A DNA stretch of 64,000 nt from Halomonas huangheensis (GTDB taxonomy: Bacteria > Pseudomonadota > Gammaproteobacteria > Pseudomonadales > Halomonadaceae): positions 2,790,001 to 2,854,000 of the forward strand of contig NZ_CP013106.1 in NCBI RefSeq assembly GCF_001431725.1. Direction: 5' to 3'. The notes beneath the pieces are model-generated. The model did no database searches and was not told the DNA's origin. It saw nothing but the letters and a program-made list of their open reading frames with translations. The first letter of the stretch is position 1, and each line of letters opens with the position of its first letter. Both the position numbers and the translations under genes were made by a program. Positions 1 through 64,000 of the stretch are shown here, piece after piece.

Positions 1-5
1 AATGC

Positions 6-596
6 ATGCCAACAATTGGCAGACTGGCAAGACAGGATGTTATCGCTTTGTCGTCTTACGTGGAAACCATGTTCGAGGGATGGAAGCGTCCGGGATCATC
101 CTCAGCGACCGCCATTGGCAATGTTTTTAACGGGGTAGAGTTTGAGCATGTAGAGGCTGCCGTTGAGAGGTCGTACTTTTTTCAATCCTCACTGGATGAG
201 CATGTTGATAGTCAGAGTATGATAAAGTTCTGTAAATGGCTATTGAATATCGATCCGAATGTTTTAATTGATAAAGTCACTCAGGCGAAGAGTTTGCCAA
301 GCTTTCAAGTGGCCAATCTTCGGAACGTTAAAAGGTTCAGTGAGCTTTGCAAGGGATTGTCTGAGAAACAATATCCGGACGCATTTCACCTATGGACAGC
401 TGAGGTTAATGGTGCAGATTTTTTCTTAACAATTGATAAAAAATTCATTCACGTGATGACTGAAACGAATCGAGTAGACTTGCCTTGCCCTCCACTTTCA
501 CCTTCTCAGCTGCTTAATCAATTAGGAATAGATGAGAGAGATCCCATTGAATACATGGAGGGAGTTTTCTACGACATTTTGGGAAGGCGCGGATAA
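6..596 (+). CDS. Integron cassette protein, possibly PIN-like; 5' end uncertain
   Basis: 196-residue protein of uncertain function. The C-terminal half (residues about 128-150, HLWTAEVNGADFFLTIDKKF) resembles the last strand/helix region of PIN-domain nucleases, where an acidic residue follows a hydrophobic stretch (LTID). The N-terminal half is not recognisable. The frame is open to the window edge and no ribosome binding site is visible, so the true start may lie upstream. Base composition is clearly lower in GC than the host genes to the right. The gene is followed 22 nt later by a candidate attC site, so it is the first visible cassette of an integron array. PIN-like nuclease or toxin is only a suggestion: no complete set of acidic residues was assigned and no antitoxin gene is adjacent. 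Confidence 0.6.
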   Translation: MPTIGRLARQDVIALSSYVETMFEGWKRPGSSSATAIGNVFNGVEFEHVEAAVERSYFFQSSLDEHVDSQSMIKFCKWLLNIDPNVLIDKVTQAKSLPSFQVANLRNVKRFSELCKGLSEKQYPDAFHLWTAEVNGADFFLTIDKKFIHVMTETNRVDLPCPPLSPSQLLNQLGIDERDPIEYMEGVFYDILGRRG

Positions 597-617
597 CAAG
601 AGTTTCGAACCGGCCTT

Positions 618-688
618 GCCTAACAATGCGGTCAACGGGACGCCAACGACGCTGCGCTCCAAATTTGCCGCAGAGCGCGTCGTTAGTT
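618..688 (+). other. Candidate integron attC recombination site 1
   Basis: R'' box GCCTAAC (618-624) matches RYYYAAC exactly. R' box GTTAGTT (682-688) matches GTTRRRY at all but one position. Internal arms TGCGGTCAA and TTGCCGCA pair with a single unpaired T in the left arm, the extrahelical base typical of attC L'' boxes. Length is 71 bp. The two spacers are unequal, so the site may be somewhat degraded. It separates the first and second cassettes. Confidence 0.65.
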
Positions 689-710
689 TCTGAGGACATC
701 GGGAGTAAAA

Positions 711-1400
711 ATGGAAGTTCGCGACATTAAACTTTACATTGATGGACGCTGGCAGCTCACTGATCTCAATGTGCTGACAAGAGTTTATATCCAGCTATAT
801 GGACTTCTTTACTCTCTGGATGTTGCTGATGACTACCTGGACGGGGAAATTCAGTACATATATGGGAAGTATCCTTGGTGCGGCGGATTTAGTGCTGTTA
901 ATTTCTATCAAAACCTTTTCGTTAAAATGCCGCGCGACTACAAGCCTCAGATTCGGTCAATTCAATATGCTTCTCCGGGTTTCATTGAGCTTTCCCAGCT
1001 AGTTGACGTTGCAAAGGATGTTGCCCAGATTGTTGGCTATGTCTCGGCCGCACTACTTGCAGGCAACAAAACCTACAGTACTATCCAGAAGGGGATAAGC
1101 GAAAGGAAGCTTTCGAAAATCAATCTTCGCAGCGAAGAGCTTTCATTGCTCGAAAAAGAAAGAGCATTCATACATAACTCCGTGAATGACATCGCTAGGG
1201 TGATGGGAATAAAAGCTGAGACATTGTCTAAGATTTATTTCCGAACAGAGAATAACGAGTTAGCTGTCCTAAAAATCTTATCATCTGTTTATCGCCGGGC
1301 ACGGGACCTAGCCAAGCTAGAGAACAGCGGTAAGCTGGATTTGAAGAAGGGGCATGCCACAGAGAGTGAAACTAACAATAAAAGGCAGTCGGACTCGTAA
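711..1400 (+). CDS. Hypothetical integron cassette protein
   Basis: 229-residue soluble protein that I do not recognise. Residues about 1-95 form a mixed alpha/beta region rich in aromatic residues (a YGKYPWCGGFSAVNFYQNL segment near 50-70). Residues 100-120 are hydrophobic and Ala/Val-rich (VAQIVGYVSAALLAG), perhaps a single membrane segment or buried helix. The rest is charged and helical with a disordered Lys/Glu/Asn-rich tail. The last residues are encoded inside the downstream attC candidate, so the C-terminus may be partly recombination-site sequence. Low GC and position between two attC-like sites identify it as a promoterless cassette gene. The ATG follows GGGAGTAAAA, a good Shine-Dalgarno sequence. 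Confidence 0.65.
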   Translation: MEVRDIKLYIDGRWQLTDLNVLTRVYIQLYGLLYSLDVADDYLDGEIQYIYGKYPWCGGFSAVNFYQNLFVKMPRDYKPQIRSIQYASPGFIELSQLVDVAKDVAQIVGYVSAALLAGNKTYSTIQKGISERKLSKINLRSEELSLLEKERAFIHNSVNDIARVMGIKAETLSKIYFRTENNELAVLKILSSVYRRARDLAKLENSGKLDLKKGHATESETNNKRQSDS

Positions 1401-1427
1401 ACTCGCCGCTGCTTTGGGGCGTTAGAG
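1370..1427 (+). other. Candidate attC site 2, overlapping the end of the cassette gene
   Basis: R'' AACTAAC (1370-1376) and R' GTTAGAG (1421-1427) can pair through CTAAC/GTTAG. Inside, GCAGTCGG pairs with CCGCTGC leaving one extrahelical T, the attC hallmark. At about 58 bp it is near the short end of known attC lengths. Both outer boxes depart from consensus by one base, so this is the weakest of the three candidate sites. Confidence 0.5.
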
Positions 1428-1467
1428 CTCACGAAGTTTCGAATGTCAGCGTCATTAAAGGACAGAA

Positions 1468-2106
1468 ATGCAAAGCCTTGTAAAACACACACTTTATCTA
1501 TTTCTTTGGATTACTGGTCTCACTGCTGCTATGGCGCTCGCCGGAATTGGCTATGCATGGTTTTCCTCAGAGCCCAAAGAGCTTCCTCATTTAGAGTGGT
1601 TAATTGGTTCCGTAATAATAGAGGTGGTTGTAGTAATTATTATGCTTGCAAAAAAGGGGATGAAGTATCTGCCTGACACGCAAACGGATAAAGAACCAAA
1701 GGACACACTTAAGTTTATGGAGAATTTTATCTCAATGGGAACAAGTGCGACGGTAGTGAGTAACAGAGTTTCATGGCTTGTTGGTGATGATAAATTGACA
1801 TCTATTCTTCAATCCAAAATTGAAAGCGGTACTCGCATTGAAATTATTACGCCAAGTGCAGTTCCAGAGGTGCTCAGAGAAAAGCTGAAAGGCGCATCTT
1901 TCATTATTACAAAAGAACCAGTTTCTCCTGAATCAAGATTTACATTAGTGAATGGCGACCGAAGCGGTGCTGAAAAGCTTGCCATAGCACGAGGCGTTCA
2001 CCCTGATCATGAGATAACAATTTTCGACAATAATTCTGGCCCTCAAATAATTGCAATGGCAAAGGACATAATTAGAAAATCTAAGGAGTTGTCCAATGCC
2101 GCATAG
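1468..2106 (+). CDS. Membrane-anchored integron cassette protein, possible degenerate PLD-like domain
   Basis: 212 residues. Two N-terminal hydrophobic helices (about residues 7-30 and 43-60) are followed by a cytosolic domain of about 140 residues. The segment near residues 110-130 (KIESGTRIEIITPSAVPEVL) resembles the strand region preceding the HKD motif in phospholipase D-like folds, but no HxKxxxxD motif is present, so any catalytic role is doubtful. It begins the third cassette, about 40 nt after attC candidate 2, and its last 11 nt overlap the start of the methyltransferase gene, indicating translational coupling. Low GC. Function unknown; a membrane sensor or effector partnered with the methyltransferase is inference from the overlap only. 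Confidence 0.6.
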   Translation: MQSLVKHTLYLFLWITGLTAAMALAGIGYAWFSSEPKELPHLEWLIGSVIIEVVVVIIMLAKKGMKYLPDTQTDKEPKDTLKFMENFISMGTSATVVSNRVSWLVGDDKLTSILQSKIESGTRIEIITPSAVPEVLREKLKGASFIITKEPVSPESRFTLVNGDRSGAEKLAIARGVHPDHEITIFDNNSGPQIIAMAKDIIRKSKELSNAA

Positions 2107-2803
2107 ATGGTGCAATTCAGCACAAATACGTCGAGAGCAAATTGAGTCAGGGACAGACTTAACATTCAATGAGATATTCAAGCCACTTATAGTAAGCCGC
2201 ATTAATGAACTTAGGCCTGGTCGAGTTCTGGAAGTCGGTGCTGGGACTGGTCACATTTCCATTGAACTATTTAAATTGGGTTATTCGGTCACGGCAATAG
2301 AACCTTCTTTAGGCATGTATTTGGTCGCCCAAGATGTTTTGTCTTCAACCGATGTAAAATTGGTAAACTGCACATCATTCGAGTTAGAGCAAGATACGTT
2401 TTACGAGGTCGCTTTTTCTCACCTTGTTGCACACGTTGTTGATGATCTTTCTGCATTTTTTAGGTCGATCGGACAGCACCTTGAGAAGAACGGACACTTT
2501 ATTTTCTCAATTCCACATCCCTGCTTTTATAATGACTACAAGCGTTTTTTTGGAGATGAATATAATTACATGGTATCAATGACAAAAAACGTGTCATTTA
2601 CCATCACAAAAGATTCACAAAATACAATAAGTGGAGTTCCGTATCACCACAGGCCATTGTCAGAATACTTTAATAAGCTGGTTGATTCCGGTTTCGCTAT
2701 CGACGGCTTTGATGAAACTTACCCAGATGAACATATACAAGAAAAATATGGATCCAAATGGGAAGCTCCGCGATATTGTATGTTTACATGCAAAAAGATC
2801 TAA
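2096..2803 (+). CDS. SAM-dependent class I methyltransferase (integron cassette)
   Basis: 235 residues. The SAM-binding motif I is clear (VLEVGAGTGHISIEL, about residues 44-58), followed by the acidic end of strand 2 (TAIEPS) and a motif III/IV region (FYEVAFSHLVAHVVDDL). This is the Methyltransf_11/25 type that modifies small molecules or proteins; the substrate cannot be told from sequence. The ATG lies inside the end of the upstream membrane-protein gene. The stop codon TAA forms part of the R'' box of the attC site, an arrangement common in integron cassettes. GC content is low compared with the chromosomal genes that follow. Confidence 0.75.
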   Translation: MPHRWCNSAQIRREQIESGTDLTFNEIFKPLIVSRINELRPGRVLEVGAGTGHISIELFKLGYSVTAIEPSLGMYLVAQDVLSSTDVKLVNCTSFELEQDTFYEVAFSHLVAHVVDDLSAFFRSIGQHLEKNGHFIFSIPHPCFYNDYKRFFGDEYNYMVSMTKNVSFTITKDSQNTISGVPYHHRPLSEYFNKLVDSGFAIDGFDETYPDEHIQEKYGSKWEAPRYCMFTCKKI

Positions 2804-2868
2804 CAAACGCATGTTGTCGGATTGGTTTCCGCTACGCTCCAAACCAACCGCAAATGCGGGCGTTATAT
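2798..2868 (+). other. Integron attC site 3, end of the visible cassette array
   Basis: R'' ATCTAAC (2798-2804) matches RYYYAAC exactly and R' GTTATAT (2862-2868) differs from its complement at one position. The inner stem GGATTGGTTT/AAACCAACC pairs with one extrahelical A. A second stem pairs CGCAT with ATGCG. Total length is 71 bp. This is the best preserved of the three sites; no further cassette or integrase gene follows it. Confidence 0.8.
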
Positions 2869-2944
2869 CAGCTTCATCTGAATGGCCGCTTCTGGCCGAA
2901 TGCACAACTTTAGACAATACCGATGGATTAGTTTTGGCAGTCAA

Positions 2945-3895
2945 TTAGTGAGATGCCACATAGATCGACTGGGATTCGGGTGGGGGTAGCTCGAACGTTG
3001 AGCGCATCCAAGCGACTTCGGCTGTCGGCGTACGGCCGAATAGACGTCTGAACTCGCGGCTGAACTGAGAGGGGCTCTCATAGCCGACATCGCTTGCCGC
3101 TACAGCGGCAGTCCTGGCTTGACGAAACATCAGGAGCCGCGCCTGATGAAGCCGGACAGCCTTCACGTATTGCATGGGTGACGTCTGTGTCGCCGCTTTG
3201 AAATGTACATGGAAGGTCGGGACGCTCATACGTGCCTCACGCGCCAGTGACTCGACATCCAGTGGCGTTGCGTAGGCTTCGTGAATACGACGTATCGCAC
3301 GGCTGATACGGCCGAAAGGCGTGGTTGTCCCCAGTGCGGCTCGCATCGCCCCGCCTTGCTCACCTCGAAGTACGCGGAAGTAGATCTCGCGAACCATTTG
3401 GCGACCAAGAATCTTCCCGTCCTCTGGCGACTCCATGATCTCAAGAAAGCGCGACACCGTGTCAGCCAATGCCGGCTCTATCGGTGACGCCATCAGACCG
3501 CATGGCGTTGACGGGCCGCTTATGCCTTCTTCCTCGAGCTCAAGCAGCAGCTCAGCGGCCAGCGGAATATCCAGATGAAGATAAATGGCCAGCAAGGGCT
3601 GTTCGATACTGGCCTCGGTTTCCATGGTAAACGGCACAGGAAGCGATACCGCCAGATAGTGCTGCGCGTCATAGACGTACGTTTGATTGCCCCAATATCC
3701 GCGCTTGCGTCCTTGGCAAACGATGACGATACCCGGGTCATACAGAACAGGCGTCCGGCGCAATGGGCGATTGGAGCGCAGCAAACGCACGTCCGGCAGC
3801 GCGGTCAGGTTGTAGCCTTCTTTTGGTGCCATCCTGGCGAGCAAGTCGACGATGTGCTGCTCTTGATGCGCTAGTTGCATGTCCCGGTCGTTCAT
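2945..3895 (-). CDS. AraC-family transcriptional regulator
   Basis: 316 residues. The N-terminal about 180 residues match the AraC_N type of ligand-binding cupin-like domain (segments DPGIVIVCQGRKRGYWG and YDAQHYLAVSLPVPF). The C-terminal about 110 residues hold the two helix-turn-helix motifs (first helix pair around LDVESLAREARMSVPTFHVH, then AAVAASDVGYESPSQFSREF ending in the typical FRRLFGRTP). It is divergent from the short-chain dehydrogenase gene with about 177 nt between the starts, the common arrangement in which this regulator class controls the neighbouring oxidoreductase. The inducer is unknown. Host-like GC content marks it as outside the integron array. Confidence 0.9.
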   Translation of the reverse strand: MNDRDMQLAHQEQHIVDLLARMAPKEGYNLTALPDVRLLRSNRPLRRTPVLYDPGIVIVCQGRKRGYWGNQTYVYDAQHYLAVSLPVPFTMETEASIEQPLLAIYLHLDIPLAAELLLELEEEGISGPSTPCGLMASPIEPALADTVSRFLEIMESPEDGKILGRQMVREIYFRVLRGEQGGAMRAALGTTTPFGRISRAIRRIHEAYATPLDVESLAREARMSVPTFHVHFKAATQTSPMQYVKAVRLHQARLLMFRQARTAAVAASDVGYESPSQFSREFRRLFGRTPTAEVAWMRSTFELPPPESQSIYVASH

Positions 3896-4072
3896 CGATC
3901 TCTCAATCAGGAAACTGTGCGTCGATCATCTGTGCGAGTTCTCTTCTGAATCGTTGCTGCGCCATAGGAATAGGCAAGCAAACCAGACGATCTCGCGTTC
4001 GAATTCAAGACCCTACTCTCTAGCATAAGCGCTCTTCTTGTACACAAGCCACAATCAGTGGAGAGCGTAATC

Positions 4073-4906
4073 ATGAGTCAGTCCAGAACTATCCTGATCA
4101 CCGGAGTCAGCAGTGGGTTCGGCCAGGCCTTGGCGAACGAAGCACTCGCTGCAGGCCACCAAGTCATCGGTACGGTGCGTCGTGAGGAAGCTGCCAAAGC
4201 GTTCGAGGCCCACGAATCGAAGCGAGCACATGCTCGTCTACTCGACCTGACCGATACTCCATCGATACCCTCAGTCGTCAAGGGGATCTGCGATGAGTTT
4301 GGCCACATCGACGTGTTGGTCAACAATGCCGGATATGGTCATGAAGGCATACTGGAAGAGTCACCCTCCGAGGAGATGCGTCGGCAGTTCGAGGTCAATG
4401 TATTCGGTGCAGTCGAGATGATCAAAGCCGTGTTGCCATCCTTCCGCGAACGCCGCGCTGGCCATATCATCAATATCACGTCGATGGGTGGCTACATTAC
4501 GATGCCGGGTATTGCGTACTACTGTGGCAGCAAGTTCGCGCTGGAAGGCATCTCCGACACGCTGAGCAAGGAGTTGGCGCCGTTCAATATTCATGTCACC
4601 GCCGTGGCGCCCGGCTCGTTTCGAACCGATTGGGCTGGCCGATCGATGCGCCGCTCCCCTCGCAGTATCGCTGATTATGACACCCTGTTCGATCCGGTCA
4701 GACAAGCCAGAAAGGACAAGAATGGGCACCAGTCGGGCGACCCGGTAAAAGCGGCTCAGGCCATGCTCGAGATCATTGAAAGCGACACACCACCGGCGCA
4801 CCTATTGCTCGGCAGTGACGCACTCAAGCTGGTTCGGAACCAACTGGTCGATAAGTCGCGGGAGATCGATGCCTGGCAGAGATTGACGGTATCGACAGAC
4901 GGTTGA
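4073..4906 (+). CDS. Short-chain dehydrogenase/reductase (SDR)
   Basis: Classical NAD(P)-dependent SDR of 277 residues. The cofactor motif TGVSSGFG is at the N-terminus, NNAGYG stabilises the central sheet, and the catalytic Tyr and Lys are in YYCGSKFALEG with an upstream Ser in NITSMGG. The ATG at 4073 is preceded by GGAGAG at a good distance; an in-frame GTG at 4058 sits within that ribosome binding site and is rejected. It is divergent from the AraC-type regulator and convergent with the secretion operon (9-nt gap to the HlyD stop). The substrate is unknown; the family acts on alcohols, aldehydes or ketones. Confidence 0.9.
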   Translation: MSQSRTILITGVSSGFGQALANEALAAGHQVIGTVRREEAAKAFEAHESKRAHARLLDLTDTPSIPSVVKGICDEFGHIDVLVNNAGYGHEGILEESPSEEMRRQFEVNVFGAVEMIKAVLPSFRERRAGHIINITSMGGYITMPGIAYYCGSKFALEGISDTLSKELAPFNIHVTAVAPGSFRTDWAGRSMRRSPRSIADYDTLFDPVRQARKDKNGHQSGDPVKAAQAMLEIIESDTPPAHLLLGSDALKLVRNQLVDKSREIDAWQRLTVSTDG

Positions 4907-4915
4907 ATTCGGACT

Positions 4916-6244
4916 CTACTCTTCTCGAAAGGCCCTACTGAACTGGTCGGTGATAGGCTTGATGAAATACGTCAGTGCGGAGCGCTCTTCGGTGGTGATA
5001 AAGACTTCGACTGGCATACCAGGCAGCAACGAAGGAACGCCGAGTTTTTCAAGCTCTTCTGCAGAAACGTCAACCTCGCCGAGGTAGTAGGGTTCGCCAG
5101 TCGTATCGTCGCGTGTTGTCGCTGCGGAGATATAGACGACCTCACCTTTGAGCTCCGGTGTTGTTCTCTGATTGAAGGCAGTGAAACGGAGCCTGACCGG
5201 CTGTCCAATCCAGAGTTGGTCGATGGTTACTGGAGCAAGTTGCGCTTCGATTTCCAGTTTGGCCCCTTCCGGAACGATCGTGACAAGTTCTTCGGCAGGC
5301 GTGATCACGCCTCCTATCGTATGGATATTCAGCTCATTTATGGTTCCAGAAATCGGCGCGCGAATGTCCGTTCGCGCCAGCCGATCCTCGATGGCGATGC
5401 GCCGGTCACGCAGTTCCGAAAATTCCGCCTCCACGGTACTTAATTCACGCTGTGCCTCGGTACGGGCGTTCTCGTCGATCGCAATAATCTGCAGGCGAAT
5501 TTCACTCATGCGGGTTCTCGCTCTGGCAATGGATGCGTGGATCTCACCGCGTTCACCCGAAAGTTGTGCTCTTTCACGAGCGATCGGAACGAAGCGTGTT
5601 CGTGCGAGCAGCCCCCTGCCAACAAGGCCTTTGTTCGCCTCGTATTCGTCCTCGACTACAATCGATTCCTCGTCTTTCGACTCCCGCTGCGCTTCCAGTC
5701 CCTTTATCTCCTCTTCGATTTGCTCGACGCTGAGTTCGAGCTGCTGCTTCTTGCTTTCGCGACTTGTCCGATTGCCGTGGAAGAGGCGTGTTTCGCCGAG
5801 GAACACATCCGGAGATTCGTCTACGGCCAGATCAGACGGGAACTCGATTGCCGCAAGCCCATCCCGTTCTGCCAGCAGACGCGCCCGCCGGATGGCCAAT
5901 TCCACGAGTTTGGAGCGCACGATCGAAAGCTCCGCCCTGGTCTGTGTGTCCTGGAGCCGCAGCAACACGTCTCCCGCTTGAACGAAGTCCCCTTCCCTGA
6001 TGACTATCTCGCTGACGATGCCGCCATCTGGATGCTGTATCGACTTCAGATTCTGATCCACCGTCACCGATCCTTGCGCGATGATGGCACCACTGAGTTG
6101 AGCGCTCACGGCCCAACTGCCGGCCCCCACCACCAACAGTAGGGCGAGTGCCGCGCCCACACAGACACGCGGACCGAGCCGAAAGGCGTTATCCGGTTTC
6201 GGCAAGGGCTTTCCCGCCCCCTCGGAAAGATCATCTGCGCTCAT
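4916..6244 (-). CDS. Type I secretion periplasmic adaptor (HlyD/PrtE/AprE family)
   Basis: 442 residues. A single membrane helix (about residues 27-48) anchors the protein in the inner membrane. A biotinyl-lipoyl-like strand (IQHPDGGIVSEIVIREGDFVQ) follows, then a long alpha-helical hairpin rich in Glu/Arg (about 100-290). The second lipoyl half is at IRAPISGTINELNI, followed by the C-terminal beta-barrel region. Length and layout match PrtE/AprE adaptors, which bridge the ABC exporter and a TolC-type channel. It is last in the minus-strand operon, 9 nt after the RTX gene stop. No TolC homologue is in the window, so a genomic TolC is presumed. Confidence 0.92.
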   Translation of the reverse strand: MSADDLSEGAGKPLPKPDNAFRLGPRVCVGAALALLLVVGAGSWAVSAQLSGAIIAQGSVTVDQNLKSIQHPDGGIVSEIVIREGDFVQAGDVLLRLQDTQTRAELSIVRSKLVELAIRRARLLAERDGLAAIEFPSDLAVDESPDVFLGETRLFHGNRTSRESKKQQLELSVEQIEEEIKGLEAQRESKDEESIVVEDEYEANKGLVGRGLLARTRFVPIARERAQLSGERGEIHASIARARTRMSEIRLQIIAIDENARTEAQRELSTVEAEFSELRDRRIAIEDRLARTDIRAPISGTINELNIHTIGGVITPAEELVTIVPEGAKLEIEAQLAPVTIDQLWIGQPVRLRFTAFNQRTTPELKGEVVYISAATTRDDTTGEPYYLGEVDVSAEELEKLGVPSLLPGMPVEVFITTEERSALTYFIKPITDQFSRAFREE

Positions 6245-6253
6245 ACTGTGCTC

Positions 6254-8290
6254 CTATGATAGCCACTCAAGACCATCGTCACGCTGTGTAGACCACGACA
6301 GCTTGTGTACTCCCTGAAGCGAGACGGCCGTCGCCCACATTTCATCGTCCTCGAAGTCGGTCTCGACCACGGTCCACTCGCTGCCATCGTCCCGATCATG
6401 GCGATAACGTATCGGCAGATCGTCATCGTCTTCACCGTGATAGATGTGCTCGAAACGGTCGTCCGGCTCGTCGTCGTCCTTCCAGAAAATATCGTACTCA
6501 GACATCCGGATACGGTCTCCGACGCCAAAATCCAGGATCACGTGCGAAACGGCGAGAGATAGACCCCCACCGGCGCTGGCGAACGCAAAGACGTCATCAC
6601 CAGCACCGCCAGCGAGCGTGGCTGCCTCACCACCGAGGATGAAGTGATCGGCCTCACGGCCTCCAAGCACCTTCTCGAACCCGGTGATGGAGTCATCGCC
6701 GATTTCCACACCGCTGACGACACCGCTTACCAGATTGACCACGAGCCCTTTCGTCGCATGGCTGTAGTCCAGAGTGTCCGAGTTCCCGCCGCCACCGTCG
6801 TACACGTCATCGTCCGCATCCAGCGCCGCCACGACCCGATCACTTCCCATGCCACCGAAAACCTGGTCGCGACCTGCGCCGTCGTACAACTTGTCGTCTC
6901 CCGCACCGCCGGTGAGCGTGTCATCTCCTCCGTCACCGTGAACGGAGTCTGCCCCATCCCCCCCAAGCAACAGATCGTCGCCTTCACCGCCGCTCAGGTG
7001 ATCCTCGCCAGTGTTCCCGAAGATCACGTCATCGCCGAATCCGCCAAATAACCTGTCGTCGCCGGCTCCGCCGAAAAGATGGTCGTTGCCAGCGCCGCCG
7101 AAAATAATGTCTTCGCCATCGCCGCCGACCACCACGTCATCACCGTCTCCAGCGACGATGTGGTCGTCTCCCGATCCTCCGATCAGTACGTCGTTGCCGG
7201 CCCGTCCATCAATGTTGTCATCACCACCTGCGCCGTCGATCTCATCGGCACACATGCTGCCGAGAAGCGTGTCGTTTGCCGCAGTCCCCGTGATAACGGG
7301 CTGCTCAACGACGGAGAAACGGGCGACCGCATCGGTCACAAGCTCGCCGTCAGTGACCTGGTAGGTAACAGTCACGGGCCCCGGTTGCCCATCATCGCTC
7401 TGGAAAACCCAACCGCCTTCCGCTTCCGTGAGCGTGCCGGAGGACACGGCCAGGTTTTGAACCGAGAGGACGTCGCCATCGGGATCCTCGGCCTTGCTCA
7501 GCAGGTCATCGAGGGCGATCAGCAGTGCCACGCAAGGCGCCACATCCAGCAGATAGACGGGACCTGATACTCGGGGAGCACGGTTGCCATCGGGCCGGGT
7601 GCCAACATCATCGTCGTCTTCGGGGTCGAGTGTGTCGCTATCCGCAGAGTCATCACCATTCGCAGAGCCATCGCCGTTCGTAGAACCATCGCCATCCGCA
7701 GAGCCATCGCCTTTCGTAGAGCCATCGCCGTTCGTAGCACCGGAGCCATCCACGGGGCCATTGCCTCCGGCGGGCGGGTTATCACCCGGCGGTGATTTGC
7801 CAACCGAAGGACCGCCACCACCGGGTGAGAGGCGATTACCGGCAAGATCAAAAATTTCGGCAGTCGCTGGACTGGCACCGCCCCCTCGGTCCGCCCTTTC
7901 AGCGCCACCATTGGCGCGTGCCGATCCGGATACGGGCACGCCTTCGCTTTCGTTCGGATAGCGAAGGGCCATCGCGGCGGCTATCGGCGTTACCGAGCCG
8001 GGAGATTCGGAGTCAGGCAGATCAGGAGATTCCCGCGGAATGGCACTCTCCTCAACCATGCCCGCTGGAGTTCCGGCATCCGCTGCAGCGGCGGGCGGCT
8101 CCTCCGGCTGCGATGGGGGTATCTGCTCCCGCCCCCAGGAAAAGATCGAGGCCAGGTAAGCAGCGACTCCCGTCAGTAGACCGCCGATAACCAGAGGTGT
8201 GCGAGAGACCTCGTCCCCGCTCTTCAGAACGTAGCGCTGCGAGGCGTCAGTCTCCGGTGAAACGCTCTTCGTACCTTTGACGTTAATCAT
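6254..8290 (-). CDS. Membrane-anchored RTX Ca2+-binding protein encoded within the T1SS operon
   Basis: 678 residues. The N-terminus carries a charged start, a YVLKSGDEVSRTPL segment and one membrane helix (about 33-50). Residues 55-235 are a Pro/Gly/Ser/Asp-rich, disordered stretch including a hexapeptide repeat (DGS-x-x-G). Residues 240-330 look like a cadherin/Ig-type beta domain. Residues about 333-480 hold roughly fifteen GGxGxDxLx nonapeptides forming a Ca2+ beta-roll. The C-terminal domain (520-678) is very acidic. The start overlaps the exporter gene stop by 4 nt (ATGA), implying coupled translation. A TM-bearing RTX protein between exporter and adaptor could be a secretion accessory, a tethered surface protein or a second substrate; these cannot be separated from sequence. 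Confidence 0.85.
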   Translation of the reverse strand: MINVKGTKSVSPETDASQRYVLKSGDEVSRTPLVIGGLLTGVAAYLASIFSWGREQIPPSQPEEPPAAAADAGTPAGMVEESAIPRESPDLPDSESPGSVTPIAAAMALRYPNESEGVPVSGSARANGGAERADRGGGASPATAEIFDLAGNRLSPGGGGPSVGKSPPGDNPPAGGNGPVDGSGATNGDGSTKGDGSADGDGSTNGDGSANGDDSADSDTLDPEDDDDVGTRPDGNRAPRVSGPVYLLDVAPCVALLIALDDLLSKAEDPDGDVLSVQNLAVSSGTLTEAEGGWVFQSDDGQPGPVTVTYQVTDGELVTDAVARFSVVEQPVITGTAANDTLLGSMCADEIDGAGGDDNIDGRAGNDVLIGGSGDDHIVAGDGDDVVVGGDGEDIIFGGAGNDHLFGGAGDDRLFGGFGDDVIFGNTGEDHLSGGEGDDLLLGGDGADSVHGDGGDDTLTGGAGDDKLYDGAGRDQVFGGMGSDRVVAALDADDDVYDGGGGNSDTLDYSHATKGLVVNLVSGVVSGVEIGDDSITGFEKVLGGREADHFILGGEAATLAGGAGDDVFAFASAGGGLSLAVSHVILDFGVGDRIRMSEYDIFWKDDDEPDDRFEHIYHGEDDDDLPIRYRHDRDDGSEWTVVETDFEDDEMWATAVSLQGVHKLSWSTQRDDGLEWLS
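7641..7748 (-). repeat. 18-bp tandem repeat, six units, in the RTX gene linker
   Basis: Six degenerate 18-bp units (pattern TTCGTAGAGCCATCGCCG on the plus strand) encode the hexapeptide DGS(T/A)(N/K/D)G. Unit length is a multiple of three, so copy-number change would lengthen or shorten the disordered linker without a frameshift. Confidence 0.85.
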
Positions 8291-10032
8291 GGTCCGAATG
8301 CCTCCTTCCTAGGCGGCGGGGTAGATCGTACTTCGCGCACGTTGGACTTGCCGATGATCTCATCCTTCTGACCAAAAGCGGCCAACCGTCCGTTCTGAAT
8401 CACACCCACGAGATCAACCGCAGACAGAGCGCTTGGGCGATGGGCGGCCACCACCGCGATGCCACCACGCTGTCTCACGCCCTCAATTGCCACCGTCAGC
8501 GCTGCTTCACCTTCCGCGTCGAGGTTGGAATTGGGTTCGTCCAGGACGACGATGAAGGGATTGCCGAATAGTGCGCGGGCGAGTCCGATCCGCTGCCGCT
8601 GGCCGCCTGACAGCGACGCACCGAGTGAGCCGAGCTGCGTGTGATAGCCGTTCGGCAAGCGCACGATCATCTCGTGGACGCTTGCGGCCATCGCCGCCGC
8701 CACGATTGCCTGTGGGTCCGGTGTTTCCTGAAACCGCGAAATGTTCTCTTCGATCGTGCCATTGAGCAGCGCGACCTCCTGAGGCAGGTAGCCGATGAGC
8801 TGACCGAGAGCTTCGTCGTGCCATTGCGAGAGCTCCGCATCATCGAGCCGCACACTTCCACGCAGCACCGGCCAGATTCCTGTCAACGCGCGCAGCAACG
8901 TGGTCTTGCCACCTCCGCTGGGGCCGATGATTCCAACCGCTTGGCCAGCCTTCAGTTCGAAACTCACCTCGCTGAGCAGGACTTGTCCTGAATCGGGTGC
9001 GGCGACGGTGATGTTCTCGACCTTGAGCGAGGAGCTCGGGGTCGGCAGTTCCATCGGTTCATCAGCATCCGCCAGCGCCTCTACCGTTTCCTTCAGCCGT
9101 GCGAATGCGGTTCGCGCTCCGACAACGCTCTTCCAGTTACCTATCGCAAGATCGATGGGGGCAAGGGCCCGCGCAGACGCGATGGAGGCAGCGATGATTG
9201 CGCCGGCGCTCAGCTCTCCCAGGATAGTGAGCAAGGCACCAAGGCCAAGGACAGCTGACTGCAGGATCATCCGCAGCACGCGCGAGACCGCTCCAAGGGT
9301 GCCGCTGACATCGTTGGTTCGCGTCTGCAACTCCAGATGATCATCGTTGGCACGGTTGAAGCGGGCAGCCGCACGTCCGGCGAAACCCATCGCCTTGAGA
9401 ATTTCGGCATTGCGGGCGTTGGAATCGGCGATGGTGTTGCGGATGATAACCGCCTGCTGCATGGCGCTGCTCAGTTTGGAGGTCATCAACTCCGTGACGA
9501 TCGCGAGCATGGCCAGAATGAATCCGCCGAGAAAAACCAACGCGCCAAGATAAGGATGCAGCAAGTAGACGAACACCAGAAACAGCGGCATCCAGGGAAG
9601 GTCCAGCAGTGCTACCGGCCCCTGACTCCCGAGGAAGCCACGCACGGTATCGACGTCGCGACCACGCTCCAGTGATTCCGCTGTCGAAAACCCGAAGCGC
9701 GGCATGTCGATAGCGACCCGGTGCGCCATCGGCGCGATATTCTTGTCGAGGCGCGCGCCGACACGAACAAGAATCTGGGAACGGATGATGTCGAACATCC
9801 CCTGAAAGCAATACAGGCCAAGCGCCAGAATGGAGATGGCGATCAGCGTTGAAATGCTGCCGCTGGTCAGCGCCCGGTCGTAGATCTGCAACATATAGAA
9901 GGCACCGGTCAGTGCGAGGACGTTGATGATCCCCGACATACTGAACAGGAAGAAAAAGATCCCTCGAAAACCTTTGGTCAGCTGCTCTGCGCTCTTACGC
10001 TTTGCCGACGTCTTTGCGTCTCTCTTGCGCAT
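8287..10032 (-). CDS. Type I secretion ABC exporter (PrtD/AprD family)
   Basis: 581 residues. The N-terminal membrane domain (about residues 25-300) has the usual six-helix exporter fold and no C39 peptidase-like domain, as in PrtD/AprD. The nucleotide-binding domain has Walker A GPSGGGKTT (370-378), signature LSGGQ (474-478), Walker B VVLDE (495-499) and the switch His in AAHRP (531). It couples ATP hydrolysis to export of RTX proteins carrying a C-terminal signal. It is second in the operon, 167 nt after the peroxidase gene, and ends in an ATGA overlap with the membrane RTX gene. A good ribosome site (GGGGGAG) precedes the ATG. Confidence 0.95.
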   Translation of the reverse strand: MRKRDAKTSAKRKSAEQLTKGFRGIFFFLFSMSGIINVLALTGAFYMLQIYDRALTSGSISTLIAISILALGLYCFQGMFDIIRSQILVRVGARLDKNIAPMAHRVAIDMPRFGFSTAESLERGRDVDTVRGFLGSQGPVALLDLPWMPLFLVFVYLLHPYLGALVFLGGFILAMLAIVTELMTSKLSSAMQQAVIIRNTIADSNARNAEILKAMGFAGRAAARFNRANDDHLELQTRTNDVSGTLGAVSRVLRMILQSAVLGLGALLTILGELSAGAIIAASIASARALAPIDLAIGNWKSVVGARTAFARLKETVEALADADEPMELPTPSSSLKVENITVAAPDSGQVLLSEVSFELKAGQAVGIIGPSGGGKTTLLRALTGIWPVLRGSVRLDDAELSQWHDEALGQLIGYLPQEVALLNGTIEENISRFQETPDPQAIVAAAMAASVHEMIVRLPNGYHTQLGSLGASLSGGQRQRIGLARALFGNPFIVVLDEPNSNLDAEGEAALTVAIEGVRQRGGIAVVAAHRPSALSAVDLVGVIQNGRLAAFGQKDEIIGKSNVREVRSTPPPRKEAFGP

Positions 10033-10057
10033 GAGAACTCCCCCCTGTCCCTATATT

Positions 10058-10102
10058 GAACGGTCTATCCCTGCGGGCAGGCCCGCCCCGCAGGGATCGT
10101 TC
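10058..10102 (-). promoter_or_regulatory. Strong GC-rich hairpin upstream of the exporter gene
   Basis: Arms ATCCCTGCGGG (10067-10077) and CCCGCAGGGAT (10087-10097) pair perfectly across a 9-nt loop, extended by GAACG/CGTTC outside a 4-nt one-sided bulge. It lies 26 nt before the exporter ATG. There is no T-run after it on the minus strand, so it looks more like an mRNA processing or stability element, or a partial attenuator, than a simple terminator. Such an element would allow more peroxidase mRNA than exporter mRNA. Confidence 0.6.
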
Positions 10103-10199
10103 TTGTTGTAGTTGTAGTTATTGTTGTAGTTCCTGTTGTAGTGCTTGTTGTTGTAGTTCCTGTTGTAGTGATTGTTGTTATAGCGCTTGTTGTCGTTCG
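10103..10199 (-). repeat. ACAACA-rich degenerate tandem repeat after the peroxidase stop codon
   Basis: On the coding strand the 97 nt after the peroxidase stop codon are almost entirely built from ACAACA/ACTACAACA units. Within it a 27-bp unit is repeated in tandem (10130-10156 and 10157-10183) with two mismatches. The RNA would be nearly free of secondary structure and lies directly before the GC-rich hairpin. Confidence 0.75.
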
Positions 10200-13100
10200 T
10201 TAGAGGTTGAAGTCGCTCACTCCCAGTTCATGTCGACCCTTGATGCTGAGGGAGAAGTCGGCATCATCATCTCCGGTCGTGTTGCCCTGAACGACGGTGT
10301 AGTCCTCGCCGTCGAGTGTTTGGTGGCTGAACATGAGCTGGCCAGCGCCGGTGAAGGCCTCCGTCACCAACGTGAAGTTCTGGTTCCCCGATGCACACCC
10401 ATTCGCGTCAATGCCGCTTAGATCGATACGGTCGCCCGGCTGAAATCCCATGATGGTATCGCCGTCCGCATTCGCCGCGGAGAGGAAGCGGAACGTGTCA
10501 TTGCCTGCACCGCCGTCCATTACGTTGACCGCGCCACTTGCCGTGATCGTGTCGTTTCCTGACCCCGTGACGATGTTCTCGACACCCCACAGCCCATCAT
10601 TGCCGGTTTCAGTGCTCGAGACGCTGCCACGTCCCATGAACCCGGTGCCAAGGTCCGCTGTGATCGCCGCCGTGATCGCCGACATATCCAGCGTGTCGCT
10701 GCCACTGCCTCCCACCATGTCGTCGCCGTAGTAGGTGTCGTCACCATCGCCGGTTTCGGCCACTAGCAAGTCATCGCCATCGCCGCCGAAGACTGTGTCG
10801 TCACCGTCACCGGCATTGATGAAGTCGTTGCCGTCCTCTCCAAGAACGCGGTCGTCGCCGTCATCGCCGTAGAGCATGTCTGCCCCATCGCCGCCAAGGA
10901 TGTCGTCGTCGCCATCATGGCCGAAGACCACGTCCCTGCCGCCCAGCGCCATGATCGTATCGCCGTCCGCCGTACCCACCAGAGCATCGGCGCCTTCGCT
11001 ACCCGCAATCGCTGCCGCAGGAATCGACACAACGACCTCCTCCTCGTCGGAAGATGGTTGATCGCCATCATTCACGGGGACGTCGTCGTCCTGATCCACC
11101 TGATCGTCCTGATCGTTCGGCGGTGTTGCGTCGAAGGTCGGCAGCTGGCCGTTGCTGCGGAAGGTAACGGAGTGACCATCTGTCGATATCGTGGTCGAGC
11201 CGTCCTCGTTCGTGGTGGAGACGTAATCGTCGATTGTGGTGCCCGGCTTCAGCTCGACCACATCCTGTGGCCGCAATGTACCGATGATGGTGTCATTGCC
11301 ACCGGCGCCCTTGAACACGATCCGGTGTTCGGAGAGCAGTGACGAGATGTCGACGGTGTCATTCCCACTCGACCCAAGGATCGTAATCGTATCGGGCCGC
11401 AGGCTCGTCGCGACGTCAAAGCTGCCGTACATTTCGACAGTGTCGCCGTCGAACTGGCCGCCACCGCTTACCCCGCCGCCGTTCACGACGATCTCCTCGA
11501 TCTCGGTGAGCTCAGCGATGATGGTGGCAGCGGCTTCGCCGACGCCACCGACTTCGCGGGTGACGATGATCTCGACCTCATCGCTTCCGGCAAAGCCGAT
11601 ACGGGCAACCGCCTCGTCGTAGGTATAGATGCGGTAGGTCTCGGCTTCCTCATTACCGACGACCTGGAAGGTGTCGCCCTCGGCACCTTCACCGCCACCG
11701 TTGATGTTGTCCATACCGTCGCCGGGCCGCCAGATGAACGTGTCATCGTCGGTCTGCGGCGGTACCACGTCGTCATCGCCGTCGCCCAGATCATGCCCTT
11801 GCAGCGTATCGTCACCGGCACCGCCGATGATGACATCGTTGCCATTGCTACCGACAATGTTGTCGTCACCATCACCGCCGAAGATGATCCCCGGGTCTGC
11901 CGATGTCACGTCACCGTCGCCGCTGACGATGTTCAGCACTTCGCCATCACCGAACTGCAGCCGCTCGATGCTGATCAGCGTGTCCTCGTCGCCGCTGGCC
12001 AGATGCGTGACGGTCGAAAGCCCCGAGCCGCTCACGCCGAAGGTGTAGTCTCCCGCCGACCCCGCAAAACGTGCGGTATCGATGCCGCTGCCGCCGTTGA
12101 GGACGTCGTTGCCTTCGCCGCCATCCAGCACATCGTCCTGGTTGCCACCTTGCAGGTTGTCGTTGCCACCGTTTCCGATCAACTCATCGTTGCCGTTGGC
12201 GCCGACCAGGTTGTTGGCGCCGGCGTTGCCCGTAAGCTGATTGCCGACACCGTTGCCCCGCGCATTGAGGTTACTGCCGCCAAGCAGCACCGCATTCTCC
12301 ACGGTGTGACCACCAACGACCTGATCGTCCAGGCCGGGGTGCAGGTTCACCGAGATGGTGGAAAGGATCGTATCGATGCCACCACCACCGTTCACGACAT
12401 CGCCGTCATCGGTGACAACGAAGGTATCGTTGCCAGCGCCGCCGATCATCGTGTCTGCACCGCCACCAGCGAGGAAAATGTCGTCTCCCGCGCCACCGGT
12501 AAGACTGTCATTTCCGCCGAAGCCCAGCATGAGATCGGCCTCGTTGGAGCCGGACATCGGAGGTCTGACGATGTTGTAGGAACTACCCTCGACCTCAACC
12601 CGCTCGATAGCGATGAGCGTGTCGGTGCCGCCAGCAACACTGGTCACCGTCAGATTGCCCCCTGCAGGAGCAAAGGTGTAATCGGTGATCGGACCCTCCA
12701 GTACAACGGTGTCCGTGCCGTTGGCCCCAGTCAGGATGTTATTGCCGGAGTTACCTGTTAGCTGGTTGTCGGCCGCGTTGCCTCGGGCATTGAGGTCATC
12801 GCTGCCAAGCAGTACCGCATTCTCCGTTGTGTGCCCCCCAGTAACCTGGTTGTCCAGGGTGGGGTGCAGGTTGATCGAGATGGATGCACGGATCGTGTCA
12901 ATGCCGTCACCGCCATTCACCACATCCCCGTCGTCGTCGATCACGAAGGTGTCATCGCCCGCGCCACCAGACATGGTGTCGGCACCTTCTCCGCCGTCGA
13001 TGAGGTTGTCGTCATCGTCACCGCTCAGGGTGTCGTTGAAGGCACTACCCTCGAGATTCTCGATGTCGATCAGCCGGTCGACGCCAGCGCCGATCGTATC

Positions 13101-16100
13101 CTGCTCCTCGAAGCTGGCCAGCCCAGCCTGCCCAAGCAGCGAGACAGTGACTGCGGCTCCCGCAGCGGCATACGAAGCAGTATCTCGCCCTGCACCGCCA
13201 TCAATACGGTCGTCTCCTGCGCCACCCTCGAGATGATCGTCACCGGCTGCGCCGCGGAGGTCGTCTCCGCCATCGCCACCCAACAGGGTGTCGTTACCGA
13301 AGCCGCCATTCAAGGCATCGTCGCCCTGACCTCCTTGCAGGGTATTATCGAGGCTATTGCCCAGCAGCGTGTCGTTACCGGTTCCGCCGGTAACGTTCTC
13401 CACGCCGCGGGTGATTGAAAAGCCCGTTGCCGCTCCGGTAAGCAGATTCACCGAGACGTTCTCGCCGGTGTCGTAGGTCAGGGTGTCAATCCCGCCGCGT
13501 AGGTCGAGATCTGTCGCCTCCACGCCGGTGACCGAAGTCGTGCCATTCACCAGGTCCACGACACCACCGTTCACCCGGACTTCGACGTCATCGTCGGCAT
13601 CAAAGCTGCCTTCAACGATCCTCAGCCGATCCTGGCCAGCGCCGCCATCAATCTCGTCGCTGCCATGACCATTGCCATAGATGATCGTGTCGTCGCCAGC
13701 CTCGCCAAGCACCACGTCATCGCCTTGACCGCCATCGAGCGTGTCTCCGCCGGCACCGCCCCGGAGGGTGTCGCTGCCACCGGCGCCATTCAGAACGTCA
13801 TTCCCGTTACCTCCGGAGATGTCATTGGCTCCATCACCGGCGATAACGAAATCGTCGCCCTGGTTGGTGCCGCCCTCGGCGTCACCACCGATCCCAGCGC
13901 TCACCACCGGATCGTTGGACTCGATGTAGTTACCGACGACTTCGGTCACTTCCGAGATCACCTCATGGGTGTTGAGGAGGTCATCCTGGTAAACCACCCG
14001 CATCCGCAGCTGCATACCGACAAGATCCGGCCCGGGGATGAAGGAACGGTCGTTGCCGCCGAGTTCCGCCGGCACTGTCTGCCAGTTGTTGAGGCCGTTC
14101 GGTGAGTACTCCCAGTTATAGGTGAGCAGGAACTCCTCGAAGGCGTCAGTCATGCCATCGGGGTCGGTGAAGGCCACAGTCGCGGTGAGCTCCTGCCCTT
14201 CAGTCGGGGACATATCGCTGATCAGCAGCGGTCCCGTCGGATCGTCGTTGACGCCGATGACAGGGTCTGTTGGCTGCGAGGAAACGATCTCCAGCACCCC
14301 ACCGGCATCGACATAGTTGCCGAGTACCCGGATCCGGAGCCCATCGTGCTCATCACCCGGAGTGAAGGTCAGTCCGTTGACATTGGGAATGTCGATATAG
14401 TCACCGGTGCCATCGTTGCGCTCGATCTGCCAGCGGAAGGTCATCTGGGTCGGATCGACGCGACCGTCCGGGTTGTTGAGATCCCGGATGTTGTCGGCAT
14501 TGACCGTCAGCGCCTGGTCCTCGCGAGCCGGAAGCCCCTCGATGATCAGACGGCCGGTGGGATCGACGTTGCCGGTTTCGCGGATGGTGTAGATGCCATC
14601 TGCGAATTGGATCCGTTCGATGCCGATGAGTGTGTCGGTACCCTCATCGATCTGCGGATCTATATCCTCGTGCTCGCGCCGCGCCACGTAGGTCCGGTCG
14701 CCGACATGAGTGATCTCATACCAATCGCGGTTGCCCGCGAAGATCGCCGTGTCGGTGTCATTGCTGCTGTCTTCGTCGTACTTGATCTCACGAACAATCT
14801 TCAGCTGTTTCGGTTTAATGACCCCTTCCAGCAGGAAGTTGGACAACTCTTTGGTCACACCGCCTACCGTGACCATATCCGTGAGACTGTCGACGGTGAA
14901 GGCCTCGGTCCCTTCCATCACATTGCCATCAACATCGAGCTCGCGGATGCTGAGGCGCACGTTCAGCCAGGCATCGCCGTGGATGAAGTCGTTGGCGCCG
15001 CGCCCCTCCATGGTATCGTTGCCGTCCCCGCCCAGCAGCATGTTGCCCTCGGCCCAGGCCACTACCTCCTCCAGATCAACGTTGGGGTCGGTCGGCGCAT
15101 CCTCGATGCTGATGCCGAGGAGTTCGCGCAACCCATCGATCCGGTTGACGCCGGCCTGAGTCAGGCCGTGATTCTCGAGGCTGAACTCGACCTCGATCTC
15201 CTCAGTGCTGCCGCGGTCGTCGCCGCGCAGAACGTCGTCATGGATCCACCCGGACAGACCTTCGGTCTGATCGAAGCGGTCACGCAGGATATCGTCAGCG
15301 ACTGTGGTGAAGATAGGAATCCGCATATCGGAATCCGCGGCTACCGGGCTGCCCTTGTGGATCGCCCAGTCAAAGCCGAACATGCCCTCGTTGCGCATGA
15401 CGCTTTCACCCTGGACCATGATGTCGTCGCCGGACTCCGCGTCGAAGTCGTTTTCGTTGGCGCCGGCAAACATCACGTCATGACCGAGGATGGTGGAGTT
15501 GAAGAACAGCTCCGAGTTGTCTCCATTTAGAACATCGAAGCCGTCGCCGCCCTCCATCCAGTCGTCGCCTTCATTGCCGAGGATGAAATCGTGATCGGCA
15601 CCACCGAGGATGAAGTCGTTGCCCTCTCCCGCGAATACCTCGGTCGCATCAACGCCGACGAGAATGACGTCCTGGCCATCTCCGCCCATGACTACATCGA
15701 GGCCGTTCGAGTTGGCAATGACGTCGTCGCCACCTTCGCCTTTGATGAAGTCACCGGTGTCGCCGGTATCGGTGATGATGTCGTCACCGGCGCCACCGAT
15801 GATGAGGTCAACACCATGGCCACCCTCGATTCGGTCGTTGCCGGTGTCGCCCCAGATGGCGTCATCTCCGTCACCACCAATGATGGTGTCGTCGTTCTCC
15901 GTGCCGCCGATTACCGCATGCTCTCCGCCGGTGAAGCGAAGATAGTTATCGTCAGGCCCTTCTGTCGACGGATTATCCCGCTCCACCTTATCGCGGATCG
16001 CGTTGAGCACCGGGTCGTCGCCCTCGGGGTCCATGGCGATCTGCTTGGACTCATCCACCTCGAGCACCACGTCGTGCTTGGCAAAGGAGTCGACTCCCAC

Positions 16101-19100
16101 GTGGAAGTTGACCTCGTCGTCCTCGGTGCCGAGGATTCCGTCCGCGCCGGGTAACGCCATGTCCGTATTGGCCATGATCAGCTTGGAAAAGGCGTTGTTC
16201 TCGAGCTCGTTGAGCAGGTTCAGGCCCTGGGTCCGCGACAGGTAGTAGAAGCGGTCGCCTTCCTGCAGGTTCTCGAGCTGCAGCTCGAATACCGCATTGA
16301 AGGTGGAACCCAGCATGCCGCCAAAGGGCATGATCTTTTCAGCGAGGCCGCCGATCCAGAGGTCAACCAGGTTGAGTCCGGTCTCCACTCCCGCCCAATC
16401 GCCTGTACCGTTGAGAAACTCCAGGCGATCCGCGATTTCTCCCGCCGGGCTCACAATATCGAGCCGCACGTCCTCTACCAGGATCTGGTTCATTGATCCA
16501 TCGGTCTGCTGGATCTCGATGCTGAGCTCTTGCCCGGCCTGTGCGGCACCGATCAAGCCAGTCTCGATCGAGAAGGTCGCCCAACCGCCATCATCAGCAG
16601 GAGCGGTCAGCGAAACGGTCGCCAACACGACCCCGCCCGCGACGAGCCGCGCTTCTCCGCCGGGCCAATCCTGGTTGGTACGATCACCCACATCGAGCGT
16701 CAGCCGGTAGTTCACACCCTCCTCAAGGGTGATACCGGTGTCCTGGGAAAGCTGCGCGTTCTCGCGGAGCCAGGCCACGTTCGAGCCATCGACACCATTC
16801 GGATCGACCACACTGGCGTCCGGGGCGTAGAGGCCGCCGGTACCGCCGGTCAAGGTCCAGCCGCTCGGCGCTCCGACGCTGTAGTTGCCTTGTGGATCAA
16901 CGTTGACACCTGGCTCTCCCGCGGCCAGCGAGTCCGACTCGAAACCTGCATTGGTGAGCGCGGCTGCCACCGTCTCTGTAGACTCGGCCAGACCCAGAAG
17001 AGCCATCGCCACGTCGCGCTTCTCAACCAGAGTATCGGCAGCCTCCAGCAGCGGATGAGTGCCGTAGGCCGCGATGAAGTTGATAACCGAAGCAGGCGTC
17101 TTCAAGTTGGCGCCGAAATCCGCCCAGCTTTCATAAGGCTTGAGCCAGCTCGAATTGCTCGCGGCATACAATTGTTCACGGGCATCGTTCAGCGAGGGCA
17201 CGCCGGCATCACGACCGCGGGCAATATTGATTGCCGGCAGATCCAACGGCAGGCCAAGCAGGTTGTTGCGCAGCGAATCGGTCACGAACTCATCGATTTC
17301 GTTGCCGTGGACATAGGTCATGCCGCGGAATATCGCTCCGGCCGCCTGCTCTGCGCTGATCGTCTGGTTCTGGTCGAACAGAACCGGGTTGAGGAAGGCC
17401 TCGATCAAGCCCACATCCACACCCCAGTCCTCGATGGGGATGAGATTGCCGTCCGCATCCACTGGCTGCCCCTCATCGTTGAGGGGAAGCAGCTTCAGGT
17501 GGTCAGTCAGCATCGAATGACCGAAGCGGTAGACAGTGTGGGCGAACTCGGCAAAGATCGCCGGATCGACATCGGTCACGGTGTTGAAGACGAAGACATC
17601 GATCAGCGGCGAGACCTTACGGCCGAACTCCTCGAACACGAGGTGCTGGTACTGCATCTCAGTGGAGAAACGCGCGGTCTGGAACAGACGCTCGCCGTCC
17701 CAGTTGAGCGCATTAGGGTCGAACCCGGCAACGACCGGATCGATCAACCACTCGTTGAGGAAGTCGATATCACCGGCTTCGGCAAGTTCGAGGATCTGCC
17801 TCTTGACGTCCTCGACCTGGCGATTGTGCTCGGAGTGGAAAACGTGGTGCACGGCGGTGAGGCCGATGTTTTCGTTACCACGACCGTCGCCGACGATGAA
17901 GTGGCGGTCGAGCAGTTCGTTGTCGTAGAAGGTCTCACCGGTATTCGGATCCACCGGAACCGGATCGCCGATCGGGTCGGTGCCGGAGTTCGGATCAGGC
18001 ATCAGGATCGCCGGCTGTCCTTCGGCTCCCGCCACCAGCACCGGCACCGCATTATGGGCGATGTCGTCAAGGAAGGCATGCGAGGTGCGGACCGGACCGC
18101 GGCCATCATTCAGCTCGGACAGCACAATCGGGTTGGCAGCCGTGCCGCTGACGGTCACATCGTCGGCAGTGTTCGGAATGAGATCCGGGCCGATATTGAC
18201 CACCACCTGCGGGAAGCCATTCTCGTCGCGGATGAATTCGCCGTAGGGATCGGTGCGCAGCAGAGGAACGCCGAAGACGTCGCGGTCATCGAGGTCGATC
18301 CCGAGCTTCTCGCGCGCCTGGTCCTTGACGTCCTTCCAGGTGGCCAGACCGCCACTTTCACCATTGAGCAACCGGCCACTCGCCATCGGCTTGCCGTCAA
18401 CCATCTCGTAATGGCGCAGGAATACCTGGTGTGACGGATGCGAGGTGTAGGTCTGATTCTGGTCGACGAACGGCGTCGTCTTGTTTCTTGCTTCCGGCGT
18501 GTCGTCGTCAGTTCCCAGAATGCCATCGGCCCCCGGCCCCATGGACGGTGCCAGACGTGTCAGCACCAGCGGCATGTTGACGTCCACCTCGTCGCCGCTG
18601 TCTGGAATGCCGTCAGGCCCGTGGGTGACAAGCGGATCGTCCGCCGTCAGCGGCATGTAGATCGTGCCGTTATCGCCCTTGTGAATCAGGTCGAGACCAT
18701 GGTCAAAGAACTGGCCGAAGAAGGTCATCCAGCCGTTGAATGGTGCCGATAGCCCCTCGTCCGGCGCCACGTTGGGCAGCAGGATGGTATTGCCGTCCAT
18801 CTCAATGCCGAAGGTGTCGGACAACTCCTGGTCCATGACGGCCTTCGCTGCGTCGAGCGCCGGCTTGAGCGCCTCACGCGCCGCAGCCACAGTCTCTTCA
18901 GTGGTGGCCAGCGCTTGCTGGGCCGCAGCCAGGCTCGCCTCTGCATCGTCGATGGCAACCTGATCACCGCCCTGCTGTGCCGCCTCGAGAGCATCCTCAG
19001 CAGCGGTGACCACATCCTTCGCCGCGTTCACCTGCTGCGCCAGTGGCTGATACGCCGTCACTGCAGGGTCGTTGAGAAACTCGGCGTAGCGCGCCCGCAC

Positions 19101-19559
19101 CGCTGTAATGGCGCTGGACAGCGGCATGGCATCGTACTCGGCATGCTGTAGCGCCGCCATGATAGCGGCAGGGTTGTTCAGCGTCTGATCGGAAATCAGC
19201 GTCGAGATGATCCGCGGATCGGCATCTACGACGTTGCCCGTATGCCCGCCGTTCTGCCCCATGTTCGTCGGCTCACCAACGACACCATAGTCGTTGTTGT
19301 TGATAATGCCGTGGAAGGTGTCATCGCCTTCATTGATGTAGTGCGGCTGCATCGCACGCGGCATGATCTGATCGGCTGCGCCCCAGAGTTCTCGCCCTGG
19401 CGTAATGTTATTGAGGCTGCCGTCAACGGTGCGCAGGCCATAAGGCAGATGCGGCTGCGCAAGCAGTTGATCGAGTGGCGTGCCAGCAACATGCGCCTCG
19501 GCGATCTTGATTTGCTCGAGTATGAACTCCAGGTCGTGTTTGTTCAGTTTGACGGCCAT
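10200..19559 (-). CDS. Giant RTX animal-type haem peroxidase (MopA/PehA-like), T1SS substrate
   Basis: 3119 residues. An N-terminal conserved block (KLNKHDLEFILEQIKIAEAH) is followed by an Ala-rich coiled coil (about 155-245). The animal haem-peroxidase domain spans about 250-1135: distal FGQFFDHGLDL with Gln283, Asp286, His287; catalytic GRGNE with Arg560 and Glu563; proximal RFGHS with His681. The Met that forms the sulfonium link in myeloperoxidase is Asn here. Asp-rich GxDGixGTxDD-type loops (near 314, 343, 457, 1138) suggest added Ca2+ sites. Two Ig-like domains (about 1660-1870) and long RTX arrays follow; the C-terminus GVSDFNL fits an uncleaved T1SS signal. Known relatives are secreted peroxidases including Mn(II)-oxidising MopA. 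Likely substrates: halides, phenolics or Mn(II). RBS GGGAGGGAAC precedes the ATG. Confidence 0.93.
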   Translation of the reverse strand: MAVKLNKHDLEFILEQIKIAEAHVAGTPLDQLLAQPHLPYGLRTVDGSLNNITPGRELWGAADQIMPRAMQPHYINEGDDTFHGIINNNDYGVVGEPTNMGQNGGHTGNVVDADPRIISTLISDQTLNNPAAIMAALQHAEYDAMPLSSAITAVRARYAEFLNDPAVTAYQPLAQQVNAAKDVVTAAEDALEAAQQGGDQVAIDDAEASLAAAQQALATTEETVAAAREALKPALDAAKAVMDQELSDTFGIEMDGNTILLPNVAPDEGLSAPFNGWMTFFGQFFDHGLDLIHKGDNGTIYMPLTADDPLVTHGPDGIPDSGDEVDVNMPLVLTRLAPSMGPGADGILGTDDDTPEARNKTTPFVDQNQTYTSHPSHQVFLRHYEMVDGKPMASGRLLNGESGGLATWKDVKDQAREKLGIDLDDRDVFGVPLLRTDPYGEFIRDENGFPQVVVNIGPDLIPNTADDVTVSGTAANPIVLSELNDGRGPVRTSHAFLDDIAHNAVPVLVAGAEGQPAILMPDPNSGTDPIGDPVPVDPNTGETFYDNELLDRHFIVGDGRGNENIGLTAVHHVFHSEHNRQVEDVKRQILELAEAGDIDFLNEWLIDPVVAGFDPNALNWDGERLFQTARFSTEMQYQHLVFEEFGRKVSPLIDVFVFNTVTDVDPAIFAEFAHTVYRFGHSMLTDHLKLLPLNDEGQPVDADGNLIPIEDWGVDVGLIEAFLNPVLFDQNQTISAEQAAGAIFRGMTYVHGNEIDEFVTDSLRNNLLGLPLDLPAINIARGRDAGVPSLNDAREQLYAASNSSWLKPYESWADFGANLKTPASVINFIAAYGTHPLLEAADTLVEKRDVAMALLGLAESTETVAAALTNAGFESDSLAAGEPGVNVDPQGNYSVGAPSGWTLTGGTGGLYAPDASVVDPNGVDGSNVAWLRENAQLSQDTGITLEEGVNYRLTLDVGDRTNQDWPGGEARLVAGGVVLATVSLTAPADDGGWATFSIETGLIGAAQAGQELSIEIQQTDGSMNQILVEDVRLDIVSPAGEIADRLEFLNGTGDWAGVETGLNLVDLWIGGLAEKIMPFGGMLGSTFNAVFELQLENLQEGDRFYYLSRTQGLNLLNELENNAFSKLIMANTDMALPGADGILGTEDDEVNFHVGVDSFAKHDVVLEVDESKQIAMDPEGDDPVLNAIRDKVERDNPSTEGPDDNYLRFTGGEHAVIGGTENDDTIIGGDGDDAIWGDTGNDRIEGGHGVDLIIGGAGDDIITDTGDTGDFIKGEGGDDVIANSNGLDVVMGGDGQDVILVGVDATEVFAGEGNDFILGGADHDFILGNEGDDWMEGGDGFDVLNGDNSELFFNSTILGHDVMFAGANENDFDAESGDDIMVQGESVMRNEGMFGFDWAIHKGSPVAADSDMRIPIFTTVADDILRDRFDQTEGLSGWIHDDVLRGDDRGSTEEIEVEFSLENHGLTQAGVNRIDGLRELLGISIEDAPTDPNVDLEEVVAWAEGNMLLGGDGNDTMEGRGANDFIHGDAWLNVRLSIRELDVDGNVMEGTEAFTVDSLTDMVTVGGVTKELSNFLLEGVIKPKQLKIVREIKYDEDSSNDTDTAIFAGNRDWYEITHVGDRTYVARREHEDIDPQIDEGTDTLIGIERIQFADGIYTIRETGNVDPTGRLIIEGLPAREDQALTVNADNIRDLNNPDGRVDPTQMTFRWQIERNDGTGDYIDIPNVNGLTFTPGDEHDGLRIRVLGNYVDAGGVLEIVSSQPTDPVIGVNDDPTGPLLISDMSPTEGQELTATVAFTDPDGMTDAFEEFLLTYNWEYSPNGLNNWQTVPAELGGNDRSFIPGPDLVGMQLRMRVVYQDDLLNTHEVISEVTEVVGNYIESNDPVVSAGIGGDAEGGTNQGDDFVIAGDGANDISGGNGNDVLNGAGGSDTLRGGAGGDTLDGGQGDDVVLGEAGDDTIIYGNGHGSDEIDGGAGQDRLRIVEGSFDADDDVEVRVNGGVVDLVNGTTSVTGVEATDLDLRGGIDTLTYDTGENVSVNLLTGAATGFSITRGVENVTGGTGNDTLLGNSLDNTLQGGQGDDALNGGFGNDTLLGGDGGDDLRGAAGDDHLEGGAGDDRIDGGAGRDTASYAAAGAAVTVSLLGQAGLASFEEQDTIGAGVDRLIDIENLEGSAFNDTLSGDDDDNLIDGGEGADTMSGGAGDDTFVIDDDGDVVNGGDGIDTIRASISINLHPTLDNQVTGGHTTENAVLLGSDDLNARGNAADNQLTGNSGNNILTGANGTDTVVLEGPITDYTFAPAGGNLTVTSVAGGTDTLIAIERVEVEGSSYNIVRPPMSGSNEADLMLGFGGNDSLTGGAGDDIFLAGGGADTMIGGAGNDTFVVTDDGDVVNGGGGIDTILSTISVNLHPGLDDQVVGGHTVENAVLLGGSNLNARGNGVGNQLTGNAGANNLVGANGNDELIGNGGNDNLQGGNQDDVLDGGEGNDVLNGGSGIDTARFAGSAGDYTFGVSGSGLSTVTHLASGDEDTLISIERLQFGDGEVLNIVSGDGDVTSADPGIIFGGDGDDNIVGSNGNDVIIGGAGDDTLQGHDLGDGDDDVVPPQTDDDTFIWRPGDGMDNINGGGEGAEGDTFQVVGNEEAETYRIYTYDEAVARIGFAGSDEVEIIVTREVGGVGEAAATIIAELTEIEEIVVNGGGVSGGGQFDGDTVEMYGSFDVATSLRPDTITILGSSGNDTVDISSLLSEHRIVFKGAGGNDTIIGTLRPQDVVELKPGTTIDDYVSTTNEDGSTTISTDGHSVTFRSNGQLPTFDATPPNDQDDQVDQDDDVPVNDGDQPSSDEEEVVVSIPAAAIAGSEGADALVGTADGDTIMALGGRDVVFGHDGDDDILGGDGADMLYGDDGDDRVLGEDGNDFINAGDGDDTVFGGDGDDLLVAETGDGDDTYYGDDMVGGSGSDTLDMSAITAAITADLGTGFMGRGSVSSTETGNDGLWGVENIVTGSGNDTITASGAVNVMDGGAGNDTFRFLSAANADGDTIMGFQPGDRIDLSGIDANGCASGNQNFTLVTEAFTGAGQLMFSHQTLDGEDYTVVQGNTTGDDDADFSLSIKGRHELGVSDFNL
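12190..13010 (-). repeat. Duplicated module inside the peroxidase RTX region
   Basis: Two copies of a module of about 75-100 residues lie roughly 520 bp apart. Both contain DDGDVVNGG, then GIDTI, a SINLHP/SVNLHP strand, QV(T/V)GGHT, ENAVLLG, LNARGN and NQLTGN. The copies are diverged at third positions, so the duplication is not recent. Each copy carries two RTX nonapeptides before a beta segment. Confidence 0.8.
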
Positions 19560-19615
19560 GTTCCCTCCCAGGCCCCACAGGGCTCTGCGACTTATTCTTA
19601 TTAACCAATATGGTT

Positions 19616-20477
19616 ATTTGGCGACCCCTTGAACCTCACCAGCGGGCTACCGTTTTATGTCTTCCACAGCCAGCAGGCATGTCTCCGCACCTCGACAGAC
19701 AAACCATCTGCGGTATCTTTTTCACCCCTGCTAATGACTCAAGATGACATTCAGCAAGTCTTTTCACCTCCTCATATTCATCATCACTTATCTTCGAGAG
19801 TTCTAATCAATAAGCACGAGATGCTCGTTCCTCAAGAAGATGAAGTTTTTGTGACAGCAGCGATCAACATTCTCATCATTACCTGACTAACTAATTACAA
19901 CCATTGATTCCAGATAGGAAAATCATCCACCAAGCGTTGTGCGACAAGTCATCGAGCGGTGATCAGGCAAGGCGGAATCGATGGAAAAGGTGGAATTTAC
20001 GATGTGCAAATGAGCATTTTGAGAGCGGCTCCAACACCGAACGCACAAGCCCAGGCCCTTTTCGTACAAGAACTCGATCCATTTCAGGACTGCCATGGGG
20101 GTTTGCCAGAGCCATCGGAGCACCAGTCAACATGGGGAGAGTACCGGCTATGGAAATGGCTTTGGGTTCTGATGCCATTGCATCAATTGCATTGGTCATC
20201 AGCAGTGTGACCGGGTCGTACTGAGCGCTTATGCCCTGAGTTCACGGCCGGAATTCAAAATAACCGCAGCAACTGGATCTCATGGATCTGCTGAATCAGG
20301 AAAGGCGACTATCGTGCATGGGATGCAGGTACCACCACATCATCAGCCTTGCGAGGGCATGGCCGTTCTTGTCCAGAAAGCAATGGAGCGCGAAAGCGCT
20401 GCAAGTGGCCAGATCGACTTGAGGGCGACATCATCGCCCTACCGAAAAAAGGAATTGAACGGGGTGCTGGACAGCAA
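19616..20477. other. Gene-poor stretch upstream of the peroxidase operon
   Basis: No convincing gene was found here. The part next to the peroxidase gene must hold its promoter and leader; an inverted repeat AACCA-ATA-TGGTT lies at 19603-19615, about 45-55 nt before the ATG. Base composition changes near 19960: an AT-richer leader gives way to a GC-richer segment (19960-20470) with several short frames on both strands, none with a recognisable family, as expected for a decayed gene. Confidence 0.5.
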
Positions 20478-20900
20478 TCAGTACTGGGACAACAGCTCTT
20501 CCACTACCGGCGTCATCTTGCTGCTTACGCTAGCCCACTTGCTGAAGTCAAAGCCGCCCTTGCCTGTCAGATGGTATTCCGCATAGGCAACCCGTTCCTC
20601 ACCCTTGAACATCCTGAGCTCAGCGTGGGAGAGATACGGCGTGAAGTCCCATGACCTCAGCGCGGTGTAGGTCATCCTGTATTCGCAATGTGCCGGTGTC
20701 GCTCCGGAGTAGAGTTCTGTTGTAATCGAGTGATCGTGGAACACGTCAGTCACAGCGTCGACGAAGCCGTCCACGATCACCTTGGGGTTATCCTCGATAC
20801 AGACATTCGACACGCTGTACGAGCGATCCAGCGGCGTGACCTGAATGGATGTACAACCGGAAACGGTCATCAGCACCGCCACCACAGCACATTTCTTCAA
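20478..20900 (-). CDS. Small lipoprotein, Sbal_3080-like family
   Basis: 140 residues with a lipoprotein signal (MKKCAVVAVLMTVSGC, lipobox Cys16). The mature part contains CIEDNPKVIVDGF, CEYRMTYTALRSWDF, YLSHAELRMF and YHLTGKGGFDFSKW, a pattern I associate with the uncharacterised Sbal_3080 lipoprotein family. Two further cysteines (in VCIED and HCEY) may form a disulphide in the periplasm. It is monocistronic, flanked by gene-poor DNA on both sides. Function unknown. Confidence 0.75.
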   Translation of the reverse strand: MKKCAVVAVLMTVSGCTSIQVTPLDRSYSVSNVCIEDNPKVIVDGFVDAVTDVFHDHSITTELYSGATPAHCEYRMTYTALRSWDFTPYLSHAELRMFKGEERVAYAEYHLTGKGGFDFSKWASVSSKMTPVVEELLSQY

Positions 20901-21342
20901 TCCAACGTCCTTGCCAAGCTACCTGGTTTCGTGGGGCAAATCGGGCCTATCACCATGCGCCCCGCCCACCGCTTATCGGCAGCCTAGAAGTCACCTTGAG
21001 TCGAAGTGATCCACCTTCTGACGGACTTAGTCACTGCTTACCTTGCGAGTCGCGTAGCGAGGTACTACCGCCCTCCCGCACTCCCTAAGGCACGGTTCCC
21101 GCTGCGTCCATCAGGCATGGATTGATAAGAAAAAACGTTCAGAAAAATGGGGAAAATCATAATTGTCTGCTATAAGAGACATGATGCATATATGAAGGGT
21201 GATAGCGATGCGGGTGGGCTCGGTAGAGTCGTTGTAACGAATAGTCGATTAATGACCGGTTACGGCCCAAAGCGGATGTCTTATTTTTACTCCGACTCCA
21301 AAGTTAGGAAAATGGAAAATATCGTTTACAGAGAGGCTCTGT
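20901..21342. other. Non-coding junction before the RloC islet
   Basis: The first half has host-like GC and only short unrecognised frames. From about 21130 the DNA becomes AT-rich, marking the left edge of the acquired segment. A 79-codon frame at 21147-21386 overlaps the RloC start by 44 nt and has no family signature, so it is not annotated as a gene. The RloC promoter must lie here. Confidence 0.5.
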
Positions 21343-23745
21343 ATGCTGAAAAAGATACAACAGATAAAGAAGCTCGGCGTTTTTGAGGATTTTTCTTGGG
21401 ATCATGAAGTAAAGAGCAATGGTGGTGCCGTTCAAAGCTTTGTTGATATAAATATTATCTACGGGCGCAACTATTCTGGAAAAACAACGCTTTCACGTAT
21501 TGCTCGTGCATTAGAAACGGGTGAAATTTCTGAAAAATTTGGCTCCCCTTCATTGAGTCTAAAATTCTCCGATAACTCCGAAATAGCTCAAGCGAATCTG
21601 ACAGCGCATGGAAAAACTTCACGAGTATTTAATGAAGATTTCACAAGAGAAAACTTGAAATTTATCACTAACCCAGATGACAGTATAGAGCCATTTGCCA
21701 TTCTTGGTGATGATAACAACAAAGTTGAGAAAGAAATTAAAGAGATAGAAGCGGAGCTAGGGTCAAGTGAAGAAGGCCAAGAAAGTGGTTTGTTTTCGGA
21801 AAGAAAATCCGCTTTTGATGACTACTCCGAGGCTTTTCAATCGCACAAAACAGCTAACGATAACCTCAAAAGGCAATTAGGTGACAAAGCAACTAATAAA
21901 AATATTGGTATAAAATATAAACCAGAGCGATTTGGCGATCAAAACTATACAATCAAAAAATTGGAAGATGACTTGGCAGAGGTTCAAAAATCTAACTTTC
22001 AACCATTGACTGATGAGAAAATCGCACAGCACGAAAAGCTCATTGAAGAAAAAACTCTTCCCAACATACCCAAACTCACACCGCCCAACCTGAGCTTTAC
22101 CATTTTTGTTAAAGAAGCCGGTTTATTAGTCACAAAGGAAATCAGTGAATCTGACAAGATTGAAGAATTAGTTAAAGATGCCGTTTTAAATCGTTGGGTA
22201 AATGAAGGTCGCATGCATCACAGAGGCAAGCATGAAAAATGCGCCTTTTGCGACAATGCAATTTCGCAGGAACGCTGGAAAGATCTGGACAAACACTTTG
22301 ATGAAGAGTCTGAGAAACTAGACAAAGATATTGAGGCCTTGGTTAAACGTATTGAGGATGAGAAAAAATCTATCAGCACAGCTTTGACCATTAACCCGTC
22401 ACGCTTTTATTCTAAATTTCATATTCAACTTTCCGAACTAAACTCAACGCTTAAGTCGGCTGTTACTGAGTATCAATATTCCTTAGAAGCACTGATTTCG
22501 CAGCTAACGAGTAGGAAAAACGATATATTGAATGCTAAAAAATTCGCTCATCCTGTTGATTATTCAACTGAATTAGAATCTGCTTGGGATGACTACAAAA
22601 ATATTTGCAATGAATCTGACTTATTCAGTAGCTCTTTGAATAGCGAGCAATCCAGTGCCAGAAGAGCGCTAAGATTAAAAGAGGTTGCAGATTACCTAAT
22701 CACCATTGATTACCATTCGCAGCTCGATTCTATAGCTGCCTTACAAGAAAAACTGGACAAAGCGTCTAGAGAAAAGGTGCGTATTTCCGAGGAAATCACT
22801 CAAAAGCAAACATTGATTAGTGCAAAAAAACGTGATCTAAATGATGAAGAAAAAGGCGCCAAAAAGGTTAATGAATATCTCAACAATTTCTTTGGTCATA
22901 AGTTCTTGACACTTGAATCCAAAAAGGATGCGGAAAATTCAAAGCGCATTCGTTTCGAAGTTATACGAGATGGAAAGAAAGCTTATCACCTCAGCGAGGG
23001 AGAATGCAGCCTTTTGGCGTTTTGTTATTTCTTGGCAAAACTAGATGATATTGAGACGCGAGATTCAAAGCCAATTATTTGGATTGACGACCCTATTTCA
23101 TCACTGGACGGAAATCATATTTTCTTTATATATAGCTTAATAAGCACCGAGATTGTTGCCAAAGGAGAATTTGAGCAACTATTCATATCAACACACAACC
23201 TTGATTTCCTAAAGTATTTGAAAAAATTGAAAGGTAGCTATATTAATTCTACGGGTGGAAATATCGGATTCCAGAAAGCTTATTTTATGGTTGTTAGGCA
23301 GGATAGGAAATCCACCGTCCAAGTTATGCCTTCCTATCTAAAGGAATATGTCACAGAGTTTAACTTTCTCTTTCACCAAATTCATAAATGCGCAACGATG
23401 GGATCTGTTGACGACACTAACTATATTACTTTCTACAACTTTGCCAACAATGCGAGGAAGTTCTTCGAAATCTACCTCTACTACAAATACCCAGACCAAG
23501 GAATGAATGAAGGAACACTCAATCTATTCTTTGGCAATGATAGTGTACCAGCTGTTTTGGCCGATCGAATAAATAATGAATATTCACATTTATGCGGGGT
23601 ATTTGAAAGAGGAGCAACGCCGGTTGAAGTTCCAGAGATGCAACTGGCGGCCCGACAAATTATAGAAAAGCTAAAAGAAGATAGCGAACAATACTCCGCA
23701 TTGCTAAGAAGTGTTGGTGAGCCTCCTGAGGCGGGAGATGTATGA
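21343..23745 (+). CDS. rloC: RloC/PrrC-family anticodon nuclease with ABC-type ATPase
   Basis: 800 residues of the AAA_13 family. The ATPase has Walker A GRNYSGKT (41-48), a signature-like LSEGE (550-554), Walker B IIWIDDP (578-584) and switch His618 (STHN). Two long coiled-coil stretches flank a central CxxC (Cys300-Cys303), comparable to the RloC zinc hook. The C-terminal HEPN-like nuclease region keeps the Arg-x3-Glu pair (Arg705, Glu709) and a distal His749 (NNEYSH), the anticodon-nuclease triad of PrrC/RloC that cuts tRNA in the anticodon loop to abort phage infection. No restriction-modification genes are adjacent. Its AT-rich codon usage contrasts sharply with neighbours, indicating recent transfer. 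A GAGG ribosome site precedes the ATG. Confidence 0.85.
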   Translation: MLKKIQQIKKLGVFEDFSWDHEVKSNGGAVQSFVDINIIYGRNYSGKTTLSRIARALETGEISEKFGSPSLSLKFSDNSEIAQANLTAHGKTSRVFNEDFTRENLKFITNPDDSIEPFAILGDDNNKVEKEIKEIEAELGSSEEGQESGLFSERKSAFDDYSEAFQSHKTANDNLKRQLGDKATNKNIGIKYKPERFGDQNYTIKKLEDDLAEVQKSNFQPLTDEKIAQHEKLIEEKTLPNIPKLTPPNLSFTIFVKEAGLLVTKEISESDKIEELVKDAVLNRWVNEGRMHHRGKHEKCAFCDNAISQERWKDLDKHFDEESEKLDKDIEALVKRIEDEKKSISTALTINPSRFYSKFHIQLSELNSTLKSAVTEYQYSLEALISQLTSRKNDILNAKKFAHPVDYSTELESAWDDYKNICNESDLFSSSLNSEQSSARRALRLKEVADYLITIDYHSQLDSIAALQEKLDKASREKVRISEEITQKQTLISAKKRDLNDEEKGAKKVNEYLNNFFGHKFLTLESKKDAENSKRIRFEVIRDGKKAYHLSEGECSLLAFCYFLAKLDDIETRDSKPIIWIDDPISSLDGNHIFFIYSLISTEIVAKGEFEQLFISTHNLDFLKYLKKLKGSYINSTGGNIGFQKAYFMVVRQDRKSTVQVMPSYLKEYVTEFNFLFHQIHKCATMGSVDDTNYITFYNFANNARKFFEIYLYYKYPDQGMNEGTLNLFFGNDSVPAVLADRINNEYSHLCGVFERGATPVEVPEMQLAARQIIEKLKEDSEQYSALLRSVGEPPEAGDV

Positions 23746-23859
23746 TATATACTTCCGCACAGTATCTATCAAATAGCTCCCAACAAGTTCCAATGTTTTT
23801 TTGGGAATGCGCTAGGGGTTTGATCGTCCGCTTTTGGCCGCAAACAGCCTCCCAGGCCA

Positions 23860-24261
23860 TCAATATCCTGTAACCCCAAACCGCCGATAAACAATGACCC
23901 GATCGGCACGATCCGTGGCGAGGGCCTCACAGCCCTGCGCCACGGCCCACTCCTCCGAGGCTCGCAGCAACTGACGTGTGAGGCCGCTGCCGCGATGCTG
24001 GGTGACGATATAGAGCCCTTCGATGTAGCCGGTTCTTACACCTTCCAGGCCGGGAATATCGGTTCTGATCGATAGTTCTACATGCCCTGCCGCCCTGCCC
24101 TGTTGGTCTCTGGCGATCAGGACTTCCAGCGGTTCATCCAGTTCGCCACGAAAGAACTGTTCGATCTCCTGCTGATGATCGTCGGCTTCCCACAGTTGGT
24201 TACGCAACCGTAGCCAATCGTCGGCATCTGTTCGCTGAATGCGATGTATCGTATAAGCCAT
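23860..24261 (-). CDS. AAC(6')-like GNAT acetyltransferase, C-terminally shortened
   Basis: 133 residues from the ATG after GGAGAGGGCAGC; an upstream in-frame ATG lacks a ribosome site. The protein has the aminoglycoside 6'-N-acetyltransferase layout: DWLRLRNQLW near the start, GHVELSIR, then YIEGLYIVTQHRGSGLTRQLL, the acetyl-CoA-binding motif A. After CEALATD the sequence jumps to RVIVYRRF, whereas AAC(6') enzymes normally have a further segment of about 20 residues (SDxxxxxxxxxxxHxxxGFEE) before the final strand. An internal deletion has probably removed part of the cofactor site, so activity is doubtful. It lies 3' of the RloC islet and 48 nt after the XRE regulator gene. Confidence 0.7.
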   Translation of the reverse strand: MAYTIHRIQRTDADDWLRLRNQLWEADDHQQEIEQFFRGELDEPLEVLIARDQQGRAAGHVELSIRTDIPGLEGVRTGYIEGLYIVTQHRGSGLTRQLLRASEEWAVAQGCEALATDRADRVIVYRRFGVTGY

Positions 24262-24309
24262 GCTGCCCTCTCCTTCTCTCCCCCTTTTCCCCCTGCCGGT
24301 TACCAACTA

Positions 24310-25119
24310 TCACTGGCCCTTGGGAAAATACAGAATCATCCGCAGATGGCGATGTTCATCGACGATCAGCATTTCGTGGTCGAAGTCCTCACGTTGTGAG
24401 TCGTTCGTGGTGACGGCGCCGATGCCGTACCCGTAGCTGTGGAGCTCCGGCTTTTCCCACCAACGTCGGAAGTCCGGCGACAACTGGGTCAGGTCGTCGA
24501 TCAATCGGTGCATCTCGGGGTCTTCGGGGGCCGATGCCAGGTCGCAGCGGAACTGGGCCAGCAGTCGGAAGGCATCCTGCTGCCAATCGGGCAGGCGACG
24601 GCGCATTGCCGGGTTGGCGAAGATCATGCGCAGCATATTGCGCTCGGCCCCCGCTTGCTCGGTGAAGGCAAACAGCCGCTCGGCGGCGTCATTCCAGGCA
24701 ATCACATCCCAGCGCAGGTTGATGACGTAGGCGGGCCGTGCAAGCTCGTCCATCATCCGTTGCACGCGTGGCGGAATCGATTGCCATTGATATGCCTCTA
24801 CCGGCGGTGGCCGGCGCTGCGCCAGCAGGAACAGGTGGCAACACTCGGCATCATCCAGCTTGAGCGCCTTGGAAACACCGAGCACGAAGCTTTCCGAGAC
24901 GTTGATATCACGCCCCTGCTCGAACCAGGTGTACCAGGTCAGCCCCACTCCAGCGAGAGTGGCGACCTCCTCGCGGCGCAATCCCGGTGTCCGTCGCCGC
25001 CCTGTCGTCGGCAACCCCACATCCGCCGGCGTCAGCTTGTGGCGGTGATGGAGCAGGAATTCCGTCAGATCACTACGGGTTCGATCAAGGCTTCTGCTGT
25101 GCCGCGCTGTCTCACTCAT
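24310..25119 (-). CDS. XRE-family regulator with MmyB-like ligand-binding domain
   Basis: 268 residues from the ATG at 25119, which has CAGGAG upstream. The N-terminal helix-turn-helix (about residues 12-80) contains the TPGLRREEVATLAGVGLTWY motif typical of this regulator class. The C-terminal domain (about 100-265) is the MmyB-like PAS-type ligand-binding domain (YVINLRWDVIAWNDAAERLF; HPDF-type loop SPDFRRWWEKP). Divergent from the MFS pump gene with about 106 nt between the starts, so it probably represses or activates that pump in response to a small hydrophobic ligand. Confidence 0.88.
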   Translation of the reverse strand: MSETARHSRSLDRTRSDLTEFLLHHRHKLTPADVGLPTTGRRRTPGLRREEVATLAGVGLTWYTWFEQGRDINVSESFVLGVSKALKLDDAECCHLFLLAQRRPPPVEAYQWQSIPPRVQRMMDELARPAYVINLRWDVIAWNDAAERLFAFTEQAGAERNMLRMIFANPAMRRRLPDWQQDAFRLLAQFRCDLASAPEDPEMHRLIDDLTQLSPDFRRWWEKPELHSYGYGIGAVTTNDSQREDFDHEMLIVDEHRHLRMILYFPKGQ

Positions 25120-25225
25120 GTCGAGCTCCTGACAGTTGCCATTGGTAATAGGATAACCAGCTATATTGTACCCGGATAATGACTGTTCGAGCATGTGGCT
25201 TCCGATGCATTTCGCTGGAGGCGAT

Positions 25226-26803
25226 ATGAGCAACCAATGTGATTCCCCCACGCTATCCGACGGCCCCTTCCCCGCGGCTCGTCAGCCGACACAACAAGCC
25301 GGCTTCATGGCCTGGTTGGGCATGGCGGTGCTGGCACTGCCCACGCTGTTGCTGGGGCTCGATGTCACCATTCTCTATCTGGCTCTACCGGCGCTGTCGG
25401 TCGAGCTGCAACCCAGCAGTAGTCAGGCGCTGTGGATCATGGATGCCTACGGGTTCATGATCGCCGGCTTGCTGATCACCATGGGTACACTTGGCGATCG
25501 CATTGGCCGGCGTCGTTTACTGATGGTCGGTGCTGCTGCTTTCGGTGTTGCCTCGGTGGTCGCCGCCTATGCCACCAGCGCCGAGATGCTGATTGCGGCC
25601 AGGGCCGCACTCGGTGTGGCCGGTGCCACCTTGATGCCGTCGACTCTGGCACTGATCAGCAATCTGTTCCCGAATTCACGTCAGCGCTCACTGGCGATCG
25701 GCATCTGGGCAACGATGTTTGCACTGGGTATGGCGGCGGGCCCGGTGATCGGCGGCTGGGTGCTGAGTCACTTATGGTGGGGCGCCGCCTTCCTTGTCGC
25801 GGTACCGATCATCGTTCTGCTGTTGATTGCCGCACCGATGCTGTTGCCGGAGTATCGTGCGGAGCACAGTGAACGGCTGGATTTCACCAGTGTGCTGCTG
25901 TCTCTCGCCGCCATCCTGCCCGCCATTCATGGCCTCAAGGAACTGGCCAGGCACGGCGTTGCGCTCGCTCCCACCCTGTCGCTGCTTGCCGGAATCCTGC
26001 TCGCCGTGCTGTTCGTACGTCGCCAGAACCAGCTCAGCGCTCCGCTGCTGGATATGCGCCTGTTTGCCAGCCGCACGTTCAGCACCGCACTGCTGGTGTT
26101 GCTGTTCAGTTTGATCGCTGTCGGCGGTGCCATGCTGCTGGTCACCCAGTATCTGCAACTGGTGGTGGGGCTCTCGCCGCTGGTCGCCGGACTCTGGATG
26201 GGACCACCGGCGTTGATGATGGTCATCGCAGGCATCGCCGCACCACTGATCGCAAGGCGTATCCCGCCGGGCCAGGTGGTGGCCGGTGCACTGGCATTCT
26301 CGTCGCTGGGGTATCTGGCGCTGTTCATGGTCAGCACCGCTCCGGGAGGGTTGCTGCTTGCCATCGGCGGCTTCTCACTGGTCTATCTGGGCATGGGCAC
26401 CATTGCCGCGCTGGGAACCGAACTGGTGATCGGCACCGCGCCCGCCCACAAGGCAGGTTCCGCTTCGGCGATGTCGGAGATGGTTCAGGAATTGGGCGTC
26501 GCTCTCGGCGTCGCGTTGCTGGGCAGTCTATCGACGCTGATCTACCGGCTGCAGATCGCTTCGCATCTGCCGAATGAACCGTCGAGCGGCGGTGTCGATA
26601 CCGTCCACGACAGCCTCTGGGCCACGCTCTCCGCGCTCGATCAACCCGCGCCCGATATTGTCGAGGCCGCCACGCGGGCATTTACCACCGGGCTCAACGT
26701 CACCGCCGCCATCAGCGGTGTAGCGATCCTGTGTCTGGCGATGCTTGCCGCCATCCATCTGCGTCAGGTTCCAACGCTGGGCATGGATGACAGCGAGTAT
26801 TGA
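25226..26803 (+). CDS. smvA: MFS drug efflux transporter, DHA2 family (SmvA/QacA-like)
   Basis: 525 residues from the ATG at 25226, preceded by CTGGAGG; in-frame ATGs upstream lack a ribosome site. About fourteen membrane helices. MFS motif A is GTLGDRIGRRRLL after helix 2, with the LDVTILYLALPAL start of helix 1 and the DHA2-typical antiporter motif GPVIGGWVL. This family exports cationic antiseptics, dyes and quaternary amines by proton antiport. The layout with a divergent regulator supports inducible efflux. The SmvA name rests on overall similarity and is less certain than the family. Confidence 0.85.
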   Translation: MSNQCDSPTLSDGPFPAARQPTQQAGFMAWLGMAVLALPTLLLGLDVTILYLALPALSVELQPSSSQALWIMDAYGFMIAGLLITMGTLGDRIGRRRLLMVGAAAFGVASVVAAYATSAEMLIAARAALGVAGATLMPSTLALISNLFPNSRQRSLAIGIWATMFALGMAAGPVIGGWVLSHLWWGAAFLVAVPIIVLLLIAAPMLLPEYRAEHSERLDFTSVLLSLAAILPAIHGLKELARHGVALAPTLSLLAGILLAVLFVRRQNQLSAPLLDMRLFASRTFSTALLVLLFSLIAVGGAMLLVTQYLQLVVGLSPLVAGLWMGPPALMMVIAGIAAPLIARRIPPGQVVAGALAFSSLGYLALFMVSTAPGGLLLAIGGFSLVYLGMGTIAALGTELVIGTAPAHKAGSASAMSEMVQELGVALGVALLGSLSTLIYRLQIASHLPNEPSSGGVDTVHDSLWATLSALDQPAPDIVEAATRAFTTGLNVTAAISGVAILCLAMLAAIHLRQVPTLGMDDSEY

Positions 26804-26817
26804 AGTTTTTACCCATT

Positions 26818-26846
26818 GCACGCCATGAAAGACCCTCATGGCGTGC
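26818..26846. terminator. Hairpin between convergent MFS and phosphatase genes
   Basis: Arms GCACGCCATGA and TCATGGCGTGC pair perfectly (11 bp) across a 7-nt loop, 15 nt after the MFS stop and 30 nt from the phosphatase stop. The following plus-strand sequence is TCTTC rather than a T-run, so termination strength is uncertain. Confidence 0.6.
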
Positions 26847-26875
26847 TCTTCACGCTTGCCCCAACGAGGTTCGGA

Positions 26876-27679
26876 TCACTCGGACTGCAACGGCACGTCC
26901 CAGGCGTTGAGCTCGGCTTCACTCCAATCGCCATATGCAGCATTGGGGAAGACGATCCAGTCATCGCCGAACCGCTCAGCATTTTCCTCGACCAAGCGGC
27001 GCTGTCCCTCGAGATCCGCGTCGGCAAACTCGCCGGAGAAGTCATGCAGGGAGTCACCGAGTTGCATTACCACGGTGTGATCGTCGACGACTTCGGCCCG
27101 GCGTTCTGCTTTGGGAGGACCGAGCAGCATGACGCTATCCTTCGATACCTGTGGCAACTCGAGGGCTTCGAGGCTCGCGATGGTATCGGCCTTGTTCTCT
27201 TGATAGCGGTCAGAAACGTAGAAGATGTCCACTCCCTGCTCGTCGGCGAACTTCAGGAAGTCAGCAGCGCCGGGAATCAAGCGCGGATCCCCCTCGCGCT
27301 CCCAGTGCTTCCAGGTATCCCAGGTGGTGAAGTCATGGCATGCCTGCATGTCGCGAACCAGCAAGGCGCTGTTATCGAGCACCGTCTCGTCCAGATCGGT
27401 GATGATTGCCAGGTTCGCGTCTTCGCCATGCTCAGCAATGGCTTGCTCAAGACGCAGAGTCGCGAGGGCAAAGCCTTGACGCTGCAATGCCGCGACCTCG
27501 GCGGAACGCTGCTGATAACGAAGCCCCATGGAATAGGCGGCCTGGGCACAGAGGGTCTCTCCATCAGCCCCATCGGCCCCATCGGAGGCAGCGCCAGCAA
27601 TCGGTACCAAGCCAGCAAGCGGTACTATGCCAGCGAACAGGGTGGCGGTGAGCAGAGTATTTCGGCTGAACGTCATCAT
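26876..27679 (-). CDS. HAD-type acid phosphatase, 5'-nucleotidase e(P4) family
   Basis: 267 residues. An N-terminal signal peptide (hydrophobic TLFAGIVPLAGLVPIAGAA) directs export; there is no lipobox Cys, unlike Haemophilus e(P4). The catalytic motif DLDETVLDNS carries the nucleophile and acid Asp residues, followed by FYVSDR and LGDSLHDF, which correspond to HAD motifs II and IV. The family removes phosphate from nucleotides in the periplasm, releasing nucleosides for uptake. The ATG at 27679 fits the ribosome site AGGAG; an ATG two codons upstream overlaps that site. It is monocistronic and convergent with the MFS gene. Confidence 0.88.
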   Translation of the reverse strand: MMTFSRNTLLTATLFAGIVPLAGLVPIAGAASDGADGADGETLCAQAAYSMGLRYQQRSAEVAALQRQGFALATLRLEQAIAEHGEDANLAIITDLDETVLDNSALLVRDMQACHDFTTWDTWKHWEREGDPRLIPGAADFLKFADEQGVDIFYVSDRYQENKADTIASLEALELPQVSKDSVMLLGPPKAERRAEVVDDHTVVMQLGDSLHDFSGEFADADLEGQRRLVEENAERFGDDWIVFPNAAYGDWSEAELNAWDVPLQSE

Positions 27680-28020
27680 GGACATCTCCTGCTTGGTGAT
27701 CGCAACAGCGCTACCGGGGGTAAAGCAGTTTGATCACGCTTTGTTATTGAAAAGAGCGAGATGACCGTAATTTATTTTAATTAAACGTTCAACTTAACAT
27801 CTGCAGCCTTGAGCGCTGAATTCAAGCCGTAGAAGCACCAATGGTGGCGTTCAGGGCGATGGCCTGCCGCCTCCTGCGAAGGCTTGAAGCTCCGAATCGT
27901 GGCCGCTTGTATCAGCTAGCTGGGCAACAATGCTGTCACCCAAGCACCAGACGCTGTTCGACGTGAACCACGACTTGAACTACTTGAACCACGAACAGCA
28001 CTGCGGCTATTATCCGCGCC
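27680..28020. other. Intergenic region between divergent phosphatase and small membrane protein genes
   Basis: No gene is seen. An AT-rich stretch (27740-27800, TTTATTTTAATTAAACG) probably contains the phosphatase promoter. At 27958-27995 a short direct repeat (TTGAACTAC / TTGAACCACG, also GTGAACCACG) lies upstream of the small membrane protein gene. Confidence 0.5.
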
Positions 28021-28359
28021 ATGAAATATTCCCGTGGTCTGATCTTCAATATCGTGGTTCCCATCGCCGCCATGCTTGCCATCGGCGGTGCGATCTTTGG
28101 CGGCCAGGCGATCTCGGAAGCGCGTGTCAGCGGTAATGTTCAGCATGCCCTCAGCGCAGAGCTCGCGACTGCAGCGCTGGTTGAGGTGAAGTACCTGCAG
28201 GAGGTCAACCACGGCTACGGCATCTGCGGTCTGTACCGTGTCGCCTCTGCGGACCAGGGCTACGCTTCGTTCTTCTATGACAAGATCAACGACCGCGTCA
28301 CCCTCGACGTCAACTCTCCCCGTTTCAAGTCGAACTGTGGCCTGTCAGCCATCTGCTGA
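28021..28359 (+). CDS. Hypothetical small membrane-anchored or secreted protein
   Basis: 112 residues that I do not recognise. One N-terminal hydrophobic helix (LIFNIVVPIAAMLAIGGAIFGG, split here as about residues 7-28) is preceded by MKYSR, so it is either an anchor or a signal peptide. The remaining about 80 residues include three cysteines (HGYGICGLY, SNCGLSAIC) consistent with disulphides in the periplasm. A weakly purine-rich region precedes the ATG. It is a single gene, 133 nt before the copper chaperone gene in the same direction. Confidence 0.6.
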   Translation: MKYSRGLIFNIVVPIAAMLAIGGAIFGGQAISEARVSGNVQHALSAELATAALVEVKYLQEVNHGYGICGLYRVASADQGYASFFYDKINDRVTLDVNSPRFKSNCGLSAIC

Positions 28360-28492
28360 CCCCCAACTCGTCGCAGACCATCAACGTATGATGCTCAGTG
28401 GCCAGCACTGACAAATTGTCGCAGCAGCTTGTCGAAAGGCTGGATAACGCTATGGTGGTTCTCTCATCGACTCCCTGAACGGAGAACCGGTC

Positions 28493-28948
28493 ATGTCGGT
28501 ATCCCAACGCTCGATCATGAAACGCCGCGCCATGTGGGGGCTTTTCGCCCTGATGATGTCGGCTGGTACTGCCCACGCCCAGGACCTTGAAGTAACGGAT
28601 GCTCAACTGAGGCTGCTGCCTGGCGATCTGCCGGCTGCGGGCTACTTCACGCTGCATAACGCCGGTAGCGATGCGGTAACGCTGAGCGGTGCGGAGAGTG
28701 CGGCCTTTGCCATGACGCACATGCATCTCAGCACCGAAGAAGACGGCATGGCCAGTATGAAGTCAGTGGACCAGCTTGAAGTGGCGACGGACGAGACTCT
28801 CGAATTCGCACCCGGTGGCTATCACCTGATGTTCATGAAGCGCCAACAGCCTCTGGAAGTGGGTGATGAGGTCGAGGTAACCCTTCAATTCGAGGATCAG
28901 CCACCACTGCCGGTAACCTTCGAAGTGGTATCACCGGCGTCGATGTAG
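28493..28948 (+). CDS. Periplasmic copper chaperone, PCu(A)C family
   Basis: 151 residues with a signal peptide (cleavage likely after AHA near residue 29). The Cu(I)-binding motif H-x10-M-x21-H-x-M is exact: His78, Met89, His111, Met113. PCu(A)C proteins deliver copper to the CuA or CuB site of cytochrome c oxidase together with SCO1-type proteins. The SCO1 gene starts 24 nt downstream, so the two form an operon. The CDS may start at this ATG or at the ATG eight codons later; the first gives a longer positively charged signal start. Confidence 0.93.
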   Translation: MSVSQRSIMKRRAMWGLFALMMSAGTAHAQDLEVTDAQLRLLPGDLPAAGYFTLHNAGSDAVTLSGAESAAFAMTHMHLSTEEDGMASMKSVDQLEVATDETLEFAPGGYHLMFMKRQQPLEVGDEVEVTLQFEDQPPLPVTFEVVSPASM

Positions 28949-28972
28949 CCGTCGACCGTGCAGGAGAACAGT

Positions 28973-29551
28973 ATGTACAAGTGGTTGTTTCCGGTCGCCG
29001 TGTCTCTGGCACTTGCGGGCTGCGATAGTGCCAATTGGCATGGCACCGATATCTCGGAGACGATGCCGCCTCTCGACTTCCATCTTGTCGACGAGAATGG
29101 TGAGGCGGTGACGGCCGAGGACTACACGGGAAAGACCACGCTACTGTTCTTCGGCTTCACCCATTGTCCCGATGTATGCCCGACCTCTCTGGCCAGGATG
29201 ACTGCCGCCATCAAGCAGGTCGATGAGCCGCTGCGCGATGATATCCAGGTGCTGTTCGTCTCGGTCGACCCCAGCCGCGATACCCCCGAAGTCATGCAGG
29301 CCTACACCGATGTCTTCGGGCCACAGTTCATCGGGCTTACTGGCGACAAGGCGGATATCGATGCCGTTACCAATCGCTATCGTGCAACCTACGAGTACGG
29401 CGAGAAGGATGAGCACGGCAACTACGATGTCTCGCACACCAGCGCCATCTATGCCTTCGACAGTGACGGCGATGCACGTCTGTTGATGCGCGAGAGCGAT
29501 CCGCTGGACTCAACGGTGGCGGATCTGACGCGGCTTGCCGAACAAGGTTGA
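28973..29551 (+). CDS. SCO1/SenC family copper-delivery lipoprotein
   Basis: 192 residues from the ATG after AGGAGAACAGT. A lipoprotein signal ends at lipobox Cys17 (LALAGC). The thioredoxin-like fold has the Cu-binding CxxxC (Cys65 and Cys69, in THCPDVCPTS) and the distal His155 (YDVSH). This protein assembles or reduces the CuA centre of cytochrome oxidase in the periplasm, acting with the upstream PCu(A)C chaperone. Length and motifs are complete. Confidence 0.94.
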   Translation: MYKWLFPVAVSLALAGCDSANWHGTDISETMPPLDFHLVDENGEAVTAEDYTGKTTLLFFGFTHCPDVCPTSLARMTAAIKQVDEPLRDDIQVLFVSVDPSRDTPEVMQAYTDVFGPQFIGLTGDKADIDAVTNRYRATYEYGEKDEHGNYDVSHTSAIYAFDSDGDARLLMRESDPLDSTVADLTRLAEQG

Positions 29552-29594
29552 TGCGGTGCCCCCGCTTTCACTCCATCGATCTCGATAGCCCGCT

Positions 29595-29634
29595 ATCATG
29601 AGTCATACATTCGCCATCGAGTATGACTCATGAT
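29595..29634 (+). promoter_or_regulatory. Perfect 14-bp inverted repeat covering the start codon of the SRPBCC gene
   Basis: ATCATGAGTCATAC (29595-29608) and GTATGACTCATGAT (29621-29634) are exact inverted copies separated by 12 nt. Each arm contains the near-palindrome ATGA(G/C)TCAT. The right arm includes the ATG at 29630. As RNA the hairpin would bury the start codon; as DNA it is a good candidate operator. No T-run follows, so it is not a standard terminator for the SCO gene. Confidence 0.8.
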
Positions 29635-30046
29635 GCAAGTGCAACATGTCAGCCGCTATATCCACCGCTCACCGAGCGAAGTTCAGGCCTTTGCTGCGAA
29701 CCCTGCCAATCTGCCGCAGTGGGCGGCGGGCCTGGCCGGCTCGGAGGTCACCAGAGACGGTGAGCGGTGGCTGGCAACAGCACCCTTCGGCCGCGTCAGT
29801 ATCCGCTTCTGTGCTGATAATCCATTTGGCGTCATGGACCATGATGTTGAGCTGGAAGACGGTACGCTCTTCCATAACCCCATGCGTGTGGTGCCCAACG
29901 GTGAAGGCAGTGAACTCACCTTCACGCTGTTTCGTCAGGCTGATATGAGCGACGAGCAATTCGCCGCGGACAGGCAGGCGGTCGAAAACGACCTCGAGAC
30001 ATTGAAGGCATTGCTGGAAGGTCCGGCCGCCACCAGCGAGAGCTGA
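29630..30046 (+). CDS. SRPBCC-family (START/polyketide cyclase-like) protein
   Basis: 138 residues with the SRPBCC pattern: an N-terminal strand (VSRYIHRSPSEVQAF), LPQWAAGL after the first helix, a run of strands and a long C-terminal helix (ADRQAVENDLETLKALLEG). Members bind hydrophobic ligands in a deep cavity; no specific ligand can be inferred. The start codon lies in a 14-bp inverted repeat and no clear Shine-Dalgarno sequence precedes it, so translation may be controlled. It is convergent with the PuuD-like gene with a 20-nt gap. Confidence 0.75.
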   Translation: MMQVQHVSRYIHRSPSEVQAFAANPANLPQWAAGLAGSEVTRDGERWLATAPFGRVSIRFCADNPFGVMDHDVELEDGTLFHNPMRVVPNGEGSELTFTLFRQADMSDEQFAADRQAVENDLETLKALLEGPAATSES

Positions 30047-30066
30047 CGACAGCCGGCTGTTGCATA

Positions 30067-30822
30067 TCAGGCCGCTGCGGCCATCTTTTCACCACAGGCA
30101 GCGGCAAAGCCGCGGAAGATGGCGTCATAGAGCGGATGCTCGCGCGGCTTCCACTCCGGGTGCCACTGTACTGCGAGGGTAAAGCTGCGCGCATCGGCTA
30201 CGGAGATCGCTTCAACGAGACCATCCGGTGCTGTTGCTTCTACACGCAGCCCCTTGCCGAGCTGATCTACGCCCTGCTGATGCAGTGAGTTGACCTCCGC
30301 CTGAGGCGCCGCAAACAGTTCGGCCAGGCGTCCACCCGGATGAATATCGATGCTGTGCACGGGAGCGTACTGCTGCTCCTTTTCTCCCTCTGGTTCACGA
30401 TGGTCCAGTTTGCCGGGAACGTTCTGTACCGCCTGATACAGCGTGCCACCGAAGGCGACATTGAATTCCTGGAAACCCCGGCAGATGCCGAGTAATGGCA
30501 TGGCGCGCTCCAGTGCCAGCGGCATCCAGGCCATGGCCGCCGCATCACGATCGACATCTTCGCGAGTATTCTCTGGAGCGCGCTCGGCGCCATAACGGGC
30601 CGGCAGCACATTGGTGTAGCTTCCGGTCAGTACCAGTCCATCAAGACGATCCAGCAAGGCACCCGCGGCGCTGGCATCGAGGTCTTCCCAGACCGGCAGA
30701 ATGACCGGTTCGAGTCCGTACTCACGCAGCGCACTGAGATACTTGTCGGTCACCATATGCGAGGGGTGGCCTTCGACCATACGGCGGCAGGCGATGACGC
30801 CAACGAGGGGACGGGATTGCAT
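30067..30822 (-). CDS. puuD: Gamma-glutamyl-GABA hydrolase, PuuD-like class I amidotransferase
   Basis: 251 residues from the ATG after CTGGAGGCATC. The catalytic Cys lies in LGICRGFQEFNVAFGG, the PuuD version of the class I amidotransferase elbow; the His/Glu pair is in AVQWHPEWKP. PuuD releases glutamate from gamma-glutamyl-gamma-aminobutyrate, the last step of the gamma-glutamylated putrescine pathway. It is divergent from a PuuA-like ligase gene, and more pathway genes lie 15 kb away, supporting this role. Related amidotransferases act on other gamma-glutamyl compounds. Confidence 0.88.
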   Translation of the reverse strand: MQSRPLVGVIACRRMVEGHPSHMVTDKYLSALREYGLEPVILPVWEDLDASAAGALLDRLDGLVLTGSYTNVLPARYGAERAPENTREDVDRDAAAMAWMPLALERAMPLLGICRGFQEFNVAFGGTLYQAVQNVPGKLDHREPEGEKEQQYAPVHSIDIHPGGRLAELFAAPQAEVNSLHQQGVDQLGKGLRVEATAPDGLVEAISVADARSFTLAVQWHPEWKPREHPLYDAIFRGFAAACGEKMAAAA

Positions 30823-31149
30823 GATGCCTCCAGGGTTGTTCAATAAAGCTTTTCGAGACTGCACTGCTGTTCAAAAATGCACGTCACGAACGCTCATCGA
30901 GTGACTGTTATGCTTTGCTCAACATACATTGGTTCATTTTCCTTGCCAAGCAGGCTCGACTCGACCTTTGGACAATACACGCATAACAGGCTGTTTATAG
31001 AGCGTTTATAGAGTGGCAAACGCCCCGTGCTCCATTAGAGCCTGATGACCATAACGTAAATTATTTGACAACACGAAGCCGCAAACGGAACACTAGGGAA
31101 AACGCTGATTCGACGCGTAGCTCACAAGAACGCAAACAGGTAACGCCCC
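30823..31149. promoter_or_regulatory. Divergent puuD/puuA promoter region
   Basis: No gene lies here. The region must carry both promoters. An 11-bp direct repeat, GTTTATAGAGC then GTTTATAGAGT (30993-31014), resembles two adjacent regulator half-sites or a repeated -10-like element. The regulator is not identified. Confidence 0.5.
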
Positions 31150-32526
31150 ATGTCCTCACACCCAGTCGACGAGGCCCGTGACTTCCTGGCACGCCACCCC
31201 GATATCGACAGTATCGATCTACTGTTGAGTGATCTCAACGGCGTCCAGCGCGGCAAACGCATCCCACGCGACAACCTCGAGAAGGCCTATATCAACGGCA
31301 TCAACCTGCCTGGCTCGGTGTTCGCACTCGACATTACCGGCAACACCATCGAGGCAACCGGTCTGGGCCTGGACACAGGCGACCGCGACTTTGTCTGCCG
31401 CCCTGTCGCCGGCACGCTGATGCCCACGCCATGGCTACGCAACGGACGTCATGCTCAGTTGCTGATGAGCATGCACGACGACGATGAAAGCCCCTTCTTC
31501 GCCGACCCACGCAGCGTATTGGCGCGTCAGATTCGTCGACTTGCCGATGCCGGCCTGAAGGCCGTGGTGGCACTGGAGCTGGAATTCTATCTGGTCGATC
31601 GTCAGCGTGACGAGCTGGGAATGTCACAGCCGCCCCGCTCTCCGGCGACTGGCGAGCGTGCTTCCGAGAGCCAGTTGTACTCGATATCCGAACTCGATGA
31701 ATACGCCGACTTCCTCGAAGATATCCAGAGCGCTGCCGAACTCCAGCAGTTACCGTTGGATACCGCCCTCAAGGAATGCGCGCCCGGCCAGTTCGAGATC
31801 AACCTGCTGCATGGCGATGATGTGCTCAAGGCCTGCGACAGCGCGGTGCTGCTCAAGCGCCTGATCAAGGGGGTTGCCATCCAGCACGGCTTCGAGGCCA
31901 CCTTCATGGCCAAGCCCTATGGTGGCGAAGCCGGGAATGGCATGCACGTGCACATGAGTCTGCTCGATAACGAAGGCAACAACGTGTTTGCAGCGGCGGA
32001 CGAGAATCCTCTGGGCACCGAAACACTGCATCATGCCATTGGCGGCCTCATGGCATTGATGGCCGACTCCATGGCGTTGTTCGCTCCCAACATGAACTCG
32101 TTCCGCCGCTTCCAGGCGGGGCTCTATGTTCCGATGACACCAACCTGGGGCTACGACAATCGCTCGGTGGCACTGCGCATTCCTTCCGGTCCCAATGTGG
32201 CCCGTCGTATCGAGCATCGTGTGGCGGGTGCTGATGCCAACCCCTACCTGTTGCTGGCGACGCTGCTGGCGTCCATCGACTACGGCATTCGCCAGCGCAT
32301 CGAACCCGGCAAGGAAGTCACCGGTAACGCCTACAGCCAGTTCGAGCCGACGCTGACCAACAGCTGGGCACAGGCACTGGATCTACTCGAAGCCAGCGAG
32401 CCGCTGACGGAAGCTTTCGGCAAGGACTTCATCAAGGTGTTCATCGCCAACCGTCAAGCAGAGCGTGAATCCGCGATGCAGGTCGTCAGCAAGCTGGAAT
32501 ACGACTGGTATCTACGCCATGTCTAA
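31150..32526 (+). CDS. puuA: Gamma-glutamylpolyamine synthetase, PuuA-like glutamine synthetase family
   Basis: 458 residues with the glutamine synthetase catalytic fold: LELEFYLVD (metal Glu), GQFEINLLHGDD, NGMHVHMSL (ATP/metal His), NSFRRFQAG and the ATP-binding RIPSGPNVARRIEHRVAGAD region. It lacks the adenylylation-loop features of GlnA and matches PuuA-type enzymes that ligate glutamate to putrescine or similar amines using ATP. The start is short of the N-terminal beta-grasp extension of some homologues but the LLLSDLNGVQRGKRI segment is present. It is divergent from puuD, consistent with one pathway. A second paralogue is at 48499-49866. Confidence 0.88.
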   Translation: MSSHPVDEARDFLARHPDIDSIDLLLSDLNGVQRGKRIPRDNLEKAYINGINLPGSVFALDITGNTIEATGLGLDTGDRDFVCRPVAGTLMPTPWLRNGRHAQLLMSMHDDDESPFFADPRSVLARQIRRLADAGLKAVVALELEFYLVDRQRDELGMSQPPRSPATGERASESQLYSISELDEYADFLEDIQSAAELQQLPLDTALKECAPGQFEINLLHGDDVLKACDSAVLLKRLIKGVAIQHGFEATFMAKPYGGEAGNGMHVHMSLLDNEGNNVFAAADENPLGTETLHHAIGGLMALMADSMALFAPNMNSFRRFQAGLYVPMTPTWGYDNRSVALRIPSGPNVARRIEHRVAGADANPYLLLATLLASIDYGIRQRIEPGKEVTGNAYSQFEPTLTNSWAQALDLLEASEPLTEAFGKDFIKVFIANRQAERESAMQVVSKLEYDWYLRHV

Positions 32527-32550
32527 CGAGCATCTGAGCCATGTCTAACG
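32516..32550 (+). repeat. Short direct repeat spanning the puuA stop codon
   Basis: GCCATGTCTAACG occurs at 32516-32528, where it contains the TAA stop, and again at 32538-32550, a period of 22 bp. The 3' end of the gene has apparently been duplicated. Confidence 0.7.
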
Positions 32551-32815
32551 GACATATTCGTTTGTCCAGGTAGACACGGCTCACCCTCGGCACTCCTCGC
32601 GCTTCCCCTCTTCGAGTGCTGAGGGCTACAGCAAATCCCGGCCCCTGCGGGCTCCGCTGTCGAACACTACCCGTTCGGCCATGGATAGCTGTTGCCGCGT
32701 GGGGGTCATGAAGCGCCATGTTTCGTCAAATAAATCCCAACAACCTCTGGACAAGCAAGATGACAATCACAACCCGGAAAGGGGCGTCCCAGCGCGATAT
32801 CAGGGAGGCCTGGTC

Positions 32816-34342
32816 ATGACTCACTCAGCACAAACGCCAAGTGCCGCACAAGCCCAACCTTCGCCAGCGGATAGCCATGCATTCGCACCGTCTCAGCCTG
32901 ACCAGCGCGGCAAGGGCCGAATCTTCATGATGGTCGTTGGGCTGCTGGCACTGGTTATCGGTTTGACGCTCTATCATCAGGCCGGTACCGATTTCGGCTG
33001 GATCAGCCTTGTGCCTTCATTGATCGTGCTGGTGGTGGCAATATCCACACACCGCACCCTCGAAGCGCTGGCCATCGGTTCGCTGGCAGGCCTGATTCTG
33101 CTTGAGCCCAACGACTATATCGGTGAGCTGGCGGATATCTCGCTATCGGTGATGATGGACGAAACCATCGCCTGGCTGATTCTGGTCTGCGGCCTGATGG
33201 GCGGCTTTATCGCCATGCTCGAGAAGTCCGGCTGCACACTGAGCTTCAGTCATTTCATGGGCAGATTGGTCAAGACTCGTCGCCAGTCGATGCTCAGCAC
33301 CGCCATGCTCGGCGTACTGATCTTCATCGATGATTATCTCAATGCGCTGGCCACCTCGGCGGCGATGAAACGCCTTACCGACCGCTTCGGTGTCTCACGC
33401 GAGAAGCTGGCCTATATCGTCGACTCCACGGCGGCGCCGATGTGCATTCTGGTGCCGATCTCGACCTGGGCGGTGTACTTCGCGGAACTGCTCAGAACCA
33501 ACGGTGCGACAGAAGGCTCGGGGATGGCGCTGTACATCCAGTCAATCCCGTTCATGCTCTATGGCTGGATCGCGATGGGCCTGGTGTTCCTCGTCGCTAT
33601 CGGACTCGTTCCTGACCTCGGCCCGATGAAGAAAGCCGAAGCCCGTGCCCGCGCCGGGCAGCCGATTCCCGATGGCGCGCCGGACGTGGCGATGAAGGAT
33701 GAGGCACCGACAGGCAGCCCATGGATTGGTGTGTTCAACTTCCTCGCACCCATGGCGGTACTGATCGGCGCCAGCGCCTGGTTCGAGATTGATCTGCTCA
33801 AGGGCGTTATCACGGCAGTACTGTTCACCATCATCCTGTACCTGGTGCAGCGTCTGGCGACCTTCGCCACGCTGATGGACGCGATCATGGATGGCTTCCG
33901 CACCATGATGCTGCCACTGGCGATTGTTGCGGTCGGTTTCGTGCTGCGTGAGGTCAATGATCAACTGGGCATGACCCAGTTCATGATCGACTCGCTGGCT
34001 CCGTGGCTGACGCCTGCCCTACTGCCGGCCATCGTGTTCCTGTCGATGGCGGTGGTGGTATTTGCCACCGGCTCGTCGTGGGGCGTATTCGTGATCTCGA
34101 TCCCCATCGTCGTGCCCATGGCGGTGCATATGGATGCCTCCATGCCGCTGGTGGTCGGTGCGCTGCTGTCAGCCTCCAGCTTCGGTAGCCATGCCTGCTT
34201 CTTCTCCGACTCTTCGGTGCTGTCTTCCCAGGGAAGCGGGGTCCTGCCGATGCAGCATGCGCTGACTCAGCTGCCCTATACGCTGATCGGCGCCACCGTT
34301 ACTACGCTCGGCTTCATCGTACTTGGTGTGCTGATGCATTGA
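32816..34342 (+). CDS. NhaC-family Na+/H+ antiporter or related carboxylate exchanger
   Basis: 508 residues from the ATG after AGGGAGGCCTGGTC; in-frame upstream codons lack a ribosome site. About eleven to twelve membrane helices. Signature stretches for the Na_H_antiporter family are FIDDYLNALATSAAMKRLTDR, shown here only by its first part FIDDYLNALATSAAM, then VDSTAAPMCILVPISTWAVY and a C-terminal GSSWGVFVISIPIVVP. In a halophile it may exchange Na+ for H+, though NhaC-like proteins also exchange amino acids or carboxylates. It follows puuA by about 290 nt and may serve amine or product exchange, which is inference. Confidence 0.82.
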   Translation: MTHSAQTPSAAQAQPSPADSHAFAPSQPDQRGKGRIFMMVVGLLALVIGLTLYHQAGTDFGWISLVPSLIVLVVAISTHRTLEALAIGSLAGLILLEPNDYIGELADISLSVMMDETIAWLILVCGLMGGFIAMLEKSGCTLSFSHFMGRLVKTRRQSMLSTAMLGVLIFIDDYLNALATSAAMKRLTDRFGVSREKLAYIVDSTAAPMCILVPISTWAVYFAELLRTNGATEGSGMALYIQSIPFMLYGWIAMGLVFLVAIGLVPDLGPMKKAEARARAGQPIPDGAPDVAMKDEAPTGSPWIGVFNFLAPMAVLIGASAWFEIDLLKGVITAVLFTIILYLVQRLATFATLMDAIMDGFRTMMLPLAIVAVGFVLREVNDQLGMTQFMIDSLAPWLTPALLPAIVFLSMAVVVFATGSSWGVFVISIPIVVPMAVHMDASMPLVVGALLSASSFGSHACFFSDSSVLSSQGSGVLPMQHALTQLPYTLIGATVTTLGFIVLGVLMH

Positions 34343-34356
34343 CGGATGCATTGACG
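34333..34356 (+). repeat. 12-bp tandem duplication containing the NhaC stop codon
   Basis: GATGCATTGACG is present twice without spacer (34333-34344 and 34345-34356). The first copy supplies the last codons and the TGA stop. The copies are identical, so the event is recent or the sequence is maintained. Confidence 0.85.
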
Positions 34357-34380
34357 TTGTTAGCGAGACTCAGAAACACG

Positions 34381-34414
34381 AATCCCGCCTCCAAAGAGGC
34401 GGGATTCTTCGTTT
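34381..34414. terminator. Rho-independent terminator between convergent transporter genes
   Basis: AATCCCGCCTC, loop CAAA, GAGGCGGGATT forms a perfect 11-bp stem followed by CTTCGTTT on the plus strand. The minus strand also continues with a T-containing CGTGTTTCTG, so it can serve both the NhaC and the AGCS genes. Confidence 0.9.
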
Positions 34415-34465
34415 AGCGCGCTTCATACACAGCGCTGTAGCCTTTAGAGAGGCCTTTCGGCAGCA

Positions 34466-35938
34466 TCAATCACGCATGGCGCCGGGGTCATTGCCAAGCT
34501 TGCGGTTGATGCGCTGAAGGTCCTCGGGCTCGAGCTGCCAGGCATTCGGATCGAGGTTCATATCAGGATGTCTGTTGGCATCGAAGACCGGAAACTCTAT
34601 ACCGTCACGCACCTGATCATCGAAATCGCGCAGAATACGCAGCCCCTTGCGGAACAGGAAGATCAGCGCGATGAGGTTGACCACTGCCAACAGGCCCATG
34701 GTGACATCGGCGAAGCCGAAGACGGTGCCGAGATCGGTGGTCGCTCCCCAGCACACCAACGCTATGATGGCGACGCGAAAGACATTGAACAGTTTGCGGT
34801 TGTCGCGGCTGAAGAAGTTGAGGCTGTTCTCGCCCAGGTAGTAGTTGTAGAGGATGGTGCTGAAGGAGAACAGCAACAACGCCACACTGACGAAGATGCG
34901 CCCCCACTCGCCAACATGATCCGCCAGCGCCGCCTGGGTCATGGCGATACCCGCTACTTCATTGCCCGACGCTGGGTCATAGATACCGCTGAGCAGAATC
35001 ATGAAGGCAGTTGCAGAGCAGATAATCAAGGTATCGATGAACACCGAGAAGGCCTGCACGATGCCCTGGTTGGCCGGATGAGGCACATAGGCAACCGCCG
35101 CCACGTTGGGTGCACTACCGAGGCCCGCTTCGTTGGAGAACAGACCACGCTTGAGGCCCATCATGATTGCCGCACCAATACCGCCGCCGATGGCAGGCTC
35201 AAGGCCGAAGGCACTCTTGACGATCAAGGCCAGCACCGCAGGAATCTCGCTGATGTTCATCACCACAATGGCAAAGGCGATCAGCAGGTATCCAACCGCC
35301 ATGAACGGCACCAGGAACTCGGATACGCGGGCAATACGCTTGATTCCACCGAAGATGATCAAGCCAACGACGATGGCAAGCGCGATACCGCTGTAGAGCA
35401 CCGGTACCCCAAACGCATCGCCGAAGGATGTCGCCACCGCATAGGACTGCAAGGCGGTGAAGGCGAAACCAAACGTCAGCAGCAACAGGATGGAATACAG
35501 CCCCGCCATCCAGCTCCAGCGCTGCCCCAGTCCCTTGACGATGTAATAGGCTGGCCCACCGCGATAGGTGCCTTTACGTCCGGCCTGCTTATAGGTCTGC
35601 GCTAGAGTACATTCGAGGAAGCTGGTCGCCATGCCCATCAGGCCGACCACCCACATCCAGAACACCGCACCTGGCCCACCGAGGGTAATCGCTACCGCAA
35701 CCCCTGCGATGTTGCCGCCACCAACACGGCCTGCGACAGACAACACCAGTGCCTGGAAGGAGCTCAGATGACCATGCTCATCACGCTTGAAGGCCTGACT
35801 GGCACCCAGGATGCTGAACATACGGCCAAAATAGCGGAACTGCACAAAGCGCGAGGCCACGGTAAAACCGATGCCGACAGCCACCAGCAGTACGAGAAGT
35901 ACCTTCCCCCAGAGAAGGTCGTTGAGAAAATCCATCAT
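34466..35938 (-). CDS. Sodium:alanine/glycine symporter, AGCS family
   Basis: 490 residues and about eleven membrane helices. The AGCS signatures are clear: GGGNIAGVAVAITLGGPGAV (Na+ and substrate site), GMATSFLECTLAQTYK, KRGLFSNEAGLGSAPNVAA and the C-terminal VALLLFSFSTILYNYYLGEN. These proteins import alanine, glycine or glutamine with Na+. A GGGAG ribosome site precedes the ATG ATG pair. The gene is divergent from the HTH regulator and convergent with the NhaC-type gene. Confidence 0.93.
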   Translation of the reverse strand: MMDFLNDLLWGKVLLVLLVAVGIGFTVASRFVQFRYFGRMFSILGASQAFKRDEHGHLSSFQALVLSVAGRVGGGNIAGVAVAITLGGPGAVFWMWVVGLMGMATSFLECTLAQTYKQAGRKGTYRGGPAYYIVKGLGQRWSWMAGLYSILLLLTFGFAFTALQSYAVATSFGDAFGVPVLYSGIALAIVVGLIIFGGIKRIARVSEFLVPFMAVGYLLIAFAIVVMNISEIPAVLALIVKSAFGLEPAIGGGIGAAIMMGLKRGLFSNEAGLGSAPNVAAVAYVPHPANQGIVQAFSVFIDTLIICSATAFMILLSGIYDPASGNEVAGIAMTQAALADHVGEWGRIFVSVALLLFSFSTILYNYYLGENSLNFFSRDNRKLFNVFRVAIIALVCWGATTDLGTVFGFADVTMGLLAVVNLIALIFLFRKGLRILRDFDDQVRDGIEFPVFDANRHPDMNLDPNAWQLEPEDLQRINRKLGNDPGAMRD

Positions 35939-36115
35939 GAATCAGGTGACTCCCTTTTTGTGTTGTATGGGGCCTGATAGATTCAAACATTAATTCAACG
36001 CCATGAGATTTGACGCTTTGGTGCTTGATGGTGCAGTCTCCTTCGCGCCTTGTGCACCACATTGCACCACCCACCAGCACATTGCCTGGACATTCACTGG
36101 GGGAGACTCTCGAAC

Positions 36116-36955
36116 GTGGACGATGATTTCGCGGCAAATCTTCGCTATCTCTGCACCTTCTATCACTCCATCGCAGACGTCTGCCGCCGATTACAGATCA
36201 ATCGGGCACAGTTCAACCGCTACCTGAGTGGGCGCTACAAGCCGTCCGGCAACACCATGCGCCGAATCTGCAGCTTCTTCGGGGTCGAAGCCCACGAAAT
36301 CCTGCTTCCCCACGCCACATTCGCGGCACTGGTGGGAGACCGGCCCCGCGGTGAAGAGCAGGAGGATAGTGCCGAAGCGCGGATCGAGAACGCTCGCGAG
36401 ACGCTCACCCCCAACCTGCCCGACAGCGTCATTCAGCGGGGTCGCCATGGACTGTCGCGCTATCTGGGGCGCTATCACGAGTACTATCTGTCGATGTCAC
36501 AGCCGGGCAAGGTGCTGTGCACTCTGGTGACGATCCAGCAGCACGGCGAGGACGTCATCTATGAGCGGGCCGAACGCATGCCGCTGCCCAGCAGCAACCT
36601 GCCGCACCGCAACCGCTATCGCGGGGTGGCGCTGCTGCTGTCCAGCCGCCTGTTTCTGGTCGATTACGAAGCCGTCAATGAGCATGAGATCACCGAGACC
36701 GTGCTGTATCCCAGCTTTCGCAGTCACGTGACGCGGCTGAATGGCCTCAAGCTGGGCGTGGCCGACAGCAGTGACCGAGTTCCCTGCTGTGTGCGTGTAG
36801 TCTATGAGCGCCTCAGCCAGCGCATTTCGCTGCGCGAGAGCCTGTCACGCTGCGGCCTGTACGACCCGGACGACCCCCGCCTCGACCCGAGCATCGTCGC
36901 GGCAATTCGCAATGATGTCGATGAAGGAGAATGGCACTTCCGCGCCCGCTGCTGA
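36116..36955 (+). CDS. HTH (XRE-like) transcriptional regulator
   Basis: 279 residues from a GTG at 36116, which has GGGGGAG upstream; longer in-frame starts give an N-terminus unrelated to a DNA-binding domain. The N-terminal HTH is in IADVCRRLQINRAQFNRYLSG followed by RYKPSGNTMRRICSFFGVE, a lambda-repressor-like fold. The C-terminal about 200 residues are an uncharacterised, probably ligand-binding domain with several beta strands (VLCTLVTIQQHGEDVIYERA; RGVALLLSSRLFLVDYEAV). Divergent from the AGCS symporter gene, which it may regulate. Its ligand is unknown. Confidence 0.8.
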   Translation: MDDDFAANLRYLCTFYHSIADVCRRLQINRAQFNRYLSGRYKPSGNTMRRICSFFGVEAHEILLPHATFAALVGDRPRGEEQEDSAEARIENARETLTPNLPDSVIQRGRHGLSRYLGRYHEYYLSMSQPGKVLCTLVTIQQHGEDVIYERAERMPLPSSNLPHRNRYRGVALLLSSRLFLVDYEAVNEHEITETVLYPSFRSHVTRLNGLKLGVADSSDRVPCCVRVVYERLSQRISLRESLSRCGLYDPDDPRLDPSIVAAIRNDVDEGEWHFRARC

Positions 36956-36982
36956 CCACCACAGCTCCATCATCTGCCCACC

Positions 36983-37024
36983 GCTTCTGGCTTCTGGCTT
37001 ACGGCTTCTTGCCTCTTGCTTACG
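36983..37024 (-). repeat. Heptamer tandem repeat starting at the pbpC stop codon
   Basis: Six degenerate 7-bp units (plus strand GCTTCTG, GCTTCTG, GCTTACG, GCTTCTT, GCCTCTT, GCTTACG). The last contains TTA, the complement of the pbpC TAA stop, so on the coding strand the repeat begins with the stop codon and runs into the 3' UTR. Confidence 0.8.
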
Positions 37025-39188
37025 GCATCAGGCTGATCGAGGCACTCGCCGAGCGCCCGCGACTATCCAGCACCGTGAGGCGATGAAAACCACCGCCGAT
37101 ATCATTGATCCAGCCTTCGCGACGCAACTCGTCCATGCTCACCGGCTGGTTGTTGACCAGCCAGTGAAACGGCGGCTCGCCGCCCTGCAGGCGCACAAAC
37201 AATGAGGCCGCGTCCACGGACGACAGATGCACTTCAGCGCCGTCTCTCGGCACGACAATGCGCAGTGAGGCCAGCGACTGACCCGACGCTCCCTGAAACT
37301 GACGCAGTGAGTGTGGCAGCTCTGCGGTCGACGCGATCAGCGCATCAGCCGGTGGGGTGCGATCCGGGGCCTCAACACCGAGGACGTCGAAGGCCGAGAA
37401 CAACAGCGGTGCAGCACTCTGTGCCCCCAGCGAACCCGGCATCGAACCGTTGTCGGCGCGCCCTACCCATACTGCAATGACGTGCCGCCCATCGAAACCG
37501 ATCGACCAGGCGTCGCGATGACCGTAGGAAGTGCCGGTCTTGTAGGCGATGCGATCCGAGGCACCAAAACCCGCGCGCGGCGTTTGCCGAAGAATATCGG
37601 CCAGGTACCAGCTGGCTCGCTCGCTGATCACGCGGGGGCCAGTGGCAGCATCGGCGTCCGCTGCTCGTGGATCAGGTGCCTGCTGAGTCGTTGTCAGACG
37701 CACGGCACGCCCATGGTTGGCGATCATCGCGTAGATCGCCGCCATGTCCTCCAGCCGAGTGCCGACCCCACCCAGGGCCACCGCCAGCCCCGGTGCCGCT
37801 CCCGATGCCACCACCGGCGAGGCACCGGAGCGGCGCATGGCTCCCATCAGGCGTGCCGGCCCCACCGCATCGAGCACCGCCACTGCGGGGAGATTACGCG
37901 ATGCCTGCAATGCCTCGCGAACCGTCATCGGCCCGAGATAGTGACCATCGAAGTTGGACGGCGACCAACCATCAAAATCGTAGGGGGCATCATTGATCAG
38001 GGTTTCGGGATGAACGATGCCATCATCGAAACCCAGCGCATAAACCAGTGGTTTGAGCGTCGACCCGGGCGAGCGCAGCGCCTGGCTCATATCGACATAT
38101 CCGGCACGTTCAGTATCCATGACATCCGGCGCACCGATTCGCGCACGCACCTCTCCACTGTGATAATCGACGACCAGCATGGCCGCTGTTATCGGCTGCG
38201 GCTGCCGGGCCACCCAGCCACTCAACTGATTCTCCAGGCGACGCTGCCATCGAGCGTCAAGAGAGGTCGCGACGATGGGTGCTGTCGAGCCTGCCGTGGG
38301 TGGCTGAGTCAGTTGCCGAGATAGTGGCTGAGTCAGTTGACGAGATAGATGCCATGCTAGACGCGGCATGCGCTGCTGCACGGTCGGCATCGGTTCCTGA
38401 AGTGCTTCACGGGCGATCTCGTCATCCAACACTCCCGCCGACAAACTGCGCTCCAATACCCGATTACGCGCGGCCAATGCCGCTTGTGCATTACGATCCG
38501 GAGTACGCTGTGACGGAGACTGGGGAATCGCTACCAGTAACGCGGCTTCGGCGGCGGATAACCAGCCGGGATTCTTGCCGAACCATGCCAGACTGGCAGC
38601 ACCGACACCTTCGAGGTTACTGCCCATCGGTGCGAGATTGAGGTAAAGCTCGAGAATCTGTTGCTTGCTTAGCTGCTGCTCCAGCGCCAGGGCACCACGA
38701 ATCTGGGCAACCTTGGCGGACAGCGTTCGCGTCGATCCACCCTTGAGCAGGCGCACCACCTGCATGCTCAGCGTCGAACCACCGGAAACAATCTCCCCGT
38801 GCCACGCCGCCTGCATTGCGGCGCGTACCAGCGCCAACCAGTCGACACCGTGATGGGAATGGAAGCGCCGATCCTCATAGGCCAGCAGCATCTCGATATA
38901 GTGGCGATCCACATCCTGCAGTGACACCTGCCGCCGCCAGTAGCCATCGGCACTCAGAAACAGACTCAAGGGTTGCTGCTGGCGATCGAGCACCAACGGC
39001 GAATAGTGAATCTGGCGCAGCGGATCGGGAGCGTTATCCACCCACTCGTCCAACGCCAGGCGCGCAGCGCTCAACAGTGTCAGTAGCACCAACAGCGCAA
39101 CCAACAACCATCTTGCACCACGACCGCGATACCAGTGCTGCCATCGGCTCACCGGTATCGTGCTGTCACTCTGCCTGGTAGCCGGCAT
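37020..39188 (-). CDS. pbpC: Penicillin-binding protein 1C
   Basis: 722 residues. One N-terminal membrane helix (about 27-45), then a GT51 transglycosylase domain with catalytic Glu105 in YEDRRFHSHHGVDW and GGSTLSMQVVRL. The transpeptidase domain has SxxK in SPGSTLKPLVYAL, SxN in ASRNLPAVAVL and KTGTSYGHRDAW. The C-terminal BiPBP_C-type domain covers about 640-722. It acts in peptidoglycan synthesis at the inner membrane. Its ATG directly follows the stop of the alpha-2-macroglobulin gene without a spacer, the conserved PbpC/YfhM pairing; the macroglobulin is thought to protect the cell when the envelope is breached and PbpC to repair the wall. Confidence 0.95.
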   Translation of the reverse strand: MPATRQSDSTIPVSRWQHWYRGRGARWLLVALLVLLTLLSAARLALDEWVDNAPDPLRQIHYSPLVLDRQQQPLSLFLSADGYWRRQVSLQDVDRHYIEMLLAYEDRRFHSHHGVDWLALVRAAMQAAWHGEIVSGGSTLSMQVVRLLKGGSTRTLSAKVAQIRGALALEQQLSKQQILELYLNLAPMGSNLEGVGAASLAWFGKNPGWLSAAEAALLVAIPQSPSQRTPDRNAQAALAARNRVLERSLSAGVLDDEIAREALQEPMPTVQQRMPRLAWHLSRQLTQPLSRQLTQPPTAGSTAPIVATSLDARWQRRLENQLSGWVARQPQPITAAMLVVDYHSGEVRARIGAPDVMDTERAGYVDMSQALRSPGSTLKPLVYALGFDDGIVHPETLINDAPYDFDGWSPSNFDGHYLGPMTVREALQASRNLPAVAVLDAVGPARLMGAMRRSGASPVVASGAAPGLAVALGGVGTRLEDMAAIYAMIANHGRAVRLTTTQQAPDPRAADADAATGPRVISERASWYLADILRQTPRAGFGASDRIAYKTGTSYGHRDAWSIGFDGRHVIAVWVGRADNGSMPGSLGAQSAAPLLFSAFDVLGVEAPDRTPPADALIASTAELPHSLRQFQGASGQSLASLRIVVPRDGAEVHLSSVDAASLFVRLQGGEPPFHWLVNNQPVSMDELRREGWINDIGGGFHRLTVLDSRGRSASASISLMP

Positions 39189-42100
39189 TCACTGGTTATC
39201 CCTATCAACACCTGCCTCATCGATACCACCGATCACCACCCGTCCCGATGCTGTGTTGGCCTGCAGGTGCGGCAGATACATGTCCTGTACTCGTGCGGCA
39301 GGATGACGGAAATCACCGGGGCGAATGGCGCGGACCATATAGGCCAATTCGAACGCGTCGCCGTTACGCAGATCCACCGCCGCGAAGAAGTGGTCATCGG
39401 CGAACTCGGCATGGGTCGGCTTGATGCCACCGGAGAACCATTCCAGCCCATCGGCATCCGCCGATGCCAGCACATTGGGGTTATCGATATGGAAGCCCGC
39501 CGGCAATGGGTCCTCAATCGCCAGTTGACCACGCTGGGTCGCCAACGGCGTGATGGTCAGCACCACCAGCATACGTTGGTTGAGTTCGAGCTGTGCAACA
39601 TCGATGCGCTCGCCTTCGAGGCTGTAGTAGCGGCGCGATATCTCAACGCCCGAACTACGTGGAGCAACCTCGCCGGTGGGTGCGCCACTCAACGTCACCG
39701 CCGCGCTGGTATCTTCATCCAACGGGTTGAGCGGTGCCGAATGACGATATTCATCGAGACTCAATGACAGACTGGCCGCCGTCTCACCCTGCTCCTCGAG
39801 CTGACGTGCTGCAACGCGTAACAGGTTGGCCTGCTCCACGCTGTTGCCATGATCGGCCGCAAGCTGGATGGCATTGACCAGCTGCTCTCTGTCCACGGGA
39901 TAATCGGCTGCCAGCGCCAGACGGTAAGCGATCAATCGATCTCGAACATTGCTGGCGTAGGGGTCCCAGGAGCGCGAGTAGGGATCGATGTCATTCGATC
40001 CGAGCACCTCGAACGCGGTCTGGAACAGCCGTGTGGCTCGTTCGGGATCGCCCATCTCATTGAGTGCCGCCCCCAGCCAGGCCCCCTCCAACCCGTTACG
40101 CTTGTCGGGGTCCTCGGCACCAAGCCAACTGTCGGCGAAATAGCGCAGATCACTGGCCCGCGCTTCACCCGTCAATGCCAGTACGTAGAGGGCATAGGCG
40201 GCACTGCTGCGACTTTCCGCCGAATAGCTGGCACCGTTGACCTTATTCTGCAGGTTGCGCAGGGCCAGACTCAGCGCCGATGACGGCACCTCGAGACCAG
40301 ACTGTGAGGCGCGCCACAGGAACTCACTGGCATAGGCATCCAACCAGAAATTATTGCTCTCCGGGGCCCAGTCACCAAAAGCTCCCGTCGGTGACTGACG
40401 CGACAACACTCCCGCCACGACATCATCGAAGTGCTCGGCGGCCTTGTCGCGAGCCTCTTCGGGCAACACGTCACGCGCCGACAGCAGCGGCTCGACACCG
40501 GAAATCAATTGCTCGGTACAACCCCATGCCAACGTATACAGCGACTGCGCCACCGCTGGCACATGAAAATCTGCCAGACCGCCGAAACTCACACTGAGGT
40601 TGGAATCCGCTGCCATGCCCCCGGTAAACGTCTCAGGCAACTGGAGCGCCGCGCCGGCCTGCACCGGGAACTGCTGACGACGCTGAATCGGTAGGTCGTT
40701 GTAACGCACGTCCAGCGGCAGCGTCTGGGTCAGTATTTCGCCTCCCGGAGTCTCCAGCTCGAGGCTCAGATCTGCGGCGCCGGGATCGAGAGCGGTCAAC
40801 TCGAAGGTCAGCACGCGATGCTCGCCCTCGTCCAGGCTCAGGGTCTGAGTTCCATTACCGGCCACCGAAACCGGCCCCTTACCTTGCAACTGCACGCGTA
40901 CTTCGCCGGTCGGCCCTTCGGCATGCGCCAGCTCAAGCCGTACCTGGGCTCGATCTCCCGGAGAAAGGAAGCTCGGTGCATGCGCGGTCAACACGATGGG
41001 ATCGCGAACGATGAAATCCTCGGCTAGACTGCCGAGTCCAGTCTCGGACCAGGCGGTAGCCATGGCCCGCACCGTGCCATTGAAGGCCGGCAATGGCAGA
41101 TCGATGATCGCTTCACCATTGGCATCAACGTCGACCAGCCCCGAGAACACCGTGACGTATTCCTCGCGGCGCGGCCCCGGCGCCTGCTGCCCCGGCGAAT
41201 TGCTGTCCCCGCCTTCGCGCAGTGCCGCTGCCGCGCCGGGAACGTTCTCGATCAAGCGACCATTCAGGTCGCGCATCTCGAAGGCCAGTCGCCTTTGGCC
41301 GAAGAATTCCTCCTCGGGCTGTGGCGCCTTGAAGCCGGTCAGATTGAGAATTCCCAGGTCGACCACGGCCACCGTGGCGTAGACGGGCTCGCCCTCAGGA
41401 ATATTCTCGACCGATAAGGTCAGTTGATTACCCTGCCGCGACTTGAGTGGCTCGACAGGTGCCATCGCCAATTCGATGGTGCGCAGTGACGCATCCACCG
41501 CCACCCAATTGACGCCAATCGCACGCCGCGGATTGAGATCACTGGCCTGGTCACGAGGCGTAATCAGTGAGGTGACCAGATAAGCACCAGATCCCCAGCG
41601 TTCATCGACCGTCAGGCTGAGCTCGTTGGCGCCCTGCTCGACATCGAAGCGCTGCGTCTCGACCAGACGTCCGTTGAGCACTCGCACCTCGGCGATACCG
41701 GAGCGCCGTGCATCGAGCAGCAGTTTGAGCTTATCGCCGACCTGATAGCTGGAGCGATCCAGCCCGGTGGAGAGCCGGTCCGGGGTATCGGCACTGCCTC
41801 CGCCGCCGCCGTAGTAGCCCGCCCAGAAGGTGTGGCGAGTCACTACCGGCTGACCATCGACCTCGGCTCGCAACTCAAGCTCGTATTGGCCCCAGCCCAC
41901 CGGCACCGATAGCTGCCCACCATCCGCTTCCGCAATGTCCACGCTGCCATGGCCATCCCGGCTACGGCGCTCGACGGCGGAGTAGCCCCACTCGCCGTTG
42001 ACCTTGTACCACTGATAATCCCGTGAAATGCGTGACAGCGTCCATTCAACGCCTTCCAGCGCCTGAGCAGAGCGTCCTTCACCCAATGCCACCAGCTCGA

Positions 42101-44567
42101 AAGTGGCATCACTACCCTCGGCGGCAACCTGATCGAACAACGGCTTGAGACCGATCACCACGCCATCCAGCGCCATCGGCAAACTGAGTTTTCGTTCGAC
42201 GGGGCGCCCCGACCCCTCGCGGATCTGCATATTCAGGGACAGCTCCTCCACCTGACCGGCAGAAGCAGCTGGCGGCACCGGCAAGGTCACCAGAGCCTTA
42301 CCCTCGGCATCGGTGGTCTGACCGGCAGGTAACAACGCCGAGGTACTCTGATCCTCACTGGCGGGAATACCGAAGTGGTAGCCGGGATAGCTCTGCATCT
42401 GCCCTACCGGGCGGCGCGTGACCTTGCCCGAGATCGATAGGCCGGCCCCCGGTGCGCCATACAGATAGCGCGCATTGACCGCGACTTCTGCGGGCTCGGC
42501 CCGGCTGACTTGCGGCTGACGACTGTCGAGATCGAAGTCGATGCGTTCCGGTACGAAGTCCTCCACCAGAAAACTGACCTCCGCCAGCGCCTCAGCCTCA
42601 GGATCGGCATGGAAGCGCAGCTTCCACAGACCATGCATGGCACTGGTATCCAGATCGAGCTGGCCGACACGGCCTCCCGCCGCCTGATCATTCAGCGTCT
42701 GCCGCGAATGCTCCTTGCCATCGGGGCGCACGGCAATCATGGTCAACGGCATATCGGCAATCGCCCGACTCTCGAGGTCCCTCGCCAGCACGGTAGCGAA
42801 AACGCTGGCTCCCGGGCGATAGATGCCACGCTCAGTGGTGGCAAAGATATTCACCGACTGTGGTGCCGAGTGCCCGGAAACACCACGGTCACTGAGATCA
42901 AAACCGGCCTCGCGCAGATTGATGAAATTGAAATCCGTGCCGCCAGCATTGACCACGCTCAACAGCGCCGGACTATCGCCTCCTCTTCCCGACAACCACT
43001 GCGGCGCAATGCGGACATAGCCTTGATCATTGATCTCGGCCCGATGCAGTACGCTATTGTTGCGCGCCACCAGTTGGACTTCGCCATCGCTTATCAGACT
43101 GCCATCACTGAAGCGGCTGACAAAAACGTGCAGACCGTCCGGCCCCGAGAATGTTGTGAGCGAAGTGTCCGACACCAGAAACCACTGAGTGGCCAGCTGA
43201 TAGCTGTCTTCGTCGTCGGGTAGCGCGGTGATCGCATAGATGCCGGGCTCGAGGACTTCCAGCGCCGAACCGACATCGAGCAGCGATACGGTGTCCTGGT
43301 TACGCTCACTGGCGACACTGGCTTTACCCTTCCAGACCAGACTGCCTTCTTCCTCGGCCAGCTCGGATGCCTGGTAGCGATACAAGGGGTCAAGCCACTC
43401 ATCGCCGCGCAGCAGGTTGGTCAGGTTACGATCCGCGACATGGTAGATACTCACGTCGACACTGTCGGTATTGACCGCGGTGATCGGGATCTGGTGCGTC
43501 TTCCCTTGCGGCAACACATAGCCACGCCCGCTGAAGCGCACGCTGGGCGAACGATCCGGCATCACCAGATCGAAGGCGCGCTCGCGGGCCATGACCTCAC
43601 CGGAAGCCGCCGGTAACCCCTGACGCAATACGATGTGGTACTCACCGCCATGTTCCAGCCCAGCAATGCACAACCGCTTGCCTTCGGCGCTGACATCAAC
43701 ATCGACACCATTGGTCTGGGTACCCTTACTGACCCGTAGATAGTCACCGTACAGGAAGCCGTCTTCACGCAGTGGCTCGGAGAACTCGGCACAGAAACGT
43801 GGCGCGCTGCTCTCGGCCTCAGCACGGGAGTCCATGACTCGCGGACCGTAGGTCAGCAATGCTCTCTCGAGCTGGGAATGATCCCCGGTCAACTCAGTCA
43901 GCAAGCGATACGCGGCAAGGATATCGGGGCCGCGCTCCGGTTCTTCCTCGAGCTGATCGATAATCGCCCGCAGCACCAGGCGTTGTTCATCAGACTGTTC
44001 AGCGCGCAACCAGGCGTTGACCAGAAAGGCCATTTCCGCGCTACTCCAGCGGTTGAGGTAGTTCGGCCTTCCTTCGCGGTTTGTGGCACGCCGCATCAAG
44101 GCCAGCCATCCACTGGGCTGATTGCCTCTGATCGCCTCGTTGAGGTAGTCCCAGTTGCCCTGCACCGGCTCCAGGAACTCGTAGAGCGCCCGAGCCCGAT
44201 TCAGCTCTTGATCACGGAAGAATCCCAGCGGCTGGCCAGCTGCATGATTCAGCAATGCCGGGTTGGTGGCGACCATGGTGCCGGATAGTGCGCCGACGAA
44301 GTTGGTGGGCGGAGATACGGTTTCGGTCTTGAGGAAGCAGGCATTAGCCCTGCCGTTGAAGGTAAATCCACGGCAGGAAGACTCATTGCGGCAGGCGCTG
44401 GCACAGTACTTCAGATCAGTCTGGAAGATTGCACGCAGATCATTGCCGGGCATGTCCACGCCGGCTTGATACTCGATACGCTCAGTGGGCATGATCGCAG
44501 CGGAGTCGATGGCTTGCGCCGTCCACGGCAGGCTCAATAACGACAGACACAACAGAATGCGACGCAT
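39189..44567 (-). CDS. yfhM: Bacterial alpha-2-macroglobulin (YfhM/ECAM-like)
   Basis: 1792 residues from the ATG after AGGGAGAGCC. A type I signal peptide (LLCLSLLSLPWTAQA) replaces the lipoprotein signal of E. coli YfhM. An Apple/PAN-like cysteine cluster follows (CASACRNESSCRGF, then NACFLK), then MG-type beta-sandwich domains. The thioester motif CTEQ is kept at about residue 1350 (40509-40520), followed by the thioester-domain helices (SPTGAFGDW, YALYVLAL). Such proteins trap proteases in the periplasm by covalent linkage. The gene is complete, with the pbpC start immediately at its end. Retention of the full CxEQ motif implies an active trap. Confidence 0.93.
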   Translation of the reverse strand: MRRILLCLSLLSLPWTAQAIDSAAIMPTERIEYQAGVDMPGNDLRAIFQTDLKYCASACRNESSCRGFTFNGRANACFLKTETVSPPTNFVGALSGTMVATNPALLNHAAGQPLGFFRDQELNRARALYEFLEPVQGNWDYLNEAIRGNQPSGWLALMRRATNREGRPNYLNRWSSAEMAFLVNAWLRAEQSDEQRLVLRAIIDQLEEEPERGPDILAAYRLLTELTGDHSQLERALLTYGPRVMDSRAEAESSAPRFCAEFSEPLREDGFLYGDYLRVSKGTQTNGVDVDVSAEGKRLCIAGLEHGGEYHIVLRQGLPAASGEVMARERAFDLVMPDRSPSVRFSGRGYVLPQGKTHQIPITAVNTDSVDVSIYHVADRNLTNLLRGDEWLDPLYRYQASELAEEEGSLVWKGKASVASERNQDTVSLLDVGSALEVLEPGIYAITALPDDEDSYQLATQWFLVSDTSLTTFSGPDGLHVFVSRFSDGSLISDGEVQLVARNNSVLHRAEINDQGYVRIAPQWLSGRGGDSPALLSVVNAGGTDFNFINLREAGFDLSDRGVSGHSAPQSVNIFATTERGIYRPGASVFATVLARDLESRAIADMPLTMIAVRPDGKEHSRQTLNDQAAGGRVGQLDLDTSAMHGLWKLRFHADPEAEALAEVSFLVEDFVPERIDFDLDSRQPQVSRAEPAEVAVNARYLYGAPGAGLSISGKVTRRPVGQMQSYPGYHFGIPASEDQSTSALLPAGQTTDAEGKALVTLPVPPAASAGQVEELSLNMQIREGSGRPVERKLSLPMALDGVVIGLKPLFDQVAAEGSDATFELVALGEGRSAQALEGVEWTLSRISRDYQWYKVNGEWGYSAVERRSRDGHGSVDIAEADGGQLSVPVGWGQYELELRAEVDGQPVVTRHTFWAGYYGGGGGSADTPDRLSTGLDRSSYQVGDKLKLLLDARRSGIAEVRVLNGRLVETQRFDVEQGANELSLTVDERWGSGAYLVTSLITPRDQASDLNPRRAIGVNWVAVDASLRTIELAMAPVEPLKSRQGNQLTLSVENIPEGEPVYATVAVVDLGILNLTGFKAPQPEEEFFGQRRLAFEMRDLNGRLIENVPGAAAALREGGDSNSPGQQAPGPRREEYVTVFSGLVDVDANGEAIIDLPLPAFNGTVRAMATAWSETGLGSLAEDFIVRDPIVLTAHAPSFLSPGDRAQVRLELAHAEGPTGEVRVQLQGKGPVSVAGNGTQTLSLDEGEHRVLTFELTALDPGAADLSLELETPGGEILTQTLPLDVRYNDLPIQRRQQFPVQAGAALQLPETFTGGMAADSNLSVSFGGLADFHVPAVAQSLYTLAWGCTEQLISGVEPLLSARDVLPEEARDKAAEHFDDVVAGVLSRQSPTGAFGDWAPESNNFWLDAYASEFLWRASQSGLEVPSSALSLALRNLQNKVNGASYSAESRSSAAYALYVLALTGEARASDLRYFADSWLGAEDPDKRNGLEGAWLGAALNEMGDPERATRLFQTAFEVLGSNDIDPYSRSWDPYASNVRDRLIAYRLALAADYPVDREQLVNAIQLAADHGNSVEQANLLRVAARQLEEQGETAASLSLSLDEYRHSAPLNPLDEDTSAAVTLSGAPTGEVAPRSSGVEISRRYYSLEGERIDVAQLELNQRMLVVLTITPLATQRGQLAIEDPLPAGFHIDNPNVLASADADGLEWFSGGIKPTHAEFADDHFFAAVDLRNGDAFELAYMVRAIRPGDFRHPAARVQDMYLPHLQANTASGRVVIGGIDEAGVDRDNQ

Positions 44568-44650
44568 GATCGGGGCTCTCCCTGCGGCAGTCCCCAAAAT
44601 CTAGACCATTACATGCCTCTGCGCGGCTTCAATCAGGCCGCAATACCAGA

Positions 44651-44683
44651 AACGCCTGCCTGAGATGCTCTCAGGCAGGCGTT
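44651..44683. terminator. Perfect 15-bp stem terminator downstream of the glycine-zipper gene
   Basis: AACGCCTGCCTGAGA and TCTCAGGCAGGCGTT are exact inverted copies around a TGC loop. The following bases are TGCTTTGTAT on the plus strand and TCTGG on the minus strand. It lies between the glycine-zipper stop and the macroglobulin start, about 200 nt beyond the former. Confidence 0.75.
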
Positions 44684-44695
44684 TGCTTTGTATCT

Positions 44696-44775
44696 CTGTT
44701 CTAGCCGCTATCTGTTCTAGCTACTATCTGTTCTAGCTACTATCTGTTCTAGCCTCTAACTGTGCTAGCCCCCTA
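44696..44775. repeat. 16-bp tandem repeat, five units
   Basis: Units of CTGTTCTAGC(T/C)(A/G)CTAT: the second and third are identical, the first differs at two positions and the fourth and fifth drift further. It is non-coding, between the terminator hairpin and a second unrelated repeat. Confidence 0.85.
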
Positions 44776-44823
44776 CCTGTTCCAATTCTGCGTTCGTGCT
44801 GCAGGGCAGGAAACCCTTCAACC

Positions 44824-44891
44824 AGCAGGAATCAGGCATTAGCAGGAATCAGCCATTGGCAGGAATCAGGTATTAGCAGGAATCAGGTATT
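44824..44891 (-). repeat. 17-bp tandem repeat, four units, covering a stop codon
   Basis: Units AGCAGGAATCAGGTATT with one to three mismatches. The last unit (44875-44891) contains TCA at 44883-44885, the complement of the TGA stop of the glycine-zipper gene; on the coding strand the repeat begins at the gene's final codons and continues into the 3' UTR. Confidence 0.85.
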
Positions 44892-45449
44892 GGTCGTTTG
44901 CTGACCGCCAACCACGACATCCCACTGCGGCTGGCCTTCTTCCAGCAGCACTCTATCTCCGTCGGGCGCCTGATCCAGGCGCGCAGTACGTGTGACGCCA
45001 TCATAATGCCACACCACGTCATAGCCGACGGTCTGCTGCTGGGTATCAGTCACCGTCTGACAGCGTTGCTCAGTGGTGGTGACAGTCTGTCCCGACTCGA
45101 TGTTGCGCTGGATCTCGCGACCCGCGTAACCACCACCAACCACCCCTGCGACCGTGGCAATCTTGCGGCCGCTACCGCCACCGATCTGGTTACCGACCAG
45201 ACCACCGACCACTGCGCCCGCGGCGGTACCGAGAATGGAATGCGGATCACGCGTCGGAGCCTGACGACTCACCGGCACGCTTTCACATACCTGACGTGGC
45301 GTCTCGACTGTCTGGGTCACCGGTGTGACCGCTGATATATCGGCAAACTGGGGTCCTTCCGGCTGCTGCTGGACCTGCCAGGCACCAAAAGCCATGCCCC
45401 CCAAGCCAAATACGGCCAATGTTGAACCTACAATGATCGACTTGCTCAT
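44883..45449 (-). CDS. Glycine-zipper 2TM-domain envelope protein
   Basis: 188 residues from the ATG after GGAGACGATA. A hydrophobic N-terminal helix (IIVGSTLAVFGLGGMAFGAW) is followed by a linker and a glycine zipper (LGTAAGAVVGGLVGNQIGGG, then VAGVVGGGYAGREI), as in the 17-kDa surface antigen/SlyB-like family. The C-terminal domain has a Cys pair (QVCESV, EQRCQTV) and the VGYDVVWHYDG strand seen in such proteins. Probably an inner- or outer-membrane-associated envelope protein; precise role unknown. The stop codon lies in a 17-bp tandem repeat. Confidence 0.82.
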   Translation of the reverse strand: MSKSIIVGSTLAVFGLGGMAFGAWQVQQQPEGPQFADISAVTPVTQTVETPRQVCESVPVSRQAPTRDPHSILGTAAGAVVGGLVGNQIGGGSGRKIATVAGVVGGGYAGREIQRNIESGQTVTTTEQRCQTVTDTQQQTVGYDVVWHYDGVTRTARLDQAPDGDRVLLEEGQPQWDVVVGGQQTTNT

Positions 45450-45781
45450 ATTATCGTCTCCTTCTGACGCAGACCGCACAATCCGCACCAGGGGTCCTGT
45501 TCGAGGAATGAGACTATTCTGGCATTATCGAACACCGTTCGCAGCACCTTGGATGCAAAATGCATGAAACTTGCCGAGGCTGTCGGCTTTCAGCGACGCC
45601 ACCTGCAGCCAAGCCGCGACAGGGGGCGAGCAACGAGCTGCGAGCAATTACAGCAGAAAGCTAAACAAGCTGTAAGTCACCCCGCTGGTGGATATCCGAT
45701 GGGCCACAGACAAATCACAGCGAAGCGGCACTGCGCTGCCCGTAGCTCGTCGCTCGTCGCTCGTCGCTCGTCGCTCGTCGC
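45450..45781. other. Intergenic region with a heptamer repeat, glycine-zipper promoter side
   Basis: No gene is seen. It contains the promoter of the glycine-zipper gene and the 3' UTR of the puuB-like gene. A 7-bp repeat GCTCGTC occurs five times without mismatch (45745-45779), ending two bases from the puuB-like stop codon. A degenerate relative of it (GCGAGCAACGAGCTGCGAGC) lies at about 45626-45645. Confidence 0.8.
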
Positions 45782-47089
45782 TTAGACCCCCAGCTTGTCG
45801 CGTGTTTCGTAGTACCACGCACCCAACGCTGACAATGGCACTCGCAGCATGCGTCCACCGGGGAACGGCAGGTGCGGCAGTCCGGCGAAGGCGTCGAAGC
45901 GTTCGTCGCGCCCGGTCATGACTTCACTGATCAGGCGTCCAGCCAGGTGGGTGCAGGTCACACCATGGCCGGAGTAGCCCTGGGCGTAGTAGACGTTGTC
46001 GTTGATCACCCCGAATTGCGGTAGACGATTAAGGGTCATCAGGAAGGTCCCGCTCCAGGCGTAGTCGACCTTGGTGTCACGCAGCTGCGGGAAGGTCTTG
46101 AGCATCTTGGGACGAATCACCGCTTCGATATCCGCCGGGTCTTCGCCGCCATAATTGACGCCGCCGCCGTAGATCAAGCGGTTGTCACGGGTCAGGCGGT
46201 AATAATCGAGCAGGTAATTGCAGTCCTCGACGGCAATATTGTTGGGCAACAGCGCATGGGCCAGATCCTCACCCAGTGGCTCGGTGGTAATGATCTGAGT
46301 GCCGCAGGGCATGGATTTATTCTCCAGCTCAGGCATCACTCCACTCATGTAGGCATTACCCGCCAGCACCACTCGCTCGGCCTTGATCGAACCACCTCGG
46401 GTTCTCAGCGTCACCGGCTGGCCGTGCTCAAGCTTGATCACCGGACTCTGCTCGTAGATCACTCCGCCGAGGGATTCCAGCGCCGCCGCCTGCCCCAGCA
46501 CCAGGTTCAGCGGGTGAATATGGCCGCCGGAGTGATCGACCAACACCCCGGTATAACGGTCGCTGGTGACTTCCCGCTTGTAGGCCTCGCCCTCCAGCAG
46601 TTCCAACTGATCGTTGCCGTAGCGCTCCCAGAGTTGCTTGTGCTCCTTGAGGCCCTGGAGTTGCCGGGCGTTGCAGGCAGCGAACAGGTTCTTTTCGCGC
46701 AGATCGCAATCGATACCGTAACCGGCAATGCGCTCTCGGATGATACGATTGCCCTCGAACGCCATATCGCCCAAGGCACGAGCGGTCTCATCACCGTACT
46801 TGTCCTCGATGACATCCATATCGCGGCTGTAGCTGTTGACGATCTGGCCACCGTTGCGACCGGAGGCACCGTAACCGACACGAGCGGCTTCCAGCACCAC
46901 GACCTTGAGGCCCTTCTCGGCCAGATGCAGCGCCGAAGAAATTCCGGTGAAACCGGCACCGACAACGCAGACATCACAAGTGACATCCCCTGCCAGGGCG
47001 GGGCGCTCCGGTGATGGATTGGCTGAGGCCGCGTACCAGGACCCGGCGTGCTCGGTAGCAGACGCGGAATGCTTCGACGTCGCAGACAT
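45782..47089 (-). CDS. puuB: FAD-dependent gamma-glutamylputrescine oxidoreductase, PuuB-like
   Basis: 435 residues of the DAO family. The FAD dinucleotide-binding motif is VVGAGFTGISSALHLAEKG (about residues 42-60), with SGRNGGQIVNSYSRD following as in PuuB. The C-terminal FAD-contact region YYAQGYSGHGV is present. PuuB oxidises gamma-glutamylputrescine to the aminoaldehyde in the cytosol. It lies about 190 nt downstream of the second binding-protein gene on the same strand, separated by a terminator-like hairpin, so it may have its own promoter. A paralogue sits at 54132-55424. Confidence 0.88.
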   Translation of the reverse strand: MSATSKHSASATEHAGSWYAASANPSPERPALAGDVTCDVCVVGAGFTGISSALHLAEKGLKVVVLEAARVGYGASGRNGGQIVNSYSRDMDVIEDKYGDETARALGDMAFEGNRIIRERIAGYGIDCDLREKNLFAACNARQLQGLKEHKQLWERYGNDQLELLEGEAYKREVTSDRYTGVLVDHSGGHIHPLNLVLGQAAALESLGGVIYEQSPVIKLEHGQPVTLRTRGGSIKAERVVLAGNAYMSGVMPELENKSMPCGTQIITTEPLGEDLAHALLPNNIAVEDCNYLLDYYRLTRDNRLIYGGGVNYGGEDPADIEAVIRPKMLKTFPQLRDTKVDYAWSGTFLMTLNRLPQFGVINDNVYYAQGYSGHGVTCTHLAGRLISEVMTGRDERFDAFAGLPHLPFPGGRMLRVPLSALGAWYYETRDKLGV

Positions 47090-47189
47090 GGCTAACTCCG
47101 AAAGTGGTTATTTTATTTAACACATGACGTCATTCTATGAGCCATTCAGCCCAATTCCAACCCTTTCGATAGCATATAATCACCACCCA

Positions 47190-47220
47190 CAGAAACAAGA
47201 AGCCGCAGGAATCCTGCGGC
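47190..47220 (-). terminator. Terminator after the second polyamine-binding protein gene
   Basis: The coding strand reads GCCGCAGGATTCCTGCGGC followed by TTCTTGTTTCTG, a stem of about 9 bp with a T-rich tail, about 59 nt after the binding-protein stop. It separates that gene from the downstream puuB-like gene. Confidence 0.8.
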
Positions 47221-47278
47221 CTCAATGCCTTGTCGCCTTGTTCCACTCATTTCCGCTCAGTTCCGCGTCATCCATAAA

Positions 47279-48370
47279 TCAGCGTGAACGTGCTTCCGAC
47301 CACAACTGCTGCAACAACTCGAGCTGCTCGCCATCAACACTGGGCGTCAAGGAAAGTCGTGCACGCGTCTCATCATCCGGCATCACCGGCGGCTCACGCA
47401 GGGCAGCATCCAGCATCGACTGAGCGGCACCATTGGGTGAGGTATACATGTTGTAGTTCGACAGTTTGGCGGCCACCTCCGGGCGCAACATGTACTCGAT
47501 GAAGGCCCGTGCTGCTTCTGGGTGCGGTGCACGCGCCGGTATCGCCATCACGTCCACCCAACGCTGCGAGCCTTCCTGCGGCACGAAGAAGCCGACATTG
47601 GCATAAAGCTCGGGGTCTGCGGCTTTCTTGCCGGCGACATCTCCGTTGTAGGCCACCCCGGCATGAATCACACCACTGGACACCTGATCGATCGCGGCGA
47701 GCGCATCCACAAAGCCCACGAAGTTGGGACGCTGACGTGTCTCAACCACAACCTTGGCCGCCTCGACCCACGGCTGCTGGCCCACGCAATCGAACCCCTT
47801 GCCCAACCAGGCGCAAATGGTGCCGAAATTGAACTGACCGTCCCCCTTCAGCATGGCAAACGGATACTCACCATTGACCTCAGAGTCGTACAGCAGGCCC
47901 CAACTGGGATCAGGCTCAGGGAAGGTCTCGGTGTTGTAGACGATACCGGTGACACCCCACTGGTAAGGCACGGTGTAGCGGTTTTCGCGATCGTAGTCCG
48001 GTGAGCGGAAGTCCTCGAGGATGTTATCCACCCCCTCCAGGCTATCGCCATCATCAGACAACGGCTGCAACAATTCCGCACCGACCAGACGTGGCACCAT
48101 GTAATCGGATGGCATCACGATATCGTACTGGGCATCGCCGCCGGCGGTGAGTTTGGCCATCAATTCGGAATTGGAGTTGAAGTAGTTCTGCACGACTTCA
48201 ATCCCCGACTCGGCCTCGAAATCCTCGATGATTTCGGGGTCCATGTAGTCGGTCCAGTTGAACAGGTTGAGCTGGGTTTCCTGAGCATTGACGGACATAG
48301 CCACGCCCGCCAGTAGCAATCCGGCCCCAAGCCCACGCCCGATGATCCAGCTGCTGTGCATTGTCTTCAT
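47279..48370 (-). CDS. Polyamine-binding periplasmic protein (PotF/SpuD family), paralogue 2
   Basis: 363 residues from the ATG after CGAGGAGAACAAC. A signal peptide ends near VNAQ. The N-terminal ligand segment is LFNWTDYMDPEIIEDF: Trp, Thr, Asp, Tyr align with the putrescine pocket of PotF (WSDY). Downstream, AYNGD and WVDVMAIP match the PotF Asp247 and Asp278 positions. All acidic pocket residues are kept, so a diamine or polyamine ligand is likely. No ABC transporter genes follow it, so it probably docks on the PotGHI proteins encoded upstream in the same cluster. Confidence 0.88.
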   Translation of the reverse strand: MKTMHSSWIIGRGLGAGLLLAGVAMSVNAQETQLNLFNWTDYMDPEIIEDFEAESGIEVVQNYFNSNSELMAKLTAGGDAQYDIVMPSDYMVPRLVGAELLQPLSDDGDSLEGVDNILEDFRSPDYDRENRYTVPYQWGVTGIVYNTETFPEPDPSWGLLYDSEVNGEYPFAMLKGDGQFNFGTICAWLGKGFDCVGQQPWVEAAKVVVETRQRPNFVGFVDALAAIDQVSSGVIHAGVAYNGDVAGKKAADPELYANVGFFVPQEGSQRWVDVMAIPARAPHPEAARAFIEYMLRPEVAAKLSNYNMYTSPNGAAQSMLDAALREPPVMPDDETRARLSLTPSVDGEQLELLQQLWSEARSR

Positions 48371-48420
48371 TGTTGTTCTCCTCGCCGGTAGTACATGACT
48401 GACAGCACATGCCTGATAGC

Positions 48421-48447
48421 ACAGGACCGGGCTATCCCCGGTCCTGT
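48421..48447 (-). promoter_or_regulatory. GC-rich hairpin between puuA2 and the second binding-protein gene
   Basis: ACAGGACCGGG and CCCGGTCCTGT pair perfectly (11 bp) around CTATC. There is no T-run downstream on the coding strand, so mRNA end protection or partial attenuation is more likely than full termination. Confidence 0.65.
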
Positions 48448-48498
48448 GAAACACCTGCAATATCACTACACCGAACCTGCCGGGGAGCGTAGTCGAGC

Positions 48499-49866
48499 CT
48501 ACACTCGCAGCAACAGGTGCTCCCGCTCCCAGGAACTGATCACCTGGAAGTAGGCGCGGTGCTCGGCACGCTTGACCGCCAGATAGCTGTTGGTAAAGCG
48601 CTCGCCGAGAATCCCGGCCAGCTCCGAGCATTCACGCAACATATCCAGTGCCGGGCCAATGTCATCCGCCAGTTTGCTGCCGCCGGCCCAGGCGGACCCA
48701 ACCATCGGTGGGCGCGCTTCGATCTGCCCCAACATACCGAGATAGCCGCATGCCAACGAGGCCGCCATGACCAGATAGGGGTTGGCATCGGCTCCCGCGA
48801 GTCGGTTCTCGACTCGAGTTGCCGACGGCGATGATACCGGCACCCTCAAACCCACCGTACGATTGTCCATGCCCCATTCGACGTTCACCGGCGCTGAGCC
48901 GCTGTGGTCGCTGCGCATCAGTCTGCGGTAGGAATTGACGTTGGGCGCCAGCAGCGGCAGTGCTGCCGGAAGGTAACGCTGCAAGCCACCAATGAAATGA
49001 TGGAACAAGCGGCTGGGCTGACCATCTTCACCGGCAAACAGATTATCGCCGCTATCAGGATCGACCAGGCTCTGGTGAATATGCATGGAGCTGCCGGGCT
49101 CGGTCGCCATCGGCTTGGCCATGAAGGTGGCGTACATGCCGTGACGCAGTGCCGTCTCACGCAGCACGCGTTTGAACATCACTACCTGGTCGGCAAGCAT
49201 CACCGGGTCGCCGTGCTGGAAGTTGACTTCCATCTGCCCGGCGCCTTCTTCATGGATCAGGGTATCCAGATCAAGGTTCATCGCCTCGCAGTAGTCGTAC
49301 ATCTCCTCGAACAACGGATCAAATTCATTGACCGCATCGATGGAAAACGACTGCCGACTGCTTTCTTGCCGCCCTGTGCGACCGATGGGCGGCTCGAGCG
49401 GATAATCCGAATCGGTATTGGTCTTGACCAGATAGAACTCGACCTCCGGCGCGACTACCGGCTTCCAGCCACGAGCAGCATAAAGATCGAGGACGCGCTT
49501 GAGTACGTGGCGCGGCGACAGATCGACCGGCTCGCCGGTCAGGTAGTAACAGTCATGAATGATCTGGGCGGTGGGATCTTCAGCCCAGGGGACCAGGTAC
49601 ACGGCATTGGGGTCAGGCACCAGTTCCATATCCCGCTCAGCGGGGTTCCAGAAGCGGATGTCTTCATCATCGGGGTAGCCCCCGGTCACGGTCTGGATGA
49701 AGATCGAGTCCGGGAGCCGAGGACGCCCGCCGTTGAGGTACTTGCCCGCAGGCATGATCTTGCCCTTGAGGATACCAGTGAGATCCGTGACGAGACTCTC
49801 GACCTCGGTAATGCCGTTTTGTGTAAACCAGTCGTTGAGTGCTGGTGTTTCCTGGCGGTTACTCAT
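48499..49866 (-). CDS. Gamma-glutamylpolyamine synthetase, PuuA-like, paralogue 2
   Basis: 455 residues from the ATG at 49866. Glutamine synthetase family motifs: APEVEFYLVKTN, GQMEVNFQHGDPV, SSMHIHQSLVDP, NSYRRLMRSDHSGSAP and the RVENRLAGADANPYL segment near the C-terminus. It is closer to the PauA/PuuA type acting on polyamines than to GlnA. It lies between two periplasmic binding-protein genes, as spuB-like genes do in pseudomonad spu clusters. Together with the paralogue at 31150 it suggests enzymes for different amines. The ribosome site is weak (ACGGAAAAC), so translation may be limited. Confidence 0.87.
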   Translation of the reverse strand: MSNRQETPALNDWFTQNGITEVESLVTDLTGILKGKIMPAGKYLNGGRPRLPDSIFIQTVTGGYPDDEDIRFWNPAERDMELVPDPNAVYLVPWAEDPTAQIIHDCYYLTGEPVDLSPRHVLKRVLDLYAARGWKPVVAPEVEFYLVKTNTDSDYPLEPPIGRTGRQESSRQSFSIDAVNEFDPLFEEMYDYCEAMNLDLDTLIHEEGAGQMEVNFQHGDPVMLADQVVMFKRVLRETALRHGMYATFMAKPMATEPGSSMHIHQSLVDPDSGDNLFAGEDGQPSRLFHHFIGGLQRYLPAALPLLAPNVNSYRRLMRSDHSGSAPVNVEWGMDNRTVGLRVPVSSPSATRVENRLAGADANPYLVMAASLACGYLGMLGQIEARPPMVGSAWAGGSKLADDIGPALDMLRECSELAGILGERFTNSYLAVKRAEHRAYFQVISSWEREHLLLRV

Positions 49867-49904
49867 GTGAGTTTTCCGTATGGTGAATGAACTGCTCGGT
49901 AACC

Positions 49905-49938
49905 GAGCCCCGGTGCAAAATGCCGAACACCGGGGCTC
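49905..49938 (-). promoter_or_regulatory. GC-rich hairpin between potF and puuA2
   Basis: GAGCCCCGGTG and CACCGGGGCTC pair perfectly (11 bp) around a 12-nt loop, 58 nt after the potF stop. No T-run follows. It is placed to raise the stability of the potF message relative to downstream genes. Confidence 0.65.
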
Positions 49939-49995
49939 CAGTGTGATGCGTCGCAAGCGGGCGTGACCGACTTGCGAAACACCACACCTGGTCCC

Positions 49996-51066
49996 TTACC
50001 GAGCCTTTACCTCTGACCAGAGCTGTTGGAAGGTCTGCAGTGCTTCGCCCTTGAGGCTTGGCGTGAAATGCAGGCGCTGCATCTCCTCTTCGGTGGGCTG
50101 AGTCGGAGACTCCGTCAACACTTCATCGAGATAAGGGCGCGCAGCCTCATTGGGGCTGGCGTAATAGTTGTAGTTCGACAACTGGGCGCCGACCTCGGCA
50201 TCAAGAATGAAGTTGATGAACTTATGGGCCAGATCAGGGTTGGGTGCGTCGGCCGGAATCATCATCGAGTCGACCCACATCTCTGCACCTTCATCAGGAA
50301 TCGCGAAGGTCAGGTTGGCAAATGCCTCAGGGTCTTCTTCCTTGTAGAACAGGTAATCCCCGTTGAACGACATCCCCGCATGCACGACACCACGAGCCAG
50401 CTGCTGCAAGGTCGGGGTGCCATCGGCGAAGCCGGAGAAGTTGTCGCGGTTCTTGGTTTCGATCAGCAGGTGCGCAGCATTCTTCAAGGATTCAATATCG
50501 CCACACTCATAGCCCGCTCCCAGTGAGGCACAGGCGGCGCCTACTGCTACCTGGCCGTCCTGAATCAGCGAGAACGGGTAATCGACATTGATGTCAGGAT
50601 CGAACAGCAGTGACCAGCTGTTGGCCGCATCCGGGAAGGTTTCGGTGTTGTAGACCATGCCGGTCACGCCCCACTGATAGGGCGCCGAATACTCGGAGCC
50701 GGGGTCGTAGGACGGGTCGCGGAACTGCTCCATGACATTTTCCAGGTTGGGCAGTTTCGACGGATCCAGCTTCTGCACCAGCCCGGTCTCGATCAGGCGC
50801 GGAATGTAGTAGTTGGACGGCACGATGATGTCGTATTGCGACGTGCCACCGGCATTGAGCTTCGAGACCAGCTCGGGGTTGGAGTTGAAGTAGTTCTGCA
50901 CCACTTCCACACCGAACTTCTCCTCGAAGGCCTCGATAATCTCGGGATCCATGTACTGGGTCCAGTTGAACAGGTACAGCTTGCCCTCTTCAGCCTGCGC
51001 ACCGCCGGCCAGCAGCATGCTGCCGAGCGAAATTGCCAGTGCAGCTCGTGTCTTGTTGAGGCTCAT
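49996..51066 (-). CDS. potF: Polyamine-binding periplasmic protein (PotF/SpuE family), paralogue 1
   Basis: 356 residues from the ATG after AAGGAGAACC. A signal peptide ends near GGAQA. The pocket segment is LFNWTQYMDPEIIEAF, where the Asp of PotF (WSDY) is Gln; the later acidic positions are kept (FNGD and WVDSMMIP). Loss of one carboxylate suggests a different ligand from its paralogue, such as a longer polyamine, a gamma-glutamyl or acylated amine, or an amine with one free amino group. It directly follows potI, so it is the main partner of the PotGHI transporter. Confidence 0.87.
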   Translation of the reverse strand: MSLNKTRAALAISLGSMLLAGGAQAEEGKLYLFNWTQYMDPEIIEAFEEKFGVEVVQNYFNSNPELVSKLNAGGTSQYDIIVPSNYYIPRLIETGLVQKLDPSKLPNLENVMEQFRDPSYDPGSEYSAPYQWGVTGMVYNTETFPDAANSWSLLFDPDINVDYPFSLIQDGQVAVGAACASLGAGYECGDIESLKNAAHLLIETKNRDNFSGFADGTPTLQQLARGVVHAGMSFNGDYLFYKEEDPEAFANLTFAIPDEGAEMWVDSMMIPADAPNPDLAHKFINFILDAEVGAQLSNYNYYASPNEAARPYLDEVLTESPTQPTEEEMQRLHFTPSLKGEALQTFQQLWSEVKAR

Positions 51067-51095
51067 GATGGTTCTCCTTGTTGTGTTCGTACCGC

Positions 51096-51157
51096 GTTGC
51101 ATTCTTGCTGAGTTGCGTTCGTGCTGAGTTCTGTTCCTGCTGAGTTCCGTTCCTGCC
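51096..51157 (-). repeat. 16-bp degenerate tandem repeat in the potF leader
   Basis: About four units on the plus strand ending in TGCTGA (for example GTTCTGTTCCTGCTGA, 51128-51143) lie between potI and potF. The coding strand is rich in GAAC and CAACTCAG units and the repeat ends about 30 nt before the potF ATG. Confidence 0.75.
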
Positions 51158-51188
51158 ATGCCGTGTCCCCTGGTGGATTTTCATGCGT

Positions 51189-51983
51189 TCAGGCACGGCG
51201 ACGGTTGAACATGAGGCTGAACACCGCCGCCAGCGCCACGGCACTGATCATCAGTGTGGCAATGGCATTGATCTCCGGCGAGATACCCTTCTTGATCGCG
51301 CCCCAGATATAGATGGGCAAGGTGGCACTTTCCGGTCCCGAGGTGAAGAAGCTGATGACGAAGTCATCCACCGACAGGGTAAAGGACAGGAAGAATGCCG
51401 AGATCAAGGCCGGCTTGATGGTCGGCAGCATGAAGTGCACGACCCTCTTGACCGGAGAGGCATACAGATCCTTGGCCGCTTCAAACAGCGAGGGATCCAG
51501 GCCGACAAAGCGCGAGTAGATAATCAGCGCCACGAAGGGAATCTGGAAGGTCACGTGGGCGATGATCATCGTCGTCAGCCCCGGCTGCAGCATTCCGGTC
51601 AGGCGATGGAACTGGACAAAAAAGGCCATTTCCGAGATACCGAATACGATGTCAGGCAGCACGATCGGCAGATAGATCAGGATGATCAACCACCCCAGCT
51701 TGCGGTGCCGGTGACGATACATGCCGTAGCCGATCATGCAGCCGATCACCAACGCGATCAGTGATGAAATCACCGCCAGAATCAGCGTATTGCTGAAGGC
51801 AGACATGATCTGCTCGTTGCCCAGCAGCTGGTGATACCAGCGCAACGAGAAGCCCGTGATCCTTGCGGCACTATTGGAAGCATTGAAGGAGAACAGCACC
51901 ACCACCGCGAGCGGCAGATAGAGGAACACTACCGTCAACCACCAGAAGCCCGTCAGGCCGCGACGCATTGCACGCTTGTTCAT
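51189..51983 (-). CDS. potI: Polyamine ABC transporter permease PotI
   Basis: 264 residues with six membrane helices. The binding-protein-dependent permease signature is in EAAKDLYASPVKRVVHFMLP, the EAA loop that contacts PotG. The second permease of the PotFGHI type. Its start overlaps the potH stop by 4 nt, so the genes are translationally coupled. It imports putrescine or related amines across the inner membrane. Confidence 0.93.
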   Translation of the reverse strand: MNKRAMRRGLTGFWWLTVVFLYLPLAVVVLFSFNASNSAARITGFSLRWYHQLLGNEQIMSAFSNTLILAVISSLIALVIGCMIGYGMYRHRHRKLGWLIILIYLPIVLPDIVFGISEMAFFVQFHRLTGMLQPGLTTMIIAHVTFQIPFVALIIYSRFVGLDPSLFEAAKDLYASPVKRVVHFMLPTIKPALISAFFLSFTLSVDDFVISFFTSGPESATLPIYIWGAIKKGISPEINAIATLMISAVALAAVFSLMFNRRRA

Positions 51984-52915
51984 ATCACCACCTCCTCGCC
52001 GCCACCCAGGCGTTTACCGATGCGACGCATGGCAAACAACCCGATAAAAGTCGCGATCAACATCAGAATGGCGCCCGCTGCGCCCAGCGGCCAGTTGGAA
52101 CCACCGGAGAATTGGGTAGCGACCAGGTTGCCCAGCATCAGTCCTTTACCACCGCCCAACAGCTCAGGGATGACATACATACCGAATGCCGGAATCGCGA
52201 CCAGCACAACCCCCGCCAGCAGACCCGGTAACGTCTGCGGGAAAACAGCGTGCCAGAAGGCCTTTATCGGTGAGGCATAGAGGTCCTGGGCGGCCTCAAC
52301 CTGAGCGGTATCCAGCTTTTCGAAGGCAGCGTAAAGCGGCAGCACCATGAACGGCAGGAAGTTGTAGGCCAACCCGAGGGTCACGGCAAAATTCGAAGGG
52401 TACAGCCCCATGTTGGGAGGGATCATGCCCAGCATCTCGGCGAAACCCGACAATGGTGTCCCCGGCGCCAGCAGGTTCATCCAGCCGAAGGCGCGAATCA
52501 CCTGATTGGTCCAGGAAGGTACCACCACCGCGAGCAACATCAGCGGACGCCATTTGTCGCGGCAGGTGCTGATGTAATAGGCGATGGGATAAGCCACGAT
52601 CACCACCAGCGCGGTGGCGAGAAAGGTCTGCCACAGTGAGCGCAGCAATGTGTAGATATTGCCTGGACTCCAACCGAGGAAACCAAACCCCGCCAGTTGC
52701 TTGAAGGATTCCAGTGACAGCGGCATCTGCGGCAGGCCATAGGGACCGTTGGTCATGAAGGCCACGGCCATCAGGTAGACGCTGGGCAACACCAGAAACA
52801 ACACGATCCAGGCGGCCCCCGGAGTGACGGTAAACAGCAGGTGGCGTGCTTCGCGCACCATGGCCTGGCTGCGACCGACGGCAAGAGTATTGCTATTCGA
52901 CATGTCGCACCTCAC
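51980..52915 (-). CDS. potH: Polyamine ABC transporter permease PotH
   Basis: 311 residues, six membrane helices after a charged N-terminal segment. The EAA loop is EAAQDLYASPIKAFWHAVFP. It pairs with PotI to form the membrane channel. The gene overlaps the end of potG by 4 nt and the start of potI by 4 nt, a tight operon. Confidence 0.93.
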   Translation of the reverse strand: MRCDMSNSNTLAVGRSQAMVREARHLLFTVTPGAAWIVLFLVLPSVYLMAVAFMTNGPYGLPQMPLSLESFKQLAGFGFLGWSPGNIYTLLRSLWQTFLATALVVIVAYPIAYYISTCRDKWRPLMLLAVVVPSWTNQVIRAFGWMNLLAPGTPLSGFAEMLGMIPPNMGLYPSNFAVTLGLAYNFLPFMVLPLYAAFEKLDTAQVEAAQDLYASPIKAFWHAVFPQTLPGLLAGVVLVAIPAFGMYVIPELLGGGKGLMLGNLVATQFSGGSNWPLGAAGAILMLIATFIGLFAMRRIGKRLGGGEEVVI

Positions 52916-54051
52916 TCGCTGAGCGTCACAAGATCTTCCGGCGCTACCACTACCGTCACTTCATCGCCAACATCCGGCATATGCTTGCCGCGGTTGTTGA
53001 CCACAGCCTGCAGGCTGGTGCCGGCCAGTTCGAGGCGAAACTCCGCATGACTACCCCGGTAGAGCCGCTCGCTAATGCGGCCATGGAGATGGTTACGCCC
53101 CTCGACATGGCCGAGCTTGAGATCCAGCGTCTCCGGGCGAATCAGCACCAGAGCACCACCGGCGTCCTGTTCCACTTCCAACTCTCCAAGCTCGGTGGTC
53201 AGTTGGTTGCCACTGCGTGCGGTCACCGAGTACAGATTGCCATGCCCCATGAAGCGTGCCACAAAGGCATTGGCCGGGTGCTCATAGACTTCGCGCGGCG
53301 CCCCAACCTGCTGGATCTTGCCGCCATTGAGCACCGCGATACGGTCGGACATGACCATGGCCTCGTCCTGATCGTGAGTCACGAATACGAAGGTCATGCC
53401 GAGACGCTTCTGGACCCGCAGCAGCTCAACCTGCAATTGACTGCGAAGCCCCGCATCCAGCGCCGATAGCGGTTCATCAAGCAGCAATACATCCGGCTCG
53501 CAGACCAACGCTCGTGCCAGGGCAATACGCTGACGCTGCCCTCCCGAGAGCTGATCGATACGCCGATCGATGAGATCGCCAAGCTTGATGAACTGCGCGA
53601 TTTCGGCGACCTTCCGCTCGCGCTCTGCTGCCGGCATTCCTTTCATCTTGAGGCCGAAGGCGAGATTCTCACGCACCGAGAGATGCGGGAAGAGTGCATA
53701 GGACTGGAACACCGTGTTGACGCTACGGTGGTGTGGCGCCACATCGGTGACATCCTTGCCACCGATATTCAGTTGTCCTTCATCGGCCTCTTCGAGACCC
53801 GCCAGAATCCGCAACAGTGTTGTCTTGCCACAGCCGGAAGGCCCGAGCAGGGTAAAGAACTCCCCGGCTTCGATGGTCAAGTCCACGCCATCCAGCGCCA
53901 CCGCATCACGCCCGAAGCGCTTGTGCAGTCCACTCATGGTGATCGATGAAGCACCGCGCTGCTGACGACTCTCCGCCTCGGCATCCTCGCGCGAGGGGGT
54001 CGCGTCACCCACATGCCCGGGGGCATCGGCAGCATTCGTGATATCGGTCAT
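52912..54051 (-). CDS. potG: Polyamine ABC transporter ATP-binding protein PotG
   Basis: 379 residues from the ATG at 54051. Walker A is LLGPSGCGKTTLL, the signature is LSGGQRQRIALARALV and Walker B is VLLLDEPLSALDAG, followed by the switch His in FVTHDQDEAM. The C-terminal TOBE domain (about 300-379) is present. A longer upstream start is rejected because it lacks a ribosome site. First of the potGHI genes, about 80 nt after the puuB2 stop; the gap contains a short direct repeat (CAGTTCCTGTCGTT / CAGCTCCTGTTTCG). Confidence 0.93.
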   Translation of the reverse strand: MTDITNAADAPGHVGDATPSREDAEAESRQQRGASSITMSGLHKRFGRDAVALDGVDLTIEAGEFFTLLGPSGCGKTTLLRILAGLEEADEGQLNIGGKDVTDVAPHHRSVNTVFQSYALFPHLSVRENLAFGLKMKGMPAAERERKVAEIAQFIKLGDLIDRRIDQLSGGQRQRIALARALVCEPDVLLLDEPLSALDAGLRSQLQVELLRVQKRLGMTFVFVTHDQDEAMVMSDRIAVLNGGKIQQVGAPREVYEHPANAFVARFMGHGNLYSVTARSGNQLTTELGELEVEQDAGGALVLIRPETLDLKLGHVEGRNHLHGRISERLYRGSHAEFRLELAGTSLQAVVNNRGKHMPDVGDEVTVVVAPEDLVTLSE

Positions 54052-54131
54052 GGAAAGGTCCTCTTGTCGTTGTAACCCACCACAGTTCCTGTCGTTCACC
54101 GCAGCTCCTGTTTCGTTGTTCTCGAAACTCG

Positions 54132-55424
54132 TCACAGGCGGTCACGAAGCTTGTAGAAGGTAGTCGCCAGTACCAGCAATGGGGTTCGTAGCCAACGCCC
54201 ACCGGGGAAGGTCCGGTGCGGCATGGCAGCGAAGATATCGAAGCGCTCACTCTGTCCACTGATGGTTTCCGCCAACAGCTTGCCGGCCATGCCGGCGAGT
54301 GCCATGCCGTGACCGGAATACCCCTGCGCATAATAGATATTGGGCGCCAGACGACCGAAGTCGGGAGCACGGTTCAGGGTGATCGCCACGTCTCCCCCCC
54401 AGCGATACTGGATATCGATATCGTCGAGGACCGGGAACAACCGACGAATCTTGCCATCTATCCGCTGATCCAGGTCGCGAGGCGGATTACCGTCGTAACT
54501 GACCTGACCGCCGTATATCAGGCGTCGATCCGCAGAGAGACGATAGTAGTCGAGGACAAAGTTGGCATCCGACAGGGCATCATTGCGTGGTAGCACCTGA
54601 CTGGCCTGGGCTTCACTCATTGGCTCGGTGGCGATCATGTAGTTGGCGGCACGCATGATACGGCCACTCATTTTCGGTACCAGCCGGTCGCCGTAGGCAT
54701 TGGTGGCCAGTACCACATGATCGGCAATGACCCGACCGCGTTCGGTGGTCACCGTTGCCGGGTCGCTGTAGTCGATATCGACCACAGGGCTGTACTGATG
54801 CAGGCTGACACCGGCCCGTTGAGCGGCACGCGCCAGCCCCAGGGTGTAATTGAGAGGATGCAGATGACCACCTTCACTCTCCCAGAGGGCTGCCGGGTAG
54901 GCATCGGTCACTACGTGCTGCCGTAGTTCCTCGCCTTCGCGCCACTCCATGCTGGTGTAGTCATAGTCGCGAGCCATGCTCTCCTGCCATTGGCGGAGCT
55001 CATGCACATGGCGAGGTTTGACGGCGGCATGCAGATACCCCCAGGCGAGGTCACAGGGAATCTCGTGGCGTTCAACCAGGTCAGCGGTAAGGCGTACTGC
55101 CTCGCGACTCATTTCCCAGATGTCGCGAGCGGCCGAGCGGCCTAGAGCCTTCTCGACAGTGCCGATATCGGTTCCCAGACCGGGCAGGATCTGCCCGCCG
55201 CTACGGCCGGACGCACCATGACCAACAGTCAGGGCCTCGAGCAATACCACTCGATAGCCACGCTCGGCGAGATGCAGGGCAGTGGAGCAGCCGGTCACAC
55301 CAGCGCCAATCACACAGACATCGGTGCGTACGTCACCTTCCAGGGGAGGGGTGGGATCAAGCTCAACCGCGATGGAGTCGCGGTACCATGAAGCAGGGGT
55401 CGCGGACGACGAAGAAACTGTCAT
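54132..55424 (-). CDS. FAD-dependent gamma-glutamylpolyamine oxidoreductase, PuuB-like, paralogue 2
   Basis: 430 residues. FAD-binding motif VIGAGVTGCSTALHLAERG (about residues 38-56) with SGRSGGQILPGLGTD downstream, and YYAQGYSGHGMAL at the C-terminal flavin site. The same family as the enzyme at 45782-47089 but clearly diverged. As the first gene of the pot cluster it oxidises a gamma-glutamylated amine in the cytosol. The ATG at 55424 lacks a strong ribosome site; the alternative ATG 8 codons upstream is no better. Confidence 0.87.
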   Translation of the reverse strand: MTVSSSSATPASWYRDSIAVELDPTPPLEGDVRTDVCVIGAGVTGCSTALHLAERGYRVVLLEALTVGHGASGRSGGQILPGLGTDIGTVEKALGRSAARDIWEMSREAVRLTADLVERHEIPCDLAWGYLHAAVKPRHVHELRQWQESMARDYDYTSMEWREGEELRQHVVTDAYPAALWESEGGHLHPLNYTLGLARAAQRAGVSLHQYSPVVDIDYSDPATVTTERGRVIADHVVLATNAYGDRLVPKMSGRIMRAANYMIATEPMSEAQASQVLPRNDALSDANFVLDYYRLSADRRLIYGGQVSYDGNPPRDLDQRIDGKIRRLFPVLDDIDIQYRWGGDVAITLNRAPDFGRLAPNIYYAQGYSGHGMALAGMAGKLLAETISGQSERFDIFAAMPHRTFPGGRWLRTPLLVLATTFYKLRDRL

Positions 55425-55808
55425 AAAAAGTCCGTCTCGATTGCGCACTGCGCTTTGTCGTTATTGGAGACTCATGTGCCAAATACGGCATCACCTCTCC
55501 AATGTGGCACCATGCCCCGGCATGATGTCAAGAATTCAATAACAAGCATTCGCTCAACGGAAGTACAGCAATTCCATAACTATCCTGTTCGTCCCTGTAA
55601 TTACGGGTGCCACACAGCAGCGGCGCCCCTCCACAACCGGAATGCTACGCAGGTTATCGAATACGATGGTGGCGCCGACTCGACAGCACATCAGCAGCCT
55701 CCCTGGTGATCACACCAGCATCACCGACCTGCAATACTCGACAGAAGCCTATACTTCAGGTGTACAAAATGCCGCTGCAGAAATACCGTTCACGCATCAT
55801 CGGCGTGT
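55425..55808. promoter_or_regulatory. Promoter region of the puuB2-pot operon
   Basis: No gene is seen. It must hold the promoter of the minus-strand polyamine operon and the 3' end of the LysR transcript. A palindromic element CCCTGTAATTACGGG (55593-55607, core GTAATTAC) is a possible operator. The rest shows no clear terminator. Confidence 0.5.
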
Positions 55809-56729
55809 TCAACGAAGATCAACGCTGGCAAGTGCGTCGAGGAAGACATCCAGCACACGGTGTGGACGCCGATCACGGCGGGTGATGGCGACAAAGGGTG
55901 TCGAATACCAACCGCTCTCCTCGCAGAGCGGTCGCAACCGCCCTTCCGCCACCCAGGCACGTGCCTGATGGTCCGGGAGGTAGCCGACATAAGCACCGGT
56001 AAGAATCAAGAATGCAGCACCTTCACGATCCGAAGCGGATGCACTGCTCTTGAGCCAGGAATGTTGCTCGCGTCCTGCCTCCGACAATGGGTAGGACGGC
56101 ACCACTGCATCCCAGTGCGCCAATTGCTCGAGGCTCGGCTCCTGCGTGGCGGAGAACAGAGGATGCTCACATCCACAATAGAGCCGCGAGATCTCCTCAT
56201 ACAGATCGCGGGTTTCGACACTGGCCGGCAGGTTAACAGCCGGTACCACGCCAACATGCAGTCGCCCGTCGACCACGGCTCGCGCGATCTCTCCCGGTGG
56301 CTCCATCATCATGTTGATGCGGACATCGGGCCCCTGCTGCTTGAGATCTGCCAGGGCGTGGGTGATGCGCATCTCCGGAGAACTTACCAGGGTGTCGGTA
56401 ATGCCGATATTCAACTCACCGCGCAAGCTGTGGTGCAGCGCATTGACCTCGCTGCGGAAGGCTTCCAGTCCCGCCAGTAAACGCCGCGCGCCTTCCAGCA
56501 CCTCACGGCCTTCCTCGGTCAGGGCGAAACCACCGCGCCCACGGCGACACAGCTTCAATCCCAGTCGCTTCTCCAGATCGCCCATATGCAGACTGATGGC
56601 CGAACGGCTGATCCCCAGTTCCCCTTCAGCGGCCGAGAAGCCACCGCATTCAGCAACCGCCTTGAAGACTCGCAGCAGACGAATATCGAAGTCGGTGACC
56701 GGACTCTGGTGGGGGCGCGACGGTTTCAT
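55809..56729 (-). CDS. LysR-family transcriptional regulator
   Basis: 306 residues from the ATG at 56729. The N-terminal winged HTH is in LLRVFKAVAECGGFSAAEGELG with ISRSAISLHMGDLEKRLG, followed by the linker helix and a periplasmic-binding-protein-like effector domain. The start overlaps the moeB stop (ATGA), so the regulator is co-translated with moeB. It is not divergent from an obvious target; the next gene downstream is the polyamine operon in the same direction. Target and effector are unknown. Confidence 0.9.
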   Translation of the reverse strand: MKPSRPHQSPVTDFDIRLLRVFKAVAECGGFSAAEGELGISRSAISLHMGDLEKRLGLKLCRRGRGGFALTEEGREVLEGARRLLAGLEAFRSEVNALHHSLRGELNIGITDTLVSSPEMRITHALADLKQQGPDVRINMMMEPPGEIARAVVDGRLHVGVVPAVNLPASVETRDLYEEISRLYCGCEHPLFSATQEPSLEQLAHWDAVVPSYPLSEAGREQHSWLKSSASASDREGAAFLILTGAYVGYLPDHQARAWVAEGRLRPLCEESGWYSTPFVAITRRDRRPHRVLDVFLDALASVDLR

Positions 56730-57487
56730 GAGCGCTTGCAACCACAGACGGTACAGGCAGGGTCTTTCGGCACCCGGAAGTGGCGCCATTCGCCAGCCAG
56801 GCCATCGAAGGTCGACAGGCCCTGATGCGGCCGACCAGCGCCACTGAGCAGCTTGAGCGCTTCCAGCGCCTGAAAGCTGCCGATGACCCCGACCAGCGGT
56901 GCAATCACGCCACTCTCGGCACAGGACAATGCCTCATCGCCCTGATCGTCAGGGGGATACAGACACGCATAGCAGGGGCTCTCCGCGTCGCGTGAATCAA
57001 AGACGGCCAACTGACCGCCAAAGCGGATGGCAGCACCGGACACCAATGGCACTCGTGCCGACACGCAGGCCTGATTGATCGCATAGCGGCTGGAGAAGCG
57101 ATCGGTACAATCCAGCACTACGTCTGCCTGGCTGACAACAGCGCGCAGCTCCTCGGCCTGTAGACGATGATCGATGGCGGTAACTCGGCAGCCGGGATTG
57201 AGAGCCCGGGCGGACGCTGATGCAGAATCGGCCTTGTTGATACCCAGGTCCGCCTCGGCATGGGCAATTTGACGCTGGAGGTTGGAGATCTCCACCAGGT
57301 CATCATCGGCGATGGTCAAGCGCCCCACTCCGGCAGCCGCCAGGTACAACGCCACCGGAGAGCCGAGCCCGCCGGCACCGATCACCAACGCATGAGCATC
57401 CAGCAGGCGCTGCTGGCCCTCGATATCCACTTCATTGAGCATGATCTGCCGGCTGTAGCGCAGCAGATCCCGATCGACCATGGTCAA
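56726..57487 (-). CDS. moeB: Molybdopterin-synthase adenylyltransferase MoeB (ThiF/HesA family)
   Basis: 253 residues. The nucleotide-binding loop is VIGAGGLGSPVALYLA (residues 35-50). Two CxxC pairs for zinc are visible: PCYACLYPPDD and ACTVCGCKRS at the C-terminus. The enzyme adenylates the C-terminal Gly of MoaD (or ThiS-type proteins) using ATP. moeB directly follows prmC in pseudomonads; here an lrp-type gene lies between. The stop overlaps the LysR start. Confidence 0.92.
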   Translation of the reverse strand: MTMVDRDLLRYSRQIMLNEVDIEGQQRLLDAHALVIGAGGLGSPVALYLAAAGVGRLTIADDDLVEISNLQRQIAHAEADLGINKADSASASARALNPGCRVTAIDHRLQAEELRAVVSQADVVLDCTDRFSSRYAINQACVSARVPLVSGAAIRFGGQLAVFDSRDAESPCYACLYPPDDQGDEALSCAESGVIAPLVGVIGSFQALEALKLLSGAGRPHQGLSTFDGLAGEWRHFRVPKDPACTVCGCKRS

Positions 57488-57506
57488 GATGTCCTCGCCT
57501 CACTCA

Positions 57507-58007
57507 TTACTTGTCGTCAAACTCATCGATATCCGGGACATGGAGGGTGAAGTCTTCCTTGACCTCCTCCATCACCACATAACTTTTCGATTCCTTCACC
57601 CCCGGGAGCGTCAGCACCACATCACCCAATAGCTGGCGATAGGCCGACATTTCGGGAATGCGACACTTGAGGATGTAATCGAATTGGCCGGATACGAGGT
57701 GACACTCCTGAATCTGGGGCAACTTCGAAACGGCACGGCGAAACTCATCAAACACAGCCGGGGACTGCGTTTCGAGACTGATCTCGACAAACACCAACAG
57801 ATTGGCCTTGAGCATGCGCGGGTTGAGTACCGCCTTGTAACCCCGAATGACGCCTGCCCTTTCGAGACGCTTGACGCGCTCGAGGCAGGGGGTGGTCGAC
57901 AATCCCACCTGAGCCGCCAGGTCAACGTACGAAACCCTGGCATTATCCTGCAGGCAGCGCAGAATCTTGAGATCAATACGATCGAGAGAACGATTGCGGT
58001 TTTTCAT
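57507..58007 (-). CDS. Lrp/AsnC-family transcriptional regulator
   Basis: 166 residues from the ATG at 58007 (AGGA upstream); an ATG six codons upstream is possible. The N-terminal HTH is in IDLKILRCLQDNARVSYVDL followed by AAQVGLSTTPCLERVKRLE. The C-terminal RAM domain senses amino acids (VSGQFDYILKCRIPEM). Feast/famine regulators of this group bind leucine or other amino acids and act on transport and catabolism genes. It lies 20 nt upstream of moeB on the same strand. Confidence 0.9.
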   Translation of the reverse strand: MKNRNRSLDRIDLKILRCLQDNARVSYVDLAAQVGLSTTPCLERVKRLERAGVIRGYKAVLNPRMLKANLLVFVEISLETQSPAVFDEFRRAVSKLPQIQECHLVSGQFDYILKCRIPEMSAYRQLLGDVVLTLPGVKESKSYVVMEEVKEDFTLHVPDIDEFDDK

Positions 58008-58166
58008 TGTAATCCTGAGTCCCATCTGGAGCGCTGATACAAGTCGCGAGAGTCATTGCCGAATGCTGAGGGAGTTGTCAGCAGCAGTAATTTCTCGCGT
58101 GAATCCGTTTTTATCACATTATTTTAATGTTGAATCTGTAGCATACCGTATGAACCTCTACCAGCG

Positions 58167-59018
58167 TCAGGCTTCAACGTTTCTCGCTTCCGTACAACCG
58201 ACGCTGACCCGGTCATTGCCTCCGAGATCGCTGATACTGATCACCTGGTAATACCCGTGCTCATTCAGAATCCCGCGCACAACCTCAGCCTGGCCGTAGC
58301 CATGCTCGATCATTAGCCAACCTCCCTCGCGCAGGTGCGACCGGGCATCTCGAACGATATGACGGATATCGCTCAATCCTTGATCCGCGGCGACCAGTGC
58401 ACTTCTCGGCTCGTGGCGGACATCGCCCCGCACCAGATGAGGATCCTCGGCATCGATATAGGGAGGGTTGGAGACGATCAAATCAAAGCGTTGGCCGTCC
58501 ACAGCGGCAAACCAGTCGCTGACAAGAAACCGAGCCTCGAGGTTATGTCGCACGGCATTGCGCTTCGCCAACGCAATCGCCTCCGCGGAAACATCCACTC
58601 CGGTAACCCGCCACTGCGGCCGCTCACAGGCAAATGCCAGCGCAATGGCACCAGTGCCGGTGCCCAGATCCAGCAGCTCACCCGACTCGGCTTGCGTGCT
58701 GGTCAGTGCCGCCTCGACCAGGGTTTCGGTATCAGGGCGAGGAATCAAGGTGCAGGGCGAGGTTTCCAGCGCCAGCCCCCAGAACTCACGCTCCCCGGTC
58801 AGGTAAGCGACTGGCTTTCCCTGACAACGCGCGGCCACCAGCGCCTCGAAACGCGCCCGCTGCCACGTCTCCCAGAGTCGATCACCCCAGGTGTAGAGCC
58901 AGGCGCGATCGACCTGCAGCACATGCATGGCGAGAACTTCGGCATCGAGACGCGGCGTAGGAGAACCCGCCTCCTGCAGGCGTGAGGCCGTTCGCGCCAC
59001 CAGCATGTCGATACGCAT
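58167..59018 (-). CDS. prmC: Release factor glutamine methyltransferase PrmC
   Basis: 283 residues. The SAM site is LLDLGTGTGAIALAFA and the glutamine-binding motif is SNPPYIDAED. The N-terminal helical domain (about 1-90) is complete. PrmC methylates the Gln of the GGQ motif of RF1/RF2. Its ATG overlaps the prfA stop by one nucleotide, so the enzyme is co-translated with its substrate gene. Confidence 0.96.
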   Translation of the reverse strand: MRIDMLVARTASRLQEAGSPTPRLDAEVLAMHVLQVDRAWLYTWGDRLWETWQRARFEALVAARCQGKPVAYLTGEREFWGLALETSPCTLIPRPDTETLVEAALTSTQAESGELLDLGTGTGAIALAFACERPQWRVTGVDVSAEAIALAKRNAVRHNLEARFLVSDWFAAVDGQRFDLIVSNPPYIDAEDPHLVRGDVRHEPRSALVAADQGLSDIRHIVRDARSHLREGGWLMIEHGYGQAEVVRGILNEHGYYQVISISDLGGNDRVSVGCTEARNVEA

Positions 59019-60109
59019 CAGGAATCCTGCTGCAGAGCCGCGAGTTGTTCGGCTTGAAACTCATGAATCAATGGCTCGATGACCTCATCAAGACCATCGC
59101 CGGTAATCACTTCGGAGAGCTTGTAGAGTGTCAGGTTTATACGGTGATCGGTAACTCGCCCCTGAGGGAAATTGTAAGTGCGGATACGCTCACTGCGGTC
59201 GCCCGAGCCCACCAGCGAGCGGCGGGCATCGGCCTGCTCCTGTTGGCGGCTATCCAACGCGGCCTGCTTGAGACGCGCGGCCAACAGCGACATGGCCTTG
59301 GCACGATTCTTGTGCTGACTACGCTCTTCCTGGCACTCCACCACCACGCCGGTCGGCAGGTGAGTGATCCGAATCGCCGAGTCAGTGGTGTTGACGTGCT
59401 GCCCGCCGGCACCACTGGAACGGTAGGTATCCACGCGCAGGTCTGCCGGATTGATATCGACATCAGAGACCTCATCGGCCTCAGGCATGATCGCCACCGT
59501 ACAGGCCGACGTGTGAATGCGCCCCTGGGATTCAGTGGCCGGCACCCGTTGTACCCGATGCGCGCCGGACTCGAACTTCAAGCGTGCATAGACACCATCG
59601 CCCTTGACCCTTGAAATCACTTCCTTGTAACCACCCTGCTCACCATGGCTGGCACTGACAATCTCGACCTTCCAGCCTTGGTTCTCGGCATAGCGTGAAT
59701 ACATGCGAAACAGGTCACCGGCGAACAGCGCCGCCTCATCACCACCGGTGCCGGCACGAACCTCGAGAAAGACACTGCGGCCATCGTCGGGATCTCGTGG
59801 CACCAGCAAGCGCTTGAGTTCAACATCCAGTTCCTCAAGCCGTGCCATACCCTCATCACGTTCGAGTTGCGCCAACTCTCGCATTTCTGCATCTGAGTCG
59901 TCGGCCATCTGCTCGGCAGTGGCGACATCCTCCTCGACCCGCCGATATTCGCGCCAGGTTTCGACCAGCGACTCAAGCTCGGCGTACTCGCGTGAGTAGT
60001 CACGGAAGCGCGGCTGATCGGAGATGACATCGGGCTCCGACAGCAGTGCAGAGAGTTCTTCGAAACGTTCGACAAAAGTATCGAGACGCTGACGCAGGGA
60101 AGCTTTCAT
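59018..60109 (-). CDS. prfA: Peptide chain release factor 1
   Basis: 363 residues from the ATG after AAGGAATTGTCG. The GGQ motif is [20 protein letters not shown] and the stop-recognition PxT region is [14 protein letters not shown] (PAT, as in RF1). It terminates translation at UAG and UAA. It lies 204 nt after hemA, which is a longer gap than in many relatives, and overlaps prmC. Confidence 0.96.
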
Positions 60110-60313
60110 CGACAATTCCTTGAAATGAGTTCCTTGGAGCCAATTACTTAAAACCGGGAAAGGCACGAAATGCGGCACAGTGATGCCCGAACGGGCCAGA
60201 TCATGCGGAGTCGTGATGCAGCAAGCCGTGGTTCATGGAGGAGCGCACGAGGGAAAAACATGGATCAGCGCAACAACATGGTTCAGGCGAGAGCTCACAG
60301 GAGATGACGGACG

Positions 60314-61579
60314 CTAATGACCCTGCTCGGCGTCGCTGAGCAACAGCTCCGATGCGGCTTCGAGCAGTTCCTGGCGCTCCTCGGCGGCGGCGCTACGCAG
60401 AGCCAGTGTAGGTTGGTGCAGTAGGCGGTTGGTCAACTGATGCGCCAGGCGACGCACGACCTTCTCGGCATCCTCACCGCGAGCGAGTCGCTCCAGTGCC
60501 TGCTGTTGGGCTTCGTCGCGCAGGCGCTCACCATGGGAGCGTACGTCACGAATGACCTCTCCAGCGCTGCGAATGCGGCGTTCATGGTGCCAATGGTTGA
60601 CGCCGTGTTCGATCAGCGCTTCTGCCTGATCCGCAGCCACCTGGCGATGACGGCGATTCTCCTCGATGACCTCCTGGAGGTCATCGACGGTATAGAGGAA
60701 GATATCGCTGAGATCACCAACCTCAGGCTCGATATCGCGCGGTACCGCAATATCGACCATGAAGACAGGGCGATGGCGGCGGCGCTTCAAGGCGCGTTCA
60801 ACCATGCCCTTGCCGAGGATCGGCAAGGGGGCAGCAGTGGAGGAAATCACGATGTCCGCGCCCTCCAGGGCTTCGGGAATCTCGTCCAGACTAATCGCCA
60901 CTCCTCCCAGAGACCCCGCCAGATGACTGGCTCGCTCGCGTGTGCGGTTGGCTACGCTCAACTTGCGCACCCCGGCTTCATGCAGGTGACGTGCTACCAG
61001 CTCGATGGTCTCGCCAGCGCCAATCAGCAGTGCTGACGCACGGGATAGATCATCGAAGATACGACTGGCAAGACTGACCGCAGCGTAGGCGACAGACACC
61101 GGGTTCTCACCGATGCCCGTCTCGGTACGGACCTGCTTGGCGACGGCAAAGGTATGCTGAAAGAGTCGCTCGAGCTCTCCCCCCAGGCCTTGCGCTTCAC
61201 GCGCCACCTGATAGGCATCCTTGAGCTGACCGAGAATCTGCGGCTCACCGAGCACCATGGAGTCGAGCCCCACAGCAACCCGCATCAAATGGCGTGCCGC
61301 GTCACCATCGACATAATGGTAGGCACAGCGGGTCAGCTCTTCGGTGGGCAACGCATGGAAGCGACTCAACCAATCCAGTACGTCCTGTTCGCCATCCGCT
61401 TCAGTGATGCAATACAGTTCGGTACGATTGCACGTCGACAGCACCGCCGCTTCCCGCACCCGTGGCAACGCACGCAGCTCCGTCAGCGCTGTTGTCAGCT
61501 GCGACGGACCGAAAGCCACTCTTTCACGGACTTCGATGGCGGCGGTGCGATGGTTGATGCCTAGGGCGAGCAGGGTCAT
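60314..61579 (-). CDS. hemA: Glutamyl-tRNA reductase
   Basis: 421 residues. The catalytic Cys50 is in LSTCNRTELYC and the NADPH-binding region is SALLIGAGETIELVARHL. The C-terminal dimerisation helix is complete. It makes glutamate-1-semialdehyde for haem synthesis from Glu-tRNA. The protein starts with MTLLALGINHRTA, the usual GluTR start. Haem demand fits the neighbouring haem peroxidase only by function; the loci are far apart. Confidence 0.96.
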   Translation of the reverse strand: MTLLALGINHRTAAIEVRERVAFGPSQLTTALTELRALPRVREAAVLSTCNRTELYCITEADGEQDVLDWLSRFHALPTEELTRCAYHYVDGDAARHLMRVAVGLDSMVLGEPQILGQLKDAYQVAREAQGLGGELERLFQHTFAVAKQVRTETGIGENPVSVAYAAVSLASRIFDDLSRASALLIGAGETIELVARHLHEAGVRKLSVANRTRERASHLAGSLGGVAISLDEIPEALEGADIVISSTAAPLPILGKGMVERALKRRRHRPVFMVDIAVPRDIEPEVGDLSDIFLYTVDDLQEVIEENRRHRQVAADQAEALIEHGVNHWHHERRIRSAGEVIRDVRSHGERLRDEAQQQALERLARGEDAEKVVRRLAHQLTNRLLHQPTLALRSAAAEERQELLEAASELLLSDAEQGH

Positions 61580-61821
61580 GCGTTTGAGGTCTTCACTTGA
61601 TGGTGTCCGGGCGGCGCCCGTATCCGTATCGTATACCTATCCGTATACCTCTATATTAAGGTATCCAGTACATATACATTAGGGTATCCAGTACATGCCG
61701 CACCGCAAGGGCACACATTCTAACATAGCGACACTGGTTCCGACTCCCCCCGGGAGTTGTGCTTTGCCAACCCTCTCCAAGTCGTTATCCTGATACTTCC
61801 TACTGATATGGTGATTCGGGT
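61580..61821. promoter_or_regulatory. Divergent hemA / TPR-lipoprotein promoter region with direct repeats
   Basis: GGTATCCAGTACAT occurs at 61660-61673 and 61683-61696, a 23-bp period, and TATCCGTAT(C)GTATACC is repeated at about 61621-61650. These could be regulator sites for either promoter or another of the region's short repeats. No gene is seen. Confidence 0.6.
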
Positions 61822-63591
61822 ATGCCCTGCGCTGTGTGCAATCGAAAGCAGACAAGACCGTTGATCTGCAAGCCACTGGTAACAATGACACTTTCAGCCT
61901 TTCTGGCTGGCTGCCAAGGCTTCAACATCGCACCGTCCAGCGCGGAAATCCGGGACCCCATGGTCAACGCTCCGCCGATCACCCGTGGACTGGATGCCAG
62001 CGGTCTATCCACGCTACTGATTGCCGAATTTGCAGGCCTGCGCGGTGACTATCGCCGCGCCAGCGAAGGCTATCTGGAAGCCGCCAACCGCTATCAATCT
62101 CCAGCCCTGGTCGAGCGAGCCACGCTGGCTGCCCGTTTCGCTGATGACCCGTTGCTGGTCGAGGAAACGGCCCGCCGCTGGCAATCGATTTCGCCCGAAG
62201 CCCTGCCTGCCGCAGAAATTCTCAGTACGCTGGCCAGCAGCCGTGGTGACTGGCAGGAAGCCCTGCGCCAGGCACTGATTCTCAGCGAGAACAGCGAAGA
62301 CAGCGACATCACTCGCTTCGTCGACGCAGCTCTGTCCGGCGGTGCCAACCCCGAGCGACTCGCTGAACCACTTCGCGACGAATTGTCACAGCCCCAGCTC
62401 AATGACCACTTTCGCAGGGACCTGACTCTAGCACTGGCGCTGACCGAAACCGCTGAAGGCAATCTGGAGCAGGCTCAACAGCACCTGAACTCGCTGGGCA
62501 GCGAAGCCGATCAGATGCCGCAACGCTGGCTGGTTACGACACGCGTGGCGCTGGACAGTGAGCGTCCGAGCGAGGCTCGCCGGGCCGCCCGTCGAGGTCT
62601 CGCACTGTCACCGGACGACCCACGCTTCCTGTTGCTGATGACTCGTGCCGATATTCTGCTCGGCAACATGACATCTGCGCGCAGTAATGCCGATGCACTG
62701 ATTGAGTTGCGCCGCGAAGTGCCGCTGCTGAGAGTCGGGATCGCCCAGCTGTTTCTCGAACAAGGCTATCCTGATGAAGCCTCTCGACTGCTGACGCCCG
62801 TCGTCGGCGAATCCGACACCCCCCCGGTGGTCTACCTGGTCCTCGGTAACATCGCCGCGGACCAGGGCGACGTCGATAACGCCTTGCTTTATTACCGCCA
62901 GGTCCCGGAAGGCCCGGACTTTCTGTTGTCACGACATAACGCCGCCCAGGCATTGGTCGACGCTGGACGGCTGATGGACGCACGTGCGTTCCTGCGCGTA
63001 GAACGCCTGCACTATGATGCCGCCTACAGCGACCTGGTCATCATCGAAAGCCAGCTACTCGATGCCGCCGGAAAGCTGGCCGAAACCGACGCACTCCTCA
63101 ATCGCGAACTGGAGCGTGTTCCGGATGATGCCGAACTTCGCTACTTCCGTGCCATGCGCGCCTGGGAAAACGGCGACACCGACACCTCGGAAAGTGATCT
63201 ACGCACACTGATCGAGCAGCAGCCAGACAACGCCAATGCTCTCAATGCCCTCGGCTATACCCTGGCTGACAACGGCAACCCCAATGATCTGGACGAGGCA
63301 GAAAGCCTGATCCAGCGCGCCTACGAACTTCAGCCCAACAACCCCGCCATTCAGGACAGCCTGGGCTGGGTGGCCTTCCAGCGCGGCGACCTGCAGACCG
63401 CACTACGCTGGATAGAGCAAGCCTGGGCACAACTCCCCGACCAGGAAGTCGCAGCCCATTTGATCGAAATATTGTGGGACCTCGATCAACATGAGCGAGC
63501 CCTTCAGTTGCTTGAAGAAGCGCAACAGCGGTTTGCCGAGCGCCCCCTGGTTGACGCACTGATTCAGCGTCGTCCGGAGATTGCTCGCTAA
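61822..63591 (+). CDS. TPR-repeat outer-membrane-type lipoprotein
   Basis: 589 residues. The signal ends at lipobox Cys31 (SAFLAGC). The mature protein is almost wholly tetratricopeptide-like helices, with clear TPR units near the C-terminus (NALNALGYTLADNG, NPAIQDSLGWVAFQRGDL). The family lies next to lolB and hemA in many gammaproteobacteria and is a predicted envelope scaffold of unknown partner. It is divergent from hemA and 98 nt upstream of lolB, so the two may be co-transcribed. Confidence 0.85.
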   Translation: MPCAVCNRKQTRPLICKPLVTMTLSAFLAGCQGFNIAPSSAEIRDPMVNAPPITRGLDASGLSTLLIAEFAGLRGDYRRASEGYLEAANRYQSPALVERATLAARFADDPLLVEETARRWQSISPEALPAAEILSTLASSRGDWQEALRQALILSENSEDSDITRFVDAALSGGANPERLAEPLRDELSQPQLNDHFRRDLTLALALTETAEGNLEQAQQHLNSLGSEADQMPQRWLVTTRVALDSERPSEARRAARRGLALSPDDPRFLLLMTRADILLGNMTSARSNADALIELRREVPLLRVGIAQLFLEQGYPDEASRLLTPVVGESDTPPVVYLVLGNIAADQGDVDNALLYYRQVPEGPDFLLSRHNAAQALVDAGRLMDARAFLRVERLHYDAAYSDLVIIESQLLDAAGKLAETDALLNRELERVPDDAELRYFRAMRAWENGDTDTSESDLRTLIEQQPDNANALNALGYTLADNGNPNDLDEAESLIQRAYELQPNNPAIQDSLGWVAFQRGDLQTALRWIEQAWAQLPDQEVAAHLIEILWDLDQHERALQLLEEAQQRFAERPLVDALIQRRPEIAR

Positions 63592-63627
63592 GCGAGTCCG
63601 GTCCGAGCTACCTTTTATTGACCAGAC

Positions 63628-63676
63628 GACGTTCGATACACACCGACGTTCAATACATACCGACTTTCTATACACG
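63628..63676. repeat. 17-bp tandem repeat in the lolB leader
   Basis: Two units GACGTTC(G/A)ATACA(C/T)ACC (63628-63644 and 63645-63661) and a third degenerate unit GACTTTCTATACACG end 14 nt before the lolB ATG. They lie between the TPR gene stop and lolB. Confidence 0.8.
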
Positions 63677-63689
63677 TAAGGATAGCGTG

Positions 63690-64000
63690 ATGACCTCCAC
63701 CCTTAGACTCTCCATCGGTGCCCTCTGCCTGGCTGTGCTGGCGGGTTGCGCTACGCCGGGTACCACAACCACCTCACAGAGTACCGAGCGCAGCACCGGC
63801 CAATGGCAGGAGCAGCTCAATGAGGTCGAGGAATTCTCCTCCTGGAGCCTGATCGGCAAGGTGGGCCTACGCACCCCTGAAGACTCGACCAGCGCCAACC
63901 TCGACTGGCGTCAAACCCCCTACCAGTACCGCTTACTGGTCACCGGCCCGATGGGCGCCGGGCGCAGTACCCTGGAAGGCCGTGCGGGTCGTGTATCGCT
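63690..64000 (+). CDS. lolB: Outer-membrane lipoprotein LolB, truncated by window end
   Basis: The first 103 codons are present. The signal peptide ends at lipobox Cys20 (AVLAGC), then WSLIGKVGLRTPEDSTSANL and the LVTGPMGAGRSTL strand, typical of LolB. LolB accepts lipoproteins from LolA and inserts them into the outer membrane. The ATG follows AAGGATAGCGTG. The position after hemA and the TPR lipoprotein gene is the standard context, with ispE expected next. Confidence 0.92.
   Translation, partial: MTSTLRLSIGALCLAVLAGCATPGTTTTSQSTERSTGQWQEQLNEVEEFSSWSLIGKVGLRTPEDSTSANLDWRQTPYQYRLLVTGPMGAGRSTLEGRAGRVS

Follow-up and report, generated by a model that had tools for sequence, protein, structure and literature searches.

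Structure of the integron array

The window, a stretch of 64,000 nucleotides from Halomonas huangheensis (contig NZ_CP013106.1, positions 2,790,001 to 2,854,000), opens within the third cassette (C) of a cassette array that begins 1.7 kb to its left and holds five cassettes in total. The array belongs to an integrase-less unit of ~4.6 kb (genome positions 2788261-2792902), which consists, in order, of a head module with an attI site (2788374-2788431), five cassettes in the same direction, each ending in an attC site, and a tail palindrome. Its features within the window and the adjoining right flank are as follows.

1-596, plus strand: 3' part of the cassette C gene (260 aa in total, start at genome position 2789814, left of the window)
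618-688, plus strand: attC of cassette C, 71 bp (covariance model E 8.6e-10, 48.4 bits, bottom strand)
711-1400, plus strand: cassette D gene, 229 aa, PD-T4-10_B-like (PADLOC PDLC04024, E 7.1e-35)
1370-1427, plus strand: attC of cassette D, 58 bp (box-and-fold score 28.9; covariance model E 0.018, bottom strand)
1468-2106, plus strand: cassette E gene 1, 212 aa, with a hydrophobic N-terminus and a conserved C-terminal part
2096-2803, plus strand: cassette E gene 2, 235 aa, SAM-dependent methyltransferase (Pfam Methyltransf_23, E 4.2e-12)
2798-2868, plus strand: attC of cassette E, the final one of the array, 71 bp (score 38.7; covariance model E 9.6e-8, bottom strand)
2880-2902, plus strand: tail motif of the unit (GAATGGCCGCTTCTGGCCGAATG), like a motif found 3' of final attCs elsewhere
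2945-3895, minus strand: AraC-family regulator in the right flank (Pfam AraC_N; 95% identical proteins in genomes G044 and G037)

A sequence-only reading of the window had proposed AT-rich plus-strand cassette genes and three attC sites, two of them of 71 bp, and these claims are borne out. The cassettes have 40-45% GC against 58% for the window, the sites at 618-688 and 2798-2868 are both 71 bp, and the three sites are attCs: all have one orientation, all match the covariance model, and their R''/R' boxes are GCCTAAC/GTTAGTT (618-688), AACTAAC/GTTAGAG (1370-1427) and ATCTAAC/GTTATAT (2798-2868). In a covariance search of the whole window, E 10 was reached nowhere except at these three sites; the model also matched L007 at 18981-19058. 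It was trained on 36 attCs adjoining integrase genes in other genomes and chosen by box and fold, a set that excluded two sites similar to the attC of cassette A and retained one (L047:4402-4473) 76% similar to the attC of cassette E. Model R1 has just seven hand-given box pairs because MAFFT aligns attC loops badly. A Rfam scan of the window returned nothing at gathering thresholds.

Fold quality is good at 2798-2868, weaker at 1370-1427 and poor at 618-688. The first two sites exceed the box-and-fold background maximum of 21.7 (both strands, window 5001-64000); in the first strict-box scan the opposite strand could not serve as a control, the boxes being mutually complementary. The site at 618-688 went unreported by the fold-based scan and forms 8 arm pairs, despite its good boxes and high model score. 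Its arms resemble halves of two different common attC types (parent types judged by eye) and look chimeric. One extrahelical base per site had been claimed, which does not hold: the bottom strand of 2798-2868 has three unpaired bases, all on one arm, and the extrahelical T of 618-688 is visible only with hand pairing. The sites do generally separate the genes, except that 1370-1427 starts inside the 3' end of its own gene. To the left of the window, the attC of cassette B is a weak match, at 7.5 bits and E 2. The attC of cassette E has a 90% match at the same locus in G044.

Cassette genes

The cassette C protein has a weak similarity to PIN (Pfam E 0.066, under the cut-off), and a homologue search returned 76 proteins, one of them named 'predicted nucleic acid-binding protein'. 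A search with cassette D returned 93 proteins, itself included, with relatives at 76-93% identity in Salinicola, Aeromonas, Pectobacterium and Methylohalobius. At E <= 1e-20, a class-wide search found cassette D in 3 of 369 genomes, this one among them. Two plasmid records carry a protein of 31-36% identity; neither the protein in phages nor the DNA in E. coli genomes gave a match. The AlphaFold2 model (pLDDT 83.5) had no Foldseek match in the PDB at E <= 0.001 and 281 at E <= 10.

Cassette D resembles the PD-T4-10 toxin-antitoxin phage defence system through its profile match to PD-T4-10_B. In the account given in PMC9519451, B is toxic and A neutralises B. The match covers profile positions 139-347 of 353, with the first ~138 positions missing. 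PADLOC found no PD-T4-10_A partner among the cassette genes, and the B-like match stands by itself rather than beside an adjacent antitoxin. The profile match makes a phage defence role probable for this one cassette gene; the expectation that cassettes often encode defence is thus matched by one cassette, by homology. The sole PADLOC match among the other cassette genes is mad2 on the methyltransferase (E 7.4e-18).

Gene 1 of cassette E matches 355 proteins at E <= 0.001; among the 120 matches listed, identity is 57-93% and hosts include Vibrio, Aeromonas, Pectobacterium and Shewanella. Its dN/dS is 0.062 against G062, and its predicted structure is unusably poor (pLDDT 61.9). Gene 2 overlaps gene 1; the order of the two is kept in G028 (L089), and gene 2 is broken by an insertion in G062 (L084). 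Cassettes D and E therefore carry genes common to distant hosts, as integron arrays do.

Head module and tail

The array opens not with intI but with a module of ~170 bp that ends in attI. The 58-bp attI block is 76-95% identical to blocks beside intI in other genomes, where ~180-240 bp separate them from the beginning of the intI match, and on this similarity it is assigned as attI. The block occurs at three intI-less places in this genome (95-100%). Among the retrieved loci the module has 30 copies in 22 genomes of 7 genera, with ~21 different left flanks and up to three copies per genome, as here; at least one attC above the background maximum follows 27 of the 30. Of 275 family genomes, 50 contain a head 26-mer with up to 3 mismatches, as against none for the reversed control; an attI-like site within 330 bp is missing from 11 of 61 heads. 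A 24-base module pattern run over genome contigs matched 9 stretches, and every record concerned was named Halomonas or Onishia. The leader before attI had no BLAST match in intI loci, where short resemblances only were seen by eye. A search of the head region for sigma-70-like promoters gave none, and that the head drives cassette expression is a guess. In a single case (G163 vs G162), the head itself may have been an IntI target.

The left-end motif CGRCCCAAAGCGG recurs at window position 21263, where it lies behind another left-flank copy and no array accompanies it, and may therefore belong to a target rather than to the unit. The lipoprotein gene of this additional flank copy precedes, in order, the head-like motif (21263), an ATPase of 800 aa (AAA_13, PADLOC PDC-S06) and a tail-like motif (23822). 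CGACCCAAAGCGG was considered as a common host repeat and rejected, with 13 matches at up to 1 mismatch against 22 in the reversed control; for the full palindrome this genome gave no match.

Of 28 intI-less units, 17 have a conserved palindromic tail behind their last attC and 11 lack it by the pattern used; among internal attCs, 1 of 50 is followed by it. In 19 intI-bearing loci it follows 1 of 111 attCs, that one match being weak, although these 19-kb loci may not all extend to their last attC. Since the last-attC rule also took weak sites (score >= 16), a few 'last' attCs are doubtful, such as that of L114, where the tail lies behind an earlier attC. The unit ends are related palindromes, about equally similar by eye in direct and inverted order. 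In the distant genomes G368 and G285, single genes, in some cases in tandem, lie between such motifs.

Relation to known elements

Profile searches found no intact intI in this genome: the integron-integrase matches are fragments or other recombinases, under the curated cut-off, and the nearest tyrosine recombinases above the Pfam cut-off lie >500 kb from the array. Within the retrieved context, an IntI-like tblastn match was present in 3 of 66 loci and beside none of the 30 module copies. The window had been thought to start inside a chromosomal integron or a CALIN. The array does extend leftward, with two cassettes and attI, and no integrase was found there; the CALIN option fits, with at least two attC sites and IntI absent from the neighbourhood.

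The unit thus resembles CALINs in having several attC sites, co-oriented cassette genes and no nearby intI, and differs by its attI, its conserved head and tail, its three copies in this genome and its many loci in relatives. With complete sedentary chromosomal integrons it shares attI, an attC array and cassettes common to distant hosts, but it has no intI next to attI and carries a tail palindrome after the last attC. MITE-flanked integrons and TIME elements are likewise non-autonomous blocks, able to carry integron parts between short end repeats; the cases noted are resistance-gene integrons, whereas here the ends are palindromic motifs with a putative role. The module copies stand at ~21 left flanks. 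The ends show no clear preference by eye for direct or inverted order, no target duplication was seen by eye at the compared units, and two joined-flank searches for an empty site or platform returned occupied loci only.

Origin of the unit

The best explanation, to which we give a probability of about 0.68, is that such units are integron platforms without intI, dispersed over many loci, which received their cassettes in trans and, in this genome, are now frozen. The unit would derive by deletion from an integron, with attI retained and intI lost; it would have spread as a block into new loci, its cassettes supplied and reshuffled by an IntI produced elsewhere in the cell. In class 1 integrons, the bottom strand of attC folds into a hairpin and crossover takes place between G and TT of the R' box; the same would apply here. 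The palindromic head and tail suggest that the block might move by an event that uses them, and the cassette genes would be kept by selection on their functions. With only IntI fragments in this genome, the array is probably static at present.

Filling in trans bears on the comparison of shared loci. At five loci shared by 4, 2, 2, 2 and 2 genomes, the arrays have at most one attC-length stretch in common, as do the window array and that of G044 at the same locus, and no cassette is shared between units of different species at one locus. Such differences could instead reflect homologous recombination of whole segments between strains. The left flanks, 84-92% conserved at all five loci, and the right flanks, 86-97% conserved at two, would permit it. 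Furthermore, 16 of the 22 carrier genomes are without an above-cut-off IntI (6 have one elsewhere; up to 7 candidates scored per genome), so that action in trans cannot be current in most. However, what the genomes share is the head and left flank (and, at two loci, the right flank), whereas everything between attI and the last attC differs, a pattern that IntI would be predicted to leave, and segment exchange is considered unlikely.

Integrase-less arrays are usually regarded as decayed integrons, remnants left behind when intI disappeared from its original place. This genome has such a decayed integron at 1.80 Mb, ~1 Mb from the array, with intI fragments, attI-like sites and attCs. Its attIs are divergent: their identity is 78-81%, whereas the three units agree at 95-100%. 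One left boundary and one spacer before attI recur at ~21 left flanks in 7 genera, where independent losses of intI would hardly be expected, and the single weak tail match among the 111 attCs of intI-bearing loci also argues against a remnant; decay in place is judged slightly less probable still than segment exchange. Chance insertion of cassettes at secondary genomic sites, with no platform, has been reported and the attG sites named (in the accounts of PMC12444791 and PMC12901181), yet it is very improbable where a full attI and a conserved leader of ~110 bp head the array here and at 29 other places.

Implications for integrase-less arrays

A broader proposal, tentative and on balance doubtful, is that the head and tail palindromes (CGACCCAAAGCGGACATT ... 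AATGTCCGCTTYTGGCCG) mark general exchangeable gene units in Gammaproteobacteria without a transposase or integrase of their own, for which attI arrays would be one cargo and single genes, some for defence, another. At one locus, the place taken in G183 by a unit with attI and cassettes is occupied in G174 by SIR2/ThsA-like, PDC-S08 and adenosine-deaminase genes. If so, some CALINs would belong to a mobile system by which entire integron platforms are transplanted.

Dispersed platforms filled in trans would have consequences of their own. The present findings suggest that some such arrays are transplanted, refillable platforms and not decayed integrons. An intI-less attI platform at many loci, with cassettes varying by species, would give CALINs another origin; one integrase could serve several loci, and this would explain the dispersal of defence-type cassettes within a chromosome.

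The cassette array and its attC sites

The window covers positions 2790001-2854000 of a genome consisting of a single contig of 4,757,486 bases. Read leftward, the array at the left edge of the window begins outside it. The cassettes have a GC content of 40–45%, compared with 58% for the window, and are arranged as follows.

Features of the array (window coordinates unless marked as genome)
Genome 2788441-2788986: cassette A, NTP_transf_6; attC at genome 2788981-2789058
Genome 2789073-2789747: cassette B; attC at genome 2789751-2789807
Genome 2789814-2790596: cassette C, extending into the window
1-596, plus strand: ORF, cassette gene, 3' part of cassette C
618-688: attC
711-1400, plus strand: ORF, cassette gene of cassette D
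1370-1427: attC
1468-2106, plus strand: ORF, cassette E gene 1
2096-2803, plus strand: ORF, cassette E gene 2
2798-2868: attC

The attC sites were assessed using 36 reference sites, chosen by box and fold from arrays adjoining intI in relatives, from which a box and bottom-strand fold score and a covariance model with seven box pairs were built. The fold score was 38.7 for 2798-2868, 28.9 for 1370-1427, 28.8 for the cassette A attC and 20.2 for the cassette B attC, against a background maximum of 21.7 (window 5001-64000, both strands). The sequence-only reading had proposed the tail of an integron cassette array or CALIN here, and the covariance search of the window and 20 kb to its left agrees, matching all three attC sites (618-688, E 8.6e-10; 2798-2868, 9.6e-8; 1370-1427, 0.018). 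Together with the cassette A attC (0.031) these are the four best matches; the sole other match at E <= 10 lies left of the window (E 3.8). The cassette B attC did no better than E 2, obtained when a smaller region was searched without filters. By eye, the arms of 618-688 resemble halves of two attC types common in relatives, and so pair poorly; the site may have arisen by fusion of the two types within a loop motif that they share, with possible loss of intervening cassettes.

Absence of an integrase gene

Six tyrosine recombinases exceed the Pfam cut-off in the genome, none of them close to the window. The integron-integrase profile returned only pieces or other recombinases, all under its cut-off. 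An array without an integrase, one of the two options first proposed, is supported. Pieces of intI occur at three places (genome 1801757-1807026) beside attI-like and attC sites, and represent a decayed integron. At that locus (genome 1801757-1810600) there are two attI-like sites, and the attC model matches seven times at E <= 1.

Head module and tail motif

The 58 bases 5' of cassette A (genome 2788374-2788431) form a putative attI, with 76–95% identity to the stretch that separates intI from the first cassette in relatives. Five attI-like sites are present in the genome: three, 95–100% identical, all lie in intI-less arrays (genome 2788370, 3391253, 3410434), and two, at 78–81% identity, lie in the decayed integron. 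The two further intI-less units lie within genome 3403000-3419000 (L088) and 3379000-3395000 (L108). A leader of about 110 bases to the left of attI opens with CGACCCAAAGCGG and recurs with attI at other loci; it had no BLAST match in intI loci.

This module of leader and attI (about 170 bp) was found in 30 copies among the extracted loci, a few further full-length copies existing outside this count, in 22 genomes of 7 genera, next to about 21 distinct left flanks. One or more attC candidates follow 28 copies, in 27 cases with a score above the background maximum, and two copies stop at a contig end. Searches by tblastn with six IntI proteins (context of 3.5 to 20 kb) matched 3/66 context loci and none of the 30 module copies; with up to seven candidates scored per genome, an above-cut-off IntI was seen elsewhere in 6 of the 22 module-bearing genomes. 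A second, longer head form is present in further loci; both forms together come to 61 heads from 62 loci, and 50 of these heads lie no more than 330 bases from an attI-like site. A head 26-mer (up to 3 mismatches) occurred in 50/275 family genomes (control, 0), an undercount since, of the three units in the present genome, it recovers just one; at up to 6 mismatches a single occurrence was found across 349 kb of intI loci.

At the other end, a tail motif, GAATGGCCGCTTCTGGCCGAATG, lies at 2880-2902, 3' of the last attC. Tail-like motifs (15 bases with at most 4 substitutions, no further than 75 bases from an attC) come after the final attC in 17/28 units and after internal attCs in 1/50. In 19 intI loci, 1/111 attCs has such a motif, a weak match, and some of these 19-kb stretches may stop short of the last attC. 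In tandem units (L151, L154, L157, L158, L159), a new head follows the tail 79–89 bases further on.

Cassette content at shared loci

From the last attC onward, the right flank is 90% identical in a second genome (G044), and the two arrays have no cassette in common; what they share is a 65-base part of the last attC. A third genome (G037) matches at 88% from window 2920, without an attC. At five other loci (4, 2, 2, 2 and 2 genomes), left flanks are 84–92% identical, right flanks are 86–97% identical at two only, and the arrays have in common at most one stretch of 74–82 bases, an attC. Different cassettes at one locus would be what an active platform gives; homologous recombination exchanging larger segments is a possible source of the same differences. 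The array is one member of a family of intI-less units that are headed by attI and in many cases end in the tail motif. We put at about two in three the probability that these are dispersed platforms filled by IntI acting in trans, an estimate lowered slightly because right flanks are conserved at just two of the five loci.

Cassette cargo

The cassette D protein matches PADLOC PD-T4-10_B (E 7.1e-35, profile positions 139-347 of 353). In the known pair, toxic B is neutralised by A, and T4 resistance disappears when B is lost (PMC9519451); the array holds a B-like protein without A. The short form is usual, as 92 of 93 proteins found (itself included) have 125–243 aa, some being fragments, and one has 320 aa. 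Foldseek with the predicted structure (pLDDT 83.5) found no solved relative at E <= 0.001. Cassette E, two genes in one cassette, is under purifying selection (dN/dS 0.062 and 0.105 against the genome G062; dS was saturated against another, G028). Its gene 1 has high-identity relatives in Vibrio, Aeromonas, Pectobacterium and others. In G062 (L084, 8933-11895), the cassette E methyltransferase gene is, by eye, split by about 3 kb encoding transposase-like proteins. Pfam and PADLOC searches gave no match for cassette B. In the L108 unit, the only cassette has a candidate defence gene, matching PDC-S31 (E 3.4e-14).

Possible palindrome-bounded units

At window 20478-23844 the left-flank lipoprotein gene recurs (92% DNA identity over 800 bp), and after this copy come a motif like the head (21263), an AAA_13 ATPase of 800 aa (PADLOC PDC-S06, E 0) and a motif like the tail (23822). 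The layout is that of the cassette unit, with defence-type cargo. Elsewhere in the window, 6254-8290 encodes, by eye, a glycine-aspartate repeat (RTX-like) protein adjoining a secretion-adaptor-like protein (4916-6244). One genome (G174, L149) has SIR2/ThsA-like, PDC-S08 (5'-nucleotidase) and adenosine deaminase genes where another (G183, L121) has a cassette array; the flanks are 90–93% identical, and head-like and tail-like motifs border the stretch between them. In two distant Gammaproteobacteria (G368 and G285; L171-L180), head-like and tail-like palindromes enclose single genes, some in tandem. That palindrome-bounded units form a wider class beyond attI arrays is rather doubtful, since the full palindrome had no match in the Halomonas huangheensis genome and the GTCCGCTTYTGGCCGAAAGCGGAC pattern (up to 3 mismatches) occurred in only 20/369 class genomes (reversed control, 4).

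Relation to published work

One source finds that CALINs in Xanthomonas sit at recurring loci (PMC12444791) and another describes attI-type cassettes (PMC12901181). The main text of a paper that mined halophiles does not contain "Halomonas" (PMC7923331). Our literature search, which covered few subscription papers and is weak evidence of absence, found no account of dispersed intI-less attI platforms and no paper with the palindrome strings. An array without an integrase, one of two options already proposed from the sequence, proved right; the new part is the membership of the window array in a family of attI-headed, intI-less units.
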